Assembly: GCF_001438845.1 (NCBI RefSeq)
Contig: NZ_JQCL01000057.1
Location: 244,911-308,910, forward strand
From: Lactiplantibacillus xiangfangensis
GTDB taxonomy: Bacteria > Bacillota > Bacilli > Lactobacillales > Lactobacillaceae
DNA: 64,000 nt
Direction: 5' to 3'
Shown: piece after piece, positions 1-64,000 of the stretch
How the letters are laid out: each line of letters begins with the position of its first letter
Position numbering within the stretch: position 1 is the first letter of the stretch
Program-made: the position numbers and the translations under genes
The notes under the pieces: generated by a model
What the model saw: only the letters and a program-made list of their open reading frames with translations
What the model was told of the DNA's origin: nothing
Databases searched by the model: none

Positions 1-38
1 GAGTTAACTGGCCGTTTTTTAGTAGGGGAGGAATTTAG

Positions 39-407
39 ATGCAGATTATTGCAACGATTATGGCTGTGTTGGTCGCCGTAGAACATTTCTTTATTTTATG
101 GTTAGAAATGTTTAATGCGAACAGCGATATGGCCGCAAAGGCGTTTGGGGTACCGCGGGAGTTATTAAAGATGCCAGAAGTTCAAACTTTGTTTAAAAAT
201 CAGGGTTTGTACAATGGTTTCTTAGCGGTCGGGATTTTATTCAGTTTATTCGTCATGCCAGCAGCGGCAAGCGCAGGGGCCACACTATTTTTCTTAGCTT
301 GTGTACTCGTTGCCGCGGTTTACGGCAGTGCGACGGCTAGCAAATCGATTATCGTGGTGCAGGGATTGCCCGCGTTGATTGCGTTTGTTTTGGTTTATTT
401 GGCGTAA
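39..407 (+). CDS. DUF1304 family small membrane protein
   Basis: The 122-residue protein is almost entirely hydrophobic, with about four predicted membrane segments. Its opening (ATIMAVLVAVEHFFILWLEMF) and the conserved Asn-Gln-Gly-Leu-Tyr-Asn (about residues 54-59) are typical of the DUF1304 family. The function of the family is not known. An AGGGGAGGA ribosome site lies about 6 bases before the ATG. A strong hairpin terminator follows the stop at once, so the gene is probably transcribed alone or ends an operon that begins upstream of the window. Confidence 0.85.
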   Translation: MQIIATIMAVLVAVEHFFILWLEMFNANSDMAAKAFGVPRELLKMPEVQTLFKNQGLYNGFLAVGILFSLFVMPAAASAGATLFFLACVLVAAVYGSATASKSIIVVQGLPALIAFVLVYLA

Positions 408-408
408 A

Positions 409-452
409 AAAAGGAAAAACTGTTCGAAAATTCTCGAACGGTTTTTCCTTTT
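409..452. terminator. Intrinsic terminator after the DUF1304 gene
   Basis: An 18-base stem with one G-U pair and an 8-base loop has A-runs on the left and T-runs on the right, so it could end transcription in both directions. Confidence 0.85.
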
Positions 453-457
453 ATGAT

Positions 458-575
458 GGTCGAAACGTGGTCCAAAAGGCAGTTTATTCCGCTTAACCCA
501 AAATCAGCGACTATTCCAAACCCAGGAATAATCGCTGATTTTACGTTAATGCTCACAAACTAACCGCCTTTTGGC
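458..575. repeat. Hairpin-bearing intergenic repeat, copy 1
   Basis: This element of about 115 bases is highly similar to 4093-4206. It holds an inner 18-base inverted repeat (500-517 with 525-542) and an outer 9-base stem (472-480 with 566-574). Compared with copy 2, one inner pair changes from T-A to G-C, a compensatory change. It lies after a terminator and after the 3' end of the opposing PEBP gene, so it is intergenic and non-coding. Function unknown. Confidence 0.75.
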
Positions 576-585
576 CCACTCTAAA

Positions 586-1095
586 CTATGCGCGTCCGAT
601 GACCTGCGTCTTTGCGGTAGCTAGGACGTGGCCGGCAATGGCATCGTGAAATTCATTGAGCCAGTAACCGGATTGTAGCGGCAATTCAGTATCTAATGCG
701 AATAACTTGAATGAATAGCGGTGATCTTTGTCGGGCGGGTACGGTCCAACGTAGTGTTGGCTAACTTTAGGATCGGTTTCGCCAACGTAACCCCCAGCCG
801 TTGAATTATTCCCTTGGATCATTGGAATAGCACCAGTTTGGCTGGCGTTTTCCGGAATTTGAGTGGTGGTCGCTGGGATGTTTGCGGCAATCCAGTGAAT
901 CCAAGTAAAACCACCGACCGGAATGGCGTCGTGGTCGACGAAAGTAAATGCGAGTGAATGAGTTCCCGCTGGTACCCCACTGATGTTAATTGGAAATGAA
1001 ATGATGGGGTGGCCTTTATACGTCTGTGCGGGCACAGCTTGTTTGGAATACAGCGCGGCTAGCGCGCCGTCAATAGTCGGAATCGAAACTTGCAT
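586..1095 (-). CDS. YbhB/YbcL family PEBP (Raf-kinase-inhibitor-like) protein
   Basis: The 169-residue cytosolic protein shows the phosphatidylethanolamine-binding-protein fold signature. Asp-His-Asp-Ala (around residue 54) is followed by GGFTWIHWIAANIP, and the ligand-pocket segment GPYPPDKDHRYSFKLFALD is near residue 117. The length matches the bacterial YbhB/YbcL family (about 160-180). The bacterial role is poorly defined; binding of anionic ligands is family knowledge only. A GGAGG ribosome site precedes the ATG. Transcribed leftward toward the hairpin repeat. Confidence 0.9.
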   Translation of the reverse strand: MQVSIPTIDGALAALYSKQAVPAQTYKGHPIISFPINISGVPAGTHSLAFTFVDHDAIPVGGFTWIHWIAANIPATTTQIPENASQTGAIPMIQGNNSTAGGYVGETDPKVSQHYVGPYPPDKDHRYSFKLFALDTELPLQSGYWLNEFHDAIAGHVLATAKTQVIGRA

Positions 1096-1126
1096 GTGTT
1101 GGCAGCCTCCTTAATTGTTATCCTAA

Positions 1127-2323
1127 TTATAACGCTAATAGGTGCCGCCGTAACACGGGGTCAACCGCATAGAGGTATAAACCGTAACGGCCACGTTTCA
1201 TTAAAACGTTAATTGAGTTAAAGATGATTTGTTGCTGCAACGGTTCAAGGTTACCGAGGTCTGACCGCTTTTTAAAAGCCTCTTGGTCTTCGTAACGTTC
1301 CGGGCGAACGATGACTCGGTTGTGGGCTTCATCGTAACCGACGGAAGGACCTAAAATAACGCCGGCATAATTGAGATCAAACCCCTGGATCGTGTAGATT
1401 GACCCTACTTCATTGAGGGTCTCCGGCCGTAACGCCCAGGGTTCGTCCGTCAAATTGACTTTATCCCAGGGCAATTTGAGTTGTCCCGCTGTTACGTACC
1501 ACGTGCCGTGGTTGACGACGTAGGGAAAGTCAGCGGTGGCAATCATTCGGGACAGCCCGACGCGTTGATCTTGTTGCTGAATTTGGTCGTACATGGGCTG
1601 TCCGTCAGCAAAAATCTGCAAATCAAAGTTGGCATCGGTCGGCTTGGAAAGTAGTTTTCCTTGGGTGAAGCCGTCGATCCAATTGATGACTTGGTCGTTA
1701 CCGGTGACGCGAAACTGTTGGTCGAGGTTAAACGTTGTGTGCGGATAGTGGGCCAAAAATGGCGCTAAATCAGCGCTGTGCCAATAACTTTTCAGCTTGA
1801 GCACTTGCCGGGTATCAAAGACGAGTACGACGACGCGACTGTGGTTAATAAGCTCGCTGAGTTGGTTGTGGCCGTTGAACCGGTTATAGCGATCCGACTG
1901 GGTCAACAGTAAGTGGGCTTCGTCGATAAAGACGACGTCAGCGGTTTGGCTAGTCTTGGCTAGCCGATTGATCAGTGGTGTCGGTTTTTGAAAGTCCTTT
2001 TTACGGAGAGCAGGGTCGTCACCTGCGAGCTGTTTATAAATTTTGAGCATTTCATTGTGATTGACGACGAGGTAATTGTCAGTCCCTTGTAAAGGAGTTG
2101 CATCCTTACTCCGACTTTGGGCCTGTAGCCGACTGAATGCGGCGGCTAGTACGGCGCTTTTTCCCGTTCCGGCGTCCCCGTGAATGACGAAGAGCCCGGT
2201 TTGTTTCTGGTTCAAATGGGTCGTAATGAAGTTAAATAGTTGAGTTTCTAATCGTTGTTGTGCCGGCGATAATGCGGCTTGATCCGTCAGTTTAAAGGTG
2301 GCGGCACTCATATTTGATTGCAT
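1127..2323 (-). CDS. DUF2075 (Schlafen-3-like) P-loop ATPase/helicase-like protein
   Basis: The 398-residue protein has Walker A GDAGTGKSAV near residue 49, Walker B VVFIDEAHLL near residue 129, an FDTRQ sensor-like segment, a Gln-Phe-Arg motif near residue 203, and a late YTIQGFDLNYAGVILG motif of superfamily 1 helicases. This order fits DUF2075, a family of predicted DNA/RNA helicases without a settled role. A GGGAGG site eight bases before ATG supports the start. Divergent from the Rrf2 gene and upstream of the PEBP gene on the same strand, 31 bases apart, so the two may be cotranscribed. Confidence 0.85.
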   Translation of the reverse strand: MQSNMSAATFKLTDQAALSPAQQRLETQLFNFITTHLNQKQTGLFVIHGDAGTGKSAVLAAAFSRLQAQSRSKDATPLQGTDNYLVVNHNEMLKIYKQLAGDDPALRKKDFQKPTPLINRLAKTSQTADVVFIDEAHLLLTQSDRYNRFNGHNQLSELINHSRVVVLVFDTRQVLKLKSYWHSADLAPFLAHYPHTTFNLDQQFRVTGNDQVINWIDGFTQGKLLSKPTDANFDLQIFADGQPMYDQIQQQDQRVGLSRMIATADFPYVVNHGTWYVTAGQLKLPWDKVNLTDEPWALRPETLNEVGSIYTIQGFDLNYAGVILGPSVGYDEAHNRVIVRPERYEDQEAFKKRSDLGNLEPLQQQIIFNSINVLMKRGRYGLYLYAVDPVLRRHLLAL

Positions 2324-2435
2324 GTGTGTTCCTCCCGAGCGCCATTATAACGCAACTTTTAGGCTAATTGAAATGATACTGATTACAGTTGGTGGTAAAA
2401 TAAGGGTACCAGTAAAAGGCGGGAGGGATTGTTAA

Positions 2436-2906
2436 ATGAAACTCGATTTTTCGGTTGCCGTCCACAGTATTCTCTACTTGGACGCACACCGGCCTAACAA
2501 GGTATCTAGCCGTGAATTAGCACAATCGTTGAACTTAAACCCAGTGATGATTCGTAATATCTTATCCGTTTTGCATAAGCAAGGCTATTTGATTGGAACG
2601 GTCGGCAAGAATGGCGGGTACCAACTTGAAAAAGAACTTACCGCTATGAATTTAGGTGATCTTTATGATCTCACGATTCCGCCAACCATCAGTTATGCGC
2701 GCTTTATTACGGGACCGTCGAAGACCGACGAACGGGTCGGCCAGTCCCCAATTGCGACCAATATTAGTGAAACGTTGACGGACCTGTTCACCGTTGCTGA
2801 CCGGCAATACCGGGAATACTATCACCAGTTTACGATGGCGGATCTTAAAGAAGATTTGCATCACCACGGTTATTTTTTAGCTAAAGAAGCACATTTAGAA
2901 TCTTAA
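2436..2906 (+). CDS. Rrf2 family transcriptional regulator (no cluster cysteines)
   Basis: The 156-residue protein has an N-terminal winged helix-turn-helix: residues 3-60 include the recognition region SSRELAQSLNLNPVMIRNIL and the wing GYLIGTVGKNGGYQL. This identifies the Rrf2 family. No cysteine occurs anywhere in the protein, so it cannot ligate an Fe-S cluster as IscR or NsrR do. Clusterless Rrf2 proteins such as YwnA/CymR types sense other signals. Divergent from the DUF2075 gene; a GGCGGGAGGG ribosome site precedes the ATG. Its target is unknown, with the divergent pair as the nearest candidate. Confidence 0.9.
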   Translation: MKLDFSVAVHSILYLDAHRPNKVSSRELAQSLNLNPVMIRNILSVLHKQGYLIGTVGKNGGYQLEKELTAMNLGDLYDLTIPPTISYARFITGPSKTDERVGQSPIATNISETLTDLFTVADRQYREYYHQFTMADLKEDLHHHGYFLAKEAHLES

Positions 2907-3056
2907 TTAAAATGGCGGACTAGTTTGGATATTAAGGCGGTTGAACTTAACAACCTTAATTAGAAACGGGTTCGCCGTTTTATATTGCCATGTCCCGGTG
3001 ACGATGCTATCTTAGACCCAATGTTTAATTGGTAACCGTTGAAAGGGGTCTTGGCA

Positions 3057-3377
3057 ATGAAGCCACGTTTAGTTATTGTTCATGAAGAGGGCCGTTATCG
3101 CGAACTTTCTGACAACCGTTACTGGATCGAATCACCTGAATTTTGGGGTGTTGATGGTCGCGGTGACACGGTCAGTGAAGCCATTGGGAATTTTTTGACC
3201 AACCTCGTTCAATATTGTCATGATTATTATCAACGGGATCTGTGGCGGCTTGATGACCGGCTACTGCAGTTAGACCACGTTGACGCGGTGTTAGCGTACG
3301 CGAATGCGGGCAAGTCCCCAGCGCCACTTTTTTTATTTAAAGTATTGCCGACTAGTGGGGCTCTGGCTTCTGCCTAG
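3057..3377 (+). CDS. Small protein with HicB-like fold
   Basis: This 106-residue protein is not one I can name. Residues 1-50 read as a beta-beta-beta-alpha unit (PRLVIVHEEGRYRELSDN, then YWIESPEFWGVDGRGDTVSEAI), which resembles the partial RNase H fold of HicB antitoxins with the Gly-Asp-Thr-x-x-Glu-Ala helix start. There is no DNA-binding tail and no HicA toxin gene alongside, so a toxin-antitoxin role is not supported. I chose the ATG at 3057 because GAAAGGGG lies eight bases before it; an in-frame TTG at 3039 lacks a ribosome site. Confidence 0.6.
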   Translation: MKPRLVIVHEEGRYRELSDNRYWIESPEFWGVDGRGDTVSEAIGNFLTNLVQYCHDYYQRDLWRLDDRLLQLDHVDAVLAYANAGKSPAPLFLFKVLPTSGALASA

Positions 3378-3479
3378 GACTTAAAATAAACGAATTCTTA
3401 AAAAAGCGTTCATACTTCTAACACAATCCTGCGGTACACTAGCGTTATAATCGATGCGTAACCACAGGAGGGTTGTTTG

Positions 3480-4025
3480 ATGGAATTAGATAAGATCTAT
3501 CAATTAATGGATAAATTTGAACAAAGTAGTTTAACGAGTTTTGAATATCATGATCAAGATTTTGGCATTCAAATGGGTAAAAAGGGCCATGGCAAACCGG
3601 TCGTCACGACGCAGCCAACCCCGTTACCAACGCAACCAGTTGAGAGTCAAGCACCAGTTGCACCGACGCCGGTAGGAACGCCCGCCGCCGCAATGGCTGA
3701 ACCAGCTGCGACAACGGTCACTCCCGAAACAACTAGTGCCCCCGTTGCTGAGGTTGATCCAATCGACCCTAAGGAATGCGTCACGGCACCGGTTGTGGGG
3801 ATCTTCTATCAAGCCCATTCGTCCGAAGAAGCACCGTACGTGCAATTAGGCGATCACGTTACCGTGGGTCAACAAGTTGGGTTGATTCAGGCCATGCAGA
3901 TGATGCGGCCGGTCGTTGCTAAGCAGGCGGGCCAAGTGAAGGCCTTTCTAGCTAAAAATGGTGATGAAGTCAACTTTGGTCAACCACTGATTCAGTTGAT
4001 TCCAGATACACCAGACGATATTTAA
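3480..4025 (+). CDS. Biotin carboxyl carrier protein-like (AccB-type) protein lacking the biotinyl lysine
   Basis: The 181-residue protein has the AccB layout: an N-terminal helical segment (residues 1-40), a Pro/Thr/Ala-rich linker (40-95) and a C-terminal biotinyl/lipoyl domain (100-180) with the thumb-like segment VGIFYQAHSSEEAPYVQLGD. The usual Ala-Met-Lys-Met modification site reads Ala-Met-Gln-Met, with Gln140 encoded by CAG at 3897-3899. Biotin cannot be attached at that position. No accA, accC or accD gene is nearby. It may be a decoy, scaffold or decayed paralogue of a functional AccB elsewhere. CAGGAGG precedes the ATG at 3480. Confidence 0.85.
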   Translation: MELDKIYQLMDKFEQSSLTSFEYHDQDFGIQMGKKGHGKPVVTTQPTPLPTQPVESQAPVAPTPVGTPAAAMAEPAATTVTPETTSAPVAEVDPIDPKECVTAPVVGIFYQAHSSEEAPYVQLGDHVTVGQQVGLIQAMQMMRPVVAKQAGQVKAFLAKNGDEVNFGQPLIQLIPDTPDDI

Positions 4026-4046
4026 AGCAAATCTAGGACAGAACTC

Positions 4047-4082
4047 AAAAAGCCGTTCAGAAATATTTCTGGGCGGCTTTTC
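4047..4082 (+). terminator. Intrinsic terminator after the AccB-like gene
   Basis: The stem AAAAGCCGTTCAGA pairs with TCTGGGCGGCTTTT across a short loop and ends in a T-run, 22 bases after the stop codon. Confidence 0.85.
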
Positions 4083-4092
4083 CTAGTATTAG

Positions 4093-4206
4093 GGTCGAAA
4101 CGTGCGCCAAAAGGCAATTTGTTCCACTTAACCCAAAATCAGCGACGATTCCAAACCTAGGAATCGTCGCTGATTTTTACGTTAATGCTCACAAACTAAC
4201 CGAATT
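4093..4206. repeat. Hairpin-bearing intergenic repeat, copy 2
   Basis: Second copy of the element at 458-575, in the same orientation. The inner 18-base inverted repeat (4135-4152 with 4160-4177) is perfect here. The outer stem seen in copy 1 is only partly kept. It again lies between a terminator and the 3' end of a leftward gene. Confidence 0.75.
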
Positions 4207-4222
4207 TTAGCACAGGCGCTAA

Positions 4223-5134
4223 TTAACCGATCGCGGCAACGGTCGTCAAGAACCAGTCGTTGAAGGCTGCGGCGTCGATGTCAACACAGACCGTTGCGTT
4301 GGTTTGCCCATCGTGATAAGCACCACGGATGTCACCAACGGTCTCACCATTGGCCGGCCCATCCGTTTGCACGTCAATCCACATTTTTTCAGTGGTGAAG
4401 GCTTCGGGATGGAGCAAGTAGAAGAGGGTGTTCACGTCGTGCATTGGAATTCCAGCTTGGCCGCCATCGTGATAGTGGGCAAAGAGAGCGTGCAACATTT
4501 CACCGGTACGACCGACAGTGGTCAACTTTGCCATCGTTTCTGGGGTCAGTAAGGCTTTCATGGTGACGTCCAAACCGACCATCGTGATGGGAACGCCGGA
4601 TTGATACATGATTTCAGCGGCGTGCGGATCCGTAAAGACGTTGAATTCCGCGGCACTGGTCATGTTTCCTTTGCCAAGGGCCCCACCCATGGCGATGATC
4701 TCTTTAATGTGTGGTAAGACTTCGGGATAAGTTTTGAATAGTAGGGCGATGTTCGTGTACGCCCCGGTTGGCACTAAGGTAATGGGCTTGTCAGCGGCTA
4801 AAATGTAGTCCCGCAATGCTTCGACCGCCGTTTGTGGCAGTGGATCAGCTAGGTCGGTAGGGAAGTCGTAGCCCGGCATGCCCGAGACGCCGTGAATGCG
4901 GACGGCATCTTCGAATGGTTTCAGTAATGGCTGGGGTGCGCCACCCGCTACCGGAACGTTACTGTTGAAAAAGCGGGTCAATTTCAAGGCGTTGAGGGTT
5001 GTTTTATCAACCGTCACGTTGCCTGCGACCGTCGTCAATAATTGTAAGTCCAAATCGGGGTGATTTAATGCGATGGTAATTGCTGCAGCGTCGTCAATTC
5101 CTGGATCGGTGTCCATAATAATCTTAGTTGCCAT
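4223..5134 (-). CDS. Ribonucleoside hydrolase (inosine/uridine-preferring nucleosidase family)
   Basis: The 303-residue protein starts with the calcium-binding signature DTDPGIDDAAAI (residues 7-18), the hallmark of nucleoside hydrolases that cleave ribonucleosides to base and ribose. The C-terminal PMHDVNTLFYLLHPEAF carries the other conserved metal/ribose Asp. RihA/RihB/RihC specificity cannot be told from these motifs. The ATG at 5134 is preferred because GGAGGGA lies just upstream of it, inside the longer reading frame that opens at 5149. Monocistronic by its surroundings; cytosolic nucleoside salvage is the likely role. Confidence 0.9.
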   Translation of the reverse strand: MATKIIMDTDPGIDDAAAITIALNHPDLDLQLLTTVAGNVTVDKTTLNALKLTRFFNSNVPVAGGAPQPLLKPFEDAVRIHGVSGMPGYDFPTDLADPLPQTAVEALRDYILAADKPITLVPTGAYTNIALLFKTYPEVLPHIKEIIAMGGALGKGNMTSAAEFNVFTDPHAAEIMYQSGVPITMVGLDVTMKALLTPETMAKLTTVGRTGEMLHALFAHYHDGGQAGIPMHDVNTLFYLLHPEAFTTEKMWIDVQTDGPANGETVGDIRGAYHDGQTNATVCVDIDAAAFNDWFLTTVAAIG

Positions 5135-5267
5135 GTTCTTTCCCTCCAATTAATTACGTGCTGTGATAGCTCTATTTTAGCATAACGGGAACCATGAATT
5201 CGATTGCATTTGCGTAGTGATTGACGTAGCATGACAGTAAGATTATGAAACAATGGAGGAACCAAGT

Positions 5268-6182
5268 ATGAATCAACCACGCGTGATTTTAATCACGGGA
5301 GCGTCCTCGGGAATCGGTAAAGCCACGGCCTTGAAATTACAGGCCCAAGGAAATATCGTTTACGGGGCAGCGCGCCGAATCGAAAAAATGACCGACTTAG
5401 CCGCGGCCGGTGTACACGTGCTAAAAATTGATGTTACTGATGAAGCGACCTTAGTAGCTGCGGTAAAAACGATTCAAGTGGAACAGGGACGCCTGGACGT
5501 GTTGATCAATAATGCGGGTTACGGCTCGTACGGGGCGCTTGAAGACGTGCCGTTGTCTGAAGGCGAATACCAGTTTAAAGTCAACGTCTTTGGGGTCATG
5601 CGGTTGACGCAACTTGTTTTGCCAATAATGCGGGCGCAACATCGTGGTCGCATTATCAACACGTCATCGATTGGTGGCAAAATCTATCAACCGCTGAGCG
5701 CCTGGTATATGGGGACTAAGCACGCCATCGAAGGAATGAGTGATTCCTTGCGAATGGAAGTGGCCCCGTTTGGCATTGATGTCATTTTAATCGAACCCGG
5801 TGGAATCAAGACGGAGTGGGCTGGGATTGCGGAAAAGAAACTCTTAGAAGTTTCTGGTGATACGGCGTACGGCCAACAAGCAGTTAAGGTTGGGGCGATG
5901 TTGTCGTTATTTGACCAGTTCGCATCCAATCCCGGGGTCATTGCCAAATTAATGGCGCGCGCTGTCAACGACGTGAAACCTAAGACGCGGTACCACGCGG
6001 GGATGGCTTCTGGGCTATCGCTAACTGCACGCAAATGGCTGACTGACCGTCAATTTGACCGGGCGATGAATCAGTCGGTAAACGGCGCGGCGAAACTGGC
6101 CAAAATTATTGGTCGTTCAGATCGGCGGGTCGGCAGTCGGCACTATCGCCACCGTACTAAGGGAACTCCTGAACAAGATTAG
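5268..6182 (+). CDS. SDR family NAD(P)-dependent oxidoreductase
   Basis: The 304-residue classical short-chain dehydrogenase has a Rossmann glycine motif GASSGIGKA (residues 10-18), NNAGYG near 85 and the catalytic Ser...Tyr-x-x-x-Lys set (NTSSIGG, then WYMGTKHA). The N-terminal TGxxxGxG and the absence of an Asp at the end of strand 2 (AARRIEKM has Arg) favour NADP(H). The substrate is unknown. The tail after residue 270 is Arg-rich (about residues 288-300), which is unusual. GGAGG at 5255-5259 decides for the ATG at 5268. Confidence 0.9.
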   Translation: MNQPRVILITGASSGIGKATALKLQAQGNIVYGAARRIEKMTDLAAAGVHVLKIDVTDEATLVAAVKTIQVEQGRLDVLINNAGYGSYGALEDVPLSEGEYQFKVNVFGVMRLTQLVLPIMRAQHRGRIINTSSIGGKIYQPLSAWYMGTKHAIEGMSDSLRMEVAPFGIDVILIEPGGIKTEWAGIAEKKLLEVSGDTAYGQQAVKVGAMLSLFDQFASNPGVIAKLMARAVNDVKPKTRYHAGMASGLSLTARKWLTDRQFDRAMNQSVNGAAKLAKIIGRSDRRVGSRHYRHRTKGTPEQD

Positions 6183-6232
6183 CTATTGGATGGGGCTATG
6201 AAAGCCGGCCAATGCTGTAGAAAGGAAAGACC

Positions 6233-6538
6233 ATGGATATTGATATTTTTGATAGAAACGAGCTAATCCTTGATGTGTTGAATCGCTTAGCTGACAAGGC
6301 TAATTTGGAATGTGTCGATTTAGTTCTCTTGAATTTCAATTTATCAGCTAAAGAGAGCCGTGAACTGATGGATTTTGTAGCCGAAAAACAAGTCAAAAAG
6401 CAAGCATTGTCTAAAAAGGAATGCTCGGAGCAAGTGTTAAAGATCAAGCCTGATATTGAAGATGCAGATAGCTTTGTTACTCAGCTAAAACGTTCATTTA
6501 TTGCGGAAGGTCGCTTTCCAGATATTTTAAATAATTAG
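6233..6538 (+). CDS. Hypothetical protein, acidic/helical, 101 aa
   Basis: I do not recognise this family. The protein is predicted mostly helical and rich in Asp, Glu, Leu and Lys, with a heptad-like stretch in the middle (ESRELMDFVAEKQVKKQAL) that could form a short coiled coil. It has no signal peptide and no membrane segment. A GAAAGGAA site lies before the ATG and a terminator follows. Its base composition is more A+T-rich than its neighbours, a mild hint of separate origin. Confidence 0.6.
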   Translation: MDIDIFDRNELILDVLNRLADKANLECVDLVLLNFNLSAKESRELMDFVAEKQVKKQALSKKECSEQVLKIKPDIEDADSFVTQLKRSFIAEGRFPDILNN

Positions 6539-6567
6539 TAATGGGACTTAAAATAAAACTATCAAGT

Positions 6568-6596
6568 GCGCCGGGAATTTTTCCGACGCCTTTTTA
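6568..6596 (+). terminator. Intrinsic terminator
   Basis: GCGCCGG pairs with CCGACGC (one mismatch) and a run of five T follows. It also faces the 3' end of the leftward RNase H-like gene. Confidence 0.65.
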
Positions 6597-6610
6597 GTCT
6601 GTGGATGGCA

Positions 6611-7060
6611 TCATAATGTCGCTAAAGTTTTCTGAAGCGCCGTCGTTGCTAGGGAGGCATTCTTAGAGCTGTGGGCCGAATGTTCTGTAAGGGTTAAATC
6701 TGGAAAACGGTCAGTTAAAGTAATCAAAGTTTCCCATAATTGTTGGTTGGCAATCGGGTGGTCGTCGGTTTTCCAACCATTTTGACGCCAGACAACGTAG
6801 GTCTGCTGGTTGAACGCGGTTAAGACGTCTCCGGCTGGTAGGCTCACAATAATGGGTAAGTCGTGTCGTTTTAAAGCTTTGAGGCTACTAATGAGCGCAG
6901 TCAGCAGAATGGCGTTACTGGTGAGCGTGTACTGGCCCGCTGTGAGTACTTTTTGTTGATCACGATATGTTAAAACGGCGGCCCAAGCTGCGGCGGGCGC
7001 GCCTTTCTTTGGCGACTTGGTGACGACTTCGGTCACGAGGTACATCTGAATGGTTGTCAT
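6611..7060 (-). CDS. RNase HI-fold protein with all catalytic acids replaced
   Basis: The 149-residue protein aligns by eye along nearly the whole length of RNase HI. AAWAAVLTYRDQQKVLTAG matches the second strand pair, SNAILLTALISSLKAL the first helix, and WRQNGWKTDDHPIANQQLWETL the handle and following helix. The four active-site carboxylates of E. coli RNase HI (Asp10, Glu48, Asp70, Asp134) fall on Glu, Leu, Pro and Leu. Cleavage by the known mechanism is therefore not expected; it may still bind nucleic acid. The start at 7060 follows GGAAAGGTGATCCC. Confidence 0.7.
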   Translation of the reverse strand: MTTIQMYLVTEVVTKSPKKGAPAAAWAAVLTYRDQQKVLTAGQYTLTSNAILLTALISSLKALKRHDLPIIVSLPAGDVLTAFNQQTYVVWRQNGWKTDDHPIANQQLWETLITLTDRFPDLTLTEHSAHSSKNASLATTALQKTLATL

Positions 7061-7128
7061 GGGATCACCTTTCCGAAAAAATTTAGTGGACACTTTTAAA
7101 TTACGGATATGGGTGGTAAATCATTTTT

Positions 7129-7157
7129 TTGACAGATGACGAATTAAGGTTTATTAT
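7129..7157 (+). promoter_or_regulatory. Promoter for the betaine/choline transporter operon
   Basis: A consensus -35 TTGACA (7129-7134) and a -10 TATTAT (7152-7157) are separated by exactly 17 bases, upstream of the 7267 gene. Confidence 0.8.
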
Positions 7158-7266
7158 CATTGATGAAACTTTTGTTGTTACAGGAAAACACGAGAATGCA
7201 AATTACTGGGCTTTTTAAGTTGGTATGCTACGATTAAGAAAATCAAGGGAAATATTGGGGGTAACC

Positions 7267-8793
7267 ATGCACACTTTAATTCAAACGTTTATGGAACGCC
7301 GTGGTGACCTATTAACTGCGTTATGGCAGCATTTAGGGATATCAATTGCGGCATTAGTTATCGCAATGGTGATTGCGATTCCACTAGCTATCTGGGCCTG
7401 TCGGCGACCAAAATGGGCGGAAGGGCTACTACAATTGACAAGTGTTTTACAGACGATTCCGTCGTTGGCACTTTTAGGTTTGCTCATTCCGCTTGTTGGG
7501 ATTGGGACGGTGCCAGCGGTCATTGCACTAGTGATCTACGCGCTGTTGCCAATTTTTCAAAATACGTATTTAGGAATTTCAGAAATCGACACTTCCATTG
7601 AAGAAGCGGCCGATGCTTTTGGGATGTCACGGATGCGAAAACTATTTAAAGTTGAACTGCCCATTGCGATGCCCCAAATCATTTCTGGTATCCGGACGGC
7701 GCTCGTTTTAATTATTGGGACGGCCACGTTAGCCGCGTTAATTGGAGCCGGTGGTCTGGGGACCTTTATCATGCTCGGAATTGACCGTAACGATACGTCG
7801 TTATTATTAATTGGGGCCGTTTCGTCAGCGCTTTTGGCCATTTTATTGAGCGCCTTAGTACGTTGGTTCCAGACGGCTAGTCCCCGGCGTGCGCTTACGG
7901 TTTTTGCCGTGATTTTAGTGTTGCTCGGCGGTGGGGGTGCGTACAGCGCCTATGCCAACCGGGTTGAAACAATCACGATTGCGGGAAAGCTTGGTTCCGA
8001 ACCTGAAATCTTAATTAATATGTATAAAGAACTCATTGAAGCCCAGAATTCGCACGTTAAAGTAACGTTAAAACCTAACTTTGGGAAGACGACGTTCCTA
8101 TTCAGTGCGTTGCAACACGACCAAATTCAGATTTATCCGGAATTCACCGGGTCGGTGCTTGAAACCTTGGTAAAGGGGACGAACCCCAAGGGCATGACGG
8201 CGGATCAGACTTACAAATTAGCAAAGCAACGCCTGAGTCAGCAAGATCAGATGACGTTGCTTGAACCGATGAAGTATAACAATACGTACGCGTTAGCGGT
8301 CACTAAGAAGTTCAAACAGAAGCATAAGTTGACTAACATTAGTGATTTGAACCGGGTTGAATCAATTTTGAAACCAGGGATGACACTGGAATTTATCGAC
8401 CGTAACGATGGTTTGAAGGGACTCAAAAAGGCGTATAACCTTGATGTGACGGCGAAGTCCATGGAACCGGCGTTACGTTATGAAGCCATTAACAAGGGAC
8501 GGATTAACTTGGTTGATGCCTATTCGACAGATAGTGAGTTGCGGCAGTATAACTTGGCGATTTTAAAGGATAACCAGCACTTCTTCCCGACGTATCAAGG
8601 TGCGCCGTTGATGAAGGCTAGCTTTGCCAATAAGCATCCACAAGTTGTCAAAGCCCTAAATAAGCTATCTGGTCAGATTTCTGAAACTGATATGCAGGAA
8701 ATGAACTACGAAGTGAACGTTAAAAACGAGGCGGCTTCTACGGTAGCGCATCATTACTTAGTCAAACACGGCTTACTAAAGGGGGCAAACTAG
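7267..8793 (+). CDS. choS: Glycine betaine/carnitine/choline ABC transporter, fused permease and substrate-binding protein
   Basis: The 508-residue fusion has a BPD-type permease domain (about residues 1-215, with the EAA-like loop around DAFGMSRMRKLFKVELP) and, after a further membrane segment (about 218-238), an OpuAC-type extracellular binding domain (240-508, starting ITIAGKLGSEPEILINM). This arrangement is the OpuABC/ChoS type, in which the binding protein is tethered to the membrane. It imports compatible solutes for osmoprotection. GGGGGTAACC precedes the ATG at 7267. The ATPase gene begins at the very next base after the stop. Confidence 0.9.
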   Translation: MHTLIQTFMERRGDLLTALWQHLGISIAALVIAMVIAIPLAIWACRRPKWAEGLLQLTSVLQTIPSLALLGLLIPLVGIGTVPAVIALVIYALLPIFQNTYLGISEIDTSIEEAADAFGMSRMRKLFKVELPIAMPQIISGIRTALVLIIGTATLAALIGAGGLGTFIMLGIDRNDTSLLLIGAVSSALLAILLSALVRWFQTASPRRALTVFAVILVLLGGGGAYSAYANRVETITIAGKLGSEPEILINMYKELIEAQNSHVKVTLKPNFGKTTFLFSALQHDQIQIYPEFTGSVLETLVKGTNPKGMTADQTYKLAKQRLSQQDQMTLLEPMKYNNTYALAVTKKFKQKHKLTNISDLNRVESILKPGMTLEFIDRNDGLKGLKKAYNLDVTAKSMEPALRYEAINKGRINLVDAYSTDSELRQYNLAILKDNQHFFPTYQGAPLMKASFANKHPQVVKALNKLSGQISETDMQEMNYEVNVKNEAASTVAHHYLVKHGLLKGAN

Positions 8794-9765
8794 ATGACCA
8801 CGGCAATTGAATTTCAACACGTTCAAAAGGACTTTCATGGTCAAACGGTGATTCCCGACCTGAACTTATCAGTCTCACAAGGTGAACTCTTCGTGTTAGT
8901 CGGCACTTCTGGTAGTGGTAAGACGACGTCGTTAAAGATGATTAATCGCTTAGAACCACTGACTAAGGGCACCATTTTAGTGGATGGGGTGGATACGACC
9001 ACGGTGCCCGTCCGCGATTTACGGTGGCAAATGGGTTACGTGCTCCAACAAATTGCGCTTTTTCCAAACATGACGGTGGCGCAAAACATTGCGGTGATTC
9101 CTGAAATGAAGGGTACCCCGAAAAAAGAAATTAACCAGGCGATCGATGATTTACTGACTGAAGTTGGCCTTGATCCTCAGGAATACCGGGACCGACTCCC
9201 AAATGAGTTATCAGGTGGTGAACAACAACGGATTGGTATCTTGCGGGCAATTGCCGCAAATCCTAAGACGGTGCTCATGGACGAGCCGTTCAGCGCACTG
9301 GACCCGTTGTCGCGCCAACAGTTGCAGGAGCTAGTTTTACGACTCCACGATCGTTACCATAATACGATTGTTTTCGTTACGCATGATATGAATGAAGCAT
9401 TAAAGCTAGGTGATCGGGTTGGCATTATGCGGCATGGCCAACTATTACAAGTCGATACGCCAAGTGAGCTGGCACAACATCCAGTCAATGACTTTGTCCG
9501 GGAATTCTTTGGCGCTAGTCGGGCTAAAAATGTTTACGATGTTTACGTTGGCCGCGTTGGCTTAGTCCAAGGTTATTTAGCCAATCAACCGGACGTTTCT
9601 GCCGAGCGAGTGCAACGTTTAGACGGTCAGGCCACGTTACGTTCAGCGTTTGAAGCACTCAGCAATCATGATTACGTGGCGGTGACGGAGGATGACCAAG
9701 TTCGAGGCTACCTCGACCGGCAGACCGTGATGGCCTACTTAAGTGCCTATGAGGAAGTTAATTGA
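8794..9765 (+). CDS. choQ: Glycine betaine/carnitine/choline ABC transporter ATP-binding protein with CBS domain
   Basis: The 323-residue ATPase has Walker A GTSGSGKTT near residue 37, signature LSGGEQQR, Walker B VLMDEPFSALD and a switch His (FVTHDMNEA). A C-terminal extension (about 250-320: LRSAFEALSNHDYVAVTEDDQVRGYLD) looks like a CBS motif. In the OpuA system CBS domains sense ionic strength and gate transport. It starts directly at the stop of the permease/binding gene, so the two are translationally linked. Confidence 0.92.
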   Translation: MTTAIEFQHVQKDFHGQTVIPDLNLSVSQGELFVLVGTSGSGKTTSLKMINRLEPLTKGTILVDGVDTTTVPVRDLRWQMGYVLQQIALFPNMTVAQNIAVIPEMKGTPKKEINQAIDDLLTEVGLDPQEYRDRLPNELSGGEQQRIGILRAIAANPKTVLMDEPFSALDPLSRQQLQELVLRLHDRYHNTIVFVTHDMNEALKLGDRVGIMRHGQLLQVDTPSELAQHPVNDFVREFFGASRAKNVYDVYVGRVGLVQGYLANQPDVSAERVQRLDGQATLRSAFEALSNHDYVAVTEDDQVRGYLDRQTVMAYLSAYEEVN

Positions 9766-9779
9766 TAAGGAGGACGCAC

Positions 9780-11114
9780 ATGTCTACACAGTATGATGTT
9801 GTTGTCATTGGTGGTGGCCCCGCTGGTACGGCGGTTGCCAGTGGCTTAAAGGCTAAGGGTAAAAACGTACTAATTGTCGAAAGTGACTTATGGGGTGGCA
9901 CCTGTCCTAACCGCGGGTGTGATCCTAAGAAGATTTTGTTGAGCGCCGTTGAAGCGAAGGTCGCCGCGCAAAATTTGCAACACACCGGGTTGACCGGCGT
10001 GCCGGATGTGGATTGGCCAGCTTTGATGGCCCATAAGCGCGGTTATACCGATAAAATTAATGACGGTACTTTGGCCGGTTTAAAGGGTCAGGCCATCGAC
10101 ACGCTGCATGGCGAAGCCTTCTTTCAAGCTGATGGTCAGTTGACGGTGGACGGGACCGTGATTGCGACGAACGACGTCGTAATTGCAACCGGTCAGCGTC
10201 CTGCTATTTTACCAGTTACAGGTCACGAGTACTTTAAAACGAGCACCGACTTTTTGGACTTAGACACGATGCCTAAGCGGGTCACCTTTGTCGGCGGGGG
10301 CTACGTTGGGTTTGAATTGGCAACGATTGCGAACGCTGCGGGTGCCGATGTTCATCTGATTCATCATAATGACCGGCCCCTCAAGGAATTTGATCAGACC
10401 ATGGTACAAGCCCTAATGGCGAACTTGACCGATGCGGGTGTTAAATTTGACCTCGACCAAGACTTACAATCAATTACGCAGGAAGCGGACGGCTTACATC
10501 TAAAGACCGCGACGGGATTTGAACTAGTCACGGACTTGGTTATCTGTTCGGCGGGCCGGGTCCCTAACGATGATCATTTAGGCTTAGCCCACGTCGGCGT
10601 TCAGTTTGGCCGTCACGGGATCGCCGTCAATGACCACCTCCAGACAACCAATCCCCACATTTATGCGGTTGGAGATGTCAGTGACACGCCGATACCAAAA
10701 TTGACGCCCGTTGCTGGGTTTGAAGCGCGTTACGTGGTGGGCCAATTGACCCAACCGGGTGCTCCAATTGATTATCCTGTTATCCCAACGCAAGTTTACG
10801 CGGCGCCCAAGTTAGCTCAAGTAGGGTTAAGTGCGGCAGAAGCAACGGCACAACCGGACCGCTACGTCGTTAACGACCTCGATATGACGACGTGGTTTAC
10901 GTATTATCGGTTTAGCGCTAAGCAGGCCTTAGCTAAAGTGGTTGTGGATCAGACAACCGGGCAAGCTGTCGGGGCCACCGTGTTAAGTGACCTTGCGGAT
11001 GAGATGATCAACTATTTGACGTTGCTGATTGAGCAGCGTTTAACGGTGGCTGATTTACAACGTTTGGTTTTGGCTTACCCAACCCCGGCTAGTGATTTAC
11101 AGTATTTATATTAA
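9780..11114 (+). CDS. Pyridine nucleotide-disulfide oxidoreductase (glutathione reductase-like)
   Basis: The 444-residue flavoprotein has the FAD motif GGGPAGTAVASGL, the redox disulfide GGTCPNRGCDPKK (Cys-x4-Cys), an NAD(P) motif VGGGYVGFELA and the second FAD motif IYAVGDVSD. The C-terminal segment that normally holds the His-Pro acid-base pair reads LAYPTPASDL, with Tyr in place of His. This is a divergent member whose substrate may not be glutathione. AAGGAGG at 9767-9773 sets the start at 9780, 14 bases after the choQ stop; it may be an osmotic/oxidative stress passenger of that operon. Confidence 0.85.
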   Translation: MSTQYDVVVIGGGPAGTAVASGLKAKGKNVLIVESDLWGGTCPNRGCDPKKILLSAVEAKVAAQNLQHTGLTGVPDVDWPALMAHKRGYTDKINDGTLAGLKGQAIDTLHGEAFFQADGQLTVDGTVIATNDVVIATGQRPAILPVTGHEYFKTSTDFLDLDTMPKRVTFVGGGYVGFELATIANAAGADVHLIHHNDRPLKEFDQTMVQALMANLTDAGVKFDLDQDLQSITQEADGLHLKTATGFELVTDLVICSAGRVPNDDHLGLAHVGVQFGRHGIAVNDHLQTTNPHIYAVGDVSDTPIPKLTPVAGFEARYVVGQLTQPGAPIDYPVIPTQVYAAPKLAQVGLSAAEATAQPDRYVVNDLDMTTWFTYYRFSAKQALAKVVVDQTTGQAVGATVLSDLADEMINYLTLLIEQRLTVADLQRLVLAYPTPASDLQYLY

Positions 11115-11135
11115 TAATGACGTGATTTAGCAATC

Positions 11136-11180
11136 AAAAATACCTCTTCAGAAGTGATTAACTTTTGAAGGGGTATTTTT
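11136..11180. terminator. Bidirectional terminator
   Basis: AAAAATACCTCTTCAGAAGT and ACTTTTGAAGGGGTATTTTT form a long stem flanked by A-run and T-run. It sits between the convergent disulfide reductase and MFS genes. Confidence 0.85.
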
Positions 11181-11201
11181 AGTAGGATAAAAGCGCATCA
11201 A

Positions 11202-12350
11202 TCATCGGGCCTTTTGGGGTAGTAATAAAGTTAAAACAGCCAGTAACGCCAGCGTGAAGGTAATCCATAATAACACGTTATCCGTCAGTGCTTGGGGCCC
11301 AATTTTACCTAATTGGTTCCAAACTAACGGGGCGAAAAAGGCGCTAATGATGGTGGCAATCGTTAAGGTACTACTAAGTGTGTTGATTTGTGCTGGGTCT
11401 AACCCGTTGTTACTCGTGAAGACCAGGTAGGGCCCGGTATACGAGTAGATGAAGTTAAAGCCAATGGCGGCGATAATGGCGATGGTCGTGTTGGATGTCG
11501 CCCATAGCAGTAGAACGGCCAACGCTGCCCCGGCATAGCCTAAGGTCAAAGTGAAGTGGTGTAGCCGTTTGTGGAGCGCCCCGAAACTGAGACCCGCCAG
11601 CAAGCCACCGACATTCATTGCGGCTAGTGTGAGGTTTAGCACTTGCGCATTACCAAAGTGTCGAAGCTCAAAGTAGCTTGGTAATTTTAGTTGAACACCC
11701 CAAATCAGTAAATAAGTGAGGAAGGTCAACGCGACGAGGAGCCACTGGCGCCGTGGCAAGGTGGCAGTCTTGGTTGCAATCGGCTTGACTGATGCTTGTG
11801 CGGGTTCGGGGACGTAGCATGCCACGAGCAGGGCGATGAGAGCGAGTAGCCCGTATAACCAAAAAACGGCGTGCCAGCTGAGGCCGATCAGCAGACCAGC
11901 TAAACTGAGTAACACTGCGTTGCCTAAAGCCGACAGCCCCGTTTGGTAGCCAAGCAGGCGGGCGCGCAGGTCACCTTGATAGCTGTGCGCAATTAAACTA
12001 ATGGCATGGGGTGAAAATAGTCCGATTCCAATTCCGAGGAAAATCCGGCTAATCATAATCAGCGCAAAGCGACTCGTTAACGCGGGAATGATGCCCGTGA
12101 CGGCACTAATGACTAAACCAATGATGACGGTTTTGCGGATGCCCCACCGTTTGACGAGCCACGGGTTAAGCAAGAGGGTGATCAGCGCACTCAGGTTCGC
12201 AATCGTGACTAGCCATTCGATAACGGTGGTCGAAACGGTTGGAAAAGTCTGTTTGAGTTGGGGAATAACGCCCGTAATGATGGTTGCCACGCTACTGACA
12301 GTGGATAGGCTTAAAATGCTGACCGTCGTTTTTAAATTAGGTTGCGCCAT
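11202..12350 (-). CDS. MFS transporter
   Basis: The 382-residue protein has about twelve hydrophobic segments and the MFS loop 2-3 motif region NPWLVKRWGIRKTVIIG. Segment 3-5 reads RIFLGIGIGLFSPHAISLIAHSY, similar to CynX/sugar-efflux-type permeases; the substrate is unknown. It starts two bases after the stop of the HAD phosphatase gene and has no clear ribosome site of its own, which suggests translational coupling and a joint role with that gene and the AraC regulator upstream. Confidence 0.85.
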   Translation of the reverse strand: MAQPNLKTTVSILSLSTVSSVATIITGVIPQLKQTFPTVSTTVIEWLVTIANLSALITLLLNPWLVKRWGIRKTVIIGLVISAVTGIIPALTSRFALIMISRIFLGIGIGLFSPHAISLIAHSYQGDLRARLLGYQTGLSALGNAVLLSLAGLLIGLSWHAVFWLYGLLALIALLVACYVPEPAQASVKPIATKTATLPRRQWLLVALTFLTYLLIWGVQLKLPSYFELRHFGNAQVLNLTLAAMNVGGLLAGLSFGALHKRLHHFTLTLGYAGAALAVLLLWATSNTTIAIIAAIGFNFIYSYTGPYLVFTSNNGLDPAQINTLSSTLTIATIISAFFAPLVWNQLGKIGPQALTDNVLLWITFTLALLAVLTLLLPQKAR

Positions 12351-12352
12351 TG

Positions 12353-13144
12353 CTAGTCACTTAAGAGTTGGGCGATGGTCGTTAACACGCCCTGGGCTTG
12401 ATTGGTGCCCGTCGTCTGGTCAGCCACGGCCGATACAGCGGGTTGGGCGTTTGCCATTGCGACCCCCAGGCCAACTTCGCGGAGCATTTCGAGGTCGTTG
12501 CCCCCGTCACCGAAAGCGACCATGTCCGCTAACTCAACCCCAAGGATTTGGCCGAGTTCTTTTAACCCGGATGCCTTGTTCATTCCGGGTTGGATGATAT
12601 CGATGTCGCCGTGACCACTGCTAGTTGGTTCACCTAGGCCGGCAAGTGCGGTCCGCAGTTGTGCGACAATGGCGTCGGTTTTTTCCGGGGGGCAACTGAT
12701 GGCAAACTTTAAGATGTTGTCATCAATGTCCTGGTAATTGTCGATTACGGCCAAGTGGTAGTAATAGTGGCGCATGTTTTCAACGTGTTGTTGGTCGGTC
12801 GTGTTCAGGGTGTAAGCACTCTTGGCGCCGCAGACGAGTAGTTTTAGTTCAGGAATCGCTTGGAGCTTTTCTAAAATCGTGGTCACCGTTGTCGGCGCAA
12901 AAGCGTGTTGCGCGTAAACGTGTTGTTGGTCACGGATGTAGGCCCCGTTTTCAGCGACGTAAATCAGTTCAGGATAGTCCTTAAAAAAGGACTTGAGTTG
13001 GTAATACTGGTTACCACTGGCGACTACGAAGCGAATGCCACGCAATTGGAGTTGTTGGTAGAGTGACGCGAACTTAGCTTCGTCGTAAGTCATATCGTCT
13101 TTTAAGAAGGTGCCGTCCATATCAGTTGCCATTAATTTAATCAT
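12353..13144 (-). CDS. Cof-type HAD-IIB family phosphatase
   Basis: The 263-residue protein has HAD motif I DMDGTF (residues 7-12), motif II VASGN, and motifs III/IV KASGLKEL...FGDGGNDLEML, which define the Cof/YidA class with a C2B cap. These enzymes dephosphorylate sugar phosphates or nucleotides in the cytosol; the substrate cannot be read. AAAGGGGACC before the ATG at 13144 sets the start and rules out the 36-codon upstream extension. It lies 70 bases after the AraC regulator and directly ahead of the MFS gene, so regulator-phosphatase-transporter form an apparent operon. Confidence 0.9.
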   Translation of the reverse strand: MIKLMATDMDGTFLKDDMTYDEAKFASLYQQLQLRGIRFVVASGNQYYQLKSFFKDYPELIYVAENGAYIRDQQHVYAQHAFAPTTVTTILEKLQAIPELKLLVCGAKSAYTLNTTDQQHVENMRHYYYHLAVIDNYQDIDDNILKFAISCPPEKTDAIVAQLRTALAGLGEPTSSGHGDIDIIQPGMNKASGLKELGQILGVELADMVAFGDGGNDLEMLREVGLGVAMANAQPAVSAVADQTTGTNQAQGVLTTIAQLLSD

Positions 13145-13214
13145 GTTGTTGGTCCCCTTTGCTTTAGTTGATGGCCGTAGTTTACCATGCGAAAAAAGGG
13201 GGTAGCGGACATTT

Positions 13215-14087
13215 TTACAAGCAACTGGTGTCAATTTTGTGATAACGGGCAAAAGCTTGCCGGTAATCAGTGGGGGTCATACCCTTCCAAGTCTTGAAAT
13301 TCCGGTTAAACGTCTTACTGTTGGGAAAGCCACAGCTCGTTGCGATGTATTCAATCTTGCGGTCGCTTTCGAGGAGCAACCGGCGGGCATTCATGAGCCG
13401 AATCAGGCGCAAGTAGCGGTTGACCGACAGCTGAACGTTTGCGTTGAATTGCTGGTTGAGCGTGGTCAAAGAAACGTGAAACTCGTCTGCAAGGGTGTTC
13501 CCGCTGATGGGTTCGGAGTAGTGCTGATTAATGGTCGTCATCACGTGATCGACTAATGAAAAATTCGGATTAACGTCGTTCTCGTCTAACGGTGTCGTGA
13601 ACGTCGCTCCCAGAGTGGCTAATAGGCCGTAAAAATGGCTGAGAATTTCGAGTCGTAATAGGTCGGTCGTTGGTTGCTTTAGAAGTTTGCGGATGGCAAC
13701 GAGGTGCTCGCGGATGAGTTTGTACGCTTCGGGATGGTCTTGATTGGAAGTTGCGCCGGATAAATTTAGTTGCCAGTTGACACTTTCGACGATCCGGTTC
13801 GTTAGAAAATCATCGTCAATAATTAGGCCGAACTCGTCCCAATCGACTTGTTCGGGGCCACTCGCACTGTGAACGACGCGCCGGTTAACGGCCCAGAGGT
13901 CGCCCGGGCGGTATTCAGTAGTGTGCCCGTCCGTGACGAATTTTAACGGTGCACCGGCTTTTAAGTAGTTAAGTTCAATTCCTTGATGCCAGTGCGGTTT
14001 TACGGCAATGGGCGTTAGGGGATCGTGTTCATAAAATTTAAAGGGAAGGCGGGGAATCGTTTGGACCGCCTCGTGTAAAATTTCCAT
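13215..14087 (-). CDS. AraC family transcriptional regulator
   Basis: The 290-residue protein has an N-terminal cupin-like sensor (about 15-110, KPHWHQGIELNYLKAG) and a C-terminal double helix-turn-helix (about 190-285, SGNTLADEFHVSLTTLNQQF and IEYIATSCGFPNSKTFNRNFKTWKGMTPTDYR). The second half matches the AraC signature very well. The sensor suggests a small ligand, often a sugar. GTGAGG lies six bases before the ATG at 14087. It probably controls the phosphatase and MFS genes that follow. Confidence 0.9.
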   Translation of the reverse strand: MEILHEAVQTIPRLPFKFYEHDPLTPIAVKPHWHQGIELNYLKAGAPLKFVTDGHTTEYRPGDLWAVNRRVVHSASGPEQVDWDEFGLIIDDDFLTNRIVESVNWQLNLSGATSNQDHPEAYKLIREHLVAIRKLLKQPTTDLLRLEILSHFYGLLATLGATFTTPLDENDVNPNFSLVDHVMTTINQHYSEPISGNTLADEFHVSLTTLNQQFNANVQLSVNRYLRLIRLMNARRLLLESDRKIEYIATSCGFPNSKTFNRNFKTWKGMTPTDYRQAFARYHKIDTSCL

Positions 14088-14247
14088 AAAGTGCCTCACT
14101 TTGTTAGCGTCTTAAAAATGTCACCGCCAGCTTTCAAAAATTAACCATAATAGTGGTCAGTCCATGCTATATTAAGAATAATCAGGAAAGCGGATTCGGT
14201 GATCCATTTAATTGTAACCGGATTCGTGAATGAAAGGAAATTTAACT

Positions 14248-15063
14248 ATGACGATTAAACTAATTGCAATCGATATCGATGACACGTTACTCAATTCGGC
14301 GGGAAAATTACTGCCAAGCACAATCCAAGCAGTCCAACAAGCAACGGCGCAGGGCGTTAAAATTGTCCTCTGTACCGGCCGTCCTCTAGCAGGAGTCAAA
14401 CCATACTTAGCGGGATTGGGCATTGCGGGCGACGACCAGTACGTTGTGACGTACAACGGCGCCGTGATTGAGAGTGTTACCGGTCGCGTCGTCGCGAAGC
14501 ACCTCGTGGCTAACGCTGACTACCGCCGGATGACGGCATTTGCGAAAGAACACCACGTGCCATTTAACGTCTTGGATGCGGAAAGCACGATTTACACGGC
14601 CGATCGGGACGTCAACTGGGTCACGGTTATTCAGGCCTGGGAGAATAAGGCGGGATTACTCGTGCGTGAACCGGATGAATTACCCGCTGATTTTCAGATT
14701 GCAAAGGGACTCTTTGTCGGGGAAGGTCCACAACTCGATGCCGTGGAACCACTAGTTAAAGCAACCTTTGGTGACGATCTGTACGTTGTTCGGGCGGCCA
14801 CGAATTTCTTGGAACTGATGCACGCCCAGGTCAATAAGGGCCAGGCGCTTAAAGACTTAGCCAAGGTCTTAGGACTTCATGCTGACGAAGTGATGGCGGT
14901 TGGTGACGAACGTAACGATTTGCCAATGTTTGCGTTTGCCGGCACCGCGGTCGCCATGGGAAATGGTAGCGACGTCGCAAAAGAGGCGTCGGATTACGTG
15001 ACGCTTACAAATGACGAGGGTGGCGTGGCGGACGCCATTCAGAAACTAGTTTTGGTGAATTAG
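14248..15063 (+). CDS. Cof-type HAD-IIB family phosphatase (YidA-like)
   Basis: The 271-residue protein has motif I DIDDTLLNS (residues 8-16), motif II CTGRP, a conserved Lys (VNKGQALKDLAKVLG) and motif IV VGDERNDLPMF. It is close in organisation to E. coli YidA, a sugar phosphatase. GAAAGG at 14232-14237 sets the start at 14248. It is divergent from the AraC gene; the 160-base gap carries no clear operator. A related paralogue is at 61131-61940. Confidence 0.9.
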   Translation: MTIKLIAIDIDDTLLNSAGKLLPSTIQAVQQATAQGVKIVLCTGRPLAGVKPYLAGLGIAGDDQYVVTYNGAVIESVTGRVVAKHLVANADYRRMTAFAKEHHVPFNVLDAESTIYTADRDVNWVTVIQAWENKAGLLVREPDELPADFQIAKGLFVGEGPQLDAVEPLVKATFGDDLYVVRAATNFLELMHAQVNKGQALKDLAKVLGLHADEVMAVGDERNDLPMFAFAGTAVAMGNGSDVAKEASDYVTLTNDEGGVADAIQKLVLVN

Positions 15064-15077
15064 CGAATAAAAAAAGA

Positions 15078-15106
15078 TTGACAGCTCATAAAAATGAGTT
15101 TATGAT
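15078..15106 (+). promoter_or_regulatory. Promoter of the brnQ leader
   Basis: TTGACA (15078-15083) and TATGAT (15101-15106) are separated by 17 bases, and transcription would start near 15113, just before the T-box leader. Confidence 0.85.
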
Positions 15107-15124
15107 TGCAATCATTAAAAATAA

Positions 15125-15410
15125 ATGAGATTAAATGTGAAGATCAGGAGAGTAAGTTTGGGCCTAGTTTCAGAGAGTCGCCGGTGTCTGCAAGGCGATA
15201 CTAGTCCTAACCCGAAAGTAACCTGTGAACTGCTGATGCGACGATTGACGAGTGTCGGCTGGGGGTCCCCATTATTGGACAAACGTATCGCAACTCAAGG
15301 TTGCCGTACGTGATGAGGTATTTTACGATTTGTAAAATACGAAGATAAGGTGGTACCACGCGCAAGCGTCCTTACTGAATTCAATTGGATTCAGTAAGGA
15401 CGCTTTTTTG
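15125..15410 (+). promoter_or_regulatory. T-box riboswitch upstream of brnQ
   Basis: All landmarks are visible. The Stem I base ATCAG (15143-15147) pairs with CTGAT (15233-15237), AGTA of the loop E is at 15151, and the AGAGAG bulge at 15172. The T-box AAGGTGGTACCACG is at 15347-15360. A terminator stem (15365-15409) follows, which competes with the antiterminator. The specifier lies after GAA (15227-15229). It reads CTG (Leu) if it directly follows GAA, which suits a branched-chain amino acid carrier, or TGC (Cys) if one base is skipped as in the trpS leader. Uncharged tRNA would switch brnQ on. Confidence 0.92.
15365..15409 (+). terminator. T-box terminator of the brnQ leader
   Basis: A near-perfect long stem, GCGTCCTTACTGAATTCA with its complement, ends in six T. 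It overlaps the 3' half of the T-box antiterminator. Confidence 0.92.
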
Positions 15411-15527
15411 ATTTCGAAAGGAAATTGAGGCTTATGCGGAATTATCAAAGTAGTGATGGTGGTTTGAACCGAGTGTAAGAAAATCGCTGGCAGTTGGTGT
15501 TGAACATGACAAACGGAGGTTTTTAAA

Positions 15528-16904
15528 ATGCAAACACAAAAATTATCGCTCAAACACTATATTATTATTGGCTCAATGCTATTCGGCATGTTTTTTGGCG
15601 CTGGCAACCTGATCTTTCCTATTCACCTAGGCCAGTTGGCGGGCGGCCACTGGTTAACGGCTGGCTGGGGGTTCCTGCTGACGGGGACGATCCTACCTTT
15701 ACTCGGGATCATTGCGATTAGCGTGACCCGTAGTAGCGGCATTTACGACTTAGCCAAACCAATTGGTAAACGCTACGCGACCACCTTCATGATCCTAACT
15801 TGTGCGACCCTTGGCCCCTTGTTTGCGACGCCCCGGACGGCGACCACGCCGTTTCAAATCGGGATTGCAAGCCACGTTAGTGCCAGTCAAGCCCCGCTAT
15901 ACTTACTGATTTATTCGCTACTTTTCTTTAGCTTTACTTACTGGGCGTCCCGCAAACCAACTGGCATTATTGATACAATTGGCAAACTCCTCAACCCGAC
16001 CTTTTTAATTTTACTGGCACTGATTTTTGGCCTAGCTTTCACGCACCCGCTCGGGACCGCTGGGACGGCCCGGGTCACGGTAGCTTATCAGGGTGGGGCT
16101 TTCCTGAACGGCTTTTTGCAAGGCTATAACACGATGGACGCACTCGCGGCCTTACTATTCGGGATTGCGGTGGTCACGACGATTCGCGGTCTTGGTCAAA
16201 AAGAACCTAAGGCAGTTGCGCAAACGGCGGCCAAATCCAGCCTACTCAGTATTAGCCTAGAAGCCATGATTTATTTGGGCTTAATCTGGCTCGGCGCAAC
16301 GTCACTGTCACACTTTAAGTTATCGACGGATGGCGGGATCGCCTTTTCACAAATTGCGAATGCTTTGATGGGCGTCCCAGGAGAAATTATTTTGGCTATC
16401 ATGGCGACCCTGACTTGTTTAACAACGGCGGTTGGCTTGACGACATCGTTTTCGGAAGCCCTACACGCTAAGTTTCCTAAAATCAGTTATCGGGCTTGGA
16501 ACCGGCTATCTTGCGGCGCATCACTCTTGATTGCCAACATCGGCTTAGACCAGATTATTGCGTGGTCGACGCCAATGCTCATGTTTTTATACCCATTAGC
16601 AATCACGCTAATCATTTTGGCCATCGCCTCCCCACTTTTTCACAACGACCCCGCCGTTTACCGGTGGACGACCGCGTTGACTTTAATTCCCGCCGTCTTA
16701 GACGCGTTGGGAGCGGCCCCCGCAATTATTACGCATTTAGGTTGGGTGCAACAGTTACTGGCGTGGGATGACCGCTACTTACCATTGGCAAAACTTGGGT
16801 TGGATTGGGCCTTGCCAGCACTGATTGGGTTAATGATTGGGCTTAGCTGGCACGTGATTCAACAAGGGTTAGCCGCGCGGGATTACAAAATGAACCGGAA
16901 TTAA
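15528..16904 (+). CDS. brnQ: Branched-chain amino acid:cation symporter BrnQ
   Basis: The 458-residue membrane protein has about twelve hydrophobic segments and the family-typical start YIIIGSMLFGMFFGAGNLIFP. It also carries the GLGQKEPKAV loop of the LIVCS (BrnQ) family. It takes up leucine, isoleucine and valine with sodium or proton. ACGGAGG precedes the ATG. It is the only gene behind the T-box leader, so expression should follow the charging of a branched-chain tRNA. Confidence 0.93.
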   Translation: MQTQKLSLKHYIIIGSMLFGMFFGAGNLIFPIHLGQLAGGHWLTAGWGFLLTGTILPLLGIIAISVTRSSGIYDLAKPIGKRYATTFMILTCATLGPLFATPRTATTPFQIGIASHVSASQAPLYLLIYSLLFFSFTYWASRKPTGIIDTIGKLLNPTFLILLALIFGLAFTHPLGTAGTARVTVAYQGGAFLNGFLQGYNTMDALAALLFGIAVVTTIRGLGQKEPKAVAQTAAKSSLLSISLEAMIYLGLIWLGATSLSHFKLSTDGGIAFSQIANALMGVPGEIILAIMATLTCLTTAVGLTTSFSEALHAKFPKISYRAWNRLSCGASLLIANIGLDQIIAWSTPMLMFLYPLAITLIILAIASPLFHNDPAVYRWTTALTLIPAVLDALGAAPAIITHLGWVQQLLAWDDRYLPLAKLGLDWALPALIGLMIGLSWHVIQQGLAARDYKMNRN

Positions 16905-16947
16905 ATGGTGTATGATAGAAAGTAACTAATTAATGGATGGTGAGTCG

Positions 16948-18132
16948 ATGGCTTTTTTGGGAATACTTTGTTTGTTGATCGTTGCGACCACGCTAGCGGG
17001 ACACTTTGCGCACCGGATGGGAATTCCGGCGGTGATTGGGGAAATTTTGGTCGGAATCGTACTGGGTCCCGCAATCCTCAACTGGGTCCATCTAACGACG
17101 ATGGTTCAAACATTTTCGGACATTGGGGTTGTCGTACTGATGTTTATCGGTGGCCTAGAGAGTAACTTGGCGTTGTTGCGCAAGTACTTACGGCCGGCAA
17201 TCGTGGTGGCCATCATCGGGGTGATTTTTCCGGTGGTCATCATGGGCGTTGCTAGCCGGTTATTCCAATTTAGCTGGTTCGAATCGTTGTTTATTGGGGT
17301 GATCTTTTCTGCAACCTCTGTTTCAATCTCGGTGGAAGTTTTAAAAGAATTTAAAGCGTTAGATACCAAAGAAGGTGCGACGATTTTAGGTGCAGCCGTC
17401 GCGGATGACATCATTGGCGTGATCTTACTCAGTATCATGATTTCAATGATGGGGCATCAAAGCGGCGTGAGTCAGACCAATTTAGGCGTCGTATTGCTTG
17501 AACAAGTCGCTTTCTTTATTGGCGTGTTCATTGTTATTAAATGGGTAGCGCCGTACTTAATGCGGCTGAGTGACCATTTGTTGATGGCGGCTAGTCCGAC
17601 CATCGTTGCCATCATCATTTGTTTGGCCATGGCGTGGTTGGCGGACTTGGTTGGTTTGAGTGGCGCAATTGGGGCGTTCTTTGCCGGTGTCGCCATTGCA
17701 CAAACGGACTACCAACACGTTGTGGACGTTTCAATTGAACCGGTCGGCTACACGATGTTTATCCCGCTATTTTTCGTCAGTGTCGGTCTGAACATGACGT
17801 TTAAAGGGTTCTGGGAAGCCTTGCCGTTTATTGCGGTGATGACAGTCCTCGGTGTCCTAACCAAGCTATTGGGCTGCGGCCTGGGCGCAAAACTGAACGG
17901 CTTCAGTGGGTCTAGTAATTATTTAGTCGGAGCCGGAATGATCTCGCGTGGTGAAATGGCGTTGATTACGGCGCAAATTGGGTTTTCAGCACACTTACTG
18001 TCCGGTGACTATTATTCCGATGTGATTCTGGTCATTATTTTGGTCACCATGATTGCACCGTTCGTATTGAAGGATGCGATCCACCGTGCCCCGCACGCAA
18101 CTAGAACTCCCAAGTCCGTAGAAGAAAATTAA
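16948..18132 (+). CDS. CPA2 cation:proton antiporter (NapA/KefB type)
   Basis: The 394-residue protein has 12-13 membrane segments, the GIPAVIGEILVGIVLGP opening of the CPA2 family and the ion-binding Asp-Asp pair in AAVADDIIGVI. This is the electrogenic NapA type. There is no TrkA-N domain. The ATG at 16948 has GGATGG seven bases upstream; an ATG at 16933 is the alternative. A terminator follows. Likely function is Na+/H+ exchange in pH or salt homeostasis. Confidence 0.88.
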   Translation: MAFLGILCLLIVATTLAGHFAHRMGIPAVIGEILVGIVLGPAILNWVHLTTMVQTFSDIGVVVLMFIGGLESNLALLRKYLRPAIVVAIIGVIFPVVIMGVASRLFQFSWFESLFIGVIFSATSVSISVEVLKEFKALDTKEGATILGAAVADDIIGVILLSIMISMMGHQSGVSQTNLGVVLLEQVAFFIGVFIVIKWVAPYLMRLSDHLLMAASPTIVAIIICLAMAWLADLVGLSGAIGAFFAGVAIAQTDYQHVVDVSIEPVGYTMFIPLFFVSVGLNMTFKGFWEALPFIAVMTVLGVLTKLLGCGLGAKLNGFSGSSNYLVGAGMISRGEMALITAQIGFSAHLLSGDYYSDVILVIILVTMIAPFVLKDAIHRAPHATRTPKSVEEN

Positions 18133-18148
18133 TTTTAAATTTGAGTCT

Positions 18149-18197
18149 AAAAAAGCCTTGTTACTAACACTTTGGCGGTGTTAATAACAAGGTTTTT
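18149..18197 (+). terminator. Intrinsic terminator after the antiporter gene
   Basis: AAAAAGCCTTGTTACTAACAC pairs with GGTGTTAATAACAAGGTTTTT around a 6-base loop. Confidence 0.88.
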
Positions 18198-18236
18198 AGT
18201 TTTCTTAAAATGGTATTTATATTAGTCGCTACGGCT

Positions 18237-18388
18237 GGCAGAACTGGTGTGCTATGGGGACGGTCCCAGCCAAAGTGCGGTCTGGAACCTCAATTTAAAG
18301 CCGATAGACCGCGTCTTTAAATTGCCCCGCAACATTAACTGGCAAAGAACGCCGGCTAATGTTGCCGACACAGCACACCAATTCTGCC
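18237..18388. repeat. Structured multibranch intergenic element
   Basis: A 17-base inverted repeat (18237-18253 with 18372-18388, one mismatch) encloses several smaller hairpins: 18257-18267, 18291-18324 (10-base stem) and 18329-18365 (9-base stem). It is part of the 477-base gap between the antiporter terminator and helD. Any short reading frame here is broken by the structure and has no ribosome site. Function unknown; non-coding RNA or a degenerate mobile element are the options. Confidence 0.55.
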
Positions 18389-18445
18389 TGCCTTCGCTAA
18401 ATCCAGCTACGATATGGTGGTTAATCTTAATTTGTTGAATAGCCT

Positions 18446-18622
18446 GAGGTTGACACTGATAGCATCGGTCGTGAAGGTGGTGTTTGGTCGGCGTTTTTTG
18501 CCGGCCTTACACCACGGACGGTCCGGGATAGTTGCGTTTTTTGCAATTATTCCGGGCGAGGGTTAAGACCGCCCCTCAGGCTTAACCCGGTCCCATGGCC
18601 GCATGTTATCAGTGGCGACCGG
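18446..18622 (+). repeat. Cloverleaf-folding repeat, copy A
   Basis: This element of about 177 bases is present in reverse orientation at 24485-24659. An outer stem (CTGATAGCAT at 18456 with ATGTTATCAG ending 18612, extended on both sides) closes three hairpins: 18477-18515, 18523-18555 and 18560-18588. Stem sequences differ between the copies while pairing is kept. It lies just beyond the 3' end of helD, in a gene-free stretch. Confidence 0.7.
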
Positions 18623-18674
18623 AACTGTTGGTTCGAGTTCTGGCCGCCGGAGCGGTTAATTTAACCGTTACGCG

Positions 18675-20984
18675 TTACACACGGACCTGATGCTCGATCG
18701 TGAATAAGGTTGGATCGAGGTGGGCGACTAGTGGGGAGACGTCGCCGATGCTGAGTAGGGTCAAGTGATGCATGGCCCGGGACGCAATGGTGTAGAGCAC
18801 CCCAACGGAAGCGGCGTCCGGATAGTTTTCAGCCGAGACGTCGTAGGCCACGACCGCGTCGAATTCAAGTCCCTTGGCCAAGTAGATCGGCATGACGATG
18901 ACTCCTTGTGGCATCGTGCGGTCACTGTCGGCCATTAAGGTCGTGACCGTGTGATGTTTCAAGTATTGATAAACGCGCTTGCTTTCGGCAAGGTCCTTAG
19001 TCAAAACGGCGACGGTGTGAGTTGATTTTAACTGATACTGAACCTCGGTCAATAGCCCGCTTAACGCGGCGTCCGTTCCGTAGCGAATCATTACTTTGGG
19101 CAAGTCGCCTTCACGGGTGAACGCTTGAATCTGATCACCGTCGGGTAAGAGAGCCTTAGCAAAGTTGGTAATTTGCTTGGTCGAGCGGTAGCTCTTGTTT
19201 AACGTGATGAGGTTAGCGCGCCGAACGTTGAAGGCGTCACGGAGCCGTTCCAGCAATTGTTGCGGTTGTTCAATATCTTTGAAAAGGGCCTGCTCGCTAT
19301 CTCCTAATAAAGTGAACTTTGCTAACGGAAAGGCGTGCTTGATGTAGAGCAGTTGTGCGAGTGAGTAGTCCTGCATTTCATCGACAAAGATGTACTGCAT
19401 GCGCCGGTTCTGACCGCTCCCCGTTAAAATATCACGAAGTAGCAATAACGGTGCGCAGTCCACGAGGGCGATGCGATGGTACTCGATGCCGTGACGGAAA
19501 GCCTGCATCCGGGCACGCCACTGCTCAGGCTGCACGTCGTCCGGGCGAGTGATTTGCCCTAGAAAATCATTGTACTGTTCGTAGGTGTCTAAGAAGTAGC
19601 CGTTATAAATGGCGTCGTAAACTTGGCGCAGGCGTTTGGTCACGATCTGCTTACCAATGTAGAAAACTTCGTCATCCATGGACTGGAACTCACCGCGGCG
19701 CTTGTTGCCAAGTAAGTCGTGGTAAGCTTCGTCGGTCAACTGGTCAATGATGTCGTTGACCCAGTCGGCCTGGGCTTCGTCGTCGATGCGGTGTTTCAAG
19801 CGTTTGATCAAGGTGTTCTTAACGGCTAAGAAGCGATCGGCTGGTTGCATGGCGGCGGGAAGTTCCGCCGCAATTTTTTCGATGGCCGCTTTATGGAAGA
19901 AAATCTCGCCATTAAAGACAATATTGGTAAAGCGCATCTGATCAGCCGGTAAAGTGTGACAGTAATGGTCGACTTGCTGCATGAAGTCGGCACTTTCTTG
20001 AAACGCTCGAATGGCTGGCGTTATTGCCGCGCCTTTGCGGTCACTTTCGTAACGTTCGAAGAGACTTTCAACGGTGAGGCCTTGGAACCGTGCACTGAGA
20101 AATTCAGCAAGGGTCACTTGCCGCATATTGCGTTCGCCTAAACTCGGGAGCACTTCAGAGATGTAGTGACTAAAGAGCCGGTTTGGTGAAAAGAGCACCA
20201 TTTGATCCGCTTCAAGGGATGCCCGCGAATGGTAGAGCAAAAAGGCAATCCGCTGTAAGATGGCGGACGTTTTGCCAGAACCAGCGACGCCTTGGACCAC
20301 GAGTAAATCGCTGTAAGTATCACGAATGATGTCGTTTTGTTCCTTTTGAATCGTCGCAACGATGTTTTGCATGTAAGCGTCGTTTTGTTCGCCAAGCACG
20401 GACTGTAAAATTTCGTCGCCAACGGTTTCGTTGGTATCAAACATGTTTTTGATTTGACCCTGATTGATTTGAAATTGGCGTTTCTTCATTAATTCGGTCG
20501 TTTGTTGGCCAGCTGGCGTCTGATAGTCGACTTGTCCCAGCGTCCCGTTATAGTAGACCGAAGAAATCGGGGCGCGCCAGTCGTAGACCAAGAAATTTTG
20601 GTCAGCGTCCACGAATGAGGCGGTCCCAATGTATAGCCTTTCGGGGTCATCACTGGGGTCGTCTTGAATATCGATGCGGCCGAAATAAGGTGAGTTGCGC
20701 AAATCCTTTAAAACGCCGACCTGACGTTTTAAAATAGACTCAGACTCCACGGCTCGTTCGACCATTTGTTTTTGTTGTTGAAGTTCGGCGTTGGTTTCAA
20801 TCCGGTCGTCGACTTCGAACGTGTTGACGGAGTTATTATCACCATAGTTTGTTTGAATCACATCGGTTTCTCGATGGGCCTTGGCCAATAAATCATCGGT
20901 CTGTTTTGACCGTTCTTTAATTTGTTCAATGACCCGATCGACCCGCCGTTGTTCTTGTTGTTGCTCCTGCTCTGATGTTGCCAA
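18675..20984 (-). CDS. helD: RNA polymerase recycling motor HelD
   Basis: The 769-residue UvrD-like ATPase has a coiled-coil N-terminus (about 1-100, Gln/Glu-rich), Walker A GVAGSGKTSA near residue 233, Walker B IFVDEMQDYS and late motifs LITLNKSYRST and PIYLAKGLEFDAVV. HelD binds stalled RNA polymerase and releases DNA and RNA. The start is TTG at 20984, supported by GGGAGG about eight bases upstream and by the absence of any nearby ATG. A single gene on its strand; a small CGGTTAA/TTAACCG hairpin lies past its stop. Confidence 0.9.
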   Translation of the reverse strand: MATSEQEQQQEQRRVDRVIEQIKERSKQTDDLLAKAHRETDVIQTNYGDNNSVNTFEVDDRIETNAELQQQKQMVERAVESESILKRQVGVLKDLRNSPYFGRIDIQDDPSDDPERLYIGTASFVDADQNFLVYDWRAPISSVYYNGTLGQVDYQTPAGQQTTELMKKRQFQINQGQIKNMFDTNETVGDEILQSVLGEQNDAYMQNIVATIQKEQNDIIRDTYSDLLVVQGVAGSGKTSAILQRIAFLLYHSRASLEADQMVLFSPNRLFSHYISEVLPSLGERNMRQVTLAEFLSARFQGLTVESLFERYESDRKGAAITPAIRAFQESADFMQQVDHYCHTLPADQMRFTNIVFNGEIFFHKAAIEKIAAELPAAMQPADRFLAVKNTLIKRLKHRIDDEAQADWVNDIIDQLTDEAYHDLLGNKRRGEFQSMDDEVFYIGKQIVTKRLRQVYDAIYNGYFLDTYEQYNDFLGQITRPDDVQPEQWRARMQAFRHGIEYHRIALVDCAPLLLLRDILTGSGQNRRMQYIFVDEMQDYSLAQLLYIKHAFPLAKFTLLGDSEQALFKDIEQPQQLLERLRDAFNVRRANLITLNKSYRSTKQITNFAKALLPDGDQIQAFTREGDLPKVMIRYGTDAALSGLLTEVQYQLKSTHTVAVLTKDLAESKRVYQYLKHHTVTTLMADSDRTMPQGVIVMPIYLAKGLEFDAVVAYDVSAENYPDAASVGVLYTIASRAMHHLTLLSIGDVSPLVAHLDPTLFTIEHQVRV

Positions 20985-21158
20985 GAAAAGGCCTCCCGTC
21001 TGTTAAATCGTCTAAATTGCTTGAACAATTCTAGGCGGATTTGGGCGGGGTGTCAATTAAAGCGTTTGACCGGTGGCAATAAATTCTAGTCAGCGCTTGC
21101 ATGGATTCAAAAAGTATTCTAATATGATTTTAATAATTCTAATCAATGGGGTGAGAAA

Positions 21159-21935
21159 TTGCGAGTAGCTTTAGCGCAAATTGACGTTCAATTTGGTGAT
21201 CCGGATGCCAACTTTACTCAAGTTCAAGCAGCAATTCAACGGGCCGCGGAACAAGCGGTAGATGTAATCGTGTTGCCAGAAATGTGGAATACGGGGTACG
21301 CGTTACAACGATTAAACGTTTTAGCGGACGAGGAAGGTCAACGGACCTTAAAGCTCCTGAGTCAGCTAGCCAAGAAATTTAACGTCAACATTGTTGGCGG
21401 CTCGGTGGCAGTGGCTAGGGATGGGCAATACTATAACGAAATGTTAGTGGTCAATCGGCAGGGTGAACTGTTAAGCCGTTATGACAAGGTTCACCGCTTT
21501 GGTTTGATGGCCGAAGACCGCTACATCACGGCCGGTGCGACTGAGAACTTGTTTGCGATTGACGACGTGCCCGCGATGGGGGTCATCTGTTACGACATTC
21601 GTTTCCCAGAATGGTTACGTAAGCAGGCGGCTCAAGGGCCCCGGGTGATCTTTGTCAGTGCCGAATGGCCGACCGTGCGACTACCACAGTGGCGGTTACT
21701 CTTACAGGCGCGCGCCATTGAAAATCAAGCGTTCGTCGTGGCCGTTAACCGGGTCGGTAGTGATCCGGACAACGACTTTGGCGGCCAGTCACTGGTCATC
21801 GATCCGCTCGGCAGTATTATTGCGCAGGCGGAAGACCACGCGCAAATCGTCACGGCGCAGCTTGATTTAGCACAAGTCGATCAGGTTCGCGGCCAGATTC
21901 CAGTATTTGACGACCGGCGTCCAGAATTATATTAA
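21159..21935 (+). CDS. Carbon-nitrogen hydrolase, omega-amidase/MtnU-like
   Basis: The 258-residue nitrilase-superfamily enzyme has the catalytic triad Glu (VLPEMWNTG), Lys (RYDKVHRF) and Cys (VICYDIRFPEW). Length and motifs suit omega-amidase (alpha-ketoglutaramate or ketosuccinamate hydrolysis). The next gene is a class I aminotransferase; the two together would run glutamine-dependent transamination of a 2-oxo acid made irreversible by amide hydrolysis, as MtnE/MtnU do for methionine salvage. The start is TTG with GGGGTGAG three bases upstream. Confidence 0.85.
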   Translation: MRVALAQIDVQFGDPDANFTQVQAAIQRAAEQAVDVIVLPEMWNTGYALQRLNVLADEEGQRTLKLLSQLAKKFNVNIVGGSVAVARDGQYYNEMLVVNRQGELLSRYDKVHRFGLMAEDRYITAGATENLFAIDDVPAMGVICYDIRFPEWLRKQAAQGPRVIFVSAEWPTVRLPQWRLLLQARAIENQAFVVAVNRVGSDPDNDFGGQSLVIDPLGSIIAQAEDHAQIVTAQLDLAQVDQVRGQIPVFDDRRPELY

Positions 21936-21983
21936 ATTGCATTTTAAACGATAAAAAAATCATGAATAGAAAGTGGTGCCTCC

Positions 21984-23153
21984 ATGGAATTCTCAGAGTC
22001 TGATATTTTGCAACATTTACCCAAACAATTTTTTGCTAGTTTAGTTCAACATGTTAACGCCAAAGTGGCGAGCGGTGCGGACGTTATTAACTTAGGTCAG
22101 GGGAACCCGGATCAACCGACGCCACCCTTCATCGTTGAAGCGTTGTCAACCGCAGCGCAAGACCCGGCAACCCATAAATACGCGCAGTTCCGCGGGCAAC
22201 CAGATTTCAAGCAAGCGTGTGCTGATTTTTACGAACGGGAATACGGCGTTAAGCTGGACCCCGAAAAAGAAGTCGCTGTTTTGGGTGGAACCAAGATTGG
22301 ATTAGTGGAGTTACCCTACGCATTAATGAATCCGGGCGAGACCATTTTGATGCCAGATCCCGGCTATCCGGACTATTTCTCTGGGGTCGCGTTAGCTAAA
22401 GTGAAACTCGAAACTTACCCATTATTGGAAGAAAACAACTTCTTATTAGACTTTGATCACCTTGACCCGGCCGTCGCCGACGCTGCCAAGTTATTGTATA
22501 TGAACTATCCGAACAACCCGACTGGTGCGGTCGCAACGCCTGAATTTTATGCGCAAACGGTGGCCTATGCGAAGGAACATCAAATTGGCGTGGTCAGTGA
22601 TTTTGCTTACGGTGCAATCGGTTACGACGGGAAACGGCCGATTAGCTTCTTGCAGACGCCGGGTGCTAAGGACGTCGGCATTGAATTTTATTCCTTCTCC
22701 AAGACGTACAACATGGCCGGCTGGCGCTTAGGGTTTGCGGTTGGTAATCCAGACATGATCGAAGCCATTAACCTCATTCAAGATCATTTATTTGTCAGTG
22801 TCTTCCCAGCGATTCAACGGGCTGGGAGCGCGGCTTTGAATAGTGACCAAAGTGCGGCTAAGGAAATCAGTGACCGTTATGAATCGCGGCGCGATGCCTT
22901 ATTAGGCGCCGCAGCCAAGATTAATTGGCCAGCCTATAAGCCGGGTGGTGCTTTCTATACCTTGATGAAAGTGCCTGCCGGTTACACCAGCGAACAGTTC
23001 GCTAACTTACTGTTAGATCAAGCCAGCGTGGCCGTTGCGCCATGTAATGGGTTTGGGCCGCACGGAGAAGGCTACGTCCGCATCGGCTTACTAGTCTCCG
23101 AAGAACGGTTAGTTGAAGCCGTTGAACGGGTTGGTAAACTGAACCTATTTTAA
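21984..23153 (+). CDS. Class I/II pyridoxal phosphate aminotransferase (MtnE/YkrV-like)
   Basis: The 389-residue enzyme has the substrate-specificity start INLGQGNPDQPTPPFI, the NNPTGA motif and the PLP lysine in YSFSKTYNMAGWRLGFA. It resembles methionine/aromatic 2-oxo acid glutamine transaminases. The 48-base gap to the omega-amidase gene and shared direction suggest an operon. Substrate is inferred from context, not from residues. The ribosome site before the ATG is weak. Confidence 0.88.
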   Translation: MEFSESDILQHLPKQFFASLVQHVNAKVASGADVINLGQGNPDQPTPPFIVEALSTAAQDPATHKYAQFRGQPDFKQACADFYEREYGVKLDPEKEVAVLGGTKIGLVELPYALMNPGETILMPDPGYPDYFSGVALAKVKLETYPLLEENNFLLDFDHLDPAVADAAKLLYMNYPNNPTGAVATPEFYAQTVAYAKEHQIGVVSDFAYGAIGYDGKRPISFLQTPGAKDVGIEFYSFSKTYNMAGWRLGFAVGNPDMIEAINLIQDHLFVSVFPAIQRAGSAALNSDQSAAKEISDRYESRRDALLGAAAKINWPAYKPGGAFYTLMKVPAGYTSEQFANLLLDQASVAVAPCNGFGPHGEGYVRIGLLVSEERLVEAVERVGKLNLF

Positions 23154-23155
23154 CT

Positions 23156-23184
23156 TTGACAGCGTCCGTGATAACGCTTAGACT
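23156..23184 (+). promoter_or_regulatory. Promoter of the trpS leader
   Basis: TTGACA (23156-23161) and TAGACT (23179-23184) are 17 bases apart, just after the aminotransferase stop codon. Confidence 0.8.
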
Positions 23185-23204
23185 AGAGCTAATTAATCGT
23201 TGAA

Positions 23205-23413
23205 GAAAAGAACAGTAAGGCGTCCACTAACAGAGATCTGGCAAATGCTGAAAGCCGGAACGGACAAATGAATTGGCTTTTTGGAGATTCGGTGAAAACC
23301 GGGAACCCACCCTTATCGGCGTACGAGTGGCAGAAACATGTTTCTGCAATTTAGGTGGTACCACGGTGATGCGTCCTAATTGACTGATGAAGTCGATTAG
23401 GACGTTTTTTCGT
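23205..23413 (+). promoter_or_regulatory. T-box riboswitch upstream of trpS
   Basis: The leader has AGTA near 23214, the AGAGA bulge near 23232, specifier TGG (23274-23276) after GAAT, and the T-box AGGTGGTACCACGGTGATGCG (23353-23373). A terminator at 23371-23413 follows. TGG is the tryptophan codon, in exact agreement with the downstream tryptophanyl-tRNA synthetase. Confidence 0.95.
23371..23413 (+). terminator. T-box terminator of the trpS leader
   Basis: GCGTCCTAATTGACT pairs with AGTCGATTAGGACG and six T follow. Confidence 0.9.
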
Positions 23414-23458
23414 CCGAGTAGATGGTGAATAAGGATAGGTATGAAAGGATGTTTGACG

Positions 23459-24475
23459 ATGACAAAAAAAGTATTATTAACGGGTGACCGCCCAACCGGT
23501 AAGCTACACATTGGCCACTATGTTGGCTCATTACGTAACCGGGTCGCATTACAAAATACGGGTGATTACGATTCTTACATTATGATTGCGGATAACCAAG
23601 CTTTGACGGATAACGCCCATGATCCTGAAAAAATTCGGAAGAGTTTATTACAGGTTGCCATGGATTACTTGGCCGTGGGGATCGACCCTAAGAAGTCGAC
23701 GATTTTAGTGCAGTCACAAATTCCAGCTTTAACGGATATGATGAACCAATACCTTAACTTGGTGACGGTCGCACGGTTGAACCGCAACCCAACCGTTAAG
23801 ACGGAAATTAAACAGAAGGCGTTTGGTGAAAGTGTGCCAGCGGGCTTCTTCGTTTACCCAGTTAGCCAAGCCGCTGATATTACGGCGTTTAAAGCAACGA
23901 CGGTCCCTGTTGGGGATGACCAAGAACCAATGTTGGAACAAACCCGTGAAATCGTGCGGAGTTTCAACCGAACTTATGATACCAATACGTTAGTTGAACC
24001 AGAAGGCTACTTCCCAGCAAAGGGGTTAGGCCGAATTCCTGGGTTAGACGGTAACGCTAAGATGAGTAAGTCATTGGGCAACGCCATCTACCTTTCCGAC
24101 GATGCGGATATCTTAAAGAAAAAGGTTATGTCGATGTACACTGACCCAGATCACATTCACGTTGAAGATCCTGGTAAAGTTGAAGGCAACGTGGTCTTTA
24201 CTTACTTAGATATCTTCGATACTGACAAGGATAAAGTCGCCGACTTGAAGGCGCAGTACCAACACGGTGGCTTAGGTGATGTTAAGATCAAACGTTACTT
24301 GATGGAAGTCTTGGACGGTGAATTACGGCCAATCCGTGAACGGCGTGCGATTTACGAAGCTGATCCTGCCCAAGTGCTCCAGATTTTGAAGGACGGAACG
24401 GCTAAAGCTAACGTCGTTGCTGATCAAACTTGGAACGAAATGAAAGATGCCATTGGGATCAACTATTTTAAATAA
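23459..24475 (+). CDS. trpS: Tryptophanyl-tRNA synthetase
   Basis: The 338-residue class I synthetase has the ATP motif [17 protein letters not shown] (residues 8-24, HIGH-type) and a KMSKS motif in [12 protein letters not shown] near residue 200. It joins tryptophan to tRNA-Trp in the cytosol. GAAAGGA lies nine bases before the ATG at 23459, excluding the six-codon extension. Controlled by the T-box with a TGG specifier. Confidence 0.96.
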
Positions 24476-24484
24476 TTAGCTAAT

Positions 24485-24659
24485 CCGGTTGTCGCTGATA
24501 ACATGCGGTCGTGGGACCGGATTGAGCCTGAGAAACGGTCTCGATCCTCGCCCGGAACAGTTGCAAAAAGCACAAATGTTCCGGACCGTCCGTGGTGTAA
24601 GGGCAAAAAAACATTGCCCTAACGCCACAACCACGACCGATGCTATCAGCAACAACCTC
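24485..24659 (-). repeat. Cloverleaf-folding repeat, copy B
   Basis: The reverse complement of this stretch matches 18446-18622 along its whole length. Its three hairpins are kept, with different stem sequences that still pair (for example GTGGCGTTAGGGCAA with TTGCCCTTACACCAC). It sits between trpS and the four-paralogue array. A 64-codon frame on the minus strand lies inside it and is not credible as a gene. Confidence 0.7.
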
Positions 24660-24718
24660 TGAGCGTTCAATGTGTTTTAGCGGTTATAATTTATTTAAAT
24701 CAGTAGAATTTTCTAAAT

Positions 24719-24745
24719 GGAGACTTGTTTTGGGTCTCCTTTTTT
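24719..24745 (+). terminator. Intrinsic terminator
   Basis: GGAGAC and GTCTCC with a nine-base loop and a six-T tail. It follows trpS and the repeat, ahead of the paralogue array. Confidence 0.8.
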
Positions 24746-24853
24746 GTAGTTATTTAAGCCTATTCAACTGTTAGTATTAATTAGATTATAAATACAGTAG
24801 TCATTTAATTATTAAACGCGTAATATAAAAGAAAATAGCGAGGGGGTGCTCGA

Positions 24854-25375
24854 TTGAAAGCGTTAATTAATTATCGTCATAAGCCAAAGCATAAATTACA
24901 TGCTATTAAGCTGTTTCGCGCCATGTATCAATTGACGAACGACGATGTGGACGCAATGTGGCAGAATCGAATGGCACTGATCGGTAATGACCGCGTATTA
25001 AATGACCAGCTTGGAATGCTTGTCCGACCGGCGTGGTTTGATCTACCTGAAATTCGGGATAATGATGACTGGGATGCCTTGGAAGATGATCATGAGTATA
25101 GTTCGATTGAGATGCGGACAACTGAACAAGAGCATCAGCTGTTGATTCAGACGGACTGTCCCGCCGAGACGTTGGTACAAACCCGTGCCTACGCCGTCTT
25201 AATTAGTCGAATGTTGGGGATCCTGGGTGGTTGTGTCAGTGAGGATAACGGGCGCTCCTGGCAGAAGTGTGCGGCGTTTGACCAGAAGTACCACCCAATT
25301 GTGAAGATGTCGCGGGATGAAATTATCCGCTTGACGGCACTTGAATTGCCGAACTTTTCACAGGAAGGGGACTGA
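24854..25375 (+). CDS. Paralogue-array protein 1 (unknown family)
   Basis: I do not recognise this 173-residue family. It is the first of four tandem relatives here, and two more are at 44767 and 45346. Shared features are a basic N-terminal strand (KALINYRHKP), a helix ending in the MWQL-like motif (here MYQLTNDD), a helical part with ARTRAYAVLIS-type sequence (QTRAYAVLISRML), and an acidic GCVSEDNGRSW motif. No signal peptide or membrane segment, so cytosolic. It starts with TTG behind GAGGGGG. The other genes follow at 4-14 bases, so this is one operon. Confidence 0.7.
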   Translation: MKALINYRHKPKHKLHAIKLFRAMYQLTNDDVDAMWQNRMALIGNDRVLNDQLGMLVRPAWFDLPEIRDNDDWDALEDDHEYSSIEMRTTEQEHQLLIQTDCPAETLVQTRAYAVLISRMLGILGGCVSEDNGRSWQKCAAFDQKYHPIVKMSRDEIIRLTALELPNFSQEGD

Positions 25376-25379
25376 CTAA

Positions 25380-25904
25380 ATGCAGGCTATTTTAAAATAT
25401 CAACCTCAACGGACGCACTTTTCAGCACAGGATTTTGTGCGCCAAATGTGGCAACTAACGCCAGATGAACCGATTGAATTCAGTCATGATGGTTGGGATG
25501 AGCAGTTGAATGTTGATCATAGTTGGCATGTGAATCCCTTTATTCCGGACTATGAGCGGCTTGTTCCTAACGGCGGTTTTGAAGCGTTGTCGGAGGTAGA
25601 TAGTCGGGTAGGCGTTGAACCGTTCAAACAGCCATACCGTCTTTGGTTGGCAACTCAATATCAAGCTGAAGCGCTTGTAACTGTGCGGGCCTACGTTGTC
25701 ATGGTCGACTTACTGATGCAACAACTTCCTGGGACCATTAGTTTGGATTTGGGAAAGACCTGGATAAGCCGGGAGGAGTTTCTAGCACCGTACGCGACTA
25801 TTTTGACATTGAATCGGGCGGAAATTCACCGTATCACCGCGTTACAAACGTTGAGTATAAGCCATGATGATGAAATTGACCCACCGTTTCCGTTGCGGTG
25901 GTGA
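25380..25904 (+). CDS. Paralogue-array protein 2 (unknown family)
   Basis: The 174-residue protein keeps the family start (MQAILKYQPQ), the RQMWQLTPDE motif at residues 22-31, the VTVRAYVVMVDLL helix and the loop PGTISLDLGKTW, in which the usual Ser-Glu-Asp-Glu has drifted to Ser-Leu-Asp-Leu. It is divergent from its neighbours, so the array is old rather than freshly duplicated. Function unknown. Confidence 0.7.
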   Translation: MQAILKYQPQRTHFSAQDFVRQMWQLTPDEPIEFSHDGWDEQLNVDHSWHVNPFIPDYERLVPNGGFEALSEVDSRVGVEPFKQPYRLWLATQYQAEALVTVRAYVVMVDLLMQQLPGTISLDLGKTWISREEFLAPYATILTLNRAEIHRITALQTLSISHDDEIDPPFPLRW

Positions 25905-25918
25905 GAAAAGGGGAAATT

Positions 25919-26455
25919 ATGAAAGCGTTGATTAGGATGGAGGATGAGTGGACACAAGACTTATCACTGTCGGCACTGGTTGCAAAAATGTGGCAACTAA
26001 CACCAACAGAGGTTGCACTTTCACTGAAAGAAGCCTCCGATGAACCCAAGTTAAATGAGCAGCAAACATTTGATGTGTGTCCAGCACTTTTTAAATTTAA
26101 AAATATTGCAAGTGATCCGTTATGGCAACAGTTTCCAGCAAAAAGAGAGTACTCGTCTGTCTATATGGCCCCATTACAACGTTATCGACGGTTGCAAATT
26201 ACCACGCCTTTTTGTGCCGAAACTGTGATGCAGGTGCGGGCTTACGCCGTCCTGATTTTGGAGGTAGCCCAGGCGACCAACGGTAAGATTAGTGAAGATG
26301 AGGGGCAATCGTGGCAAAGTATCTCTGAGTTTGAGTCGAAGTACCGATCATTATTGGATGCGCCAAGAGAAGTGTTACAGCGATTTAGCGCTTTAGAGGG
26401 AGATACCTTGTCATTAGATGAGACTGGATTTTCAAAATTCAGTTATTTATATTAA
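25919..26455 (+). CDS. Paralogue-array protein 3 (unknown family)
   Basis: The 178-residue protein has the family start MKALIRMEDE, AKMWQLTPTE near residue 23, MQVRAYAVLILE and the full acidic motif GKISEDEGQSW. AAGGGGAAATT sets the ATG at 25919, 14 bases after the previous stop; the frame extends upstream over that stop but without a better start. Cytosolic, acidic. Function unknown. Confidence 0.7.
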   Translation: MKALIRMEDEWTQDLSLSALVAKMWQLTPTEVALSLKEASDEPKLNEQQTFDVCPALFKFKNIASDPLWQQFPAKREYSSVYMAPLQRYRRLQITTPFCAETVMQVRAYAVLILEVAQATNGKISEDEGQSWQSISEFESKYRSLLDAPREVLQRFSALEGDTLSLDETGFSKFSYLY

Positions 26456-26467
26456 GGAGGTTTAAGA

Positions 26468-26992
26468 ATGCGAGCAATTATTAAATATAAGCACCGCTTT
26501 GAAACGAAGCTATCTTGGGAAAAATTAGCCGTCAAAATGTGGCAACTGGGAAAAGATGAAGCCGTCGCAGTGAACCACACCGGTGATGATCAAGAATTAA
26601 ATGAACAATTTACAATCGCGTTGGGATTACGATATTGGGAATATGACGAGAAATGGCATGAATTGCCAATTAAGCGAATTGGGGAAATGATTACTGTGCA
26701 GCCGTTTAAAAAGAAGAAGCGGGTGTTAATTTCAACGCCGTATCGTGATGAGTTAATGATTACCAGTCGCGCTTTTTACGTGCTGGTTGATGCGATTGCG
26801 ACTGCACTTGATGGGGACATTTCTGAAGAAGATTCGTACGATGAAATTGGAACGAAGTGGTGTAGTCCCGCGGATTTTGAAGAAAAGTATCAACGCGTGA
26901 TTGATTTGCCACGCCAAGATGTGAAGCAAGTGAGCTTTTTAGAAGCAATTGCATTACCTACAATTGATGAAAAACGGACTAAAGGTGTTTAG
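26468..26992 (+). CDS. Paralogue-array protein 4 (unknown family)
   Basis: The 174-residue protein keeps MRAIIKYKHR, VKMWQLGKDE and the helix TSRAFYVLVDAI. The acidic loop is expanded (GDISEEDSYDEIGTKW). A consensus AAGGAGG precedes the ATG. Together with the three genes upstream it forms a compact operon; a GNAT gene follows closely. Confidence 0.7.
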   Translation: MRAIIKYKHRFETKLSWEKLAVKMWQLGKDEAVAVNHTGDDQELNEQFTIALGLRYWEYDEKWHELPIKRIGEMITVQPFKKKKRVLISTPYRDELMITSRAFYVLVDAIATALDGDISEEDSYDEIGTKWCSPADFEEKYQRVIDLPRQDVKQVSFLEAIALPTIDEKRTKGV

Positions 26993-27015
26993 CCAGTAGT
27001 AGATTGAGGCAGTAT

Positions 27016-27489
27016 ATGGGATTAATAAAGGTTGAATCAACGGAATTGCCACGGGTGCAAGCCATGTACCGACGAGCGTTTAAGCCGTTATATGAAAAGT
27101 ACCACGATCGATTGACGAATCCTTACTTGGAATCACTATCAGACTTGCATGCTAAGTATCGACAACCTAACAGCAGGTTTTACTATTATCAGGTTGACTA
27201 TCAGACGGTTGGCTTCTTACGCCTTGTTTTTGATGCCAGTCAGCAAATAGCCCGCATTTCACCACTGTTGATTTTGCCACAGTTTCAGGGTCAACACTAC
27301 GCCCAGCGTATGTTATGTTCTGCTGAAAGTGCCTATCCGGGAGTGCGTCAATGGCAGGTGGATACGATTGCTGAAGAGACTAAACTAGTTCATTTATATC
27401 AGAAATTGGGTTATCGCCAGGTTTCTAATCGTTGCGACGAGGTTCAACCGGGAATGCACCTAATTTATTTTGTGAAAGAAATCAAGTAG
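27016..27489 (+). CDS. GNAT family N-acetyltransferase
   Basis: The 157-residue protein has the acetyl-CoA fold order: strand QVDYQTVGFLRLVFD, strand ARISPLLILPQFQGQHYAQRML with a degenerate pyrophosphate-binding loop (Gln-Gly-Gln-His-Tyr-Ala), and the final VHLYQKLGYRQV. The usual Gln-x-x-Gly-x-Gly/Ala reads Gln-Phe-Gln-Gly-Gln-His-Tyr-Ala. Substrate unknown. GAGG six bases before the ATG at 27016 sets the start. It is 23 bases after the paralogue array and may belong to that operon. Confidence 0.8.
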   Translation: MGLIKVESTELPRVQAMYRRAFKPLYEKYHDRLTNPYLESLSDLHAKYRQPNSRFYYYQVDYQTVGFLRLVFDASQQIARISPLLILPQFQGQHYAQRMLCSAESAYPGVRQWQVDTIAEETKLVHLYQKLGYRQVSNRCDEVQPGMHLIYFVKEIK

Positions 27490-27594
27490 TTAATTTAAGC
27501 TACTGTTGACGGTGATTAAGCGGAATATGGGTATTTACAACCCGTTCATGCTAAAATGAAAATCATTCATACCAACAGATAGGAAGGACTTATT

Positions 27595-28593
27595 TTGACA
27601 GAAACCTTATTTTGGACCCCAATTGCAACGCGAGCCCGCCAAGCTGGACGGCCCTTTTTTACCATGGCACCGATGGAAGCCGTCAGTAACACGGTCTTCC
27701 GGCAAGTTGTTGCCCATGCCAGCGCACCCGATGTGTTTTTCAGCGAATTCGTTTACGCAAAGAGCATCACGAATCCGGCTACTAAGTTCCCAGTTCACGG
27801 CCGGCTCTACGTGGCCCCCGCTGAACGGCAAAAACCAGTTGTCCAACTGTGGGGCAACGAAGCTGCGGACTTTGAGACCGGTGCTGCGGCGTTGCGTGAC
27901 CAAGGCTTTAGCGCCGTTGACATTAATATGGGTTGTCCAGATGGAACGGTCATCAAAAATCATGGTGGCAGTGATTTAATTCGTAATCCCCAGTGGGCGG
28001 CTGACGTGATTGCTGCGGCGAAAACATCCGGCTTAACGGTCAGCGCCAAGACGCGGCTTGGTTATAGTAAGTTGGCTGAGTATCAAAGCTGGATACCAAC
28101 GTTACTAGAACAACACGTGGCTCTCTTAACGGTCCATTTGCGGACCAAACAAGAAATGAGTAAGGTCCCAGCGCACCTTGAAGTCATCGATGACTTGATT
28201 CGAATGCGGGATGCGATTGCACCGGAAACATTATTGCAAATCAATGGAGACATCGCGACCTATCAGGACGGGCTTGAATTAGCGAAACAGCACCCCGGCC
28301 TTGATGGCGTGATGATTGGTCGCGGGGTATTTGCGAACCCGTTTGTTTTTGAAGCCCAACCACAAGCGCATTCGTTAGATGAACTATTGGGGCTGCTTAA
28401 AATGCAGTTAGACTTATTTGATGACTTTGCGACGCGCTACGACGTACCCCGCTTTCCGTCACTCAAGCGTTTCTTCAAGATCTACGCGCGCCCGGAACTC
28501 GGCGCGACGGCGCTGCGTAACCGCATGATGGATGCAAAGTCGACGGACGATGTACGGAAAATCATTGCGGAGTTTATGACAACTGAACATTAG
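27595..28593 (+). CDS. dus: tRNA-dihydrouridine synthase
   Basis: The 332-residue flavoenzyme starts with the FMN barrel motif FTMAPMEAVSNTVFR and has the catalytic cysteine in NMGCPDGTVIKNHGGSDLI. A C-terminal GVMIGRGVFANPFVF phosphate-binding motif and a helical tRNA-binding tail complete the fold. It reduces uridine in tRNA. The segment after the cysteine (Pro-Asp-Gly-Thr) differs from the common Pro-Val-x-Lys, so it is a side branch of the Dus family. Start is TTG with AGGAAGGA upstream. Confidence 0.9.
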   Translation: MTETLFWTPIATRARQAGRPFFTMAPMEAVSNTVFRQVVAHASAPDVFFSEFVYAKSITNPATKFPVHGRLYVAPAERQKPVVQLWGNEAADFETGAAALRDQGFSAVDINMGCPDGTVIKNHGGSDLIRNPQWAADVIAAAKTSGLTVSAKTRLGYSKLAEYQSWIPTLLEQHVALLTVHLRTKQEMSKVPAHLEVIDDLIRMRDAIAPETLLQINGDIATYQDGLELAKQHPGLDGVMIGRGVFANPFVFEAQPQAHSLDELLGLLKMQLDLFDDFATRYDVPRFPSLKRFFKIYARPELGATALRNRMMDAKSTDDVRKIIAEFMTTEH

Positions 28594-28603
28594 AAAAACG
28601 ATG

Positions 28604-28637
28604 GAGTTTGTGGCTAAGGCTGCAAGCTCTTTTTTTG
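28604..28637 (+). terminator. Intrinsic terminator after dus
   Basis: GAGTTTG pairs with CAAGCTC and a run of seven T follows. Confidence 0.75.
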
Positions 28638-28755
28638 ATTGGGGCGTATTCCACCAGTTCGACTAAGCTTGTGGCACTCAACCCCAGTCAGCGGGGGATT
28701 AATGGTAAAATAAACCTAACTAAAACTTCAATGGGAAAAGCGAGCGTGGTGTTTT

Positions 28756-29679
28756 ATGAGAAATTTAGCAATTGTAGACCTAGGCTCCAATTCAGCGCGG
28801 ATGGCGGTTAGTCGGTTGCATGCCAATGGCCACGCTGAGGAGATCAGACGGGTCAAAGAAGATACGCGGTTATCCGAGGCGATGGGGCCGGAACACGTCT
28901 TACAACCAGCTGCGATTGAACGGACGATTAAGGCGTTGTTAAATTTTCGGCGGCTATATGAACGCATGCCAAATACCGATGTCATTGGAATTACCACGGC
29001 GGCTGTCCGGATGGCGAAAAATCAACGGGCGTTTTTAAATCAAGTCAAACAAGAAGTGGGTTTGGATTTAAAAGTGTTGTCTGGGGACGATGAAGCCTAC
29101 TATGATTACTTGGGCGTGGCCAATTCCTTAGTGATTCACGACTGTTTGATTTTGGATACCGGTGGTGCCAGTTGCGAACTGATTTTAGTGAAAAATGGGT
29201 GCAAGCAACAGTTGATCAGTTTGCCATTTGGTGCGGTGACCTTATCAGAACAATTTGAATTGGACGACGTGGTGCCGTCTGACAGTTTATTTCGAGCGCA
29301 GATGTTTTTACGGAACCGCTTGGCCGATGTTTGGTGGCTGACCGAAGCGATGCACTACCCGATTATTTTGCTGGGTGGCGCTAACCGCACGTTGGCCCGG
29401 ATTAACCGCCGGCGTCAAAAAAAATTAAAAGTGGAAGATATTCACGGTTATCGCCTGAAAACCGAAACGGTGTACTATACCTTTTTAGATCTGTTGACCC
29501 GTTCCAAGCAGGGCCGCCAAGATATTTCCGGGATGGAATACGACCGCGCCAACATTATCGTTGGCGGGATGTTGCCACTAGTGACGTTACTCCAAATGCT
29601 CGACAGCGACCGGGTGATCTTTTCGGAGAGCGGTGTCCGTGAAGGCATTATTTCGGAACATTTGAATTCAGAAAATTGA
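28756..29679 (+). CDS. Ppx/GppA family exopolyphosphatase
   Basis: The 307-residue protein belongs to the actin-like ATPase-fold Ppx/GppA group: phosphate motif IVDLGSNSARMAV (residues 5-17), second phosphate motif LILDTGGASCELILV near 132, and LLGGANRTLARI near 215. It removes phosphate from polyphosphate or pppGpp. It is shorter than E. coli Ppx (513 aa) and lacks the C-terminal HD-like half, as in many Firmicutes forms. The mvaA gene begins 22 bases later. Confidence 0.88.
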   Translation: MRNLAIVDLGSNSARMAVSRLHANGHAEEIRRVKEDTRLSEAMGPEHVLQPAAIERTIKALLNFRRLYERMPNTDVIGITTAAVRMAKNQRAFLNQVKQEVGLDLKVLSGDDEAYYDYLGVANSLVIHDCLILDTGGASCELILVKNGCKQQLISLPFGAVTLSEQFELDDVVPSDSLFRAQMFLRNRLADVWWLTEAMHYPIILLGGANRTLARINRRRQKKLKVEDIHGYRLKTETVYYTFLDLLTRSKQGRQDISGMEYDRANIIVGGMLPLVTLLQMLDSDRVIFSESGVREGIISEHLNSEN

Positions 29680-29701
29680 ACCTTAAGATGGGAATGATAT
29701 C

Positions 29702-30976
29702 ATGACTGCGGATTTCCGCCATTTTTATCAAAAAACGTGGGCCGAACGAACCGCCATTGTTGCGGAACAGGCCCGGTTAACGTCGGCTGAACAAGCCCTG
29801 TTTAAGAAGTACTACGTGACTGAACATCACGAGATTATTGAAAATTATTTAACGGACTATCCGTTACCCATGGGATTAGCTGTTAATTTTGTGATCGATG
29901 GCCAACCGAAAATCGTGCCCATGGTGACTGAAGAACCGTCCGTCATTGCGGCGGCGAGCAACGGGGCCAAAATTGTGAAGCGTGCCGGTGGGTTTACGAC
30001 GAGTTTGACGCAGCGCGAGATGGTTGGCCAAATTGTTTTGGAAAAGTTGGCTGATCCAAAAACAACCGCTACCTTAATTGAACAACATTCGGCGACGTTG
30101 TTAAAAATCGCCGACGAAGCACATCCTAGCCTAAAACGCCGTGGCGGTGGGGCCCGGCGGATTCGCACCCGGGTTCTTGGCCAGGGCTATTTGTCCGTCG
30201 ACTTATTCGTGGACGTGCAGGCTGCGATGGGCGCCAACATGCTCAACAGTATGTTGGAAGCCGTCGCCAAGTCAATCGGGGTCATTGCGAAAACGAATCC
30301 GTTGATGAGTATTTTATCGAACTACGCGACGGCTAGCTTGGTCAAAGCCGAATGCACGATTCCGGTCGGCCTGTTGCAGGCTGGCCGCTATTCCGGTGCA
30401 CTCGTTGCGCAGAAAATGGCCTCTGCCAGCACGGTCGCCCAGATTGATCCGTACCGGGCAACGACCCACAACAAGGGCATTATGAACGGTATCGACGCGG
30501 TCGCCATCGCAACTGGCAATGACTGGCGGGCGCTTGAAAGCGGGGCGCACGCCTACGCTGCTAAGGATGGCCAGTACCGTGGGATGAGCACCTGGACGAC
30601 CGACGGCAAAGTTTTACGTGGTTGTTTAGAACTGCCCCTACCAGTCGGCGTCGTTGGGGGCTCGATTAAAATCAACGAGTTGGCCCAGTTAAACCAGCGC
30701 GTCCTAGGCATTAAGACGGCCCCCGAGTTGGAACGCGTGATGGTTGCAGCTGGCTTAGCTCAAAACTTAGCCGCACTGCGCGCCTTAGTGACGACTGGGA
30801 TTCAGCAGGGTCACATGCACCTGCAATTAAAATCACTGGCCATGGCCGCGGGCGCAACACCGGACGAACTCCCCATTATCTTGCAGCGACTAGAACTCGC
30901 ACCGCAGCAAGATTTAACGACGACTCAAAAATTAATTGCGGCGTTACGCCAATCAAAGGAAGAAAACGATGACTGA
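29702..30976 (+). CDS. mvaA: Hydroxymethylglutaryl-CoA reductase, class II
   Basis: The 424-residue enzyme has the class II motif EEPSVIAAASNGAKIV (about 79-94, catalytic Glu), the Asp-containing VDVQAAMGANMLNSMLEAV and a C-terminal His-rich segment (QQGHMHLQLKSLAMAAG) with the catalytic His. It makes mevalonate from HMG-CoA and NAD(P)H, the rate-limiting step of the mevalonate route to isoprenoids used by lactobacilli. Its last eight bases overlap the next gene. Confidence 0.93.
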   Translation: MTADFRHFYQKTWAERTAIVAEQARLTSAEQALFKKYYVTEHHEIIENYLTDYPLPMGLAVNFVIDGQPKIVPMVTEEPSVIAAASNGAKIVKRAGGFTTSLTQREMVGQIVLEKLADPKTTATLIEQHSATLLKIADEAHPSLKRRGGGARRIRTRVLGQGYLSVDLFVDVQAAMGANMLNSMLEAVAKSIGVIAKTNPLMSILSNYATASLVKAECTIPVGLLQAGRYSGALVAQKMASASTVAQIDPYRATTHNKGIMNGIDAVAIATGNDWRALESGAHAYAAKDGQYRGMSTWTTDGKVLRGCLELPLPVGVVGGSIKINELAQLNQRVLGIKTAPELERVMVAAGLAQNLAALRALVTTGIQQGHMHLQLKSLAMAAGATPDELPIILQRLELAPQQDLTTTQKLIAALRQSKEENDD

Positions 30977-31928
30977 AACTAAATTGAACCAAACCGTAAC
31001 CGACTTATTAAGTACCGCCAATTCACTGTATCCTGGCAACATTAGTGTCAGCTTTGGGCAGGATCAATCGGGTTATGTCCGCCATGATCAAGCCCAACAA
31101 GTGATGAATGACGGTGATTTGACCGTGCAAGTCAACGATGTTACGGCGCCAAATTACACGGCTTCGCACGAATTATTGCATTTATTGTTGTTATTACAAG
31201 GCTTTCCACAGATCACGTTCAACTTAACGACGCGTGATCAACAGTTGGACGAGCAACTGATGGCCATCGCCATGGAACTTTACGACATGGTTAGCCACGT
31301 CTTGGTCGTTGGAAAACAGCGGCAACATGATTTGATTGACGCCAATATCGAAGACTTATACGTGAAAGGGGTCTACGCAACGATTGACCCGGAAGACCCT
31401 AAGAAGACTGACGCCATGATGACGTTACGACTATTGACGTTAACGGACTTATTAGTCTTTTTCGATGGTGAACTCACACCTGAGTTGATTGGACGCGTGG
31501 CGGATGACTTTCCACAGGCGTTCCCTGCGGCCCAAAAGTTATACGGAGTTATTACGCAAAAGGCGGTCGATACACCGTTTGCGATGCGGCGCGCCGTGGT
31601 GAAGCTCTTTAAAGCTTTTGATGATCAGATGACGGCTTGGCACCTGCCAATGCTACACGGCACCGAATTTGTGACGATGCAGAGTGTCTTGAGCGAACGT
31701 CAGGAACGACTGGAAGTGCGGCAACTCTTTGATATCTACCATTCAGATATGTTGGATAAAGAAAAGCACACCCGGGCGTACATCGGGCTCAATAAGGGCG
31801 ACCAACAAAATGCCTTTGTTTTGCCGGCACCGGCCCAAAAGAAGAGCGACACCTTTTTCAAGGAAACTTATGACAAGACCGTCAAGGAATTATTCCAAGA
31901 AATGAATTTACCGTATACGTTACGTTAG
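30969..31928 (+). CDS. IpaB/EvcA-type protein with HELLH motif (putative metallopeptidase fold)
   Basis: This 319-residue protein resembles Lactobacillus proteins often labelled IpaB/EvcA family, a name without experimental meaning here. Residues 67-71 read His-Glu-Leu-Leu-His inside a hydrophobic helix (SHELLHLLLLLQGFP). This is the zinc-peptidase HExxH pattern. A later helix (QLDEQLMAIAMELYDMVSH) could give the third ligand. No signal peptide, so cytosolic. The ATG overlaps the mvaA stop, with AAAGGAAG seven bases upstream. Activity is inference. Confidence 0.7.
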   Translation: MTETKLNQTVTDLLSTANSLYPGNISVSFGQDQSGYVRHDQAQQVMNDGDLTVQVNDVTAPNYTASHELLHLLLLLQGFPQITFNLTTRDQQLDEQLMAIAMELYDMVSHVLVVGKQRQHDLIDANIEDLYVKGVYATIDPEDPKKTDAMMTLRLLTLTDLLVFFDGELTPELIGRVADDFPQAFPAAQKLYGVITQKAVDTPFAMRRAVVKLFKAFDDQMTAWHLPMLHGTEFVTMQSVLSERQERLEVRQLFDIYHSDMLDKEKHTRAYIGLNKGDQQNAFVLPAPAQKKSDTFFKETYDKTVKELFQEMNLPYTLR

Positions 31929-31949
31929 TTTTAAACGGGGGGTGGCAGT

Positions 31950-32651
31950 ATGGAAAATACCGCACAAGAGTTACTTGCAACGAGTCAACACATTGTTTTT
32001 ATGACCGGCGCCGGGGTTTCGACGCCCTCAGGAATTCCCGACTACCGTTCTAAAAACGGCTTATACACTGAACATCACAACGCTGAGTACTATCTCAGTC
32101 ACGCGTTTTTACAAGATCATCCGGAAGATTTTTATAAATATTTGAAGGAAAACTTGTATTACCCGGAGGCTAAACCCAACGTCATTCATGAAAAAATGGC
32201 GGCGTTGACCGAGCAGGGACGGGCTAGTGTGATCACCCAAAATATTGATAATCTGTATAACGTAGCCAATACTAAAAACTTAGTGGAGTTTCACGGTAAC
32301 TTATACCAGATTTACTGTACGAAATGTAAGCAACACGTGGATTGGCAAGATTATTTAAAGTCGCCATACCATAAGCTTGACCACGGTTATTTACGACCTA
32401 ACGTGGTGTTATACGATGAAGGCATCGGTCAGATGAACGTCCAACGCGCCGTTACCTATTTGCAACAAGCCGACCTCGTCGTGATTTGTGGGACGTCGTT
32501 TCGAGTTTACCCGTTTGCTGGACTGATCGATTACCGCAATCCGCAGGCGCAGGTGTTGGCAATTAACGAGGAGCCATTACAGTTGCCATTTGACTTTACG
32601 ATGGTTCAGCAAAATGCGGTGGACTTCTTTAAGGATGTGAACGTGGGATGA
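31950..32651 (+). CDS. Sir2 family NAD-dependent protein deacylase
   Basis: The 233-residue sirtuin has the NAD motif GAGVSTPSGIPDYRS (residues 19-33), ITQNIDNL and the catalytic His in VEFHGN. It carries only one of the two zinc Cys pairs (CTKC); the position of the second pair reads DHGYLRPNVVLYDE without cysteine. Lysine deacylation with NAD is the family reaction. GGGGGGTGG precedes the ATG. The downstream DUF72 gene overlaps its stop codon. Confidence 0.88.
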   Translation: MENTAQELLATSQHIVFMTGAGVSTPSGIPDYRSKNGLYTEHHNAEYYLSHAFLQDHPEDFYKYLKENLYYPEAKPNVIHEKMAALTEQGRASVITQNIDNLYNVANTKNLVEFHGNLYQIYCTKCKQHVDWQDYLKSPYHKLDHGYLRPNVVLYDEGIGQMNVQRAVTYLQQADLVVICGTSFRVYPFAGLIDYRNPQAQVLAINEEPLQLPFDFTMVQQNAVDFFKDVNVG

Positions 32652-33490
32652 TTACAATTGGCCTAACAACTTGGACGGAACACCCCAGCTTACTTGGGGG
32701 AACCGACAAGCTGACCTTAACAGAATATTCCGGCGTCTTGCCGGTCGTGGAAGTCGACACCCCGTTTTATGGGATTCCTAAGGTTACGACCGTTGCTAAG
32801 TGGCAAAAGGAGGTCCCAGATAAATTTCAATTTATCTTAAAGGCCAATCAGGTCATGACGTTGCATAATGTGCAAGACGAAGGGCTGTCGATGGACGCCT
32901 TGAAGACGGCTTACCGGGAATACCGGGCCATGCTAAAGCCGCTGACGCAGCACAACCAGCTCAAAGCGATTCTGTTCCAGTTTCCGCCGTTTTTTGAACG
33001 GTCTAACAAGAACTTTCATTACTTACAACGGATGGTGGACTGGTTACCAGGGCTGCCAATTGCCGTTGAGTTTCGTAACCAGAGTTGGTATGAGCCAGGC
33101 GTTAAAGATTCGGTCTTTGATTTCTTGAAAGATTTGGGTGTGGCCCACGTCGTTGTGGATGAACCGCACGCCTTAAATGACGGGGTGAGTTTTGAGCCGG
33201 TCGTCACGAGTCCCCAACTTGCGCTGATGCGCTTGCATGGTCGTAACCAGCAAGGCTGGTCAACAAAGGGGCCCGGTTGGCGCGGCCAACGCACGTTGTA
33301 TCGGTATAGTGATGCGGAATTGACGGAATTTAAAGCGACCGTTGAGCAGTTGCAGCAACAGGCCAAAGAAGTCTGCGTGATCTTCAATAATAATTCCGGT
33401 GGTGACGCGGCCGATAACGCGTTGACGCTAAAAGATATGCTGGGAATTTCCTTTGGTGACCTGGGACCCCAACAGTTGGACTTGTTTTAG
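32648..33490 (+). CDS. DUF72 domain-containing protein
   Basis: The 280-residue protein is a TIM-barrel-like DUF72 member. Typical are IGLTTWTEHPSLL at the start, VEVDTPFYGIP near 38, IEFR-type AVEFRNQSWYEPG and LHGRNQQGW. The biochemical role of the family is unknown. Its ATG overlaps the sirtuin TGA (ATGA), so the two are translationally coupled and probably work together. Confidence 0.9.
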   Translation: MITIGLTTWTEHPSLLGGTDKLTLTEYSGVLPVVEVDTPFYGIPKVTTVAKWQKEVPDKFQFILKANQVMTLHNVQDEGLSMDALKTAYREYRAMLKPLTQHNQLKAILFQFPPFFERSNKNFHYLQRMVDWLPGLPIAVEFRNQSWYEPGVKDSVFDFLKDLGVAHVVVDEPHALNDGVSFEPVVTSPQLALMRLHGRNQQGWSTKGPGWRGQRTLYRYSDAELTEFKATVEQLQQQAKEVCVIFNNNSGGDAADNALTLKDMLGISFGDLGPQQLDLF

Positions 33491-33504
33491 GACAATGACA
33501 ATTT

Positions 33505-33550
33505 AAAAATAGCGGTTCAGAAATTTAAGAGTTCTGAACCGCTATTTTTA
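33505..33550. terminator. Intrinsic terminator after the DUF72 gene
   Basis: AAAAATAGCGGTTCAGAA and TTCTGAACCGCTATTTTT form a perfect 18-base stem. Confidence 0.9.
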
Positions 33551-33735
33551 ACGCCGGCTTGACTTAAATAGTGTTGGCAATTTTTCCCGTTAAATCAGTT
33601 AAACTAATCCCTGGTTGAAAGATGTTGCTCTCATCAGTTCCTAACCTGACCGGGAAGTATGATACAATGGAAAAGAGTTTACACCGGGACCCTCGTTAGT
33701 TAGCGGGAACCGTCGCGTCGTCCGTAAATGAGTAA

Positions 33736-35853
<2,118 letters not shown>

Positions 35854-35872
35854 TTAGTCACTTGAATAACAC

Positions 35873-35916
35873 AAACCGCTACACGACTGTCTTTGGCAGT
35901 GGCGTAGCGGTTTTTT
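35873..35916 (+). terminator. Terminator after metG
   Basis: AAACCGCTAC and GTAGCGGTTTTTT stem with inner pairing. Nearly the same sequence recurs at 36819-36862. Confidence 0.88.
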
Positions 35917-36014
35917 GTTGCCTTGACGTAAATAGTTAGAACATCCTTACTTTCTTGTTCCCATGAATCACACGGGTGATATAATTATATTTATAAAAAG
36001 GGAGGATTTTAGTT

Positions 36015-36713
36015 ATGAAAAGATTTTTAAAAGCTGGCTTAATGCTGGTGTTGGGGTTAGCACTAGTTGCGCCAAGCTTAACAACTACGGCAGATGCTTC
36101 TAGTAAAAAGGTGAAGGTCATCTCAACGACTAAGGTTGCGAAGAAGGCTTATCATGGTAAAAAGGGGTACATTTACAGCAGTGCTAAGCTAACCAAGAAA
36201 AAGTACAACATGAAGAAATACAAGTACACGACTTGGTACCGTTCAAAGAAGGCTAAGATCAAGAAGTCGGGGAAGAAGTCTTCTTTGACGTATATTAAAG
36301 CTGGCAAGAAAAAGGGCTGGATTTACAGCAAGTATTTGACTGCCGGGAAAGCACCAATTAACAAAAAGAAAATTTTGAAGAACGATTTAACGGCATACAA
36401 TCGCGCAATGATGTCAGCTAGTCCGGAATTACAAAGTAATCTTCAGGAGCTGTCTCCCAATGATTATTATGCAATGGGGCTGTTGCTGAATGATTACTAT
36501 TATGAAAAAGAGGACGCCGCACAGGATAAAGGCGCAATCTTGAAAACTTATAAGATTTTCAAGGGCCGCTTTAGCAAATCCCAGAATAAGAACTTGGCTG
36601 CAATGGCTAAGGATGTGAGTGGGTTCCATTTTACTAAGTCTAATCAAGAAATGAGCGCAAGAAAATTAGCAACATTTGGTACTGCACTTGGTAAGCTAAT
36701 TGAGGATCTTTAA
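36015..36713 (+). CDS. Secreted lysine-rich protein of unknown function
   Basis: The 232-residue protein has a clear signal peptide (Lys-rich start, hydrophobic LMLVLGLALVAPSL, cleavage about after ADA at residue 28). The mature first half (30-115) is very rich in Lys, Tyr and Ser, with repeated YHGKKGYIYSSAKLTKKKY- and GKKKGWIYSKYL-type units that look like surface-layer/SH3-like wall-binding modules. The C-terminal half is helical. It probably binds the cell wall by charge. GGGAGG precedes the ATG; -10 TATAAT at 35980-35985 has an extended TG. It is flanked by near-identical terminators. Confidence 0.8.
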   Translation: MKRFLKAGLMLVLGLALVAPSLTTTADASSKKVKVISTTKVAKKAYHGKKGYIYSSAKLTKKKYNMKKYKYTTWYRSKKAKIKKSGKKSSLTYIKAGKKKGWIYSKYLTAGKAPINKKKILKNDLTAYNRAMMSASPELQSNLQELSPNDYYAMGLLLNDYYYEKEDAAQDKGAILKTYKIFKGRFSKSQNKNLAAMAKDVSGFHFTKSNQEMSARKLATFGTALGKLIEDL

Positions 36714-36728
36714 ACATAACTGAATCAG

Positions 36729-36758
36729 AAAGACCGTTCGAATTTGGAGCGGTCTTTT
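36729..36758 (+). terminator. Terminator after the Lys-rich secreted protein gene
   Basis: AAAGACCG(TTC) pairs with (GAG)CGGTCTTT, 16 bases after the stop. Confidence 0.8.
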
Positions 36759-36818
36759 AGTTTGCAAAATGGGTTTGAGTACTAATTCGATTAAACTTTA
36801 ATGGCCCGTAGAATAAAA

Positions 36819-36862
36819 CAAACCGCTACATGACTGTCTGAGATAGTCGTGTAGCGGTTTTT
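36819..36862. terminator. Second copy of the metG-type terminator
   Basis: About 45 bases almost identical to 35873-35916, including the preceding GAATAA-ACA. It is in a position to end the leftward rgg gene as well, since the minus strand also shows a T-rich tail. Confidence 0.8.
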
Positions 36863-36900
36863 ATGGTGTTGACGTGGTGATTGCGGCGGCGTAACAATAG

Positions 36901-37740
36901 TTATTTCAATACTAATTCTGGAAAATCTTGTTTGGCAATGTCAGCAACTGGCTTAGCGCCCATTGCATCTAACACATCACAAGCTTGGCGAGCCTGATCA
37001 ATATTATGGTTTAAGACTGCGAGCCGAATAATACTGAGTAAGCGTAGGTCGTAGCGGTGATTTTGTTCAGTTAGGTGGATGCTCTCATTGAGATATTGCC
37101 TAATTTGGTCCTTACTAATCGTCCCCGGGTTCTTGATGCCCATATAGGCAAGATTGGCCACAATCGCATTTTTCAGTAGTGGGTATCTAGGTGAATATTG
37201 ATCGATACGTTCCAGGACCCGTTTCCCCTTTTGTTGGGCGGTAAGGGGATCAAAAATGTAGAGCATGTTATTAATTAGAAAAAAGTCCGTTTTACTCCAA
37301 TTTTTAGTAGCAGTGACTTCATTCCAAACGGGCATGACTAAGGTCGTTAGCTGTTCGCGCGAATAAGAATCAATGTGAATTAGTGCCACTAGTATGGGAA
37401 TGAGTTGGTGAATATATTTCAAATTGGAACTGGATAATAGCTGTTGCGCATCGACTAGTAATGTTTGTAATTCACTCATCTGGGAGGTGTCGGATAGGTG
37501 CTCAAATTGATAGACCAGCGCCTGATCCGCTGGTAATTGATGGTCATGGCGGTAATCTTCAAAATCACGGAGTGAAACGCCTAAACGTTCAATGATTTTT
37601 ATCATGGTATTGTACGGAAGAACGCGATCTTTGTGCTCAGCTTCAATAATGGCTTTACGAGTTGTGATGTCAGCTGCAAGTTGCGCCTGAGTTAAGCCTT
37701 GAGTTTTACGGAGCATTTCAATAACTTTACCTGTTTTCAT
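36901..37740 (-). CDS. Rgg/GadR/MutR family transcriptional regulator
   Basis: The 279-residue protein has an N-terminal XRE helix-turn-helix (residues 2-60, GKVIEMLRKTQGLTQAQLA) and a long helical-repeat C-terminal domain (80-279), the size and layout of Rgg proteins. These bind small imported peptides. AAAGG seven bases before the ATG at 37740 sets the start. It is divergent from the short hydrophobic peptide gene at 37847, the classic rgg-shp arrangement of streptococci. It most likely activates the peptide-adhesin operon; direct proof is lacking. Confidence 0.88.
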   Translation of the reverse strand: MKTGKVIEMLRKTQGLTQAQLAADITTRKAIIEAEHKDRVLPYNTMIKIIERLGVSLRDFEDYRHDHQLPADQALVYQFEHLSDTSQMSELQTLLVDAQQLLSSSNLKYIHQLIPILVALIHIDSYSREQLTTLVMPVWNEVTATKNWSKTDFFLINNMLYIFDPLTAQQKGKRVLERIDQYSPRYPLLKNAIVANLAYMGIKNPGTISKDQIRQYLNESIHLTEQNHRYDLRLLSIIRLAVLNHNIDQARQACDVLDAMGAKPVADIAKQDFPELVLK

Positions 37741-37766
37741 AAATTTACCTTTCACTAAAAATTAAT

Positions 37767-37816
37767 GTGCTAATTTGTCACATTTCAAATAATAACTTAT
37801 AGACAAGAAATATAAT
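37767..37816 (+). promoter_or_regulatory. Promoter/operator between rgg and the peptide gene
   Basis: A good -10 TATAAT (37811-37816) has no consensus -35 at the right distance (AATAAT-like bases at 37788). An inverted repeat AATGTG...CACATT (about 37763-37784) lies upstream of the missing -35. A poor -35 with a dyad just above it fits activation by a bound regulator such as Rgg. Confidence 0.5.
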
Positions 37817-37846
37817 AGGGATAAATGATTAAAGGGGAGGATAAAA

Positions 37847-37921
37847 ATGAAAAAATTAATGGTATTGGGGCTTACAGTTTGGAGTTGGATTATCGGAGGA
37901 TATGCGAGGTGGAGTATATGA
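37847..37921 (+). CDS. Short hydrophobic peptide (SHP-like pheromone precursor), 24 aa
   Basis: ATG at 37847 is preceded by AAAGGGGAGG with six bases spacing, the strongest ribosome site in the area. The peptide has a Lys-Lys start, a hydrophobic middle and a Trp/Ile/Gly-rich core VWSWIIGG followed by six residues that end Trp-Ser-Ile. Size, charge pattern and position (divergent from an rgg gene) match streptococcal SHP pheromones, which also carry Ile/Val-Gly-Gly. Its TGA overlaps the adhesin ATG (ATGA), so translation is coupled. No sequence identity to a known SHP is claimed. Confidence 0.7.
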   Translation: MKKLMVLGLTVWSWIIGGYARWSI

Positions 37922-40900
37922 ACGGGGAACCAAAAGTAAGAGTAGATACAAAATCATACTTAAAATTGAATATTAAAAGTCATATATGGCTGTTTGCGGG
38001 TGTGACACTTACAAGTATCAGTTTGGGGAATGCAAAATTATCAACGCTGAATGCTGATGCTGCGGTTTTGAATAGCCAAAATAGTGGAATAACCGAAATG
38101 GTGTCTAAAAAAAGTGGAGACAACAACACAAGTGCAGTTAATATCAAGGCTGGTGGAGCAAGTGTTAATGATGGAAACTCAAAATCGGATACCGGTATTG
38201 TAGATAGTGGTAATGAGAAGTCTACTGATGAAAAAGAAAACACTGAAACGGTGGTTTCCAGTAATGAGGAGACCAACTCAGTTAAAAATACCGATACAGC
38301 TTCTACGAAATCAAATGTGGAAAGAATGAATATAAAAACTGCTACGCAAGAAAACAGCAAGGTAGACAGTAATTCTTCTAACGATAGTATTTTAAGGGTA
38401 AATAATACAAAGGTAATATCACCAAAGACTGTTGTCAGACGAACCGCTATGGTACGCAGTGCAAATACGTCGTCCACGACAACTGTGACAGATTACAATA
38501 GCGCTACACCAATAGCTAGTAACGAAAAAGCAATTATCCCAAAGAAAAATGATAGATTAAATTCTAAATATAGTTTTATTCCAAAAGCAAATGCTAGTGG
38601 AAAAACAAAAGTTACGGCAATTGGAGATGCAATTACTAGTACGGGTACTAATCGAGTTGCGGTTAATATGAGAACATCAGCTAAGGGACAGACTGGTTTT
38701 AAATATACCAATGTTGGTTATGATGCGGTTGGTAGAAGTGTCGATATGGAATTGATCTATACAAATTGGGGACGTATGGATACTAATGATACGCCCTATA
38801 TTGAAGCATATACGAACAAAATTAAGACGGATTTAGCAGGTGTTGGTTGGGCAGATGTTGAGTACCGCTTTTTAAGCAGTGATACAGAAACGCCGGTAGC
38901 GGTTTCAGGACTATTAACGTTAACAGATATTGATGGTAGTCAATCTGTTAGTTTAAATAATAAACAATGGTCCCAAATTGATAACGTTTATATTCCAGAA
39001 AGTGATGATCCAACTACTGGGAAGGTTGATAACTGGTTACGTTATGTAGCAAACGATGACTATCTAACAATTGTTTCTCCCAGTGATAATAGTGGGAATA
39101 CTGATGAATATGCGATGCTAACATTTACATATACAAATCTAAGTGTAATTAATTTTCGTATTAGTAACGGTAGAACTGGTAAAAATAAAGTAGAGAATGT
39201 ATGGGGCGTTAATTATATTGCACAAAAGCCACTTGCTACAGCAGTAATTGCACCTAGCATAACGGTTTCGGATGATGATCAAATTAATGTAAGTAGTAAT
39301 ACTTTAAGAGATGGAGAAGCTAATTACAATTATACCTTTACCCAACAGATTCCAGATGAATGGGCAGCTTTTTATTATCATGATATTTTATTCTCTGGTA
39401 AATTGCCAAGTGATACCCGACTAACGAATTATCGAGTGACTGATGAATCTGGAAATGATATCACGCCAGAATTTATAGACCAGTCGGATGGTCAGAACTT
39501 TAAATTGGGAGTTGCAACAGACTATGTTGGTAGTAAAAATTTTTACGGGCATCGCTACACAGTTAATATATCTGTAATAGCGTCGCAAGCAGATGTGATT
39601 CAAAATTTTCAAATGAAGGTAAAGACGAATATTGATGGGGATGTTCAATCCTCAAATCAAGTAATAACCGTAATTCCAAAGAAGAAGTATGTGATAACAC
39701 ATTATTATTTAGCTGGTACAACGACTAAAATGGCAGAAGATCAAACGGATCGGGTGATTAAGAATGATAGCTATACGACAAATTCAGTAGATATAGCTGG
39801 ATACCAACAATTAGTCCCTAAAAATGTCACAGGGGTAATGGGGGACAATAATATTGTAGTGATATACCAATATTCTCCAGTGTCAATTTCGATTCCAATT
39901 GAGTATGTTGATCAAAATAAAACTCATATTTTATCTGATACGGTAATAAAGGGTAACTACGATAAGGCTTATGACGCTAGTAGTTTGGTAAAACGTATCA
40001 AAGGTTATAGCTTAGTGAAAGTAGATAATCAAAGTGGACAGTTTAAACTAGATAATTCTCCAGTTATCGTACATTATCAAGCACAAAAGGTTACTATACC
40101 GGTAATCTATGTTGATCAAAATGGAAAGTCTATTTTACCAGCTACTAGTATTACTGGTTACTATAATGACCCCTATGAAGCCAATCGTCTTTTGAAAGAT
40201 GTCCATGGATACTCTTTTAAAAATGCGATTAACTCGCAAGGTCAATACCAGCTGGTTAATCCAACAATTATTTTTCACTACCAGGCATTACCGGGTTCAG
40301 TGGATGTAAAATATTTGGATTTGCATACAAATAATAATTTATCTTCTTCGAAAATCTACAATGGTTTTTATGGTGACAACTATGATTTGACGATGACAAA
40401 TAAATCATTTACTGGGTATCATTTGATAAAAACTCTGGGTGGATTGACCGATTCTTTTGGAATTGGTAATAAAAGCGTTGTATACCAATTTATGCCAGAT
40501 AAGGTAACAATTCATGTGAAGAATGTTACAGATTTAAATGAAACTCTTGGTGAGTATGATGTTTCCGGATATTACAATGATACGTATGAAATTCAAACAC
40601 TAAAGGATTTGCCGACAGAATTGGCCTATAGCGCGACGATTGGAAGCTTACGGGGGAAATTCGGTTATACAGGGGAATCAGTTGTGAACGAGTATCGTTA
40701 TTCATACGGTAATACAACCAAAAATGGAAATGGTGCATTGACAACCATTTACAGAAATGGTGATGACGATATTGTTGGGTTAGAACAGATGCATGTGGAT
40801 GGTAACGAGACGTATGCTTTCTTTAATGCTGACGGTAAACTACAGGCAGGGGAGTATTCAATTGATAACAATAGTTTTGTAAATCTTTCTAACCCGATGT

Positions 40901-42039
40901 CAAAAGGTGACTACGTTATTCTAACTAGTATTGATGGAAGCTTTACGCGGGTTGATTACCTACAGGATGGTTCAATTTCTATTAGCAAGCAACTGAGTAG
41001 TTTAGATACGAAAGGCGATAGTGTGACCATGGCAGCTGATGGAAATTTGAGTTTCTCAACATTGCACTATAAAACTATTTCAGAAGATTTGTCTAAAAAT
41101 CGACAATCTGAACTACTCCAACAAGTTTGGCCTACTGGGGAGACTGTAACAGTCAACATCAGCAGTACACCGACTTTTGCATTTGCAGATGTGTTGCATC
41201 AACTACGATTTATTGCGGATATCAAGTGCTTTGATACAGCGCAAAGTATTAATGTTGACGGGAGCAAATATCAATTTTCAAAGACCAAAGCTGGTTTATT
41301 AGTAATTCAGCAGATTAATGCAAAGGGGAAGCCAACGTATAGTAGTTATTATACGAATCAGGGACAATTGGTTAAATCTGATTATCAAATTGAAAATAAA
41401 GTTGTTGGTGGAAATAAAAGCTATGTGCTGACGAAATATACTAAATATGATCAAACGGAAAGCCTGCTAGAAATTCAGGTTGGTGGGCAAAAGATTACAA
41501 TTACGTCATCATTTGGTTTGGCAACATTAAGAGTTGTTAGGTCGAATGGAACAGCGACCTTAAAACGTCGATTTAATAAAAAGGCTGCTTTTGAGTTGAC
41601 CAATGGTGTTAAAGCCGTATTGGTACTAAATGACAATAGTAAATACGTATTAACGTTGACTAAGATGAGTAATGACCAAGTTATTGGTCAAACAATAGTC
41701 ATTGATAAGACAGATGGTCGAATTGTTAGAGCAGACACTTTTATTGAAAGAACGAAGGTTCTGAAAAATGCAAACTATCAGAAAACTAATGGTGAAAATA
41801 TGACGAACAGTAAAAATGAGCACTCTGAGAGAAGATCAATTGTTTTCAGTAAGGATAGCCCGTCAAAAATGAACTCGCAAAGCCATATAAATAAGCCACG
41901 TTCAACTGCAGAATTTCGCAGGCATCATGGAAGATTGACATTACCTAAAACGAATGAACGAAGTGGGTTAACTTTAATTTCACTTGGATTATTATCTCTA
42001 ATAGTATTGCTAACAACAGTATTGAAGCGTAGACAATGA
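37918..42039 (+). CDS. Large MucBP-repeat cell-wall adhesin with LPxTxE anchor
   Basis: The 1373-residue protein has an N-terminal extended signal resembling KxYKxGKxW (TKSYLKLNIKSHIWLFAGVTL) and a Ser/Thr/Asn-rich segment (about 55-200). A lectin-like globular region follows (about 220-430), then about five MucBP-type repeats (592-930). The C-terminal part is unknown, and the protein ends with the sorting signal LPKTNE at 1342, a hydrophobic stretch and KRRQ. LPxTxE is the sortase form of L. plantarum. The ATG at 37918 follows AGGTGGAG and overlaps the peptide stop; the frame's earlier ATG at 37825 overlaps the peptide gene and lacks a site. A+T-rich unlike the neighbours. Confidence 0.85.
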   Translation: MNGEPKVRVDTKSYLKLNIKSHIWLFAGVTLTSISLGNAKLSTLNADAAVLNSQNSGITEMVSKKSGDNNTSAVNIKAGGASVNDGNSKSDTGIVDSGNEKSTDEKENTETVVSSNEETNSVKNTDTASTKSNVERMNIKTATQENSKVDSNSSNDSILRVNNTKVISPKTVVRRTAMVRSANTSSTTTVTDYNSATPIASNEKAIIPKKNDRLNSKYSFIPKANASGKTKVTAIGDAITSTGTNRVAVNMRTSAKGQTGFKYTNVGYDAVGRSVDMELIYTNWGRMDTNDTPYIEAYTNKIKTDLAGVGWADVEYRFLSSDTETPVAVSGLLTLTDIDGSQSVSLNNKQWSQIDNVYIPESDDPTTGKVDNWLRYVANDDYLTIVSPSDNSGNTDEYAMLTFTYTNLSVINFRISNGRTGKNKVENVWGVNYIAQKPLATAVIAPSITVSDDDQINVSSNTLRDGEANYNYTFTQQIPDEWAAFYYHDILFSGKLPSDTRLTNYRVTDESGNDITPEFIDQSDGQNFKLGVATDYVGSKNFYGHRYTVNISVIASQADVIQNFQMKVKTNIDGDVQSSNQVITVIPKKKYVITHYYLAGTTTKMAEDQTDRVIKNDSYTTNSVDIAGYQQLVPKNVTGVMGDNNIVVIYQYSPVSISIPIEYVDQNKTHILSDTVIKGNYDKAYDASSLVKRIKGYSLVKVDNQSGQFKLDNSPVIVHYQAQKVTIPVIYVDQNGKSILPATSITGYYNDPYEANRLLKDVHGYSFKNAINSQGQYQLVNPTIIFHYQALPGSVDVKYLDLHTNNNLSSSKIYNGFYGDNYDLTMTNKSFTGYHLIKTLGGLTDSFGIGNKSVVYQFMPDKVTIHVKNVTDLNETLGEYDVSGYYNDTYEIQTLKDLPTELAYSATIGSLRGKFGYTGESVVNEYRYSYGNTTKNGNGALTTIYRNGDDDIVGLEQMHVDGNETYAFFNADGKLQAGEYSIDNNSFVNLSNPMSKGDYVILTSIDGSFTRVDYLQDGSISISKQLSSLDTKGDSVTMAADGNLSFSTLHYKTISEDLSKNRQSELLQQVWPTGETVTVNISSTPTFAFADVLHQLRFIADIKCFDTAQSINVDGSKYQFSKTKAGLLVIQQINAKGKPTYSSYYTNQGQLVKSDYQIENKVVGGNKSYVLTKYTKYDQTESLLEIQVGGQKITITSSFGLATLRVVRSNGTATLKRRFNKKAAFELTNGVKAVLVLNDNSKYVLTLTKMSNDQVIGQTIVIDKTDGRIVRADTFIERTKVLKNANYQKTNGENMTNSKNEHSERRSIVFSKDSPSKMNSQSHINKPRSTAEFRRHHGRLTLPKTNERSGLTLISLGLLSLIVLLTTVLKRRQ

Positions 42040-42746
42040 TACGAAAAAAGTATTTGTGGATTTCAGGAATTGTGATGGCTTTGTGTATGGTGGTCATTAT
42101 AGTAGTTTTAAATAAAAATTCCGCAACTGTTAGAGTAGCGGTTATTGATGGCGATACAGGAATCCGGACAACAAATATTAGACATAAACGATACGTTAAA
42201 GGTAGTCATTCTTCTAAAGTACATGCAGATATTGTTATCAATCGTATTTTGAAAGGATTATATCATAATAAGGATATAATCATTTATGATTACGCCGTCA
42301 TGGACAGTGATGGTGGAATATCAGAAGCAAATTTTCAAAAAGCATTGATGCAAGCAAGAAAAGATCATGCACAAATCATTAATTTTTCTGGTGGATTTGA
42401 CGTTACCCAAAGTTCGACTCATACATTAATAAGAAAACTTGTGAATGAAAAAGTCGTAATTGTTGCAGCAGCGGGAAACAATTATGGTGCGAATGCGGAT
42501 TTTCCCGCAGATGTACCAGGAGTGGTATCAGTTGGCAGTACTGCAAACGGTACAAGGGCTGATTATTCCGCACGGGGTAAAGTAGATGTCTATTGTAATG
42601 GATCGAATATTCAATACAAAGGAAATAGGTACTACGGAACATCGTTTGCTGCGCCACAATACACTAATCGATTAGTACGGGAGCGATTAGGACATCCCAA
42701 GAAGGCAGTATGGTATTTAAATAAAAGGCTTTTGGCGAAAAAATGA
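42036..42746 (+). CDS. Membrane-anchored minimal S8 subtilisin-like protease
   Basis: The 236-residue protein has one N-terminal membrane segment (about 7-25) and then a compact subtilase domain with all catalytic residues visible: Asp38 in VAVIDGD, His58 in KGSHSSKVH, oxyanion Asn148 in VAAAGNN and Ser203 in YGTSFAAPQ. It has no propeptide and is shorter than common subtilases. With the catalytic part outside the membrane it could cut the adhesin, the next secreted protein or the peptide pheromone. Its ATG overlaps the adhesin TGA. Confidence 0.85.
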   Translation: MIRKKYLWISGIVMALCMVVIIVVLNKNSATVRVAVIDGDTGIRTTNIRHKRYVKGSHSSKVHADIVINRILKGLYHNKDIIIYDYAVMDSDGGISEANFQKALMQARKDHAQIINFSGGFDVTQSSTHTLIRKLVNEKVVIVAAAGNNYGANADFPADVPGVVSVGSTANGTRADYSARGKVDVYCNGSNIQYKGNRYYGTSFAAPQYTNRLVRERLGHPKKAVWYLNKRLLAKK

Positions 42747-42769
42747 ATTAATTTACAGGGGAAGTTATT

Positions 42770-44752
42770 ATGAAGCAAGTGATAAAAAAATTAGCACTGG
42801 TTATGGCGGGGATTTTGTTAACCAATTGTCTAACAGTATTCGTACCTGCAACTATTCGTGCGGAACAAGTAGGAACAACATCGGTTAATGCAAGCCATGT
42901 TCAATCAAAACGTTGGTCTGAAAGCAAAATTAGTAAGTATTTAGATCAGAAGTCAGATTTCTTTATTAAGCATGGTATGAGGTTACAAGGAGCAGAAATT
43001 GATGATAAAGGTACTACGTTGGTTTCAACGAAAAAGCTCAAAGATAATCGACATTTAGAATATATTACGATGATGCAAAATGGTTCGGCAAATCTTACAA
43101 CCCGGATTATTTTGTACAAAAATAAAAGTAAAGTAAGTTGGATTGATGTTCAAAGTCATATTGCTACGACTAAGAATGGTCTTCCAGAATTAGTTTCACA
43201 CGTCAGTGGCAAGACAAAAACGTATACGACACCATTAACGAATGGGCATACTTCATTTGTGCCTGCGATACCGGTCATAGCGGGTGTTGGTGCTAGTCTT
43301 GGCCCAATTGGGTGGGCCGTTGTAGGTGGTGTTGCAGCGGCTTCAGCCGGATTAGCTGCCTATCGATATTATGAGAATTCAAAGACTTATGTTGTTAGGA
43401 CGCCGGTTAGATCTAAAAAAAAGTCATATAGCTCGGCTAAAGTGCGCCATGCTGCAAAAAGTATGACCAAGGCATCGGCGCATTATCGTGCAGCACGGCA
43501 TTCAATTAGTAAGGTAAAATATCATACTGGCAGTCGCTTGTCTGTAAAATCAATCAGTAAAATTAACTTTGCCTTTAAGTCTATTAGAATGGGAAATGTT
43601 AATATTGGAAATTTAGGTATTCGTAAATTAAACATTCCCAATATCAACTTAAAAATCAAGCCCATCCATATTGGTAAAATCAATTTTGATATTAAACCTA
43701 TACATGTGTTGAGCCGAAAAGAAGCTCGTGCGCTCAATAAAATAACTTTGGAACTCAAAAAAACTGATGTATCCTTAAAAGAAAGTAAGACACGTCTTAG
43801 CAATTATAATTTTAAAGCGTTGGCTAATATGAAATTTGATATGCCAATTTTGAAAACTACCAAAGTGGCCGTAAATCCTTTTAAATTAGATGCTAAAGCG
43901 GGGAAGATAACGATTTCGGGGCGGATTTCTGCACCAGGAACGGTTAGTCTATATGTTACTGGACAGCCAATACTTACAAAGAAAACGAATCGGGATTTTT
44001 CGTTTACAATTGATAAACAAAACGTGTTAACTAGTGATAAAACATTGTTTGGGTCATCAATCAGTCTAACGGCATCAGGTACGGGTAGCAAAAAAGTTTC
44101 ATATTTTTCATCGCCAGATTTAAATATCAATCTTGATAAGCAAGGTAGCTTGATTGGTGATGCCAACTTTAAAAAAGCCATCATTGAGAGTATTCCGACG
44201 GTTACTCCTAAAATCAATAAATTTTCACCTGGGAAAAAGGTAAGGATAACTGGTACTGCCACACCAAAAGCGCGTATTTTTATAACTAAAGGAGGAAAAC
44301 AGTACCATGGTACAGCCAATGCAAAGGGAAAGTATTCAGTTCCAGTTGGCCGGGTAAAGAGTGGTGGCTATGTTGAAGTGGTGTCACAACTACCGAATAC
44401 GTTTAAGATTAATTATAGCCGGTCACGGACTGCTAAAAAACGTGCTAATAAGAAATCAGATAAGGCTAATATAAGACAAACAAGTCATTCGTTTGGGAAA
44501 AATTCTGAAGCAAAATATAATGGGAAGACTGGTCACTATAGAGTTGATGCAGAGCCGGATAGTAAAAAGATTCAAGTCCAATTTAATGAAGTAGAGTTTA
44601 AAAAATTGGATACCCGTATACCGTTACAAGAAGCAAAAAAACCAGAGGGAGATTTAATAATATATTTAAAGAGTGTTTTTGGGAAGAACATTAAGGATTA
44701 TAAAAAACTCGCTGGCTATGTAAAAAAAGCCTTGGATTATTTATACAAGTAG
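42770..44752 (+). CDS. Secreted basic protein with Ig-like domains, unknown C-terminus
   Basis: The 660-residue protein has a signal peptide (KKLALVMAGILL..., cleavage about after IRA at residue 31). A Gly/Ala-rich hydrophobic segment (about 163-200, GVGASLGPIGWAVVGGVAAA) is next, then a Lys-rich part and a run of short Asn-Ile repeats (264-314, such as NVNIGNLGI and KLNIPNINLKI). Two bacterial Ig-like domains (about 374-450 and 478-547) precede a unique basic C-terminus (598-660). Whether the C-terminus is a toxin is open. It follows the subtilase by 23 bases and precedes the acidic paralogue pair by 14. Confidence 0.75.
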   Translation: MKQVIKKLALVMAGILLTNCLTVFVPATIRAEQVGTTSVNASHVQSKRWSESKISKYLDQKSDFFIKHGMRLQGAEIDDKGTTLVSTKKLKDNRHLEYITMMQNGSANLTTRIILYKNKSKVSWIDVQSHIATTKNGLPELVSHVSGKTKTYTTPLTNGHTSFVPAIPVIAGVGASLGPIGWAVVGGVAAASAGLAAYRYYENSKTYVVRTPVRSKKKSYSSAKVRHAAKSMTKASAHYRAARHSISKVKYHTGSRLSVKSISKINFAFKSIRMGNVNIGNLGIRKLNIPNINLKIKPIHIGKINFDIKPIHVLSRKEARALNKITLELKKTDVSLKESKTRLSNYNFKALANMKFDMPILKTTKVAVNPFKLDAKAGKITISGRISAPGTVSLYVTGQPILTKKTNRDFSFTIDKQNVLTSDKTLFGSSISLTASGTGSKKVSYFSSPDLNINLDKQGSLIGDANFKKAIIESIPTVTPKINKFSPGKKVRITGTATPKARIFITKGGKQYHGTANAKGKYSVPVGRVKSGGYVEVVSQLPNTFKINYSRSRTAKKRANKKSDKANIRQTSHSFGKNSEAKYNGKTGHYRVDAEPDSKKIQVQFNEVEFKKLDTRIPLQEAKKPEGDLIIYLKSVFGKNIKDYKKLAGYVKKALDYLYK

Positions 44753-44766
44753 AAAAGAGGGAGCAA

Positions 44767-45312
44767 ATGCAGTCAACTATTAGATATCATCGTTCGCACC
44801 TACGTGTCTACGATGCGGAGTGGCAAGTATTAGCAAGAGAGATGTGGGATATTCCCACAACGGATACTCGGCCAGTAGAAATTAATATAAATGCGGTGGA
44901 TTACGATGATTTAAACCGATATCTGTACTTTAGAGTGGGTTTGCGATTGGAAGAATATCCGGATACTGAGGCTTTTTTTGACAAAGTTCCAGTTCAAAAT
45001 GCTGGTGAAAACATTGTGATACGTCCCTATCGCCATCAGCCTAAAGCAGAACTAGTAACGTATTTAAAGGAGCCACTTATGATTACGCAAAAGGCGTATT
45101 ACGTTTTTGCACACTATATTATTGCGCATTTGCCGGGACAAATTAGTGAAGATGAGGGCCAAACTTGGCTAACGGCCAAGCAGTATTATCAGCGACATGC
45201 CGATGTCATTGAGCTATCAGGTGCGGAAGTTCGCAAGATCAGTCTTGAGCAGGCTGGTAAAACATCGTTAGAAGAAGAACCGTGGGATACGCCGGGCGTT
45301 ATCTGGGCCTAA
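44767..45312 (+). CDS. Acidic paralogue of the 25-27 kb array, copy 5
   Basis: The 181-residue protein belongs to the same unknown family as 24854-26992: strand start MQSTIRYHRS, AREMWDIPTT near residue 24, the helix MITQKAYYVFAHYII and the acidic motif GQISEDEGQTW. It has no signal peptide, so it stays in the cell, and is rich in Asp and Glu. It sits 14 bases after a secreted basic protein, with AGAGGGAG before the ATG. An immunity-type partner is one reading of this position. Confidence 0.7.
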   Translation: MQSTIRYHRSHLRVYDAEWQVLAREMWDIPTTDTRPVEININAVDYDDLNRYLYFRVGLRLEEYPDTEAFFDKVPVQNAGENIVIRPYRHQPKAELVTYLKEPLMITQKAYYVFAHYIIAHLPGQISEDEGQTWLTAKQYYQRHADVIELSGAEVRKISLEQAGKTSLEEEPWDTPGVIWA

Positions 45313-45345
45313 CCACTTAATGAGTAGAATTATGGGGTGTTAATT

Positions 45346-45891
45346 ATGCAATCAACCATTAAGTATCACAAATCACACCTACACGTCTACGATGCGGAGT
45401 GGCAAGCGTTAGCAAGAGAGATGTGGGATATTCCCGCAACGGATACACGGCCAGTTGAAGTTAATATAGGTGCTAGAGATTATGATGACTTGAATCGAGA
45501 CCTATATTTCAAGATGGGTTTAAGGTTGGAGGAATACACTGATACTAAGGATTTCTTTGATAAAATTCCAGTTAGAAACGCTGCCGAAAACATTGTATTA
45601 CGTCCCTATCGTCATCAGCCTAAAGCAGAACTGGTGACGGTCTTGAAAGAACCGCTAATGATCACGCAAAAGGCGTATTACGTTTTTGCACACTATCTTA
45701 TTGCGCATCTACCAGGACAAATTAGCGAAGATGAGGGCCAAACTTGGCTAACGGCCAAGCAGTATTATCAGCGGCATGCCGATGTCATTGAACTATCAGG
45801 TGCGGAAGTTCGCAGAATTAGCCTCGAGCAAGCCGGCAAAACGTCAATGGCGGAGGAGCCGTGGGATACGCCGGGCGTTATCTGGGCCTAA
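45346..45891 (+). CDS. Acidic paralogue of the 25-27 kb array, copy 6
   Basis: The 181-residue protein is a close duplicate of the gene at 44767: long stretches are identical in DNA as well as protein (for example the 3' third), so the duplication is recent. Differences cluster between residues 46 and 100. GGGGTG eight bases before the ATG at 45346 sets the start. It ends the surface cassette; a terminator follows. Confidence 0.72.
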   Translation: MQSTIKYHKSHLHVYDAEWQALAREMWDIPATDTRPVEVNIGARDYDDLNRDLYFKMGLRLEEYTDTKDFFDKIPVRNAAENIVLRPYRHQPKAELVTVLKEPLMITQKAYYVFAHYLIAHLPGQISEDEGQTWLTAKQYYQRHADVIELSGAEVRRISLEQAGKTSMAEEPWDTPGVIWA

Positions 45892-45942
45892 TCAGCTAAC
45901 GCAGGAGTTACTTTAAGTGTTGCGCCACAAGCGTGATTAATA

Positions 45943-46000
45943 ATGAGCTGGTCGTAGTGGACATTTAAGTTGTCACTTGCGACCAGCTTTATTATCTTTT
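45943..46000 (+). terminator. Terminator after the surface cassette
   Basis: GAGCTGGTCG pairs with CGACCAGCTT, and AGTGGACA pairs with TGTCACT inside it. The stem ends in a T-rich run that also holds the -35 of the next promoter. Confidence 0.75.
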
Positions 46001-46029
46001 TTGACAAATTTGCTAATTTTCAGTAGAGT
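46001..46029 (+). promoter_or_regulatory. Promoter of the MFS leader
   Basis: TTGACA (46001-46006) and TAGAGT (46024-46029) are separated by 17 bases. Transcription would start about 20 bases before the leader-peptide ATG. Confidence 0.75.
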
Positions 46030-46056
46030 AGTGGGATTGAAATGAGGTGACTACGC

Positions 46057-46122
46057 ATGAAATACGAACAAATTTTAGTGTGTGTAGCCGTAGATGGAAA
46101 AGGACGTTTTTCCGCAAATTAA
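46057..46122 (+). CDS. 21-codon leader peptide of the MFS gene
   Basis: GAGGTG (46044-46049) lies seven bases before ATG 46057. The peptide begins MKYEQILVCVAVDG and ends Phe-Ser-Ala-Asn. It closes 22 bases before the MFS ATG. The last third of the frame overlaps two competing hairpins, which fits a ribosome-stalling leader of the erm/cat kind. I know of no matching leader sequence. Confidence 0.6.
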   Translation: MKYEQILVCVAVDGKGRFSAN

Positions 46123-46157
46123 TTTAAATAGGAGTCTAAATTAAATGAAAAACGTCC
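46096..46157 (+). promoter_or_regulatory. Mutually exclusive hairpins at the MFS start (translational attenuator)
   Basis: GGACGTTTTT (46102-46111) is a perfect complement of AAAAACGTCC (46148-46157), the first codons of the MFS gene. Pairing traps the start codon, with the ribosome site GGAG (46131-46134) in the loop. The alternative GGAAAA (46096-46101) with TTTTCC (46108-46113) uses the same T-run, so only one can form at a time. Ribosomes on the leader peptide cover both left arms. Confidence 0.65.
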
Positions 46158-47335
46158 AAAAACAAGTTCCATCACTACTATTATTAATCACGTTGGTGGG
46201 GTTCCCACAAATCAGTGAATCAATCTTTACCCCCATCCTACCGGCACTGAGCAGTGCCTTACACGTCAGCGCCAGTCATAGTCAGCTGACTATGAGCATT
46301 TACTTCGTCGCGTTTGCCATCGGGGTCCTTTTCTGGGGCCAGTATGCGGACTACCGCGGTCGGCGTCCTGCCATGCTCGGTGGCCTTGTCTTTTATTTAC
46401 TGGGCAACTTAGGGTTATTTTTAAGCCCCGGCTTTAGCTGGCTATTAGGTAGCCGCTTAGTGCAAGCGTTTGGAGCGAGTGCCGGGTCGGTCGTCACGCA
46501 AACCATCATGCGCGAAAGCTTCAGTGGCGTGCGCGGGGCGAAAGTCTTTGCGAAGGTCAGTGCTGCTATGGCGTTGTCGCCGGCACTCGGGCCATTGATC
46601 GGTGGCAGCGTGCAGACCATGTGGGGCTACCACAACGTCTTTTCTGTTTTGATCATGATGGCGGTGGCCTGCCTCTTATATGCAGGGGTCCGTTTGCCCG
46701 AAACGCGCCCGACCACGGTAAAGGTGGCTAATTGGTCGCAACAAAAATTGGTCGTTAAACGGCTGTTGAGTGACCCGGTCGTGTGGACCTACGGGATTTT
46801 AATTAGTGGGATCAATGGAATTTTGTTTAGTTATTACGCCGAAGCGCCGTTTATCTTTGAAGCGCACTTTGGTTTTTCGGCCGTCACGTATGGCAGCCTC
46901 GGTTTATTACTGGCAGCCGCCAGCTTAGGTGGTGCGCTATTAGTGAACTGGCTAGTGAATTACTGGTCACCGATGCACATTGCGTTGGGTGGGCTGATGC
47001 TCAGTAGTGTCGCAGCTGTTGGACTAGTCGTTGCGGCTAGTTTGAATCAAGTTCTCGGGATGTTGGTCGGAATTTTCGTCGTTTTCCTAGGACTAAACGT
47101 GACGTTACCCAACGCGCTCAACCGGGCCTTAATTGGTTACGAGTCCGTGATGGGAAGTGCCAGTGGCTGGTTTAGTCTCGGCTACTACTTGGCGGTCAGT
47201 GCCCTGACATACTTGATGAGCCGGTTGCATCATGGCAGTATTACGACTTTGCCCGCTTATATTCTAGGGATTTGCCTAGTGATGAGTATTGTTTACGGGT
47301 GGCTATGTCAGCGAACAGCTGCGTCACGGAGTTAA
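46145..47335 (+). CDS. Bcr/CflA-type MFS multidrug efflux transporter
   Basis: The 396-residue protein has twelve hydrophobic segments, the motif A loop GQYADYRGRRPAMLGG and the antiporter motif C-like ALGPLIGGSV, which place it in the DHA1 Bcr/CflA drug:proton antiporter group. Chloramphenicol and related drugs are substrates of relatives; the substrate here is not known. Expression appears to be controlled by the leader peptide and hairpins upstream. GGAG 10 bases before the ATG is the ribosome site. A strong terminator follows. Confidence 0.88.
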   Translation: MKNVQKQVPSLLLLITLVGFPQISESIFTPILPALSSALHVSASHSQLTMSIYFVAFAIGVLFWGQYADYRGRRPAMLGGLVFYLLGNLGLFLSPGFSWLLGSRLVQAFGASAGSVVTQTIMRESFSGVRGAKVFAKVSAAMALSPALGPLIGGSVQTMWGYHNVFSVLIMMAVACLLYAGVRLPETRPTTVKVANWSQQKLVVKRLLSDPVVWTYGILISGINGILFSYYAEAPFIFEAHFGFSAVTYGSLGLLLAAASLGGALLVNWLVNYWSPMHIALGGLMLSSVAAVGLVVAASLNQVLGMLVGIFVVFLGLNVTLPNALNRALIGYESVMGSASGWFSLGYYLAVSALTYLMSRLHHGSITTLPAYILGICLVMSIVYGWLCQRTAASRS

Positions 47336-47358
47336 AACGGTTATTATGAACTAGATGA

Positions 47359-47402
47359 ACACTCGCCCCCTCACCTATATTGGGTAGTGGCGAGTGTTTT
47401 TG
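47359..47402. terminator. Terminator after the MFS gene
   Basis: AACACTCGCC and GGCGAGTGTT with additional inner pairs and a T-run. Confidence 0.88.
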
Positions 47403-47572
47403 ATTGGATTAAAAATGACTTAGGCTGGGTCCCCACGGCAGAGGGCGTCACTGGCAACCGGAAGTGACAATTCCAGTTATAAATGACCACCCTTTTAGTT
47501 GACGCTCTGTTGCCTGCTTGCGTCCCATGTTAAAATCAACTAAGATAACAAAAGTCGAAAAGGGGTTCTGAC

Positions 47573-48349
47573 ATGCGTATTTTTGATTCTCATACCCATT
47601 TAAATAGTGAAGAATTTATTCAAGACGTGCCGCGCTACTTACAGCAGGCTAAAGACCTCGGTGTGGTTCGGATGGCCATCGTGGGGTCCAATACCCAGTT
47701 AAACGCCGACGCCATCAAGTTGGCGGAAACGTATTCGGAGTTAGTCGCAATCGTTGGCTGGCACCCGGAAGATTCAAAGAATTATACGAAGGCAACTGAA
47801 AAAGTTTTAATTGAACAATTGCAGAAGCCGAAAGTCGTCGCGTTAGGCGAAATTGGACTGGATTACCATTGGGATACGTCGCCTCAGGAAACCCAACGCA
47901 AGGTGTTTGCACGCCAAGTAGCCATTGCAAAGGACATGGGGCTACCGATTTCAGTGCATAACCGCGACGCCTTTGAAGATACTTACAAGATCTTAAAGGC
48001 TGCGGATATCCGTGATACTGGCGGTGTGATGCACAGCTTTAACGGTGATCCTGAATGGTTGAAGCGGTTCTTGGACCTCGGCATGCACATCTCATACAGT
48101 GGGGTGGCGTCGTTTAAGCACGCCGACGAAGTCCATGATTCCGTTAAGCTCACCCCGCTAGACAAAATGTTAGTGGAGACCGACGCGCCGTACTTGACGC
48201 CCGAACCATACCGCGGTAAGCAGAACGAACCGGCTTACACGCGTTATGTTGTTGAAGCGATTGCCAAGTTGCGGGAAACTACACCGGAAGCCATCGCAAG
48301 TCAAACTTATCAAAATGCAGAGGAATTTTTTAAGATTGAAGAAGATTAA
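47573..48349 (+). CDS. tatD: TatD family metal-dependent hydrolase
   Basis: The 258-residue TIM-barrel hydrolase has the metal motif FDSHTHLNSEEF (His-x-His), Glu in LGEIGLDYHWD, the SVHNRDAF His and ETDAPYLTP. The family are 3'-5' DNA/RNA exonucleases. AAAAGGGG precedes the ATG. It heads the conserved tatD-rnmV-ksgA run. Confidence 0.93.
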   Translation: MRIFDSHTHLNSEEFIQDVPRYLQQAKDLGVVRMAIVGSNTQLNADAIKLAETYSELVAIVGWHPEDSKNYTKATEKVLIEQLQKPKVVALGEIGLDYHWDTSPQETQRKVFARQVAIAKDMGLPISVHNRDAFEDTYKILKAADIRDTGGVMHSFNGDPEWLKRFLDLGMHISYSGVASFKHADEVHDSVKLTPLDKMLVETDAPYLTPEPYRGKQNEPAYTRYVVEAIAKLRETTPEAIASQTYQNAEEFFKIEED

Positions 48350-48902
48350 AGAAGTGATCGTCGTTGAAGGCAAGGATGATACCAAGCGCTTAGCGTTGGC
48401 CGTCGATGCCGATACGTTAGAAACAAACGGCTCAGCGATTTCCGAAGAAACGCTGGCCCAGATTAAGCAACTCCAAGCAACGCGCGGCGTCATCGTGTTT
48501 ACCGACCCAGACTTTTCTGGTGAGCGGATTCGCAAGATTATTTCCGCCAACGTTCCGGGAGTGAAGCACGCCTTTTTGCCCCGTAAAGCGGGGGTTCCCA
48601 CGAAGGCGGGTGGCAGTCTCGGCGTTGAACACGCTAGTCCGGAAGCAATTCGGACGGCGCTTGCGAACCTGTACACGGAACGCGTCGATGAACCAGCTAC
48701 CTTGATCAGTCAAGGTGACCTGATTCGAGCGGGTTTGTTAGCGGGGCCGCAAGCCCGTCAACGCCGCGAACAACTAGGAGAACTATTGAAGATTGGGTAC
48801 GTCAATGGCAAGCAATTGCCTAAGCGGCTCCAACTTTTTCAAGTACAGCCAGACGACTTCTGGCACGCTGTTGAACAACTAACTACAGAGGTGAACAAAT
48901 GA
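48336..48902 (+). CDS. rnmV: Ribonuclease M5 (5S rRNA maturation)
   Basis: The 188-residue Toprim protein has [14 protein letters not shown] (catalytic Glu) and [14 protein letters not shown] (Asp-x-Asp), both typical of RNase M5, which trims 5S rRNA precursor. The start is TTG at 48336, which gives the family-typical N-terminus [12 protein letters not shown]. An AGAGGA site lies 11 bases upstream, and longer frames to 48246 have no support. It overlaps the tatD end by 14 bases. Confidence 0.93.
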
Positions 48903-49786
48903 GTAAAGCTTTAGATATTGCCAACCCAGCTCGAACGCAAGCGATTATGCGTACGTACGGCTTACAAGTCAAAAAGAGTCTGGGCCAAAACTTTTTAACG
49001 GATCAAAACGTCTTACACAACATTGTTTTCACGGCGGATATCAGCCAAGAAGATAACGTGATTGAAATCGGACCCGGAATTGGGGCCCTAACGGAATACT
49101 TAGCACGGGCGGCTCACAAAGTCTTAGCCTTTGAAATTGATGACCGGCTCCTGCCTATTTTGGATGAAACGTTAGCCGACTACGATAATATCGACATCGT
49201 TAACCAGGATATTTTAAAAGTCGACTTGCCAGCGATGATCAAAGAACACCTAGAACCCGACCGTCCTTTGAAATTAGTCGCGAACTTACCGTACTACATT
49301 ACGACGCCGATCTTAATGAATTTATTGGCGGGAGACGTCCGTTTTGAAAACATCGTCGTTATGATGCAAAAAGAAGTGGCGGACCGGCTTGCCGCTGAAC
49401 CCGGCACTAAGGCGTACGGCGCGTTAACGATTGCCGTGCAATACCGGATGGCTGCTGAAATGGCAATGGTGGTACCACGGACCGTTTTCGTGCCGTCACC
49501 AAACGTGGATTCAGCGATTGTAAAGTTAACGGCCTTACCGCCACGGACCCACTTACCGTTTGATGAAGACGCCTTTTTCAAAGTGGTTAAGGCGGGATTT
49601 GCCCACCGGCGGAAAAACTTATGGAACAATTTACAGAGCCTTTTTGGCAAGCTCCCAGAAACCAAGGAAGCCATTCAAAAGGCCTTGGATACAGCTGAAA
49701 TCGATCCTAAAATTCGGGCAGAACGGCTGACAGTGGACGAGTTTATCACCCTGACGGACGCCCTGCACCAAGCCGACTTACTTTGA
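48899..49786 (+). CDS. rsmA: 16S rRNA dimethyladenosine transferase KsgA
   Basis: The 295-residue methyltransferase has the AdoMet motif [16 protein letters not shown], motif [14 protein letters not shown] and the typical start [11 protein letters not shown]. It dimethylates two adenines in helix 45 of 16S rRNA. The ATG overlaps the rnmV stop (ATGA), so the two are coupled. Confidence 0.96.
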
Positions 49787-49808
49787 GATTGGTCTGGTTA
49801 TAAAATGG

Positions 49809-49837
49809 TTGCACATTGGAAAACCTTGTGATATAAT
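49809..49837 (+). promoter_or_regulatory. Promoter of veg
   Basis: TTGCAC (49809-49814) and TATAAT (49832-49837) are 17 bases apart, with an extended -10 TG at 49829-49830. veg is strongly expressed in Bacillus, in line with this near-consensus promoter. Confidence 0.85.
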
Positions 49838-49890
49838 ATTGACTTTTCTATGAAAAGCTAGTATAGTAGCTTTCATGAGGAGGATTCTGA

Positions 49891-50142
49891 ATGCCAATTT
49901 CATTAGCTGCAATTAAAGATAAACTCGACTCCCGGATCGGCCAACGTATGAAGGTCGTCGCTCAAGCGGGTCGAAAGAAAACCACTGAACGCCATGGTAT
50001 CTTAAAAGAAACGTACCGTTCTGTGTTTGTTGTAGATTTAGACCAACAGGAAAACGCATTTGAACGGGTCTCCTACAGCTACACCGATGTGTTAACGAAA
50101 AACGTTCAAATCGCCTTTGAAGACGAAACAACTGAAGCTTAA
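49891..50142 (+). CDS. veg: Veg family protein
   Basis: The 83-residue protein is a full-length Veg protein: LAAIKDKLDSRIGQRMKVVAQAGRKK, then RHGILKETYRSVFVVDLD and the RVSYSYTDVLT end. Veg stimulates biofilm matrix genes in B. subtilis; the role in lactobacilli is unknown. AGGAGG precedes the ATG. It sits between ksgA and ispE as in Bacillus. Confidence 0.95.
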   Translation: MPISLAAIKDKLDSRIGQRMKVVAQAGRKKTTERHGILKETYRSVFVVDLDQQENAFERVSYSYTDVLTKNVQIAFEDETTEA

Positions 50143-50168
50143 TTCGCGTCACGTGAATTCTCAATATT

Positions 50169-50192
50169 AAGACCCCCAGCAAGGTCTTTTTA
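50169..50192 (+). terminator. Short terminator after veg
   Basis: AAGACC and GGTCTT with an eight-base loop and T-rich tail. Confidence 0.65.
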
Positions 50193-50271
50193 TTTTGCTC
50201 TGATATTAGTATAATTGTATCAAAGCAAGCTAGCACTCGTGCGAGCACGGGGATGGAAGAGGGTGAGACGC

Positions 50272-51138
50272 GTGCAAATCGTGGAAAAAGCGCCAGCCAA
50301 AATTAACTTAGGGTTAGATACTTTATTTGAACATCCTAATGGGGATAAGGAATGGGACATGGTGATGACGTCGGTCGATTTAGCCGACTACGTACAACTA
50401 GAGGACCTGAAAACGAACCGAATTGAGATCGTGACTGACAGTGGCTTTTTGCCCAATGATCGGCGTAACTTAGCCTTTCAGGCGGTCAGTGTCTTGAAAC
50501 GGCACTACCATGTCGACCGGGGTGTGCGAATTACGATCAAAAAGGCGATTCCGGTCGCAGCGGGGTTAGGTGGCGGTTCATCGGACGCCGCGGCGGTTTT
50601 GCGCGGCCTCAACCGCATGTGGGGGTTACATTTAGACTTAGCGACGTTAGCGCGTCTGGGGCTACAGATTGATTCCGACGTCCCGTACTGCGTATTTAGC
50701 CAAACGGCCCACGTGACTGGTAAGGGCGAAATCGTCACGGCGTTACCTAAACTCCCGCCGATGTGGATCGTGTTGGCCAAGCCGAAAGTCAGCGTGTCGA
50801 CGCCTAACATCTTACGGCAGGTCGACTACGATCAGCTAACGACCCATCCGAACATCGAACGGTTGTTAGCGGGTATTCAGAATCAGGATTCGGCTGAGGT
50901 TTTTGCCAATATGGGGAACGTTCTAGAACCGATCACGTCACGGCGTTACCCGGAAATTACGCAAATTAAAGAACAATTATTGAACTTTGGTGCGGACGCC
51001 GCTCAGATGAGTGGCACCGGGCCAACCGTTTTCGGCGTCTGCCGCAAGCAGTCCCGCGCACAGCGGGTTTACAATTCACTAAAGGGTTTTTGCCGCGAAG
51101 TGTATTTAGTGCGACCGGTTAATTTAGTCGAACATTAG
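50272..51138 (+). CDS. ispE: 4-(cytidine 5'-diphospho)-2-C-methyl-D-erythritol kinase family protein (IspE)
   Basis: The 288-residue GHMP kinase has KAPAKINLGLDTLF, the ATP loop PVAAGLGGGSSDAAAVLR and the C-terminal MSGTGPTVFGV. IspE belongs to the MEP pathway, yet this window also has mvaA of the mevalonate pathway, so it is likely an orphan kept for another phosphorylation. The start is GTG at 50272, with GAGGGTGAG four bases upstream; the longer frame adds residues foreign to the family. Confidence 0.92.
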   Translation: MQIVEKAPAKINLGLDTLFEHPNGDKEWDMVMTSVDLADYVQLEDLKTNRIEIVTDSGFLPNDRRNLAFQAVSVLKRHYHVDRGVRITIKKAIPVAAGLGGGSSDAAAVLRGLNRMWGLHLDLATLARLGLQIDSDVPYCVFSQTAHVTGKGEIVTALPKLPPMWIVLAKPKVSVSTPNILRQVDYDQLTTHPNIERLLAGIQNQDSAEVFANMGNVLEPITSRRYPEITQIKEQLLNFGADAAQMSGTGPTVFGVCRKQSRAQRVYNSLKGFCREVYLVRPVNLVEH

Positions 51139-51146
51139 TGGTATTA

Positions 51147-51175
51147 AAGCCTGGGCTGTCTCGGGCTTTTTTTTG
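51147..51175 (+). terminator. Terminator after ispE
   Basis: AGCCTG pairs with CGGGCT and eight T follow. Confidence 0.8.
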
Positions 51176-51184
51176 AAAAGTCAA

Positions 51185-51198
51185 TGAAAGCGCTTGCC
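51185..51198. promoter_or_regulatory. Putative cre site (CcpA operator)
   Basis: TGAAAGCGCTTGCC matches the catabolite-responsive element pattern TGAAARCGYTTWCA apart from its 3' end. It lies 110 bases upstream of the esterase gene, so catabolite control of that gene and the GT8 gene is possible. Confidence 0.5.
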
Positions 51199-51307
51199 GT
51201 AGGGGCGACTTTCTGTTAACAATTGAGGTGAGTCATAACAATAAAGCGGTTTATGACGTGTTACGCGGCAAATTATGATTAAATGAAGTTGAAATGAGGT
51301 GGCTAAG

Positions 51308-52267
51308 ATGAAACAGACAACGAAATTAGGATTAAAATTAGCCGGCGTTGTGGGTGCTGCGACTTATGCCGGTTCATTAGTCGGTGGCGTGTTGGCCTAT
51401 AAGATGGCGATGCACGTTAGCGATGCGCAAAAGAGTCGGGGACAGGAATTATCACGCTCTGAAAACACCGAAATTGAAAACTTTTGGTATGAAAAGCAAC
51501 CCCAACAAGAGTGGGTGATCCAGTCGTTTGACGGGTTAAACTTGGTAGCCACCTATATTCCTAACCCGAAGACGGTGGGCCGGCTAGTGATTTTGGCACA
51601 CGGCCTCGGCCATTCACGGGAGCAAATGATTCCGTACGCCCGGATCTTTATGAGCTTGGGCTATGACGTCTTAATGCCGGATGCCCGGGCATTTGGTGAC
51701 AGTGAAGGGCACACGATTGGTTACGGCTGGCTTGACCGTTTGGACTATGAGCGGTGGATCACGGTGGCTTTGAATCAGTTGGGGGACGACGTTGAGATCG
51801 TCTTGATGGGCATTTCAATGGGCGCCGCAACCGTCATGGCCACGAGTGGTGAACCGCTACCCGAAAACGTGAAGGCCATTATTGAAGATAGTGGGTACGT
51901 GGACCTGTATGATGAGGCGAAGTATCGCTTGACGCATAAATTCCATTTGCCGGCTTACCCAATCATGCCCGTCGCCAACTTGATTGCAAATCGGCGCGCG
52001 GGGTACGCCTTTAAAGACGGCCGCATCTTACACCAAGTTGCCATCAGTGGGTTACCGATCCTAATGATTCACGGGTCCCGCGATAAAACGGTGCCGGTGC
52101 GCAACGCACATCAATTATACGATCAATTGCCACAACAAAAAGAACTCTATATTGACCCGGATGCCGCCCACGTGCAGGCGATTCGAACCCACCCTGACCG
52201 TTATCAGGAAGTGGTCGATGAGTTTTTACGTGAAGAAGCCGGGCTAAGTGGAAACGGAGAAGGATAA
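51308..52267 (+). CDS. Membrane-anchored alpha/beta hydrolase (esterase)
   Basis: The 319-residue protein has an N-terminal membrane segment (about 6-32, LAGVVGAATYAGSLVGGVLA) and a serine hydrolase domain. Visible are LAHGLGHSREQ (oxyanion His-Gly), the nucleophile LMGISMGAAT, an acid in IHGSRDKTVP and a His near DAAHVQAI. Substrate unknown. The ATG at 51308 has GAGGTGG upstream; a GTG at 51299 is less likely. Its stop overlaps the glycosyltransferase start by one base. Confidence 0.88.
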   Translation: MKQTTKLGLKLAGVVGAATYAGSLVGGVLAYKMAMHVSDAQKSRGQELSRSENTEIENFWYEKQPQQEWVIQSFDGLNLVATYIPNPKTVGRLVILAHGLGHSREQMIPYARIFMSLGYDVLMPDARAFGDSEGHTIGYGWLDRLDYERWITVALNQLGDDVEIVLMGISMGAATVMATSGEPLPENVKAIIEDSGYVDLYDEAKYRLTHKFHLPAYPIMPVANLIANRRAGYAFKDGRILHQVAISGLPILMIHGSRDKTVPVRNAHQLYDQLPQQKELYIDPDAAHVQAIRTHPDRYQEVVDEFLREEAGLSGNGEG

Positions 52268-53115
52268 TGTCAACACCAATTAACATTCTAGTGACCTTAG
52301 ATGCGGGCTATTTACCGCCACTGAAAGTGATGCTATGGTCGCTAGCTGCCAATAATCGCAACCAGGACTTTCACATTTGGTTAGTACACGAAAAGCTGAC
52401 CGCGACCCAGATTGAAGAAGTGCGGGACTTGACCGATGCGCTGGGATGGAAACTGACGGCGTTAACGACTAAAATCGATCTGACGGACCAGCCGGCGCTG
52501 ATCAAACGCTACCCGCCAGCCATGTATTTTCGGTTACTCTGTGGGCAGGTGTTGCCCGCCGACGTGCACCGGATGATTTACTTAGATCCCGATATTATCG
52601 TCATCAACGACATCACGCCGTTGTGGGAACTCGACTTGCAAGGCAACATGTTAGCTGCGGCCGCACACCGCGGTGTGACTAAGCTAGTTGATAATGTGAA
52701 CCAGCTGCGGTTAGGGACCACGACGAGTTACTTCAATTCGGGCGTCTTAGTCATCGATGTGGACCAGGCTCGCGAGAAGATTCACTTGTCAGACATTACG
52801 GCGGCCATTGAGACTTACCACGATTATTTGATCTTACCGGATCAAGACGTGCTGAACTTCTTATACGGTGAAACAATCTTGGAAATCGATGAAGAAGTCT
52901 GGAACTACGACACCCGGAAGTACTTGGTGTACCAGACACGGACACTGAGTAAGCACGATATTCACTGGGTGATGCGCCACACCCGCATTTTACATTATTG
53001 TGGTACGCCGAAACCGTGGGACGCGACTAGTGATAGTAAATTTACGAGTTTATTTTTAAATTATCAACAACAAGTCCAACGCTTACTGGCCGATTTAAAG
53101 CCAACGGAAGCGTAA
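52267..53115 (+). CDS. Glycosyltransferase family 8 protein
   Basis: The 282-residue enzyme has the GT8 order: N-terminal INILVTLDAGYLPPLKVML, the metal-binding IYLDPDIIVINDI (Asp-x-Asp) and YFNSGVLVIDVD, and a late LHYCGTPKPW with His. Retaining GT8 enzymes add glucose or galactose to lipids, teichoic acids or glycoproteins. Translational coupling with the esterase suggests joint work on the envelope. Confidence 0.9.
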   Translation: MSTPINILVTLDAGYLPPLKVMLWSLAANNRNQDFHIWLVHEKLTATQIEEVRDLTDALGWKLTALTTKIDLTDQPALIKRYPPAMYFRLLCGQVLPADVHRMIYLDPDIIVINDITPLWELDLQGNMLAAAAHRGVTKLVDNVNQLRLGTTTSYFNSGVLVIDVDQAREKIHLSDITAAIETYHDYLILPDQDVLNFLYGETILEIDEEVWNYDTRKYLVYQTRTLSKHDIHWVMRHTRILHYCGTPKPWDATSDSKFTSLFLNYQQQVQRLLADLKPTEA

Positions 53116-53117
53116 CC

Positions 53118-53150
53118 AAAAACACGTGATCTTTTGATCGCGTGTTTTTT
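53118..53150. terminator. Terminator after the GT8 gene
   Basis: AAAAACACGTGATC and GATCGCGTGTTTTTT stem-loop with a four-base loop. Confidence 0.85.
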
Positions 53151-53165
53151 AGTGTCGGCATTCTA

Positions 53166-53214
53166 TTGACAAATGGGCCGGTTCAGGTAAACTAAAATAG
53201 TAATCATTACTATT
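53166..53214 (+). promoter_or_regulatory. Promoter with Zur/Fur-family operator
   Basis: TTGACA (53166-53171) and TAAACT (53188-53193) form a promoter. A perfect 9-1-9 palindrome AATAGTAATCATTACTATT (53196-53214) lies over the start region and contains the GTAAT-N-ATTAC core of Zur boxes. Repression by a zinc-bound Fur-family protein is the natural reading. Confidence 0.7.
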
Positions 53215-53239
53215 TACTTTTTGAGATGGGGGTAGTGAA

Positions 53240-53941
53240 ATGACGGAACCCTTAATTGCCGTCCAACATTTGGAAATTGCGTTTCCAAATAATCAGGTCT
53301 TTAAAGATCTAAATTTTGATATTCAACGCGGAGATTTTTTAACGGTCATTGGTGAAAATGGTGTCGGGAAGACGACTTTGATCCGAGCTTTGCTAGGAAT
53401 GGTGAAACCAGCGGCGGGCCAGATCAAGTATTATCCGAATAAAAAGGCCATTCGTGTGGGCTACGTGCCACAGTTTCGGAACCTTGACCAGGAATATCCG
53501 TTAACCATTGAAGACTTCGTTAGTTTAAACTTACGCGGTTGGCGCCCGTGGTTGTCCAAGGCGGAACGGCGCCAGGTCGAAACGGCCATGGCGGTGACGA
53601 ACGTAAAAAAAATTCGCCAGCGGCCACTCGGCATGGCTTCGGGTGGCGAAAAGCAGCGTGCTTACTTGGCACAAGCCATCGTCGAACAGCCGCAACTTTT
53701 GATCTTAGATGAATCAACGGCCAGTCTGGATAACGAAATGAAGTATGAACTGCTCGATCTCGTGCAGAACCTCAACCAGACGAGTGACATCACGGTTTTC
53801 TTTGTGACTCATGACTTACCGTTGGCTAAGCAGTACGCCAAACATTACTTAGCTTTGAAGCCGGGCCAACAACAATTCGGCAACATTGCGGATATGTCGG
53901 TCGAAGCGCTGAAGGAGGTTACCAATGTTAGCGATGTTTAG
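53240..53941 (+). CDS. Metal (zinc/manganese) ABC transporter ATP-binding protein
   Basis: The 233-residue ATPase has Walker A GENGVGKTT near residue 38, Q-loop GYVPQFR, signature MASGGEKQRA and Walker B LLILDESTASLD. Note Glu-Ser-Thr in place of the common Glu-Pro-Thr/Phe. It is related to ZnuC/AdcC. The permease gene overlaps its end by 17 bases. No binding-protein gene is in this operon. Confidence 0.88.
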   Translation: MTEPLIAVQHLEIAFPNNQVFKDLNFDIQRGDFLTVIGENGVGKTTLIRALLGMVKPAAGQIKYYPNKKAIRVGYVPQFRNLDQEYPLTIEDFVSLNLRGWRPWLSKAERRQVETAMAVTNVKKIRQRPLGMASGGEKQRAYLAQAIVEQPQLLILDESTASLDNEMKYELLDLVQNLNQTSDITVFFVTHDLPLAKQYAKHYLALKPGQQQFGNIADMSVEALKEVTNVSDV

Positions 53942-54731
53942 TTTAGCGTTTATGCGTAACGCCTACTTGGCCGGAACGTTTATTGCCATTATCTGTGGCA
54001 CGATTGGCGTCTTCGTCATTGCCCGGAACCTGTCATTTTTGACCCATACCTTGTCCGAAATCGGCTTTGCCGGTGCGGCGTTTGGGATCTTTATGGGTTG
54101 GACCGCGCTGAGTGGGATGTTGATTTTTACCGTAGTGAGCTCGGTCATTGTCGGTCAAATGAGTGTGAAACAGTCACGGCGTGAGGCGTCGATCTCCGCC
54201 ATTTCCGCCTTGTTTATTGGACTCGGAATCTTATTTCTATCCTTGTCTAATCAAACGTCCAGTTATGCCACCAGTATCTTATTCGGGAGTGTGATTGGGA
54301 TTGCCAATACCGATGTGTTACGGGTCGCTTTACTCTCCGGGATTGTGTTACTAGCCATGCTAGGACTCTACCGGCCGTTGAAGTTTGATTCGTTTGACGC
54401 CATTGGGGCCCGGGTCAGCGGGCTATGGACCACGGCGATTTCCGTGGTATTTCTAGTCCTGGTGGCGATGAGTGTTAGTGTGGCCGCTCAGATCGTGGGA
54501 TCACTGTTGATTTTTATCTTATTGACGTTACCCGCAGCGGCCGCACGGTACTTTGTCCACACGGTCAGCAAGATGATCTTCTTATCAATTGGTTTTGCCC
54601 TCGTTGGGGTGTGGGTCGGGTTGTATCTGAGTTATTTGACCAACCTACCCGTCAGTTTCTTTATCGCTTCAATTGAATGTGTCTTTTACTTCGCTGCGTT
54701 GGGGTATCAACGCATTCACGTCGGTAGTTAA
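53925..54731 (+). CDS. Metal ABC transporter permease (ZnuB/AdcB type)
   Basis: The 268-residue membrane protein has about eight hydrophobic segments and the ABC-3 family motifs VIARNLSFLTHTLSEIGFAGAAFG and SVSVAAQIVGSLLIFILLTLPAAAA. With the ATPase upstream it forms a zinc or manganese importer under the Zur-like box. AAGGAGG before the ATG lies inside the ATPase gene. Confidence 0.9.
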   Translation: MLAMFSLAFMRNAYLAGTFIAIICGTIGVFVIARNLSFLTHTLSEIGFAGAAFGIFMGWTALSGMLIFTVVSSVIVGQMSVKQSRREASISAISALFIGLGILFLSLSNQTSSYATSILFGSVIGIANTDVLRVALLSGIVLLAMLGLYRPLKFDSFDAIGARVSGLWTTAISVVFLVLVAMSVSVAAQIVGSLLIFILLTLPAAAARYFVHTVSKMIFLSIGFALVGVWVGLYLSYLTNLPVSFFIASIECVFYFAALGYQRIHVGS

Positions 54732-54744
54732 TCCTTAAAAATAA

Positions 54745-54778
54745 GCGTCGTTCAGTTTTAGGCTGAACGGCGTTTTTA
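54745..54778 (+). terminator. Terminator after the metal transporter operon
   Basis: GCGTCGTTCAG and CTGAACGGCG with a seven-base loop and T-run. Confidence 0.8.
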
Positions 54779-54913
54779 TGTGAGTAAAAGGAAAAACATC
54801 CGTTAATTAACAATCGGCTAGTACCTGAGTATCACTTTTTTTATTGTTCCTTTTTTAGGGGCGAAAAAAGTCGTTCGAGCCGAATTAAAACGTAAATCTT
54901 AAGAAATTCCGAT

Positions 54914-54956
54914 GGTTCGCTAAAAAGATTGTAAAAAACTACCTTATTCCCGAACG
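54914..54956. promoter_or_regulatory. Possible PurBox pair upstream of purR
   Basis: GGTTCGCT (54914-54921) and CCCGAACG (54949-54956) are oppositely directed CGAAC-type boxes of the kind PurR binds. They lie 60-100 bases before purR, so autoregulation is possible. The flanks match the consensus only in part. Confidence 0.35.
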
Positions 54957-55013
54957 TTTGTGTTATCATTTTGCATAGACTTTAAAAAAGATGATTTAGG
55001 TTGAGGTGGAAAC

Positions 55014-55850
55014 ATGAAAGTACGTAGAAGCGAACGTTTAATCGATATGACGCGCTATTTATTGGAACGTCCCCATACGTTAGTCTCACTGACGTATTTT
55101 GCGGAACGGTATGAATCGGCAAAGTCTTCTATTAGTGAAGATTTGACGATCTTGAAGAAGGTTTTTCAATCCCGCGGAACGGGTATTTTGGAGACCATTC
55201 CCGGTGCTGCCGGTGGGGCGCGCTTTATTCCTTACATTTTAAAGGACGAAGCACAAACATTTATCGACGAAATGGCGGATAAAGTTGCTGACAAGAGCCG
55301 GGTTTTACCTGGGGGCTACATCTACTTATCCGATATTTTGGGACAACCGAATATTTTACGCCAAGTTGGTCGGGTCATTGCCACGCAATACTTGAATCAA
55401 AAAATTGACGCCGTGATGACGGTTGCGACTAAGGGGATTCCGATTGCACAAAGCGTTGCAACGTACCTTAACGTGCCATTTGTCATCGTCCGTAACGATT
55501 CTAAGATTACGGAAGGGTCAACGGTCAGTGTGAACTACGTCTCTGGATCATCTGAACGGATTAAGAAAATGGAACTTTCAAAGCGGAGTTTAACGGAAGG
55601 GGCTAACGTCTTAATCGTGGATGATTTCATGAAGGGCGGCGGTACCATTAACGGGATGAAGACCTTGATTGAAGAATTCGACGCAAACTTAATCGGCATC
55701 ACCGTATTTGCGGAAGCCGCCTTTACGGGCAACCGGTTGATTGATGACTATACCTCTTTACTCCAAGTCACTAATGTGAATGATAGTGATAAAGCCATTA
55801 AAGTCGAACCAGGTAACTATCTGGAAAAGGTTTTTGGTGCGGAAGCTTAA
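55014..55850 (+). CDS. purR: Purine operon repressor PurR
   Basis: The 278-residue regulator has an N-terminal winged helix (residues 1-72, VRRSERLIDMTRYLLERPH start) and a phosphoribosyltransferase-fold domain with the PRPP loop VLIVDDFMKGGGTING. It senses PRPP and controls purine genes. GAGGTGG precedes the ATG. The purR-glmU-prs order is that of Bacillus, without spoVG between. Confidence 0.95.
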   Translation: MKVRRSERLIDMTRYLLERPHTLVSLTYFAERYESAKSSISEDLTILKKVFQSRGTGILETIPGAAGGARFIPYILKDEAQTFIDEMADKVADKSRVLPGGYIYLSDILGQPNILRQVGRVIATQYLNQKIDAVMTVATKGIPIAQSVATYLNVPFVIVRNDSKITEGSTVSVNYVSGSSERIKKMELSKRSLTEGANVLIVDDFMKGGGTINGMKTLIEEFDANLIGITVFAEAAFTGNRLIDDYTSLLQVTNVNDSDKAIKVEPGNYLEKVFGAEA

Positions 55851-55918
55851 GCACATGTGTCACCCATACCAATTTTTTGGTATGATGGACTTATCTAAGG
55901 ACTAAGGAGAAATTTCGA

Positions 55919-57301
55919 ATGACAACCAAAAATGCAATCATCATGGCCGCTGGTAAAGGGACCCGGATGAAATCCAAGTTAGTCAAAGTACTGCATAAAG
56001 TTTGCGGTAAATCAATGGTCGACCACGTGCTGACCCAAGTTGAAGCCACCCACATGGACAATATTGTCACCATCGTGGGCCACGGCGCAACCGATGTTGA
56101 AGCGGCGCTGGGCGACCGAACCAAGTATGCGGCACAGACCGAACAACTCGGTACTGGCCACGCCGTTTTACAAGCGGAACCTTTATTGAAGAACGCCGAT
56201 GGGATGACGCTAATCGTTAGCGGTGATACCCCATTGTTCCGCGCGGAAACGTTCCAAGAATTATTTGAATATCATCAAGCGAAGGGTGCCGCAGGGACTG
56301 TTTTGACCTCGGAAGCCCCAGACCCACAAGGCTACGGTCGCGTGGTTCGTAATCACTTGGGCATCGTCGAAAAGATCGTGGAACAAAAAGATGCTTCGAA
56401 AGAAGAACAAGAAATCCACGAAATCAACACTGGTGTTTATTGCTTTGATAACAAGAAGTTATTCGAAGCCTTGCACAAAGTGACGAACGATAACGCTCAA
56501 GGTGAGTACTACTTGACCGATGTGATTCAAATTATGAAGGATCAAGGCGACGTGGTTGCGGCTTACCGGATGTCTGACTTTGACGAATCCATGGGTGTCA
56601 ATACGCGTTCCGCATTAGCACAAGCAACCAAAGTGATGCAAAAGCGGATCAACGAAGCTCACATGGAAAACGGAGTCTCCATTATCAATCCGGAAGACAC
56701 GTACATCGATGCTGGTGTTAAAATTGGCGCGGATACGATTATCGAACCCGGTGTTTTAATCAAGGGTCACACGACAATCGGTGAAGATTGCTTTATTGGT
56801 GCTCATTCTGAAATCCATGATATGGTCATTGAAGACCGTGTCCGGGTAACGGCTTCCTTCTTAGAAGACTCAATCATGCACGCGGACAGCAACATTGGCC
56901 CTTACAGCCACTTACGTCCTCAAGCTGAAATTGGTGAACACGTTCACTTAGGTAACTTTGTGGAAGTGAAGAAAGCCCAAATTGGCGCGCGGACTAAGGT
57001 CGGTCATTTAACTTACGTTGGTGACGCAACGCTTGGTAAGGACATTAACGTTGGTTGTGGGGTTGTGTTCATCAATTACGATGGCGTCAACAAACACCAT
57101 ACCAATGTTGGTGACTCTGCCTTTATCGGTAGCAATTCTAATATTATTGCCCCCGTTGAAGTTGCGGACCATTCCTTCATCGCTGCCGGCTCCACGATCA
57201 CGGATGACGTTGATTTCCACGACATGGCCATTGCCCGTGCCCGTCAAACCAACAAACCTGATTACTGGAAGAAATTACCACACGAACCAGAAAATAAATA
57301 A
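55919..57301 (+). CDS. glmU: Bifunctional UDP-N-acetylglucosamine pyrophosphorylase/glucosamine-1-phosphate acetyltransferase
   Basis: The 460-residue enzyme has the nucleotidyltransferase motif [20 protein letters not shown] at the start, VSGDTPLF, and from about residue 250 a left-handed beta-helix of hexapeptide repeats ([20 protein letters not shown]) ending with the acetyl-CoA site. It makes UDP-GlcNAc for peptidoglycan. AAGGAGAAA precedes the ATG. A terminator follows. Confidence 0.96.
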
Positions 57302-57315
57302 GCTTTCATTTAGCT

Positions 57316-57352
57316 AAAAGCCTAGGGGTATCTTATCCTAGGCTTTTTTTTG
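57316..57352 (+). terminator. Terminator after glmU
   Basis: AAAAGCCTAGG and CCTAGGCTTTTTTTT stem-loop. Confidence 0.9.
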
Positions 57353-57756
57353 CTTCCGGCGGTTAAACGAATCCGTTTATGATGGCTGGCCGGTCATTAA
57401 AGAATGAAAATCAGTGATGGAAAGAATTTAAGGGCGGTCAGTGATTAAAGCTATCTTTTGCATGAAAGTTCGGGTTCATTGCCGTCATTAATTTCATTTA
57501 AACCGTTAATTGCACGTCAGATCGGGATTTGCGTCGTGAACTGGCTGGTAGCGCTAACAGTCGGATAAGTCGGTCACGATGCTTAAACCCGAAGTTTTGA
57601 TTGGTCGGACTCACGAAACTTTAATTTTTAGGCGGTAATGGCCGGCTTAAAGCCGAAAGACGCGCCTCCAGCCCAGTCTAGCGCAATTTATAACCGTCAC
57701 AGGGCTTGATTTTCCTACCTAAAATGCCTATTATTTAGTAAGTAATAAATTTTCGA
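57353..57756 (+). other. Long gene-free leader upstream of prs
   Basis: Some 400 bases without a credible gene separate the glmU terminator from prs. GTTCGGGTT (57469-57477) and AAACCCGAAG (57585-57594) are oppositely directed PurBox-like motifs and can also pair. Further on, CGGCTTAAAGCCG near 57644 is a small palindrome. A regulated untranslated leader or remnants of a repeat are possible; neither is shown. Confidence 0.4.
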
Positions 57757-57768
57757 ATGGAGGAAATT

Positions 57769-58749
57769 ATGTCAGAACAGTATTTTGATCCAAAGTTAAA
57801 GATTTTTGCTTTGAATTCAAATAAACCATTGGCAGAAAAGATTGCGGACGCCGTTGGGGTTAAATTAGGTAAGACCTCGGTTGATCGCTTTAGCGACGGC
57901 GAAATTCGCATTAACATTGAGGAAAGTATTCGTGGTGACCAAGTGTACATCATTCAATCAACTTCCGCTCCCGTTAATGATAATTTGATGGAATTGTTGA
58001 TTATGATCGACGCGTTACGGCGTGCCAGTGCCAAGACCATTAACGTGGTTATTCCTTACTATGGTTATGCACGGCAAGATCGTAAAGCCCGTTCTCGCGA
58101 ACCAATTACCGCTAAGTTAGTTGCTAACATGCTGGAAACCGCTGGTGCAACTCGGATCTTAGCCCTTGATCTTCACGCGGCTCAAATCCAAGGTTTCTTC
58201 GATATCCCATTGGACCACTTAATGGGTGCGCCACTGTTGGCTGACTACTTCTTAACTCACCATTTGGCTGAAAACGCAGTTGTCGTTTCACCTGACCATG
58301 GTGGTGTGACCCGGGCCCGTAAATTGGCCGAATTCTTAAAGGCACCAATTGCCATCATTGATAAGCGTCGTCCACGGGCGAACGTTGCTGAAGTGATGAA
58401 CATTATTGGGGACGTTAAGGGTAAACGGGCCATTATGATTGATGATATGATCGATACGGCCGGAACGATTACTTTAGGCGCACAAGCCTTAGTCGATGCC
58501 GGTGCAACCGATGTCTACGCTAGCTGTACCCACCCGGTACTTTCTGGTCCAGCCATCGAACGGATCGAAAAGTCACCAATCAAGAAGTTAATTGTAACTG
58601 ACTCAATCGCTTTACCAGCTGAAAAACAGATCGATAAGATCGAACAAGTTTCCGTTGGTCAATTGATGGGTCAAGCAATTAAATTTATCCATGAAAATAA
58701 ACCGGTTAGTCCGTTGTTCAAGAATCGTTTCCACAACGAAGAAAACTAA
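57769..58749 (+). CDS. prs: Ribose-phosphate pyrophosphokinase
   Basis: The 326-residue enzyme has the PRPP synthase motifs [47 protein letters not shown] and the ribose-phosphate loop [13 protein letters not shown]. It makes PRPP for nucleotide, His and Trp synthesis. TGGAGG at 57758-57763 sets the ATG at 57769. Confidence 0.96.
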
Positions 58750-58761
58750 CACTGCTTTTAA

Positions 58762-58796
58762 GGCGTCGGGTTGGATCGTCCAACCGGCGTCTTTTT
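58762..58796 (+). terminator. Terminator after prs
   Basis: GGCGTCGGGTTGG and CCAACCGGCGTC stem with a five-T tail. Confidence 0.85.
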
Positions 58797-58865
58797 GTGA
58801 CCAGTCAAATAAACTGGTCTCATAGGTAAAAATGATTACAATGGAAATTGAAAGGGGGCTCAGCC

Positions 58866-59888
58866 GTGGATTCATTTTATTGGGGCAGTTTGGCATTGGT
58901 TGGTGCCGTGACGTTGCAATTAACAGATCGGCGGCACTGGCTAACGGGTCACTTATTTTTATTTGCCATCGGGGCGTTCATGTTGGCAGCCTATCACCGG
59001 TTTAGTGCGCAGGCCAGTCCGCTTTGGCAATTGATCATCGTCGGTCTAAAAATTTTGGCCTATGTTTTACTACCCATCATTATTTTCGTGGTTGCGGTTA
59101 GCTTTGTCCGCTACAGCTACCGCTTGATTCGAAAAGAAGGGTGGCATTTCCATTACAGCTTATTAGCGATTGTGGGCACGTTACTCATCTTAATGCTGGG
59201 ACTATCCGTTGTTAATTATGAACAGTGGCAGAACAAGCCGTTATGGCAATTATTGGGATTAGCATTATTATTGACGGGATTTTTTGCCTTTAGTTTTTTG
59301 GCTTACTTGATAGCCTGCTTGACGACCCGACTAGGCCGGCCCCGCAAGATTGATCATATCATTGTCTTAGGAGCTGGTTTGATGCCGGATGGGCGGCCGA
59401 CGCGAACCCTGAGTTACCGGTTGAAAACCGCTGCAAAGTTTTATCACGCTCAACGGACGAAGTATCATGAACCGGTGACAATCGTCGTTTCTGGTGGCCA
59501 GGGCAGTGATGAAGTTGTCGCTGAAAGTACGGCGATGCGGCGGTACTTAGTTGCCATCGGGGTGCCGCGTGACGCGATTCAAGAAGAGAACCAGTCGACG
59601 TCGACGCAGGAAAACTTGCGCTATTCCCACGCGCTAATGGTGCGGAAGAATCCGTTCTACCGTGCGGTGATGGTGACGAGTGACTACCACGTCTTGCGCG
59701 CCAATATTTTGGCCCGGCAATTATCATTAAACTTAACGGGTATCGGGGCGCGGACGCCGTGGTACTATTTACCATTTGCGATGTTTCGGGAGTACTTAGC
59801 GTTGATCTTAATGTATCGTTGGACGAACCTGGTCGCCGTGCTCGGAATCGCGGTCTGGTACGTCACGGTGTTAGTAAGGTTAGTTTAA
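58866..59888 (+). CDS. YdcF family (DUF218) membrane protein
   Basis: The 340-residue protein has about five N-terminal membrane segments (residues 1-155), a cytosolic or surface DUF218 domain (about 160-305: DHIIVLGAGLMPDGRPT, VVSGGQGSDEVVAESTAMRRYL, SRNTxEN-like STSTQENLRYS and MVTSDYHVLRA), and a final hydrophobic segment. Relatives (SanA/YdcF) act in envelope integrity; the reaction is unknown. The start is GTG at 58866, with GAAAGGGGG upstream. Confidence 0.88.
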   Translation: MDSFYWGSLALVGAVTLQLTDRRHWLTGHLFLFAIGAFMLAAYHRFSAQASPLWQLIIVGLKILAYVLLPIIIFVVAVSFVRYSYRLIRKEGWHFHYSLLAIVGTLLILMLGLSVVNYEQWQNKPLWQLLGLALLLTGFFAFSFLAYLIACLTTRLGRPRKIDHIIVLGAGLMPDGRPTRTLSYRLKTAAKFYHAQRTKYHEPVTIVVSGGQGSDEVVAESTAMRRYLVAIGVPRDAIQEENQSTSTQENLRYSHALMVRKNPFYRAVMVTSDYHVLRANILARQLSLNLTGIGARTPWYYLPFAMFREYLALILMYRWTNLVAVLGIAVWYVTVLVRLV

Positions 59889-59968
59889 ATAGAAACGGCT
59901 ACCGATAATTAAAATTAGTTTTTTTGCGGTTAATGTTATAATGGACGGAGTAAAAGGAGGGGTTTGCC

Positions 59969-60940
59969 GTGGATCATGCCTATCGAGCACCTTGGCGCCT
60001 GATTTTGATCGCCCTGATTGGACTAGTGACGTTATCGGGATGTGCAAAAACGACCGGTGGCGCAACTGCAAGTTCAGCGACGACCGCCGACAGTTCCGGC
60101 GCCGTTTTAACTAAAGCTGATCAGCAAATTTCACAACAAAAGATTTCCGCCGCACGCCAAACGTTGGAGCGGGCAACCGCCCCAACCAAAGCGGTTAAAA
60201 ACTTAGCGACTGGACTAAAATATTACCAGGACGCAGAAGAAGCCTTGAAAGATAACCAACTTAGTTTGGCTAAGGGTTATTTTCAAACGTTAAACGATTA
60301 TCAAGGGACAACGGATGAGACCTTCATTGCAGCCCGCCGCAAACTAGTCCGGCAGTATCAAGCTGTCAAGCTAGCTAATGGTTATTATAATGCAGCGCGT
60401 GACGACTTAAGTATGCACGATTTGTCGGAAGCTAAAGCAAATATTGATAAATTGGATCGGTTGGATGCAATTCATCCTATTATTAAGAAGTTACAAGAAA
60501 ACGCGTTGGATATGAAGCAAGCCATCATGAACTATGAAGCTTCACAATCAACGAGTTCAGGCAGTGCCAGCTCGACCGTGACGAGCAGTAGTAGCAGTAC
60601 GTCGTCAGCGACGAGTTCTGATAGTCAGTCGAGCGCGACTAGCAGCGATAGCAGTTCTGCTGCGAACGGCTCATCAACGGCGACGAGTTCCGCCGACAGT
60701 AGCAGTAGTAACGACAGTGACTTGACGACTGCGGACATTATTAAGCAGTTCCAAGATGCTGCGGGTGGCTCGTTTGCGAACGACACTGAGTTTGATATCA
60801 CTAAAAAGACAAGTACGTATTACCAGATTGACGTGATTCCCGCTGCGAACGCGAAGGATTCCAGTACTGAAACGTATCGGTACTATCCAGACAGTGGTCA
60901 GGTCACGAAGTTAGACGCCTCAACTGGGGAATTTAATTAA
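59969..60940 (+). CDS. Lipoprotein with Ser/Thr-rich linker, unknown function
   Basis: The 323-residue protein has a signal with lipobox Leu-Ser-Gly-Cys (Cys at residue 26), then a helical, TPR-like domain (about 45-185, LATGLKYYQDAEEALKDNQLS and YYNAARDDLSMHDLSEAK). A very Ser/Thr-rich linker (190-250) and a small C-terminal domain (255-323) follow. The linker would span the cell wall and show the last domain outside. The start is GTG behind AAAGGAGGGG. The family is not recognised. Confidence 0.82.
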   Translation: MDHAYRAPWRLILIALIGLVTLSGCAKTTGGATASSATTADSSGAVLTKADQQISQQKISAARQTLERATAPTKAVKNLATGLKYYQDAEEALKDNQLSLAKGYFQTLNDYQGTTDETFIAARRKLVRQYQAVKLANGYYNAARDDLSMHDLSEAKANIDKLDRLDAIHPIIKKLQENALDMKQAIMNYEASQSTSSGSASSTVTSSSSSTSSATSSDSQSSATSSDSSSAANGSSTATSSADSSSSNDSDLTTADIIKQFQDAAGGSFANDTEFDITKKTSTYYQIDVIPAANAKDSSTETYRYYPDSGQVTKLDASTGEFN

Positions 60941-60953
60941 GTTTTCAGGCATT

Positions 60954-61003
60954 AAAAATAGTGCGTTGCTAAATCAATACGATTTAGCAACGCACTATTT
61001 TTT
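60954..61003. terminator. Bidirectional terminator
   Basis: A perfect stem of more than 20 bases around AATAC (AAATAGTGCGTTGCTAAATC and its complement) between the lipoprotein gene and the leftward HAD gene. Confidence 0.92.
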
Positions 61004-61130
61004 TACGGACTAAAGAAGGCTCAGTTATTCAATCAATTTAGATTATCAATAACAGAAAGATCGTGTTTAGCGAAGGCGGTCAGAGTTAGTGTGCAGTGGT
61101 GCTGACTGTCGAAGCAAAAAACTTGAAAGG

Positions 61131-61940
61131 TTAGGCGAGTGCCCAAGTATGGATGGCGTGTGCCACCCCGTCTTCAACGTTAGTTTTAGTTTCGTACTTT
61201 GCGATTTGCTTGGCTTCTGGAATAGCATTGCCCATGGCGACACTGTTAGTGGCGTATTTGAGCATGCTGAGGTCGTTACCTTGGTCCCCAATGGCCATGA
61301 CTTCGTCGGCAGAATAATGGAGGTATTCTGCCAGCATCTTCAACGCGTTGCCTTTACTTGCTTTATTGTTGAGAATTTCTAGGAAGTAAGGCGCGGAGCG
61401 AACGATGTGGTAACGGTCGTAAAAATCGGCTGGGATTTTTTTAATCGCGGCTTCTAGCAGAGTTGGATCGTCAACGACCATGGCTTTGACGATTGGCAAG
61501 TCTGGGCGCATTTCTTCCGGCGTCCGGTAGCGAATTTGCATGTTGACGAGGGAACTTTCGCCGACCGTGTAAGGACTGATGTCGCGGTTAGCCGTGTAAA
61601 TGTGGTCTTCACTCTCAACGTGACAATGAACGTTGAGCTTGCGGCTTAAGGCTTCGATGTCGATGTAGTCTTCGTGCGACAGTGTCAGACTGGTAATGAT
61701 CTTGCCGGTCACGGTTTGTGCCATCGAGCCGTTGAAGGTGATGACGTAATTGTCGTCACCGCTTAAGCCCAACTGTTCTAAGAAGGGGGTCACGCCGCTC
61801 AGCGGGCGACCGGTACAGATGACGACCTTTACGCCCTGCGCGTGGGCATCGTGAACCGCTTGGATGGTTGCGGGATTCAATTCGCTGTGTTCATTGAGCA
61901 ACGTGCCATCCATATCGATGGCGATTAACTTAACTGACAT
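61131..61940 (-). CDS. Cof-type HAD-IIB family phosphatase (YidA-like)
   Basis: The 269-residue protein has DMDGTLLNE (residues 9-17), CTGRPLSGVTPFLEQLGL, ASKGNALKMLAE and IGDQGNDLSML. It is close to the 14248 gene: the motif II segment CTGRPLxGVxPxL is shared. It lies 16 bases after the HD phosphohydrolase gene on the same strand and is probably cotranscribed. The substrate is unknown. Confidence 0.9.
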   Translation of the reverse strand: MSVKLIAIDMDGTLLNEHSELNPATIQAVHDAHAQGVKVVICTGRPLSGVTPFLEQLGLSGDDNYVITFNGSMAQTVTGKIITSLTLSHEDYIDIEALSRKLNVHCHVESEDHIYTANRDISPYTVGESSLVNMQIRYRTPEEMRPDLPIVKAMVVDDPTLLEAAIKKIPADFYDRYHIVRSAPYFLEILNNKASKGNALKMLAEYLHYSADEVMAIGDQGNDLSMLKYATNSVAMGNAIPEAKQIAKYETKTNVEDGVAHAIHTWALA

Positions 61941-61956
61941 AATAGTTTCCTCCAGG

Positions 61957-63309
61957 TTAGTTGGGTAAAATTAGGCGATCATTTAAAATATATTTCTGAA
62001 ACTCTTGATAGATTGGCTTGAACAGGTCGCTTTCGGCGTCCTTACTGAGCATTTCTTTCGGGAAGAAGAAGCGTTGGTCCCCGGATACTTTACCCGTAAT
62101 GGCCCGCACGAGGTCGCTGACGGTCGACAATTCGAGTAAGGAACCATCTTTTTGCATCAGCTCAATTTGGGTCCGCGGTTTTTTCATCTTGGGATCGTAG
62201 GCATCGTACGGCAAGTCGTAACTATCATTAGTATCAGTATAGTAGTGACTGTCGAAACCGGCCTGTTCAATTAATTGCTGTAAATCAGGAATTAACGGCT
62301 GTGTCAGGTGGTCAACGCGGGCGGACTTTAACGGACGCCGGTCTAAGAAACGGGTAGCTAGGTCTGCTAGGATGCTGTCCCGGCTGTCACGCCAATGGTT
62401 GAAGTACGTGTTGAGGACGCCATCATCCAGCCGCAAATAATCATGTAACGTAAAGTTGTTATTGAAAAACGGCAACAACATGTGCGGCGTTGCTTCGGCA
62501 TCGCTTGCGTGACTTTGATAAAGGTCGTTAGCGCGTTCTAGGAGGTGATCCAAGATGACTTCCATGGATCGGGAGACTGGATGAAAGTAGACCTGCATGT
62601 ACATCTGAAACCGGCTGACAATGTAATCTTCCACGGCGTGCATACCTTCCATCATGAAGGTGATGCCACCTTGGTAGGGCCGCATGACCCGCAAGATCCG
62701 CGTCAAATCAAAGTTCCCGTAGTTCGTCCCCGTAAAATAGGAGTCCCGTAAGAGGTAGTCCATCCGATCGGCGTCGATTTGACTGGAAATCATCTGCACA
62801 ACCTGGGGATTGGGATACGTTTTTTGAATCACGGCCGCGACTTGTTCGGGAAAGTCGGGTGCGACTCTGCGTAGTACTTGGTTGACTTCGGTTTCGGGCG
62901 ACGTAATGATTTGTGCGGTGATGGCCTCGTGGTCGGTGTGGAAAATATGTTCAAACGTGTGCGAATACGGGCCGTGTCCGATGTCATGCAGTAGTGCGGC
63001 GCACAAAGCCACTAACCGCTCGTTGTCGTCCCAACCGCCGTCACCGGGGGTCTTCGTGGGATAGTTACGGGCAAAGTTGTCACAGATGCGCCGGGTCACT
63101 TCGTAAACGCCCAGGCAGTGCCCGAAGCGGGAATGTTCTGCGCCGTGAAAAGTCAGCGACGTGGTCCCAAGTTGTTTGATCCGGCGGAGCCGTTGAAATT
63201 CGGACGTGTTGATCAAGTCTAGGATGACTTGATGTTGAACGTAAACGTAATCGTGGACGGGGTCGCGAAAGACCTTCTCCATGGGTAATAATTGTTGGCG
63301 GTAAGTCAA
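61957..63309 (-). CDS. HD domain phosphohydrolase (dGTPase-like, YwfO family)
   Basis: The 450-residue protein begins with RDPVHDYVYVQHQVILDLINT and has the HD metal set: His in GAEHSRFGHCLG, HDIGHGPYSHTFEH and the late Asp in QIDADRMDYLLRDS. This is the YwfO/SAMHD1-like family; relatives cleave dNTPs to nucleoside and triphosphate. The start is TTG at 63309, with CGGAGGAA upstream. It lies 17 bases after the lipL-like gene on the same strand. Confidence 0.92.
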   Translation of the reverse strand: MTYRQQLLPMEKVFRDPVHDYVYVQHQVILDLINTSEFQRLRRIKQLGTTSLTFHGAEHSRFGHCLGVYEVTRRICDNFARNYPTKTPGDGGWDDNERLVALCAALLHDIGHGPYSHTFEHIFHTDHEAITAQIITSPETEVNQVLRRVAPDFPEQVAAVIQKTYPNPQVVQMISSQIDADRMDYLLRDSYFTGTNYGNFDLTRILRVMRPYQGGITFMMEGMHAVEDYIVSRFQMYMQVYFHPVSRSMEVILDHLLERANDLYQSHASDAEATPHMLLPFFNNNFTLHDYLRLDDGVLNTYFNHWRDSRDSILADLATRFLDRRPLKSARVDHLTQPLIPDLQQLIEQAGFDSHYYTDTNDSYDLPYDAYDPKMKKPRTQIELMQKDGSLLELSTVSDLVRAITGKVSGDQRFFFPKEMLSKDAESDLFKPIYQEFQKYILNDRLILPN

Positions 63310-63326
63310 AAAAATTCCTCCGTTCG

Positions 63327-64000
63327 TTAACGCAAGCGTTGCTGACGGCGTTGCATTTGTTGGTAAGCCTGAGCTAAGTGGGCTTGAAATTCTGGTTCCT
63401 CGGTGAGTAACGGTAGGGTCGTCGTGTCAACCGTTCCAAATTGTGCCAGAACGTGGCTGAATTGGTGCTGAGCAGCGGTCACGCTCAACGGTGTGTTAAG
63501 CTTTGCACTCACGGTTGTCATGACCGTGGGATCAATATCTGGAAACCGGTCGTCCGTTTTCCCAGCGAGACCGGTCTGATAAAATTGCTGAATCAGTTGG
63601 CTACGACTCGTCTGGTCGCCGTTGATACTGACGTACAGCATGATGACCAGTGCGTCGGCGGTGCGCCGTTGTGACATGCCCGCAATTTTTTGACCATCAA
63701 TGCTCAGGTCATAATCACCGGGACAGTACGAGCGGGTGATCTCACCGGTGGTAATCACGAGGGTGGGCCACACCGCTTGGACGTACTTGGTCATCAGTTG
63801 GTAGGCGTCCGTAATGGAATAGTCACTACGGTTAGCGGGCAAGAAGAGCGAGACGTTGAGCACGCCGTCATCCGCGACCACGGCGAGACCACCTGAATTG
63901 CGTAGCAAGGTCTGATAACCGGCCTGCTGAAGTCCCGTTAAACTGGTCGCTAGTTGTGGTAACTGCTGATCTAACAGCCCTAAAATAACGGTCTGCGAGA
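63327..64000 (-). CDS. Lipoate/octanoate-protein transferase (LipL-like), 5'-truncated by the window
   Basis: The reading frame is open to the window edge; its true start is beyond 64000. Visible are RNSGGLAVVADDGVLNVSL, the Cys-containing RSYCPGDYDLSI and the lysine in DGQKIAGMSQRR. These are hallmarks of the biotin/lipoate A/B ligase fold of LipL, which moves octanoyl/lipoyl groups from GcvH to E2 proteins through a Cys thioester. About 224 residues are seen of an expected 280. Confidence 0.85.
   Translation of the reverse strand, partial: SQTVILGLLDQQLPQLATSLTGLQQAGYQTLLRNSGGLAVVADDGVLNVSLFLPANRSDYSITDAYQLMTKYVQAVWPTLVITTGEITRSYCPGDYDLSIDGQKIAGMSQRRTADALVIMLYVSINGDQTSRSQLIQQFYQTGLAGKTDDRFPDIDPTVMTTVSAKLNTPLSVTAAQHQFSHVLAQFGTVDTTTLPLLTEEPEFQAHLAQAYQQMQRRQQRLR

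Follow-up and report, generated by a model that had tools for sequence, protein, structure and literature searches.

Organization of the locus

The window, by which we mean the whole 64,000-nucleotide stretch of DNA that was analysed, comes from the 2.99-Mb genome (G000) of a Lactiplantibacillus. An Rgg-like regulator gene on the minus strand is divergent from a series of plus-strand genes that begins with an adhesin, and a small open reading frame lies between them. The features are as follows.

36901..37740, minus strand: Rgg-like RRNPP regulator, 279 aa, with an N-terminal HTH_3 domain and an all-helical (TPR-like) C-terminal domain
37766..37786: operator candidate, a TGTG-N9-CACA dyad (37766-37782) and then TTTC; CACATTTC is kept in L. 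fabifermentans, function putative
37811..37816, plus strand: -10 hexamer TATAAT; no good -35 at a suitable distance
37834..37840, plus strand: ribosome site GGGGAGG of the small frame, ending 6 nt before its ATG
37847..37921, plus strand: pheromone precursor candidate of 24 codons, MKKLMVLGLTVWSWIIGGYARWSI, core WSWIIGG
37918..42039, plus strand: sortase-type adhesin, 1373 aa, with three MucBP stretches and an LPKTNE anchor; putative target
42036..42746, plus strand: membrane-anchored mini-subtilase, 236 aa (Peptidase_S8, Pfam E 1.4e-15); putative operon member
42770..44752, plus strand: secreted protein, 660 aa, Big_6-like (Pfam Big_6 E 7.9e-5, below cut-off); putative operon member
44767..45312, plus strand: 181-aa protein, first of a duplicated pair, no Pfam family; operon membership uncertain
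45337..45891, plus strand: 184-aa paralog of the 181-aa protein, 87% identical to it

The regulator frame runs from an ATG at 37740 to a stop at 36901, and an in-frame GTG at 37755 is an alternative start. Its ATG lies 106 nt from that of the small frame. The original prediction had described the small frame as a 24-codon frame 106 bases away, with a strong ribosome site and a stop that overlaps the adhesin start as ATGA, and had placed upstream of it a good -10 without a -35 and, farther upstream, a dyad; these elements were confirmed in the sequence. The promoter consensus scan did not list TATAAT at 37811-37816, and its sole nearby plus-strand match was TAGACA-18-AATGAT (37800-37829, 9/12). 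The product of the small frame starts with Lys-Lys, has a hydrophobic body and contains no Asp or Glu in its 24 residues. The adhesin ATG (37918) is directly preceded by GAGGTGGAG. The adhesin has its own ribosome site, and its frame stays open upstream to another ATG at 37825.

The adhesin matches MucBP (E 4e-21, three stretches) and LPXTG_anchor (16 bits versus a cut-off of 15.9). It thus has the predicted MucBP domains and LPxT-type anchor of sortase-anchored adhesins, the anchor lying at the cut-off, and we read its signal as a degenerate KxYKxGKxW-like one. The start of the mini-subtilase overlaps the adhesin stop, and this enzyme may be a protease dedicated to the adhesin or to the peptide. 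In 36700-46200 no Rfam match attained the gathering score of its family. With PADLOC the 181-aa protein had one chance-level match (E 0.036) and three other proteins had none.

Two groups of paralogs that encode proteins of 173-185 aa, none assigned to a Pfam family, also lie in the window: four genes in 24854-26992 and two in 44767-45891, the second group behind the 660-aa secreted protein. Several neighbouring copies of these paralogs also occur in genomes G399 and G005, and the groups remind us of immunity-type gene arrays.

Assignment of the regulator to the RRNPP/Rgg superfamily

The regulator had been predicted to be Rgg-like, and its family profile and predicted fold agree with this. 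When the family profile was compared with PDB chains, matches with E values of 1e-7 to 1e-10 were obtained for Rgg2 (1.5e-10, profile positions 2-211), PrgX (6e-10, 2-272), ComR, PlcR and Rgg3, several of which span most of the C-terminal domain. The best PDB match was Lmo0325 (4ryk; E 4.9e-16, residues 3-223), a Listeria regulator with a solved structure. In Foldseek, the three matches of the predicted fold at E ≤ 0.001 were NrpR and two Rgg2 entries, with PrgX within the next two. VIA-align of the predicted fold also matched the superfamily; the model has a pLDDT of 76, which is low in the DNA-binding part. Searched on its own, the window regulator matched neither curated model of the Rgg C-terminal domain (TIGR01716 and PF21259), even with E values up to 1 allowed. 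Both models are matched by the L. fabifermentans ortholog, though below cut-off (1.7e-5 and 0.002), and TIGR01716 is matched by three of nine A2 members. By family profile and predicted fold, the regulator is of the RRNPP/Rgg superfamily receptor type, with putative peptide binding.

In a plasmid search with the regulator, the best 20 of 22 records were 19-27% identical and partly annotated as Rgg, GadR or MutR. In addition, a broken copy of the window regulator, with a 48% identical piece, was found in genome G016 (L006/L037) close to transposase-like genes.

A recurring class of small frames beside homologous regulators

The exact peptide occurs in its own genome only among the 301 family genomes searched (0 of 300 others), and the plasmid search gave a single chance match (E 9). 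The survey concerned the pattern W-phi-phi-G, which the window core WIIGG carries, in the divergent upstream regions of 110 regulators (that of the window and 109 homologs). A qualifying sORF had 8-45 codons and a ribosome-site match of at least 5 bases. One homolog listing supplied 28 loci (L096-L123; L094 and L095 repeat L070 and L079) and 60 more, which were taken in rough E-value order, omitting most of the weaker places, one place where the contig ends and several that were second copies or close relatives.

A divergent W-phi-phi-G sORF was present at 25 of the 110 loci, a set that includes the window and close species and is thus not one of independent loci, and it was absent at the other 85. 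The 25 loci come from 25 genomes, 13 genera and 7 families. The same pattern was found in 0/110 on the codirectional strand, a weak control because qualifying sORFs of any kind occur at only 19/110 loci there versus 77/110 on the divergent strand. In 100 dinucleotide shuffles of the 110 regions, the mean was 0.15 and the maximum 1. With the sORF start restricted to 80-125 nt from the regulator, where the window has 106, the counts were 18 divergent versus 0 codirectional and 0.02 shuffled. For hydrophobic sORFs with a Trp near the end, they were 44/110 divergent versus 2 codirectional and a shuffle mean of 4.07. Beside other ORFs of at least 150 aa in the window and nine further stretches, a W-phi-phi-G sORF was found at 1 of 125 mechanically called, unchecked ORFs, which is the window regulator itself.

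The 25 peptides, such as MSLLLFSNIIWIIGG, MRKLFRIVLFASIFWIVGG, MIELFLIWLAGG, MRYKIKLNWGHILWLVGG and MKKILKKLIAFLPVIWFMGGGG, fall into 11 clusters when the region around the core is grouped at 60% identity. A Gly follows the motif in 18/25 and Ile or Leu precedes the Trp in 19/25, neither of which the pattern demands. Across six related W-phi-phi-G frames pN/pS was 0.29; in W-containing frames without W-phi-phi-G it was 0.27 (six loci) and 0.11 (four loci). W-x-W sORFs occur at 6 of the 109 other loci, the one at L073, 409 nt away, perhaps by chance.

These counts bear on the explanation of the small frame as a chance ORF beside an orphan Rgg-like protein. The frame is known from one genome, and when the 160 nt beside the regulator were dinucleotide-shuffled 20,000 times, a looser frame, hydrophobic with any Trp near its end, arose 406 times. 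In the same shuffles a W-phi-phi-G sORF with a ribosome site arose only 8 times, although the motif used for these counts was chosen after related loci had been seen, and both the position and the core are common to homologous loci. We consider a chance origin very improbable. The recurrence argues strongly that the divergent sORF belongs to a class found at the same place beside homologous regulators, and at the level of this class its conservation holds.

Closer to the window, the pattern is sparse. Within the window's own family, the W-phi-phi-G sORF was found in the window only (1 of 22 rows; the broken G016 copy, whose halves make up two of the 24 places, is not counted). In the regulator tree, which omits the 7 of 110 rows shorter than 250 aa, the neighbours of the window besides L. 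fabifermentans have other W-containing frames (MPSIFNIFTWFFKF-like in four species; MQGYIPSLMTTILIWVHAG) or none. At loci L077, L078, L080 and L081, a conserved 14-codon frame (MPSIFNIFTWFFKF, MPSIFNVFTWFFKF, MSPFFNIFTWFFKF) lies 173 nt from the homologous regulator in four species with a pN/pS of 0.11, and these frames are a further set of pheromone candidates.

The L. fabifermentans ortholog

A scan of the genome contigs with a two-row alignment returned one locus, that of L. fabifermentans, whose regulator is a 59% ortholog of the window regulator on a 3130-base contig. Upstream of it, CACATTTC is present at the same position, and a -10-like hexamer, TATTAT, aligns with the window TATAAT. 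Past this hexamer the sequence diverges and a different gene follows; no adhesin is found on the 3130-base contig. The peptide is not kept, and only a weak GTG frame, MAVIRLVFAG, is present. The original prediction had set beforehand, as the result that would speak against it, the lack of the peptide frame beside orthologous regulators, and this is what the sole 59% ortholog has. Conservation at the level of the ortholog therefore fails.

The adhesin, its homologs and the genes next to the small frames

The stop/start overlap in the window, together with the lack of conservation of the sequence in the nearest ortholog, could suggest that the small frame is a leader peptide that couples or times adhesin translation through ATGA and carries no signal in its sequence, and that the regulator controls the promoter unaided or with a peptide from another locus. 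At ten other W-phi-phi-G loci with long flanks, however, the core recurs where the next gene starts 30-265 nt past the sORF stop, which indicates that the overlap is local to the window and that the peptide is generally no coupling leader. (For the window, the next-gene scan took an upstream TTG of the adhesin frame; we take ATG 37918 as the adhesin start.) The low pN/pS among related sORFs, the ordinary fold of the leader RNA (z -0.47) and the separate ribosome site of the adhesin also count against such a leader, and we regard it as unlikely. At seven of these ten loci, two near-identical pairs included, the product of the next gene appears to carry an export signal, as judged by eye from the N-termini.

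Matches to the adhesin at E 1e-10 were found in 9 of 388 family genomes. Its residues 183-640 are 51% identical in a second Lactiplantibacillus genome, G009, and 48-52% identical in four species of another genus, where the copy in G331 is interrupted. The G009 homolog has a divergent Rgg before it (TIGR01716 E 1.8e-24, Rgg_C 3.8e-24), and between the two lies a 9-codon frame with a ribosome site, MWAWIILAF (L036:8771-8800, plus strand), a leaderless-type pheromone candidate on an adhesin. The genes behind the G009 adhesin showed no homology by BLASTP to those behind the window adhesin. In four of the five other close homologs, the four other-genus copies, no Rgg-like ORF was seen beside the adhesin when the upstream ORF lists were inspected by eye. 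In genome G131, a gene with an Rgg-like N-terminus (L213:2662-3552) immediately precedes a distant (28%) adhesin homolog and has the same orientation.

The G009 arrangement raises the question of whether signalling in the window is likewise leaderless (LCP/RopB-like) or purely intracellular, so that the active form would be short and internal or untrimmed and export needless. In the parts of PMC10518010 available, LCPs are present in Lactobacillaceae and are mostly 8-10 aa long. The window frame, on the other hand, encodes 24 residues with a Lys-Lys start and a hydrophobic body, like longer pheromone precursors, and the window and G009 regulators are only 20% identical over 221 columns. This explanation appears still less likely than a translational leader.

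A proposed peptide circuit

The explanation that fits these data best, and one that we consider probable, is an autoinducing Rgg/RRNPP-type peptide circuit that controls the adhesin cassette. In this circuit, a 24-aa precursor with a basic start, a hydrophobic body and the WSWIIGG core would be made from the divergent promoter, exported, trimmed and re-imported by an oligopeptide permease. The peptide would then bind to the regulator in its C-terminal domain, and the regulator would activate, or stop repressing, the shared intergenic promoter. Expression of the peptide and of the adhesin that overlaps it would increase, and probably also that of the subtilase and secreted-protein genes that follow. 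The candidate fragments of the small-frame product are VWSWIIGG, TVWSWIIGG, WSWIIGGYARWSI and the C-terminal 14 residues; the mature form perhaps lies within VWSWIIGG, with YARWSI removed. A role of the subtilase in trimming either the pheromone or the adhesin is speculation.

The genome has five OppA-like proteins, one EcsB homolog, which we take to be related to PptB, and one RseP/Eep-type protease over cut-off. Because OppA and RseP homologs are common and also occur in control genomes, this set only makes the route of export, processing and import possible. Of the original claim that a peptide circuit switches on a surface cassette, the receptor type and the recurring sORF class have gained support; we infer that cells make, secrete and sense the peptide and that it induces the adhesin. 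Judged from its sequence features, the circuit has a good chance of being functional.

A broader reading is tentative, and we would not put it as high as an even chance: W-phi-phi-G(G) would be a broad, unnamed class of Rgg pheromones in at least seven Lactobacillales families, often encoded before secreted or surface proteins, and the window subtilase may trim the pheromone. On the same reading, homologous Lactiplantibacillus adhesins would be controlled by two unrelated pairs of peptide and receptor, an SHP/WxW-like pair in the window and a leaderless-type pair in G009, and adhesion would hence be a repeatedly recruited output of peptide signalling.

Lactiplantibacillus is used in food fermentation and as probiotics. 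The proposed circuit suggests that cells might decide jointly, via a chemical message, when to make the adhesin; if it is true, a food and probiotic genus would have a mucin-binding-type surface protein under the on/off control of a peptide, and Rgg/WxW signalling would reach beyond streptococci. The short W-phi-phi-GG core would then also help to locate pheromone genes that annotation has missed next to orphan regulators, in many lactic acid bacteria.

Comparison with known systems

Among the matches listed in open-licence full text, without figures and supplements, no paper was found on a W-phi-phi-GG pheromone class, and the titles and abstract starts of the open-licence matches listed showed none on an Rgg-peptide-controlled adhesin in lactobacilli. 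Searches of open-licence text for WIIGG, WLVGG, WIVGG and WLAGG gave no pheromone paper by title or abstract start; the supplementary tables of PMC10518010 and PMC10075063 may hold such peptides. The class is not present in the available parts of PMC10075063, PMC9765709 and PMC12445099.

As described in parts of PMC10518010, RopB/LCP systems share with the window an RRNPP receptor, a divergent tiny hydrophobic peptide and their occurrence in Lactobacillaceae. The window precursor, at 24 aa, is outside the LCP size, and the 9-aa G009 frame fits better. Upstream of Rgg-like genes at L042 and L046, we also observed tiny MW-starting frames with ribosome sites (ATG, MWMLIFLFNNLLIRASAL; GTG, MWYLLILEF), which are candidates for leaderless-type peptides in other Lactobacillaceae genera.

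SHP groups I and II are defined by a conserved Asp (I) or Glu (II) (PMC13361665, in part). With these the window shares the divergent arrangement, a short hydrophobic precursor, a core ending in II/IV-GG, and the superfamily and fold of the regulator; the window peptide differs in having no Asp or Glu, in being Trp-rich and in the residues that follow GG (same source). Thus, of the predicted SHP-type peptide beside an Rgg, the divergent sORF stands as a class that recurs beside homologs, whereas its assignment shifts away from groups I and II toward Rgg/WxW.

According to parts of PMC7018657, RtgS of Streptococcus pneumoniae is divergently encoded, lacks an acidic residue and carries Trp-X-Trp, and Rgg/WxW was proposed as a distinct group; another WxW peptide acts with Rgg1518, as supported by footprinting, deletion and synthetic peptide in parts of PMC9426450. 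Like RtgR/RtgS and Rgg1518/Rio84 in these sources, the window has a precursor with a positive start and Trp-X-Trp (WSW) beside an Rgg-type regulator, with the putative target genes adjoining the pair; like RtgS (PMC7018657, in part), its peptide is divergent and has no SHP acidic residue. Pheromones of the RtgS type have their Trp-X-Trp close to the C-terminus; the window WSW occupies residues 12-14 of 24, ten residues from the end. With WxW, no acidic residue and divergent orientation, the peptide fits the Rgg/WxW group by motif, an assignment made without a joint tree of its regulator with RtgR and Rgg1518. The locus is best read as an SHP-like circuit whose nearest counterpart by motif is the Rgg/WxW group of streptococci. 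Compared with the two streptococcal pairs, as far as these parts describe them, the window belongs to another host genus and its putative targets are an adhesin and a subtilase, not transporters or GG peptides; its peptide also differs from RtgS and Rio84 in the IIGG after Trp, in a six-residue tail past GG and in a stop that overlaps the target start. The type of circuit is one known from streptococci, but the window version and its adhesin target look new.
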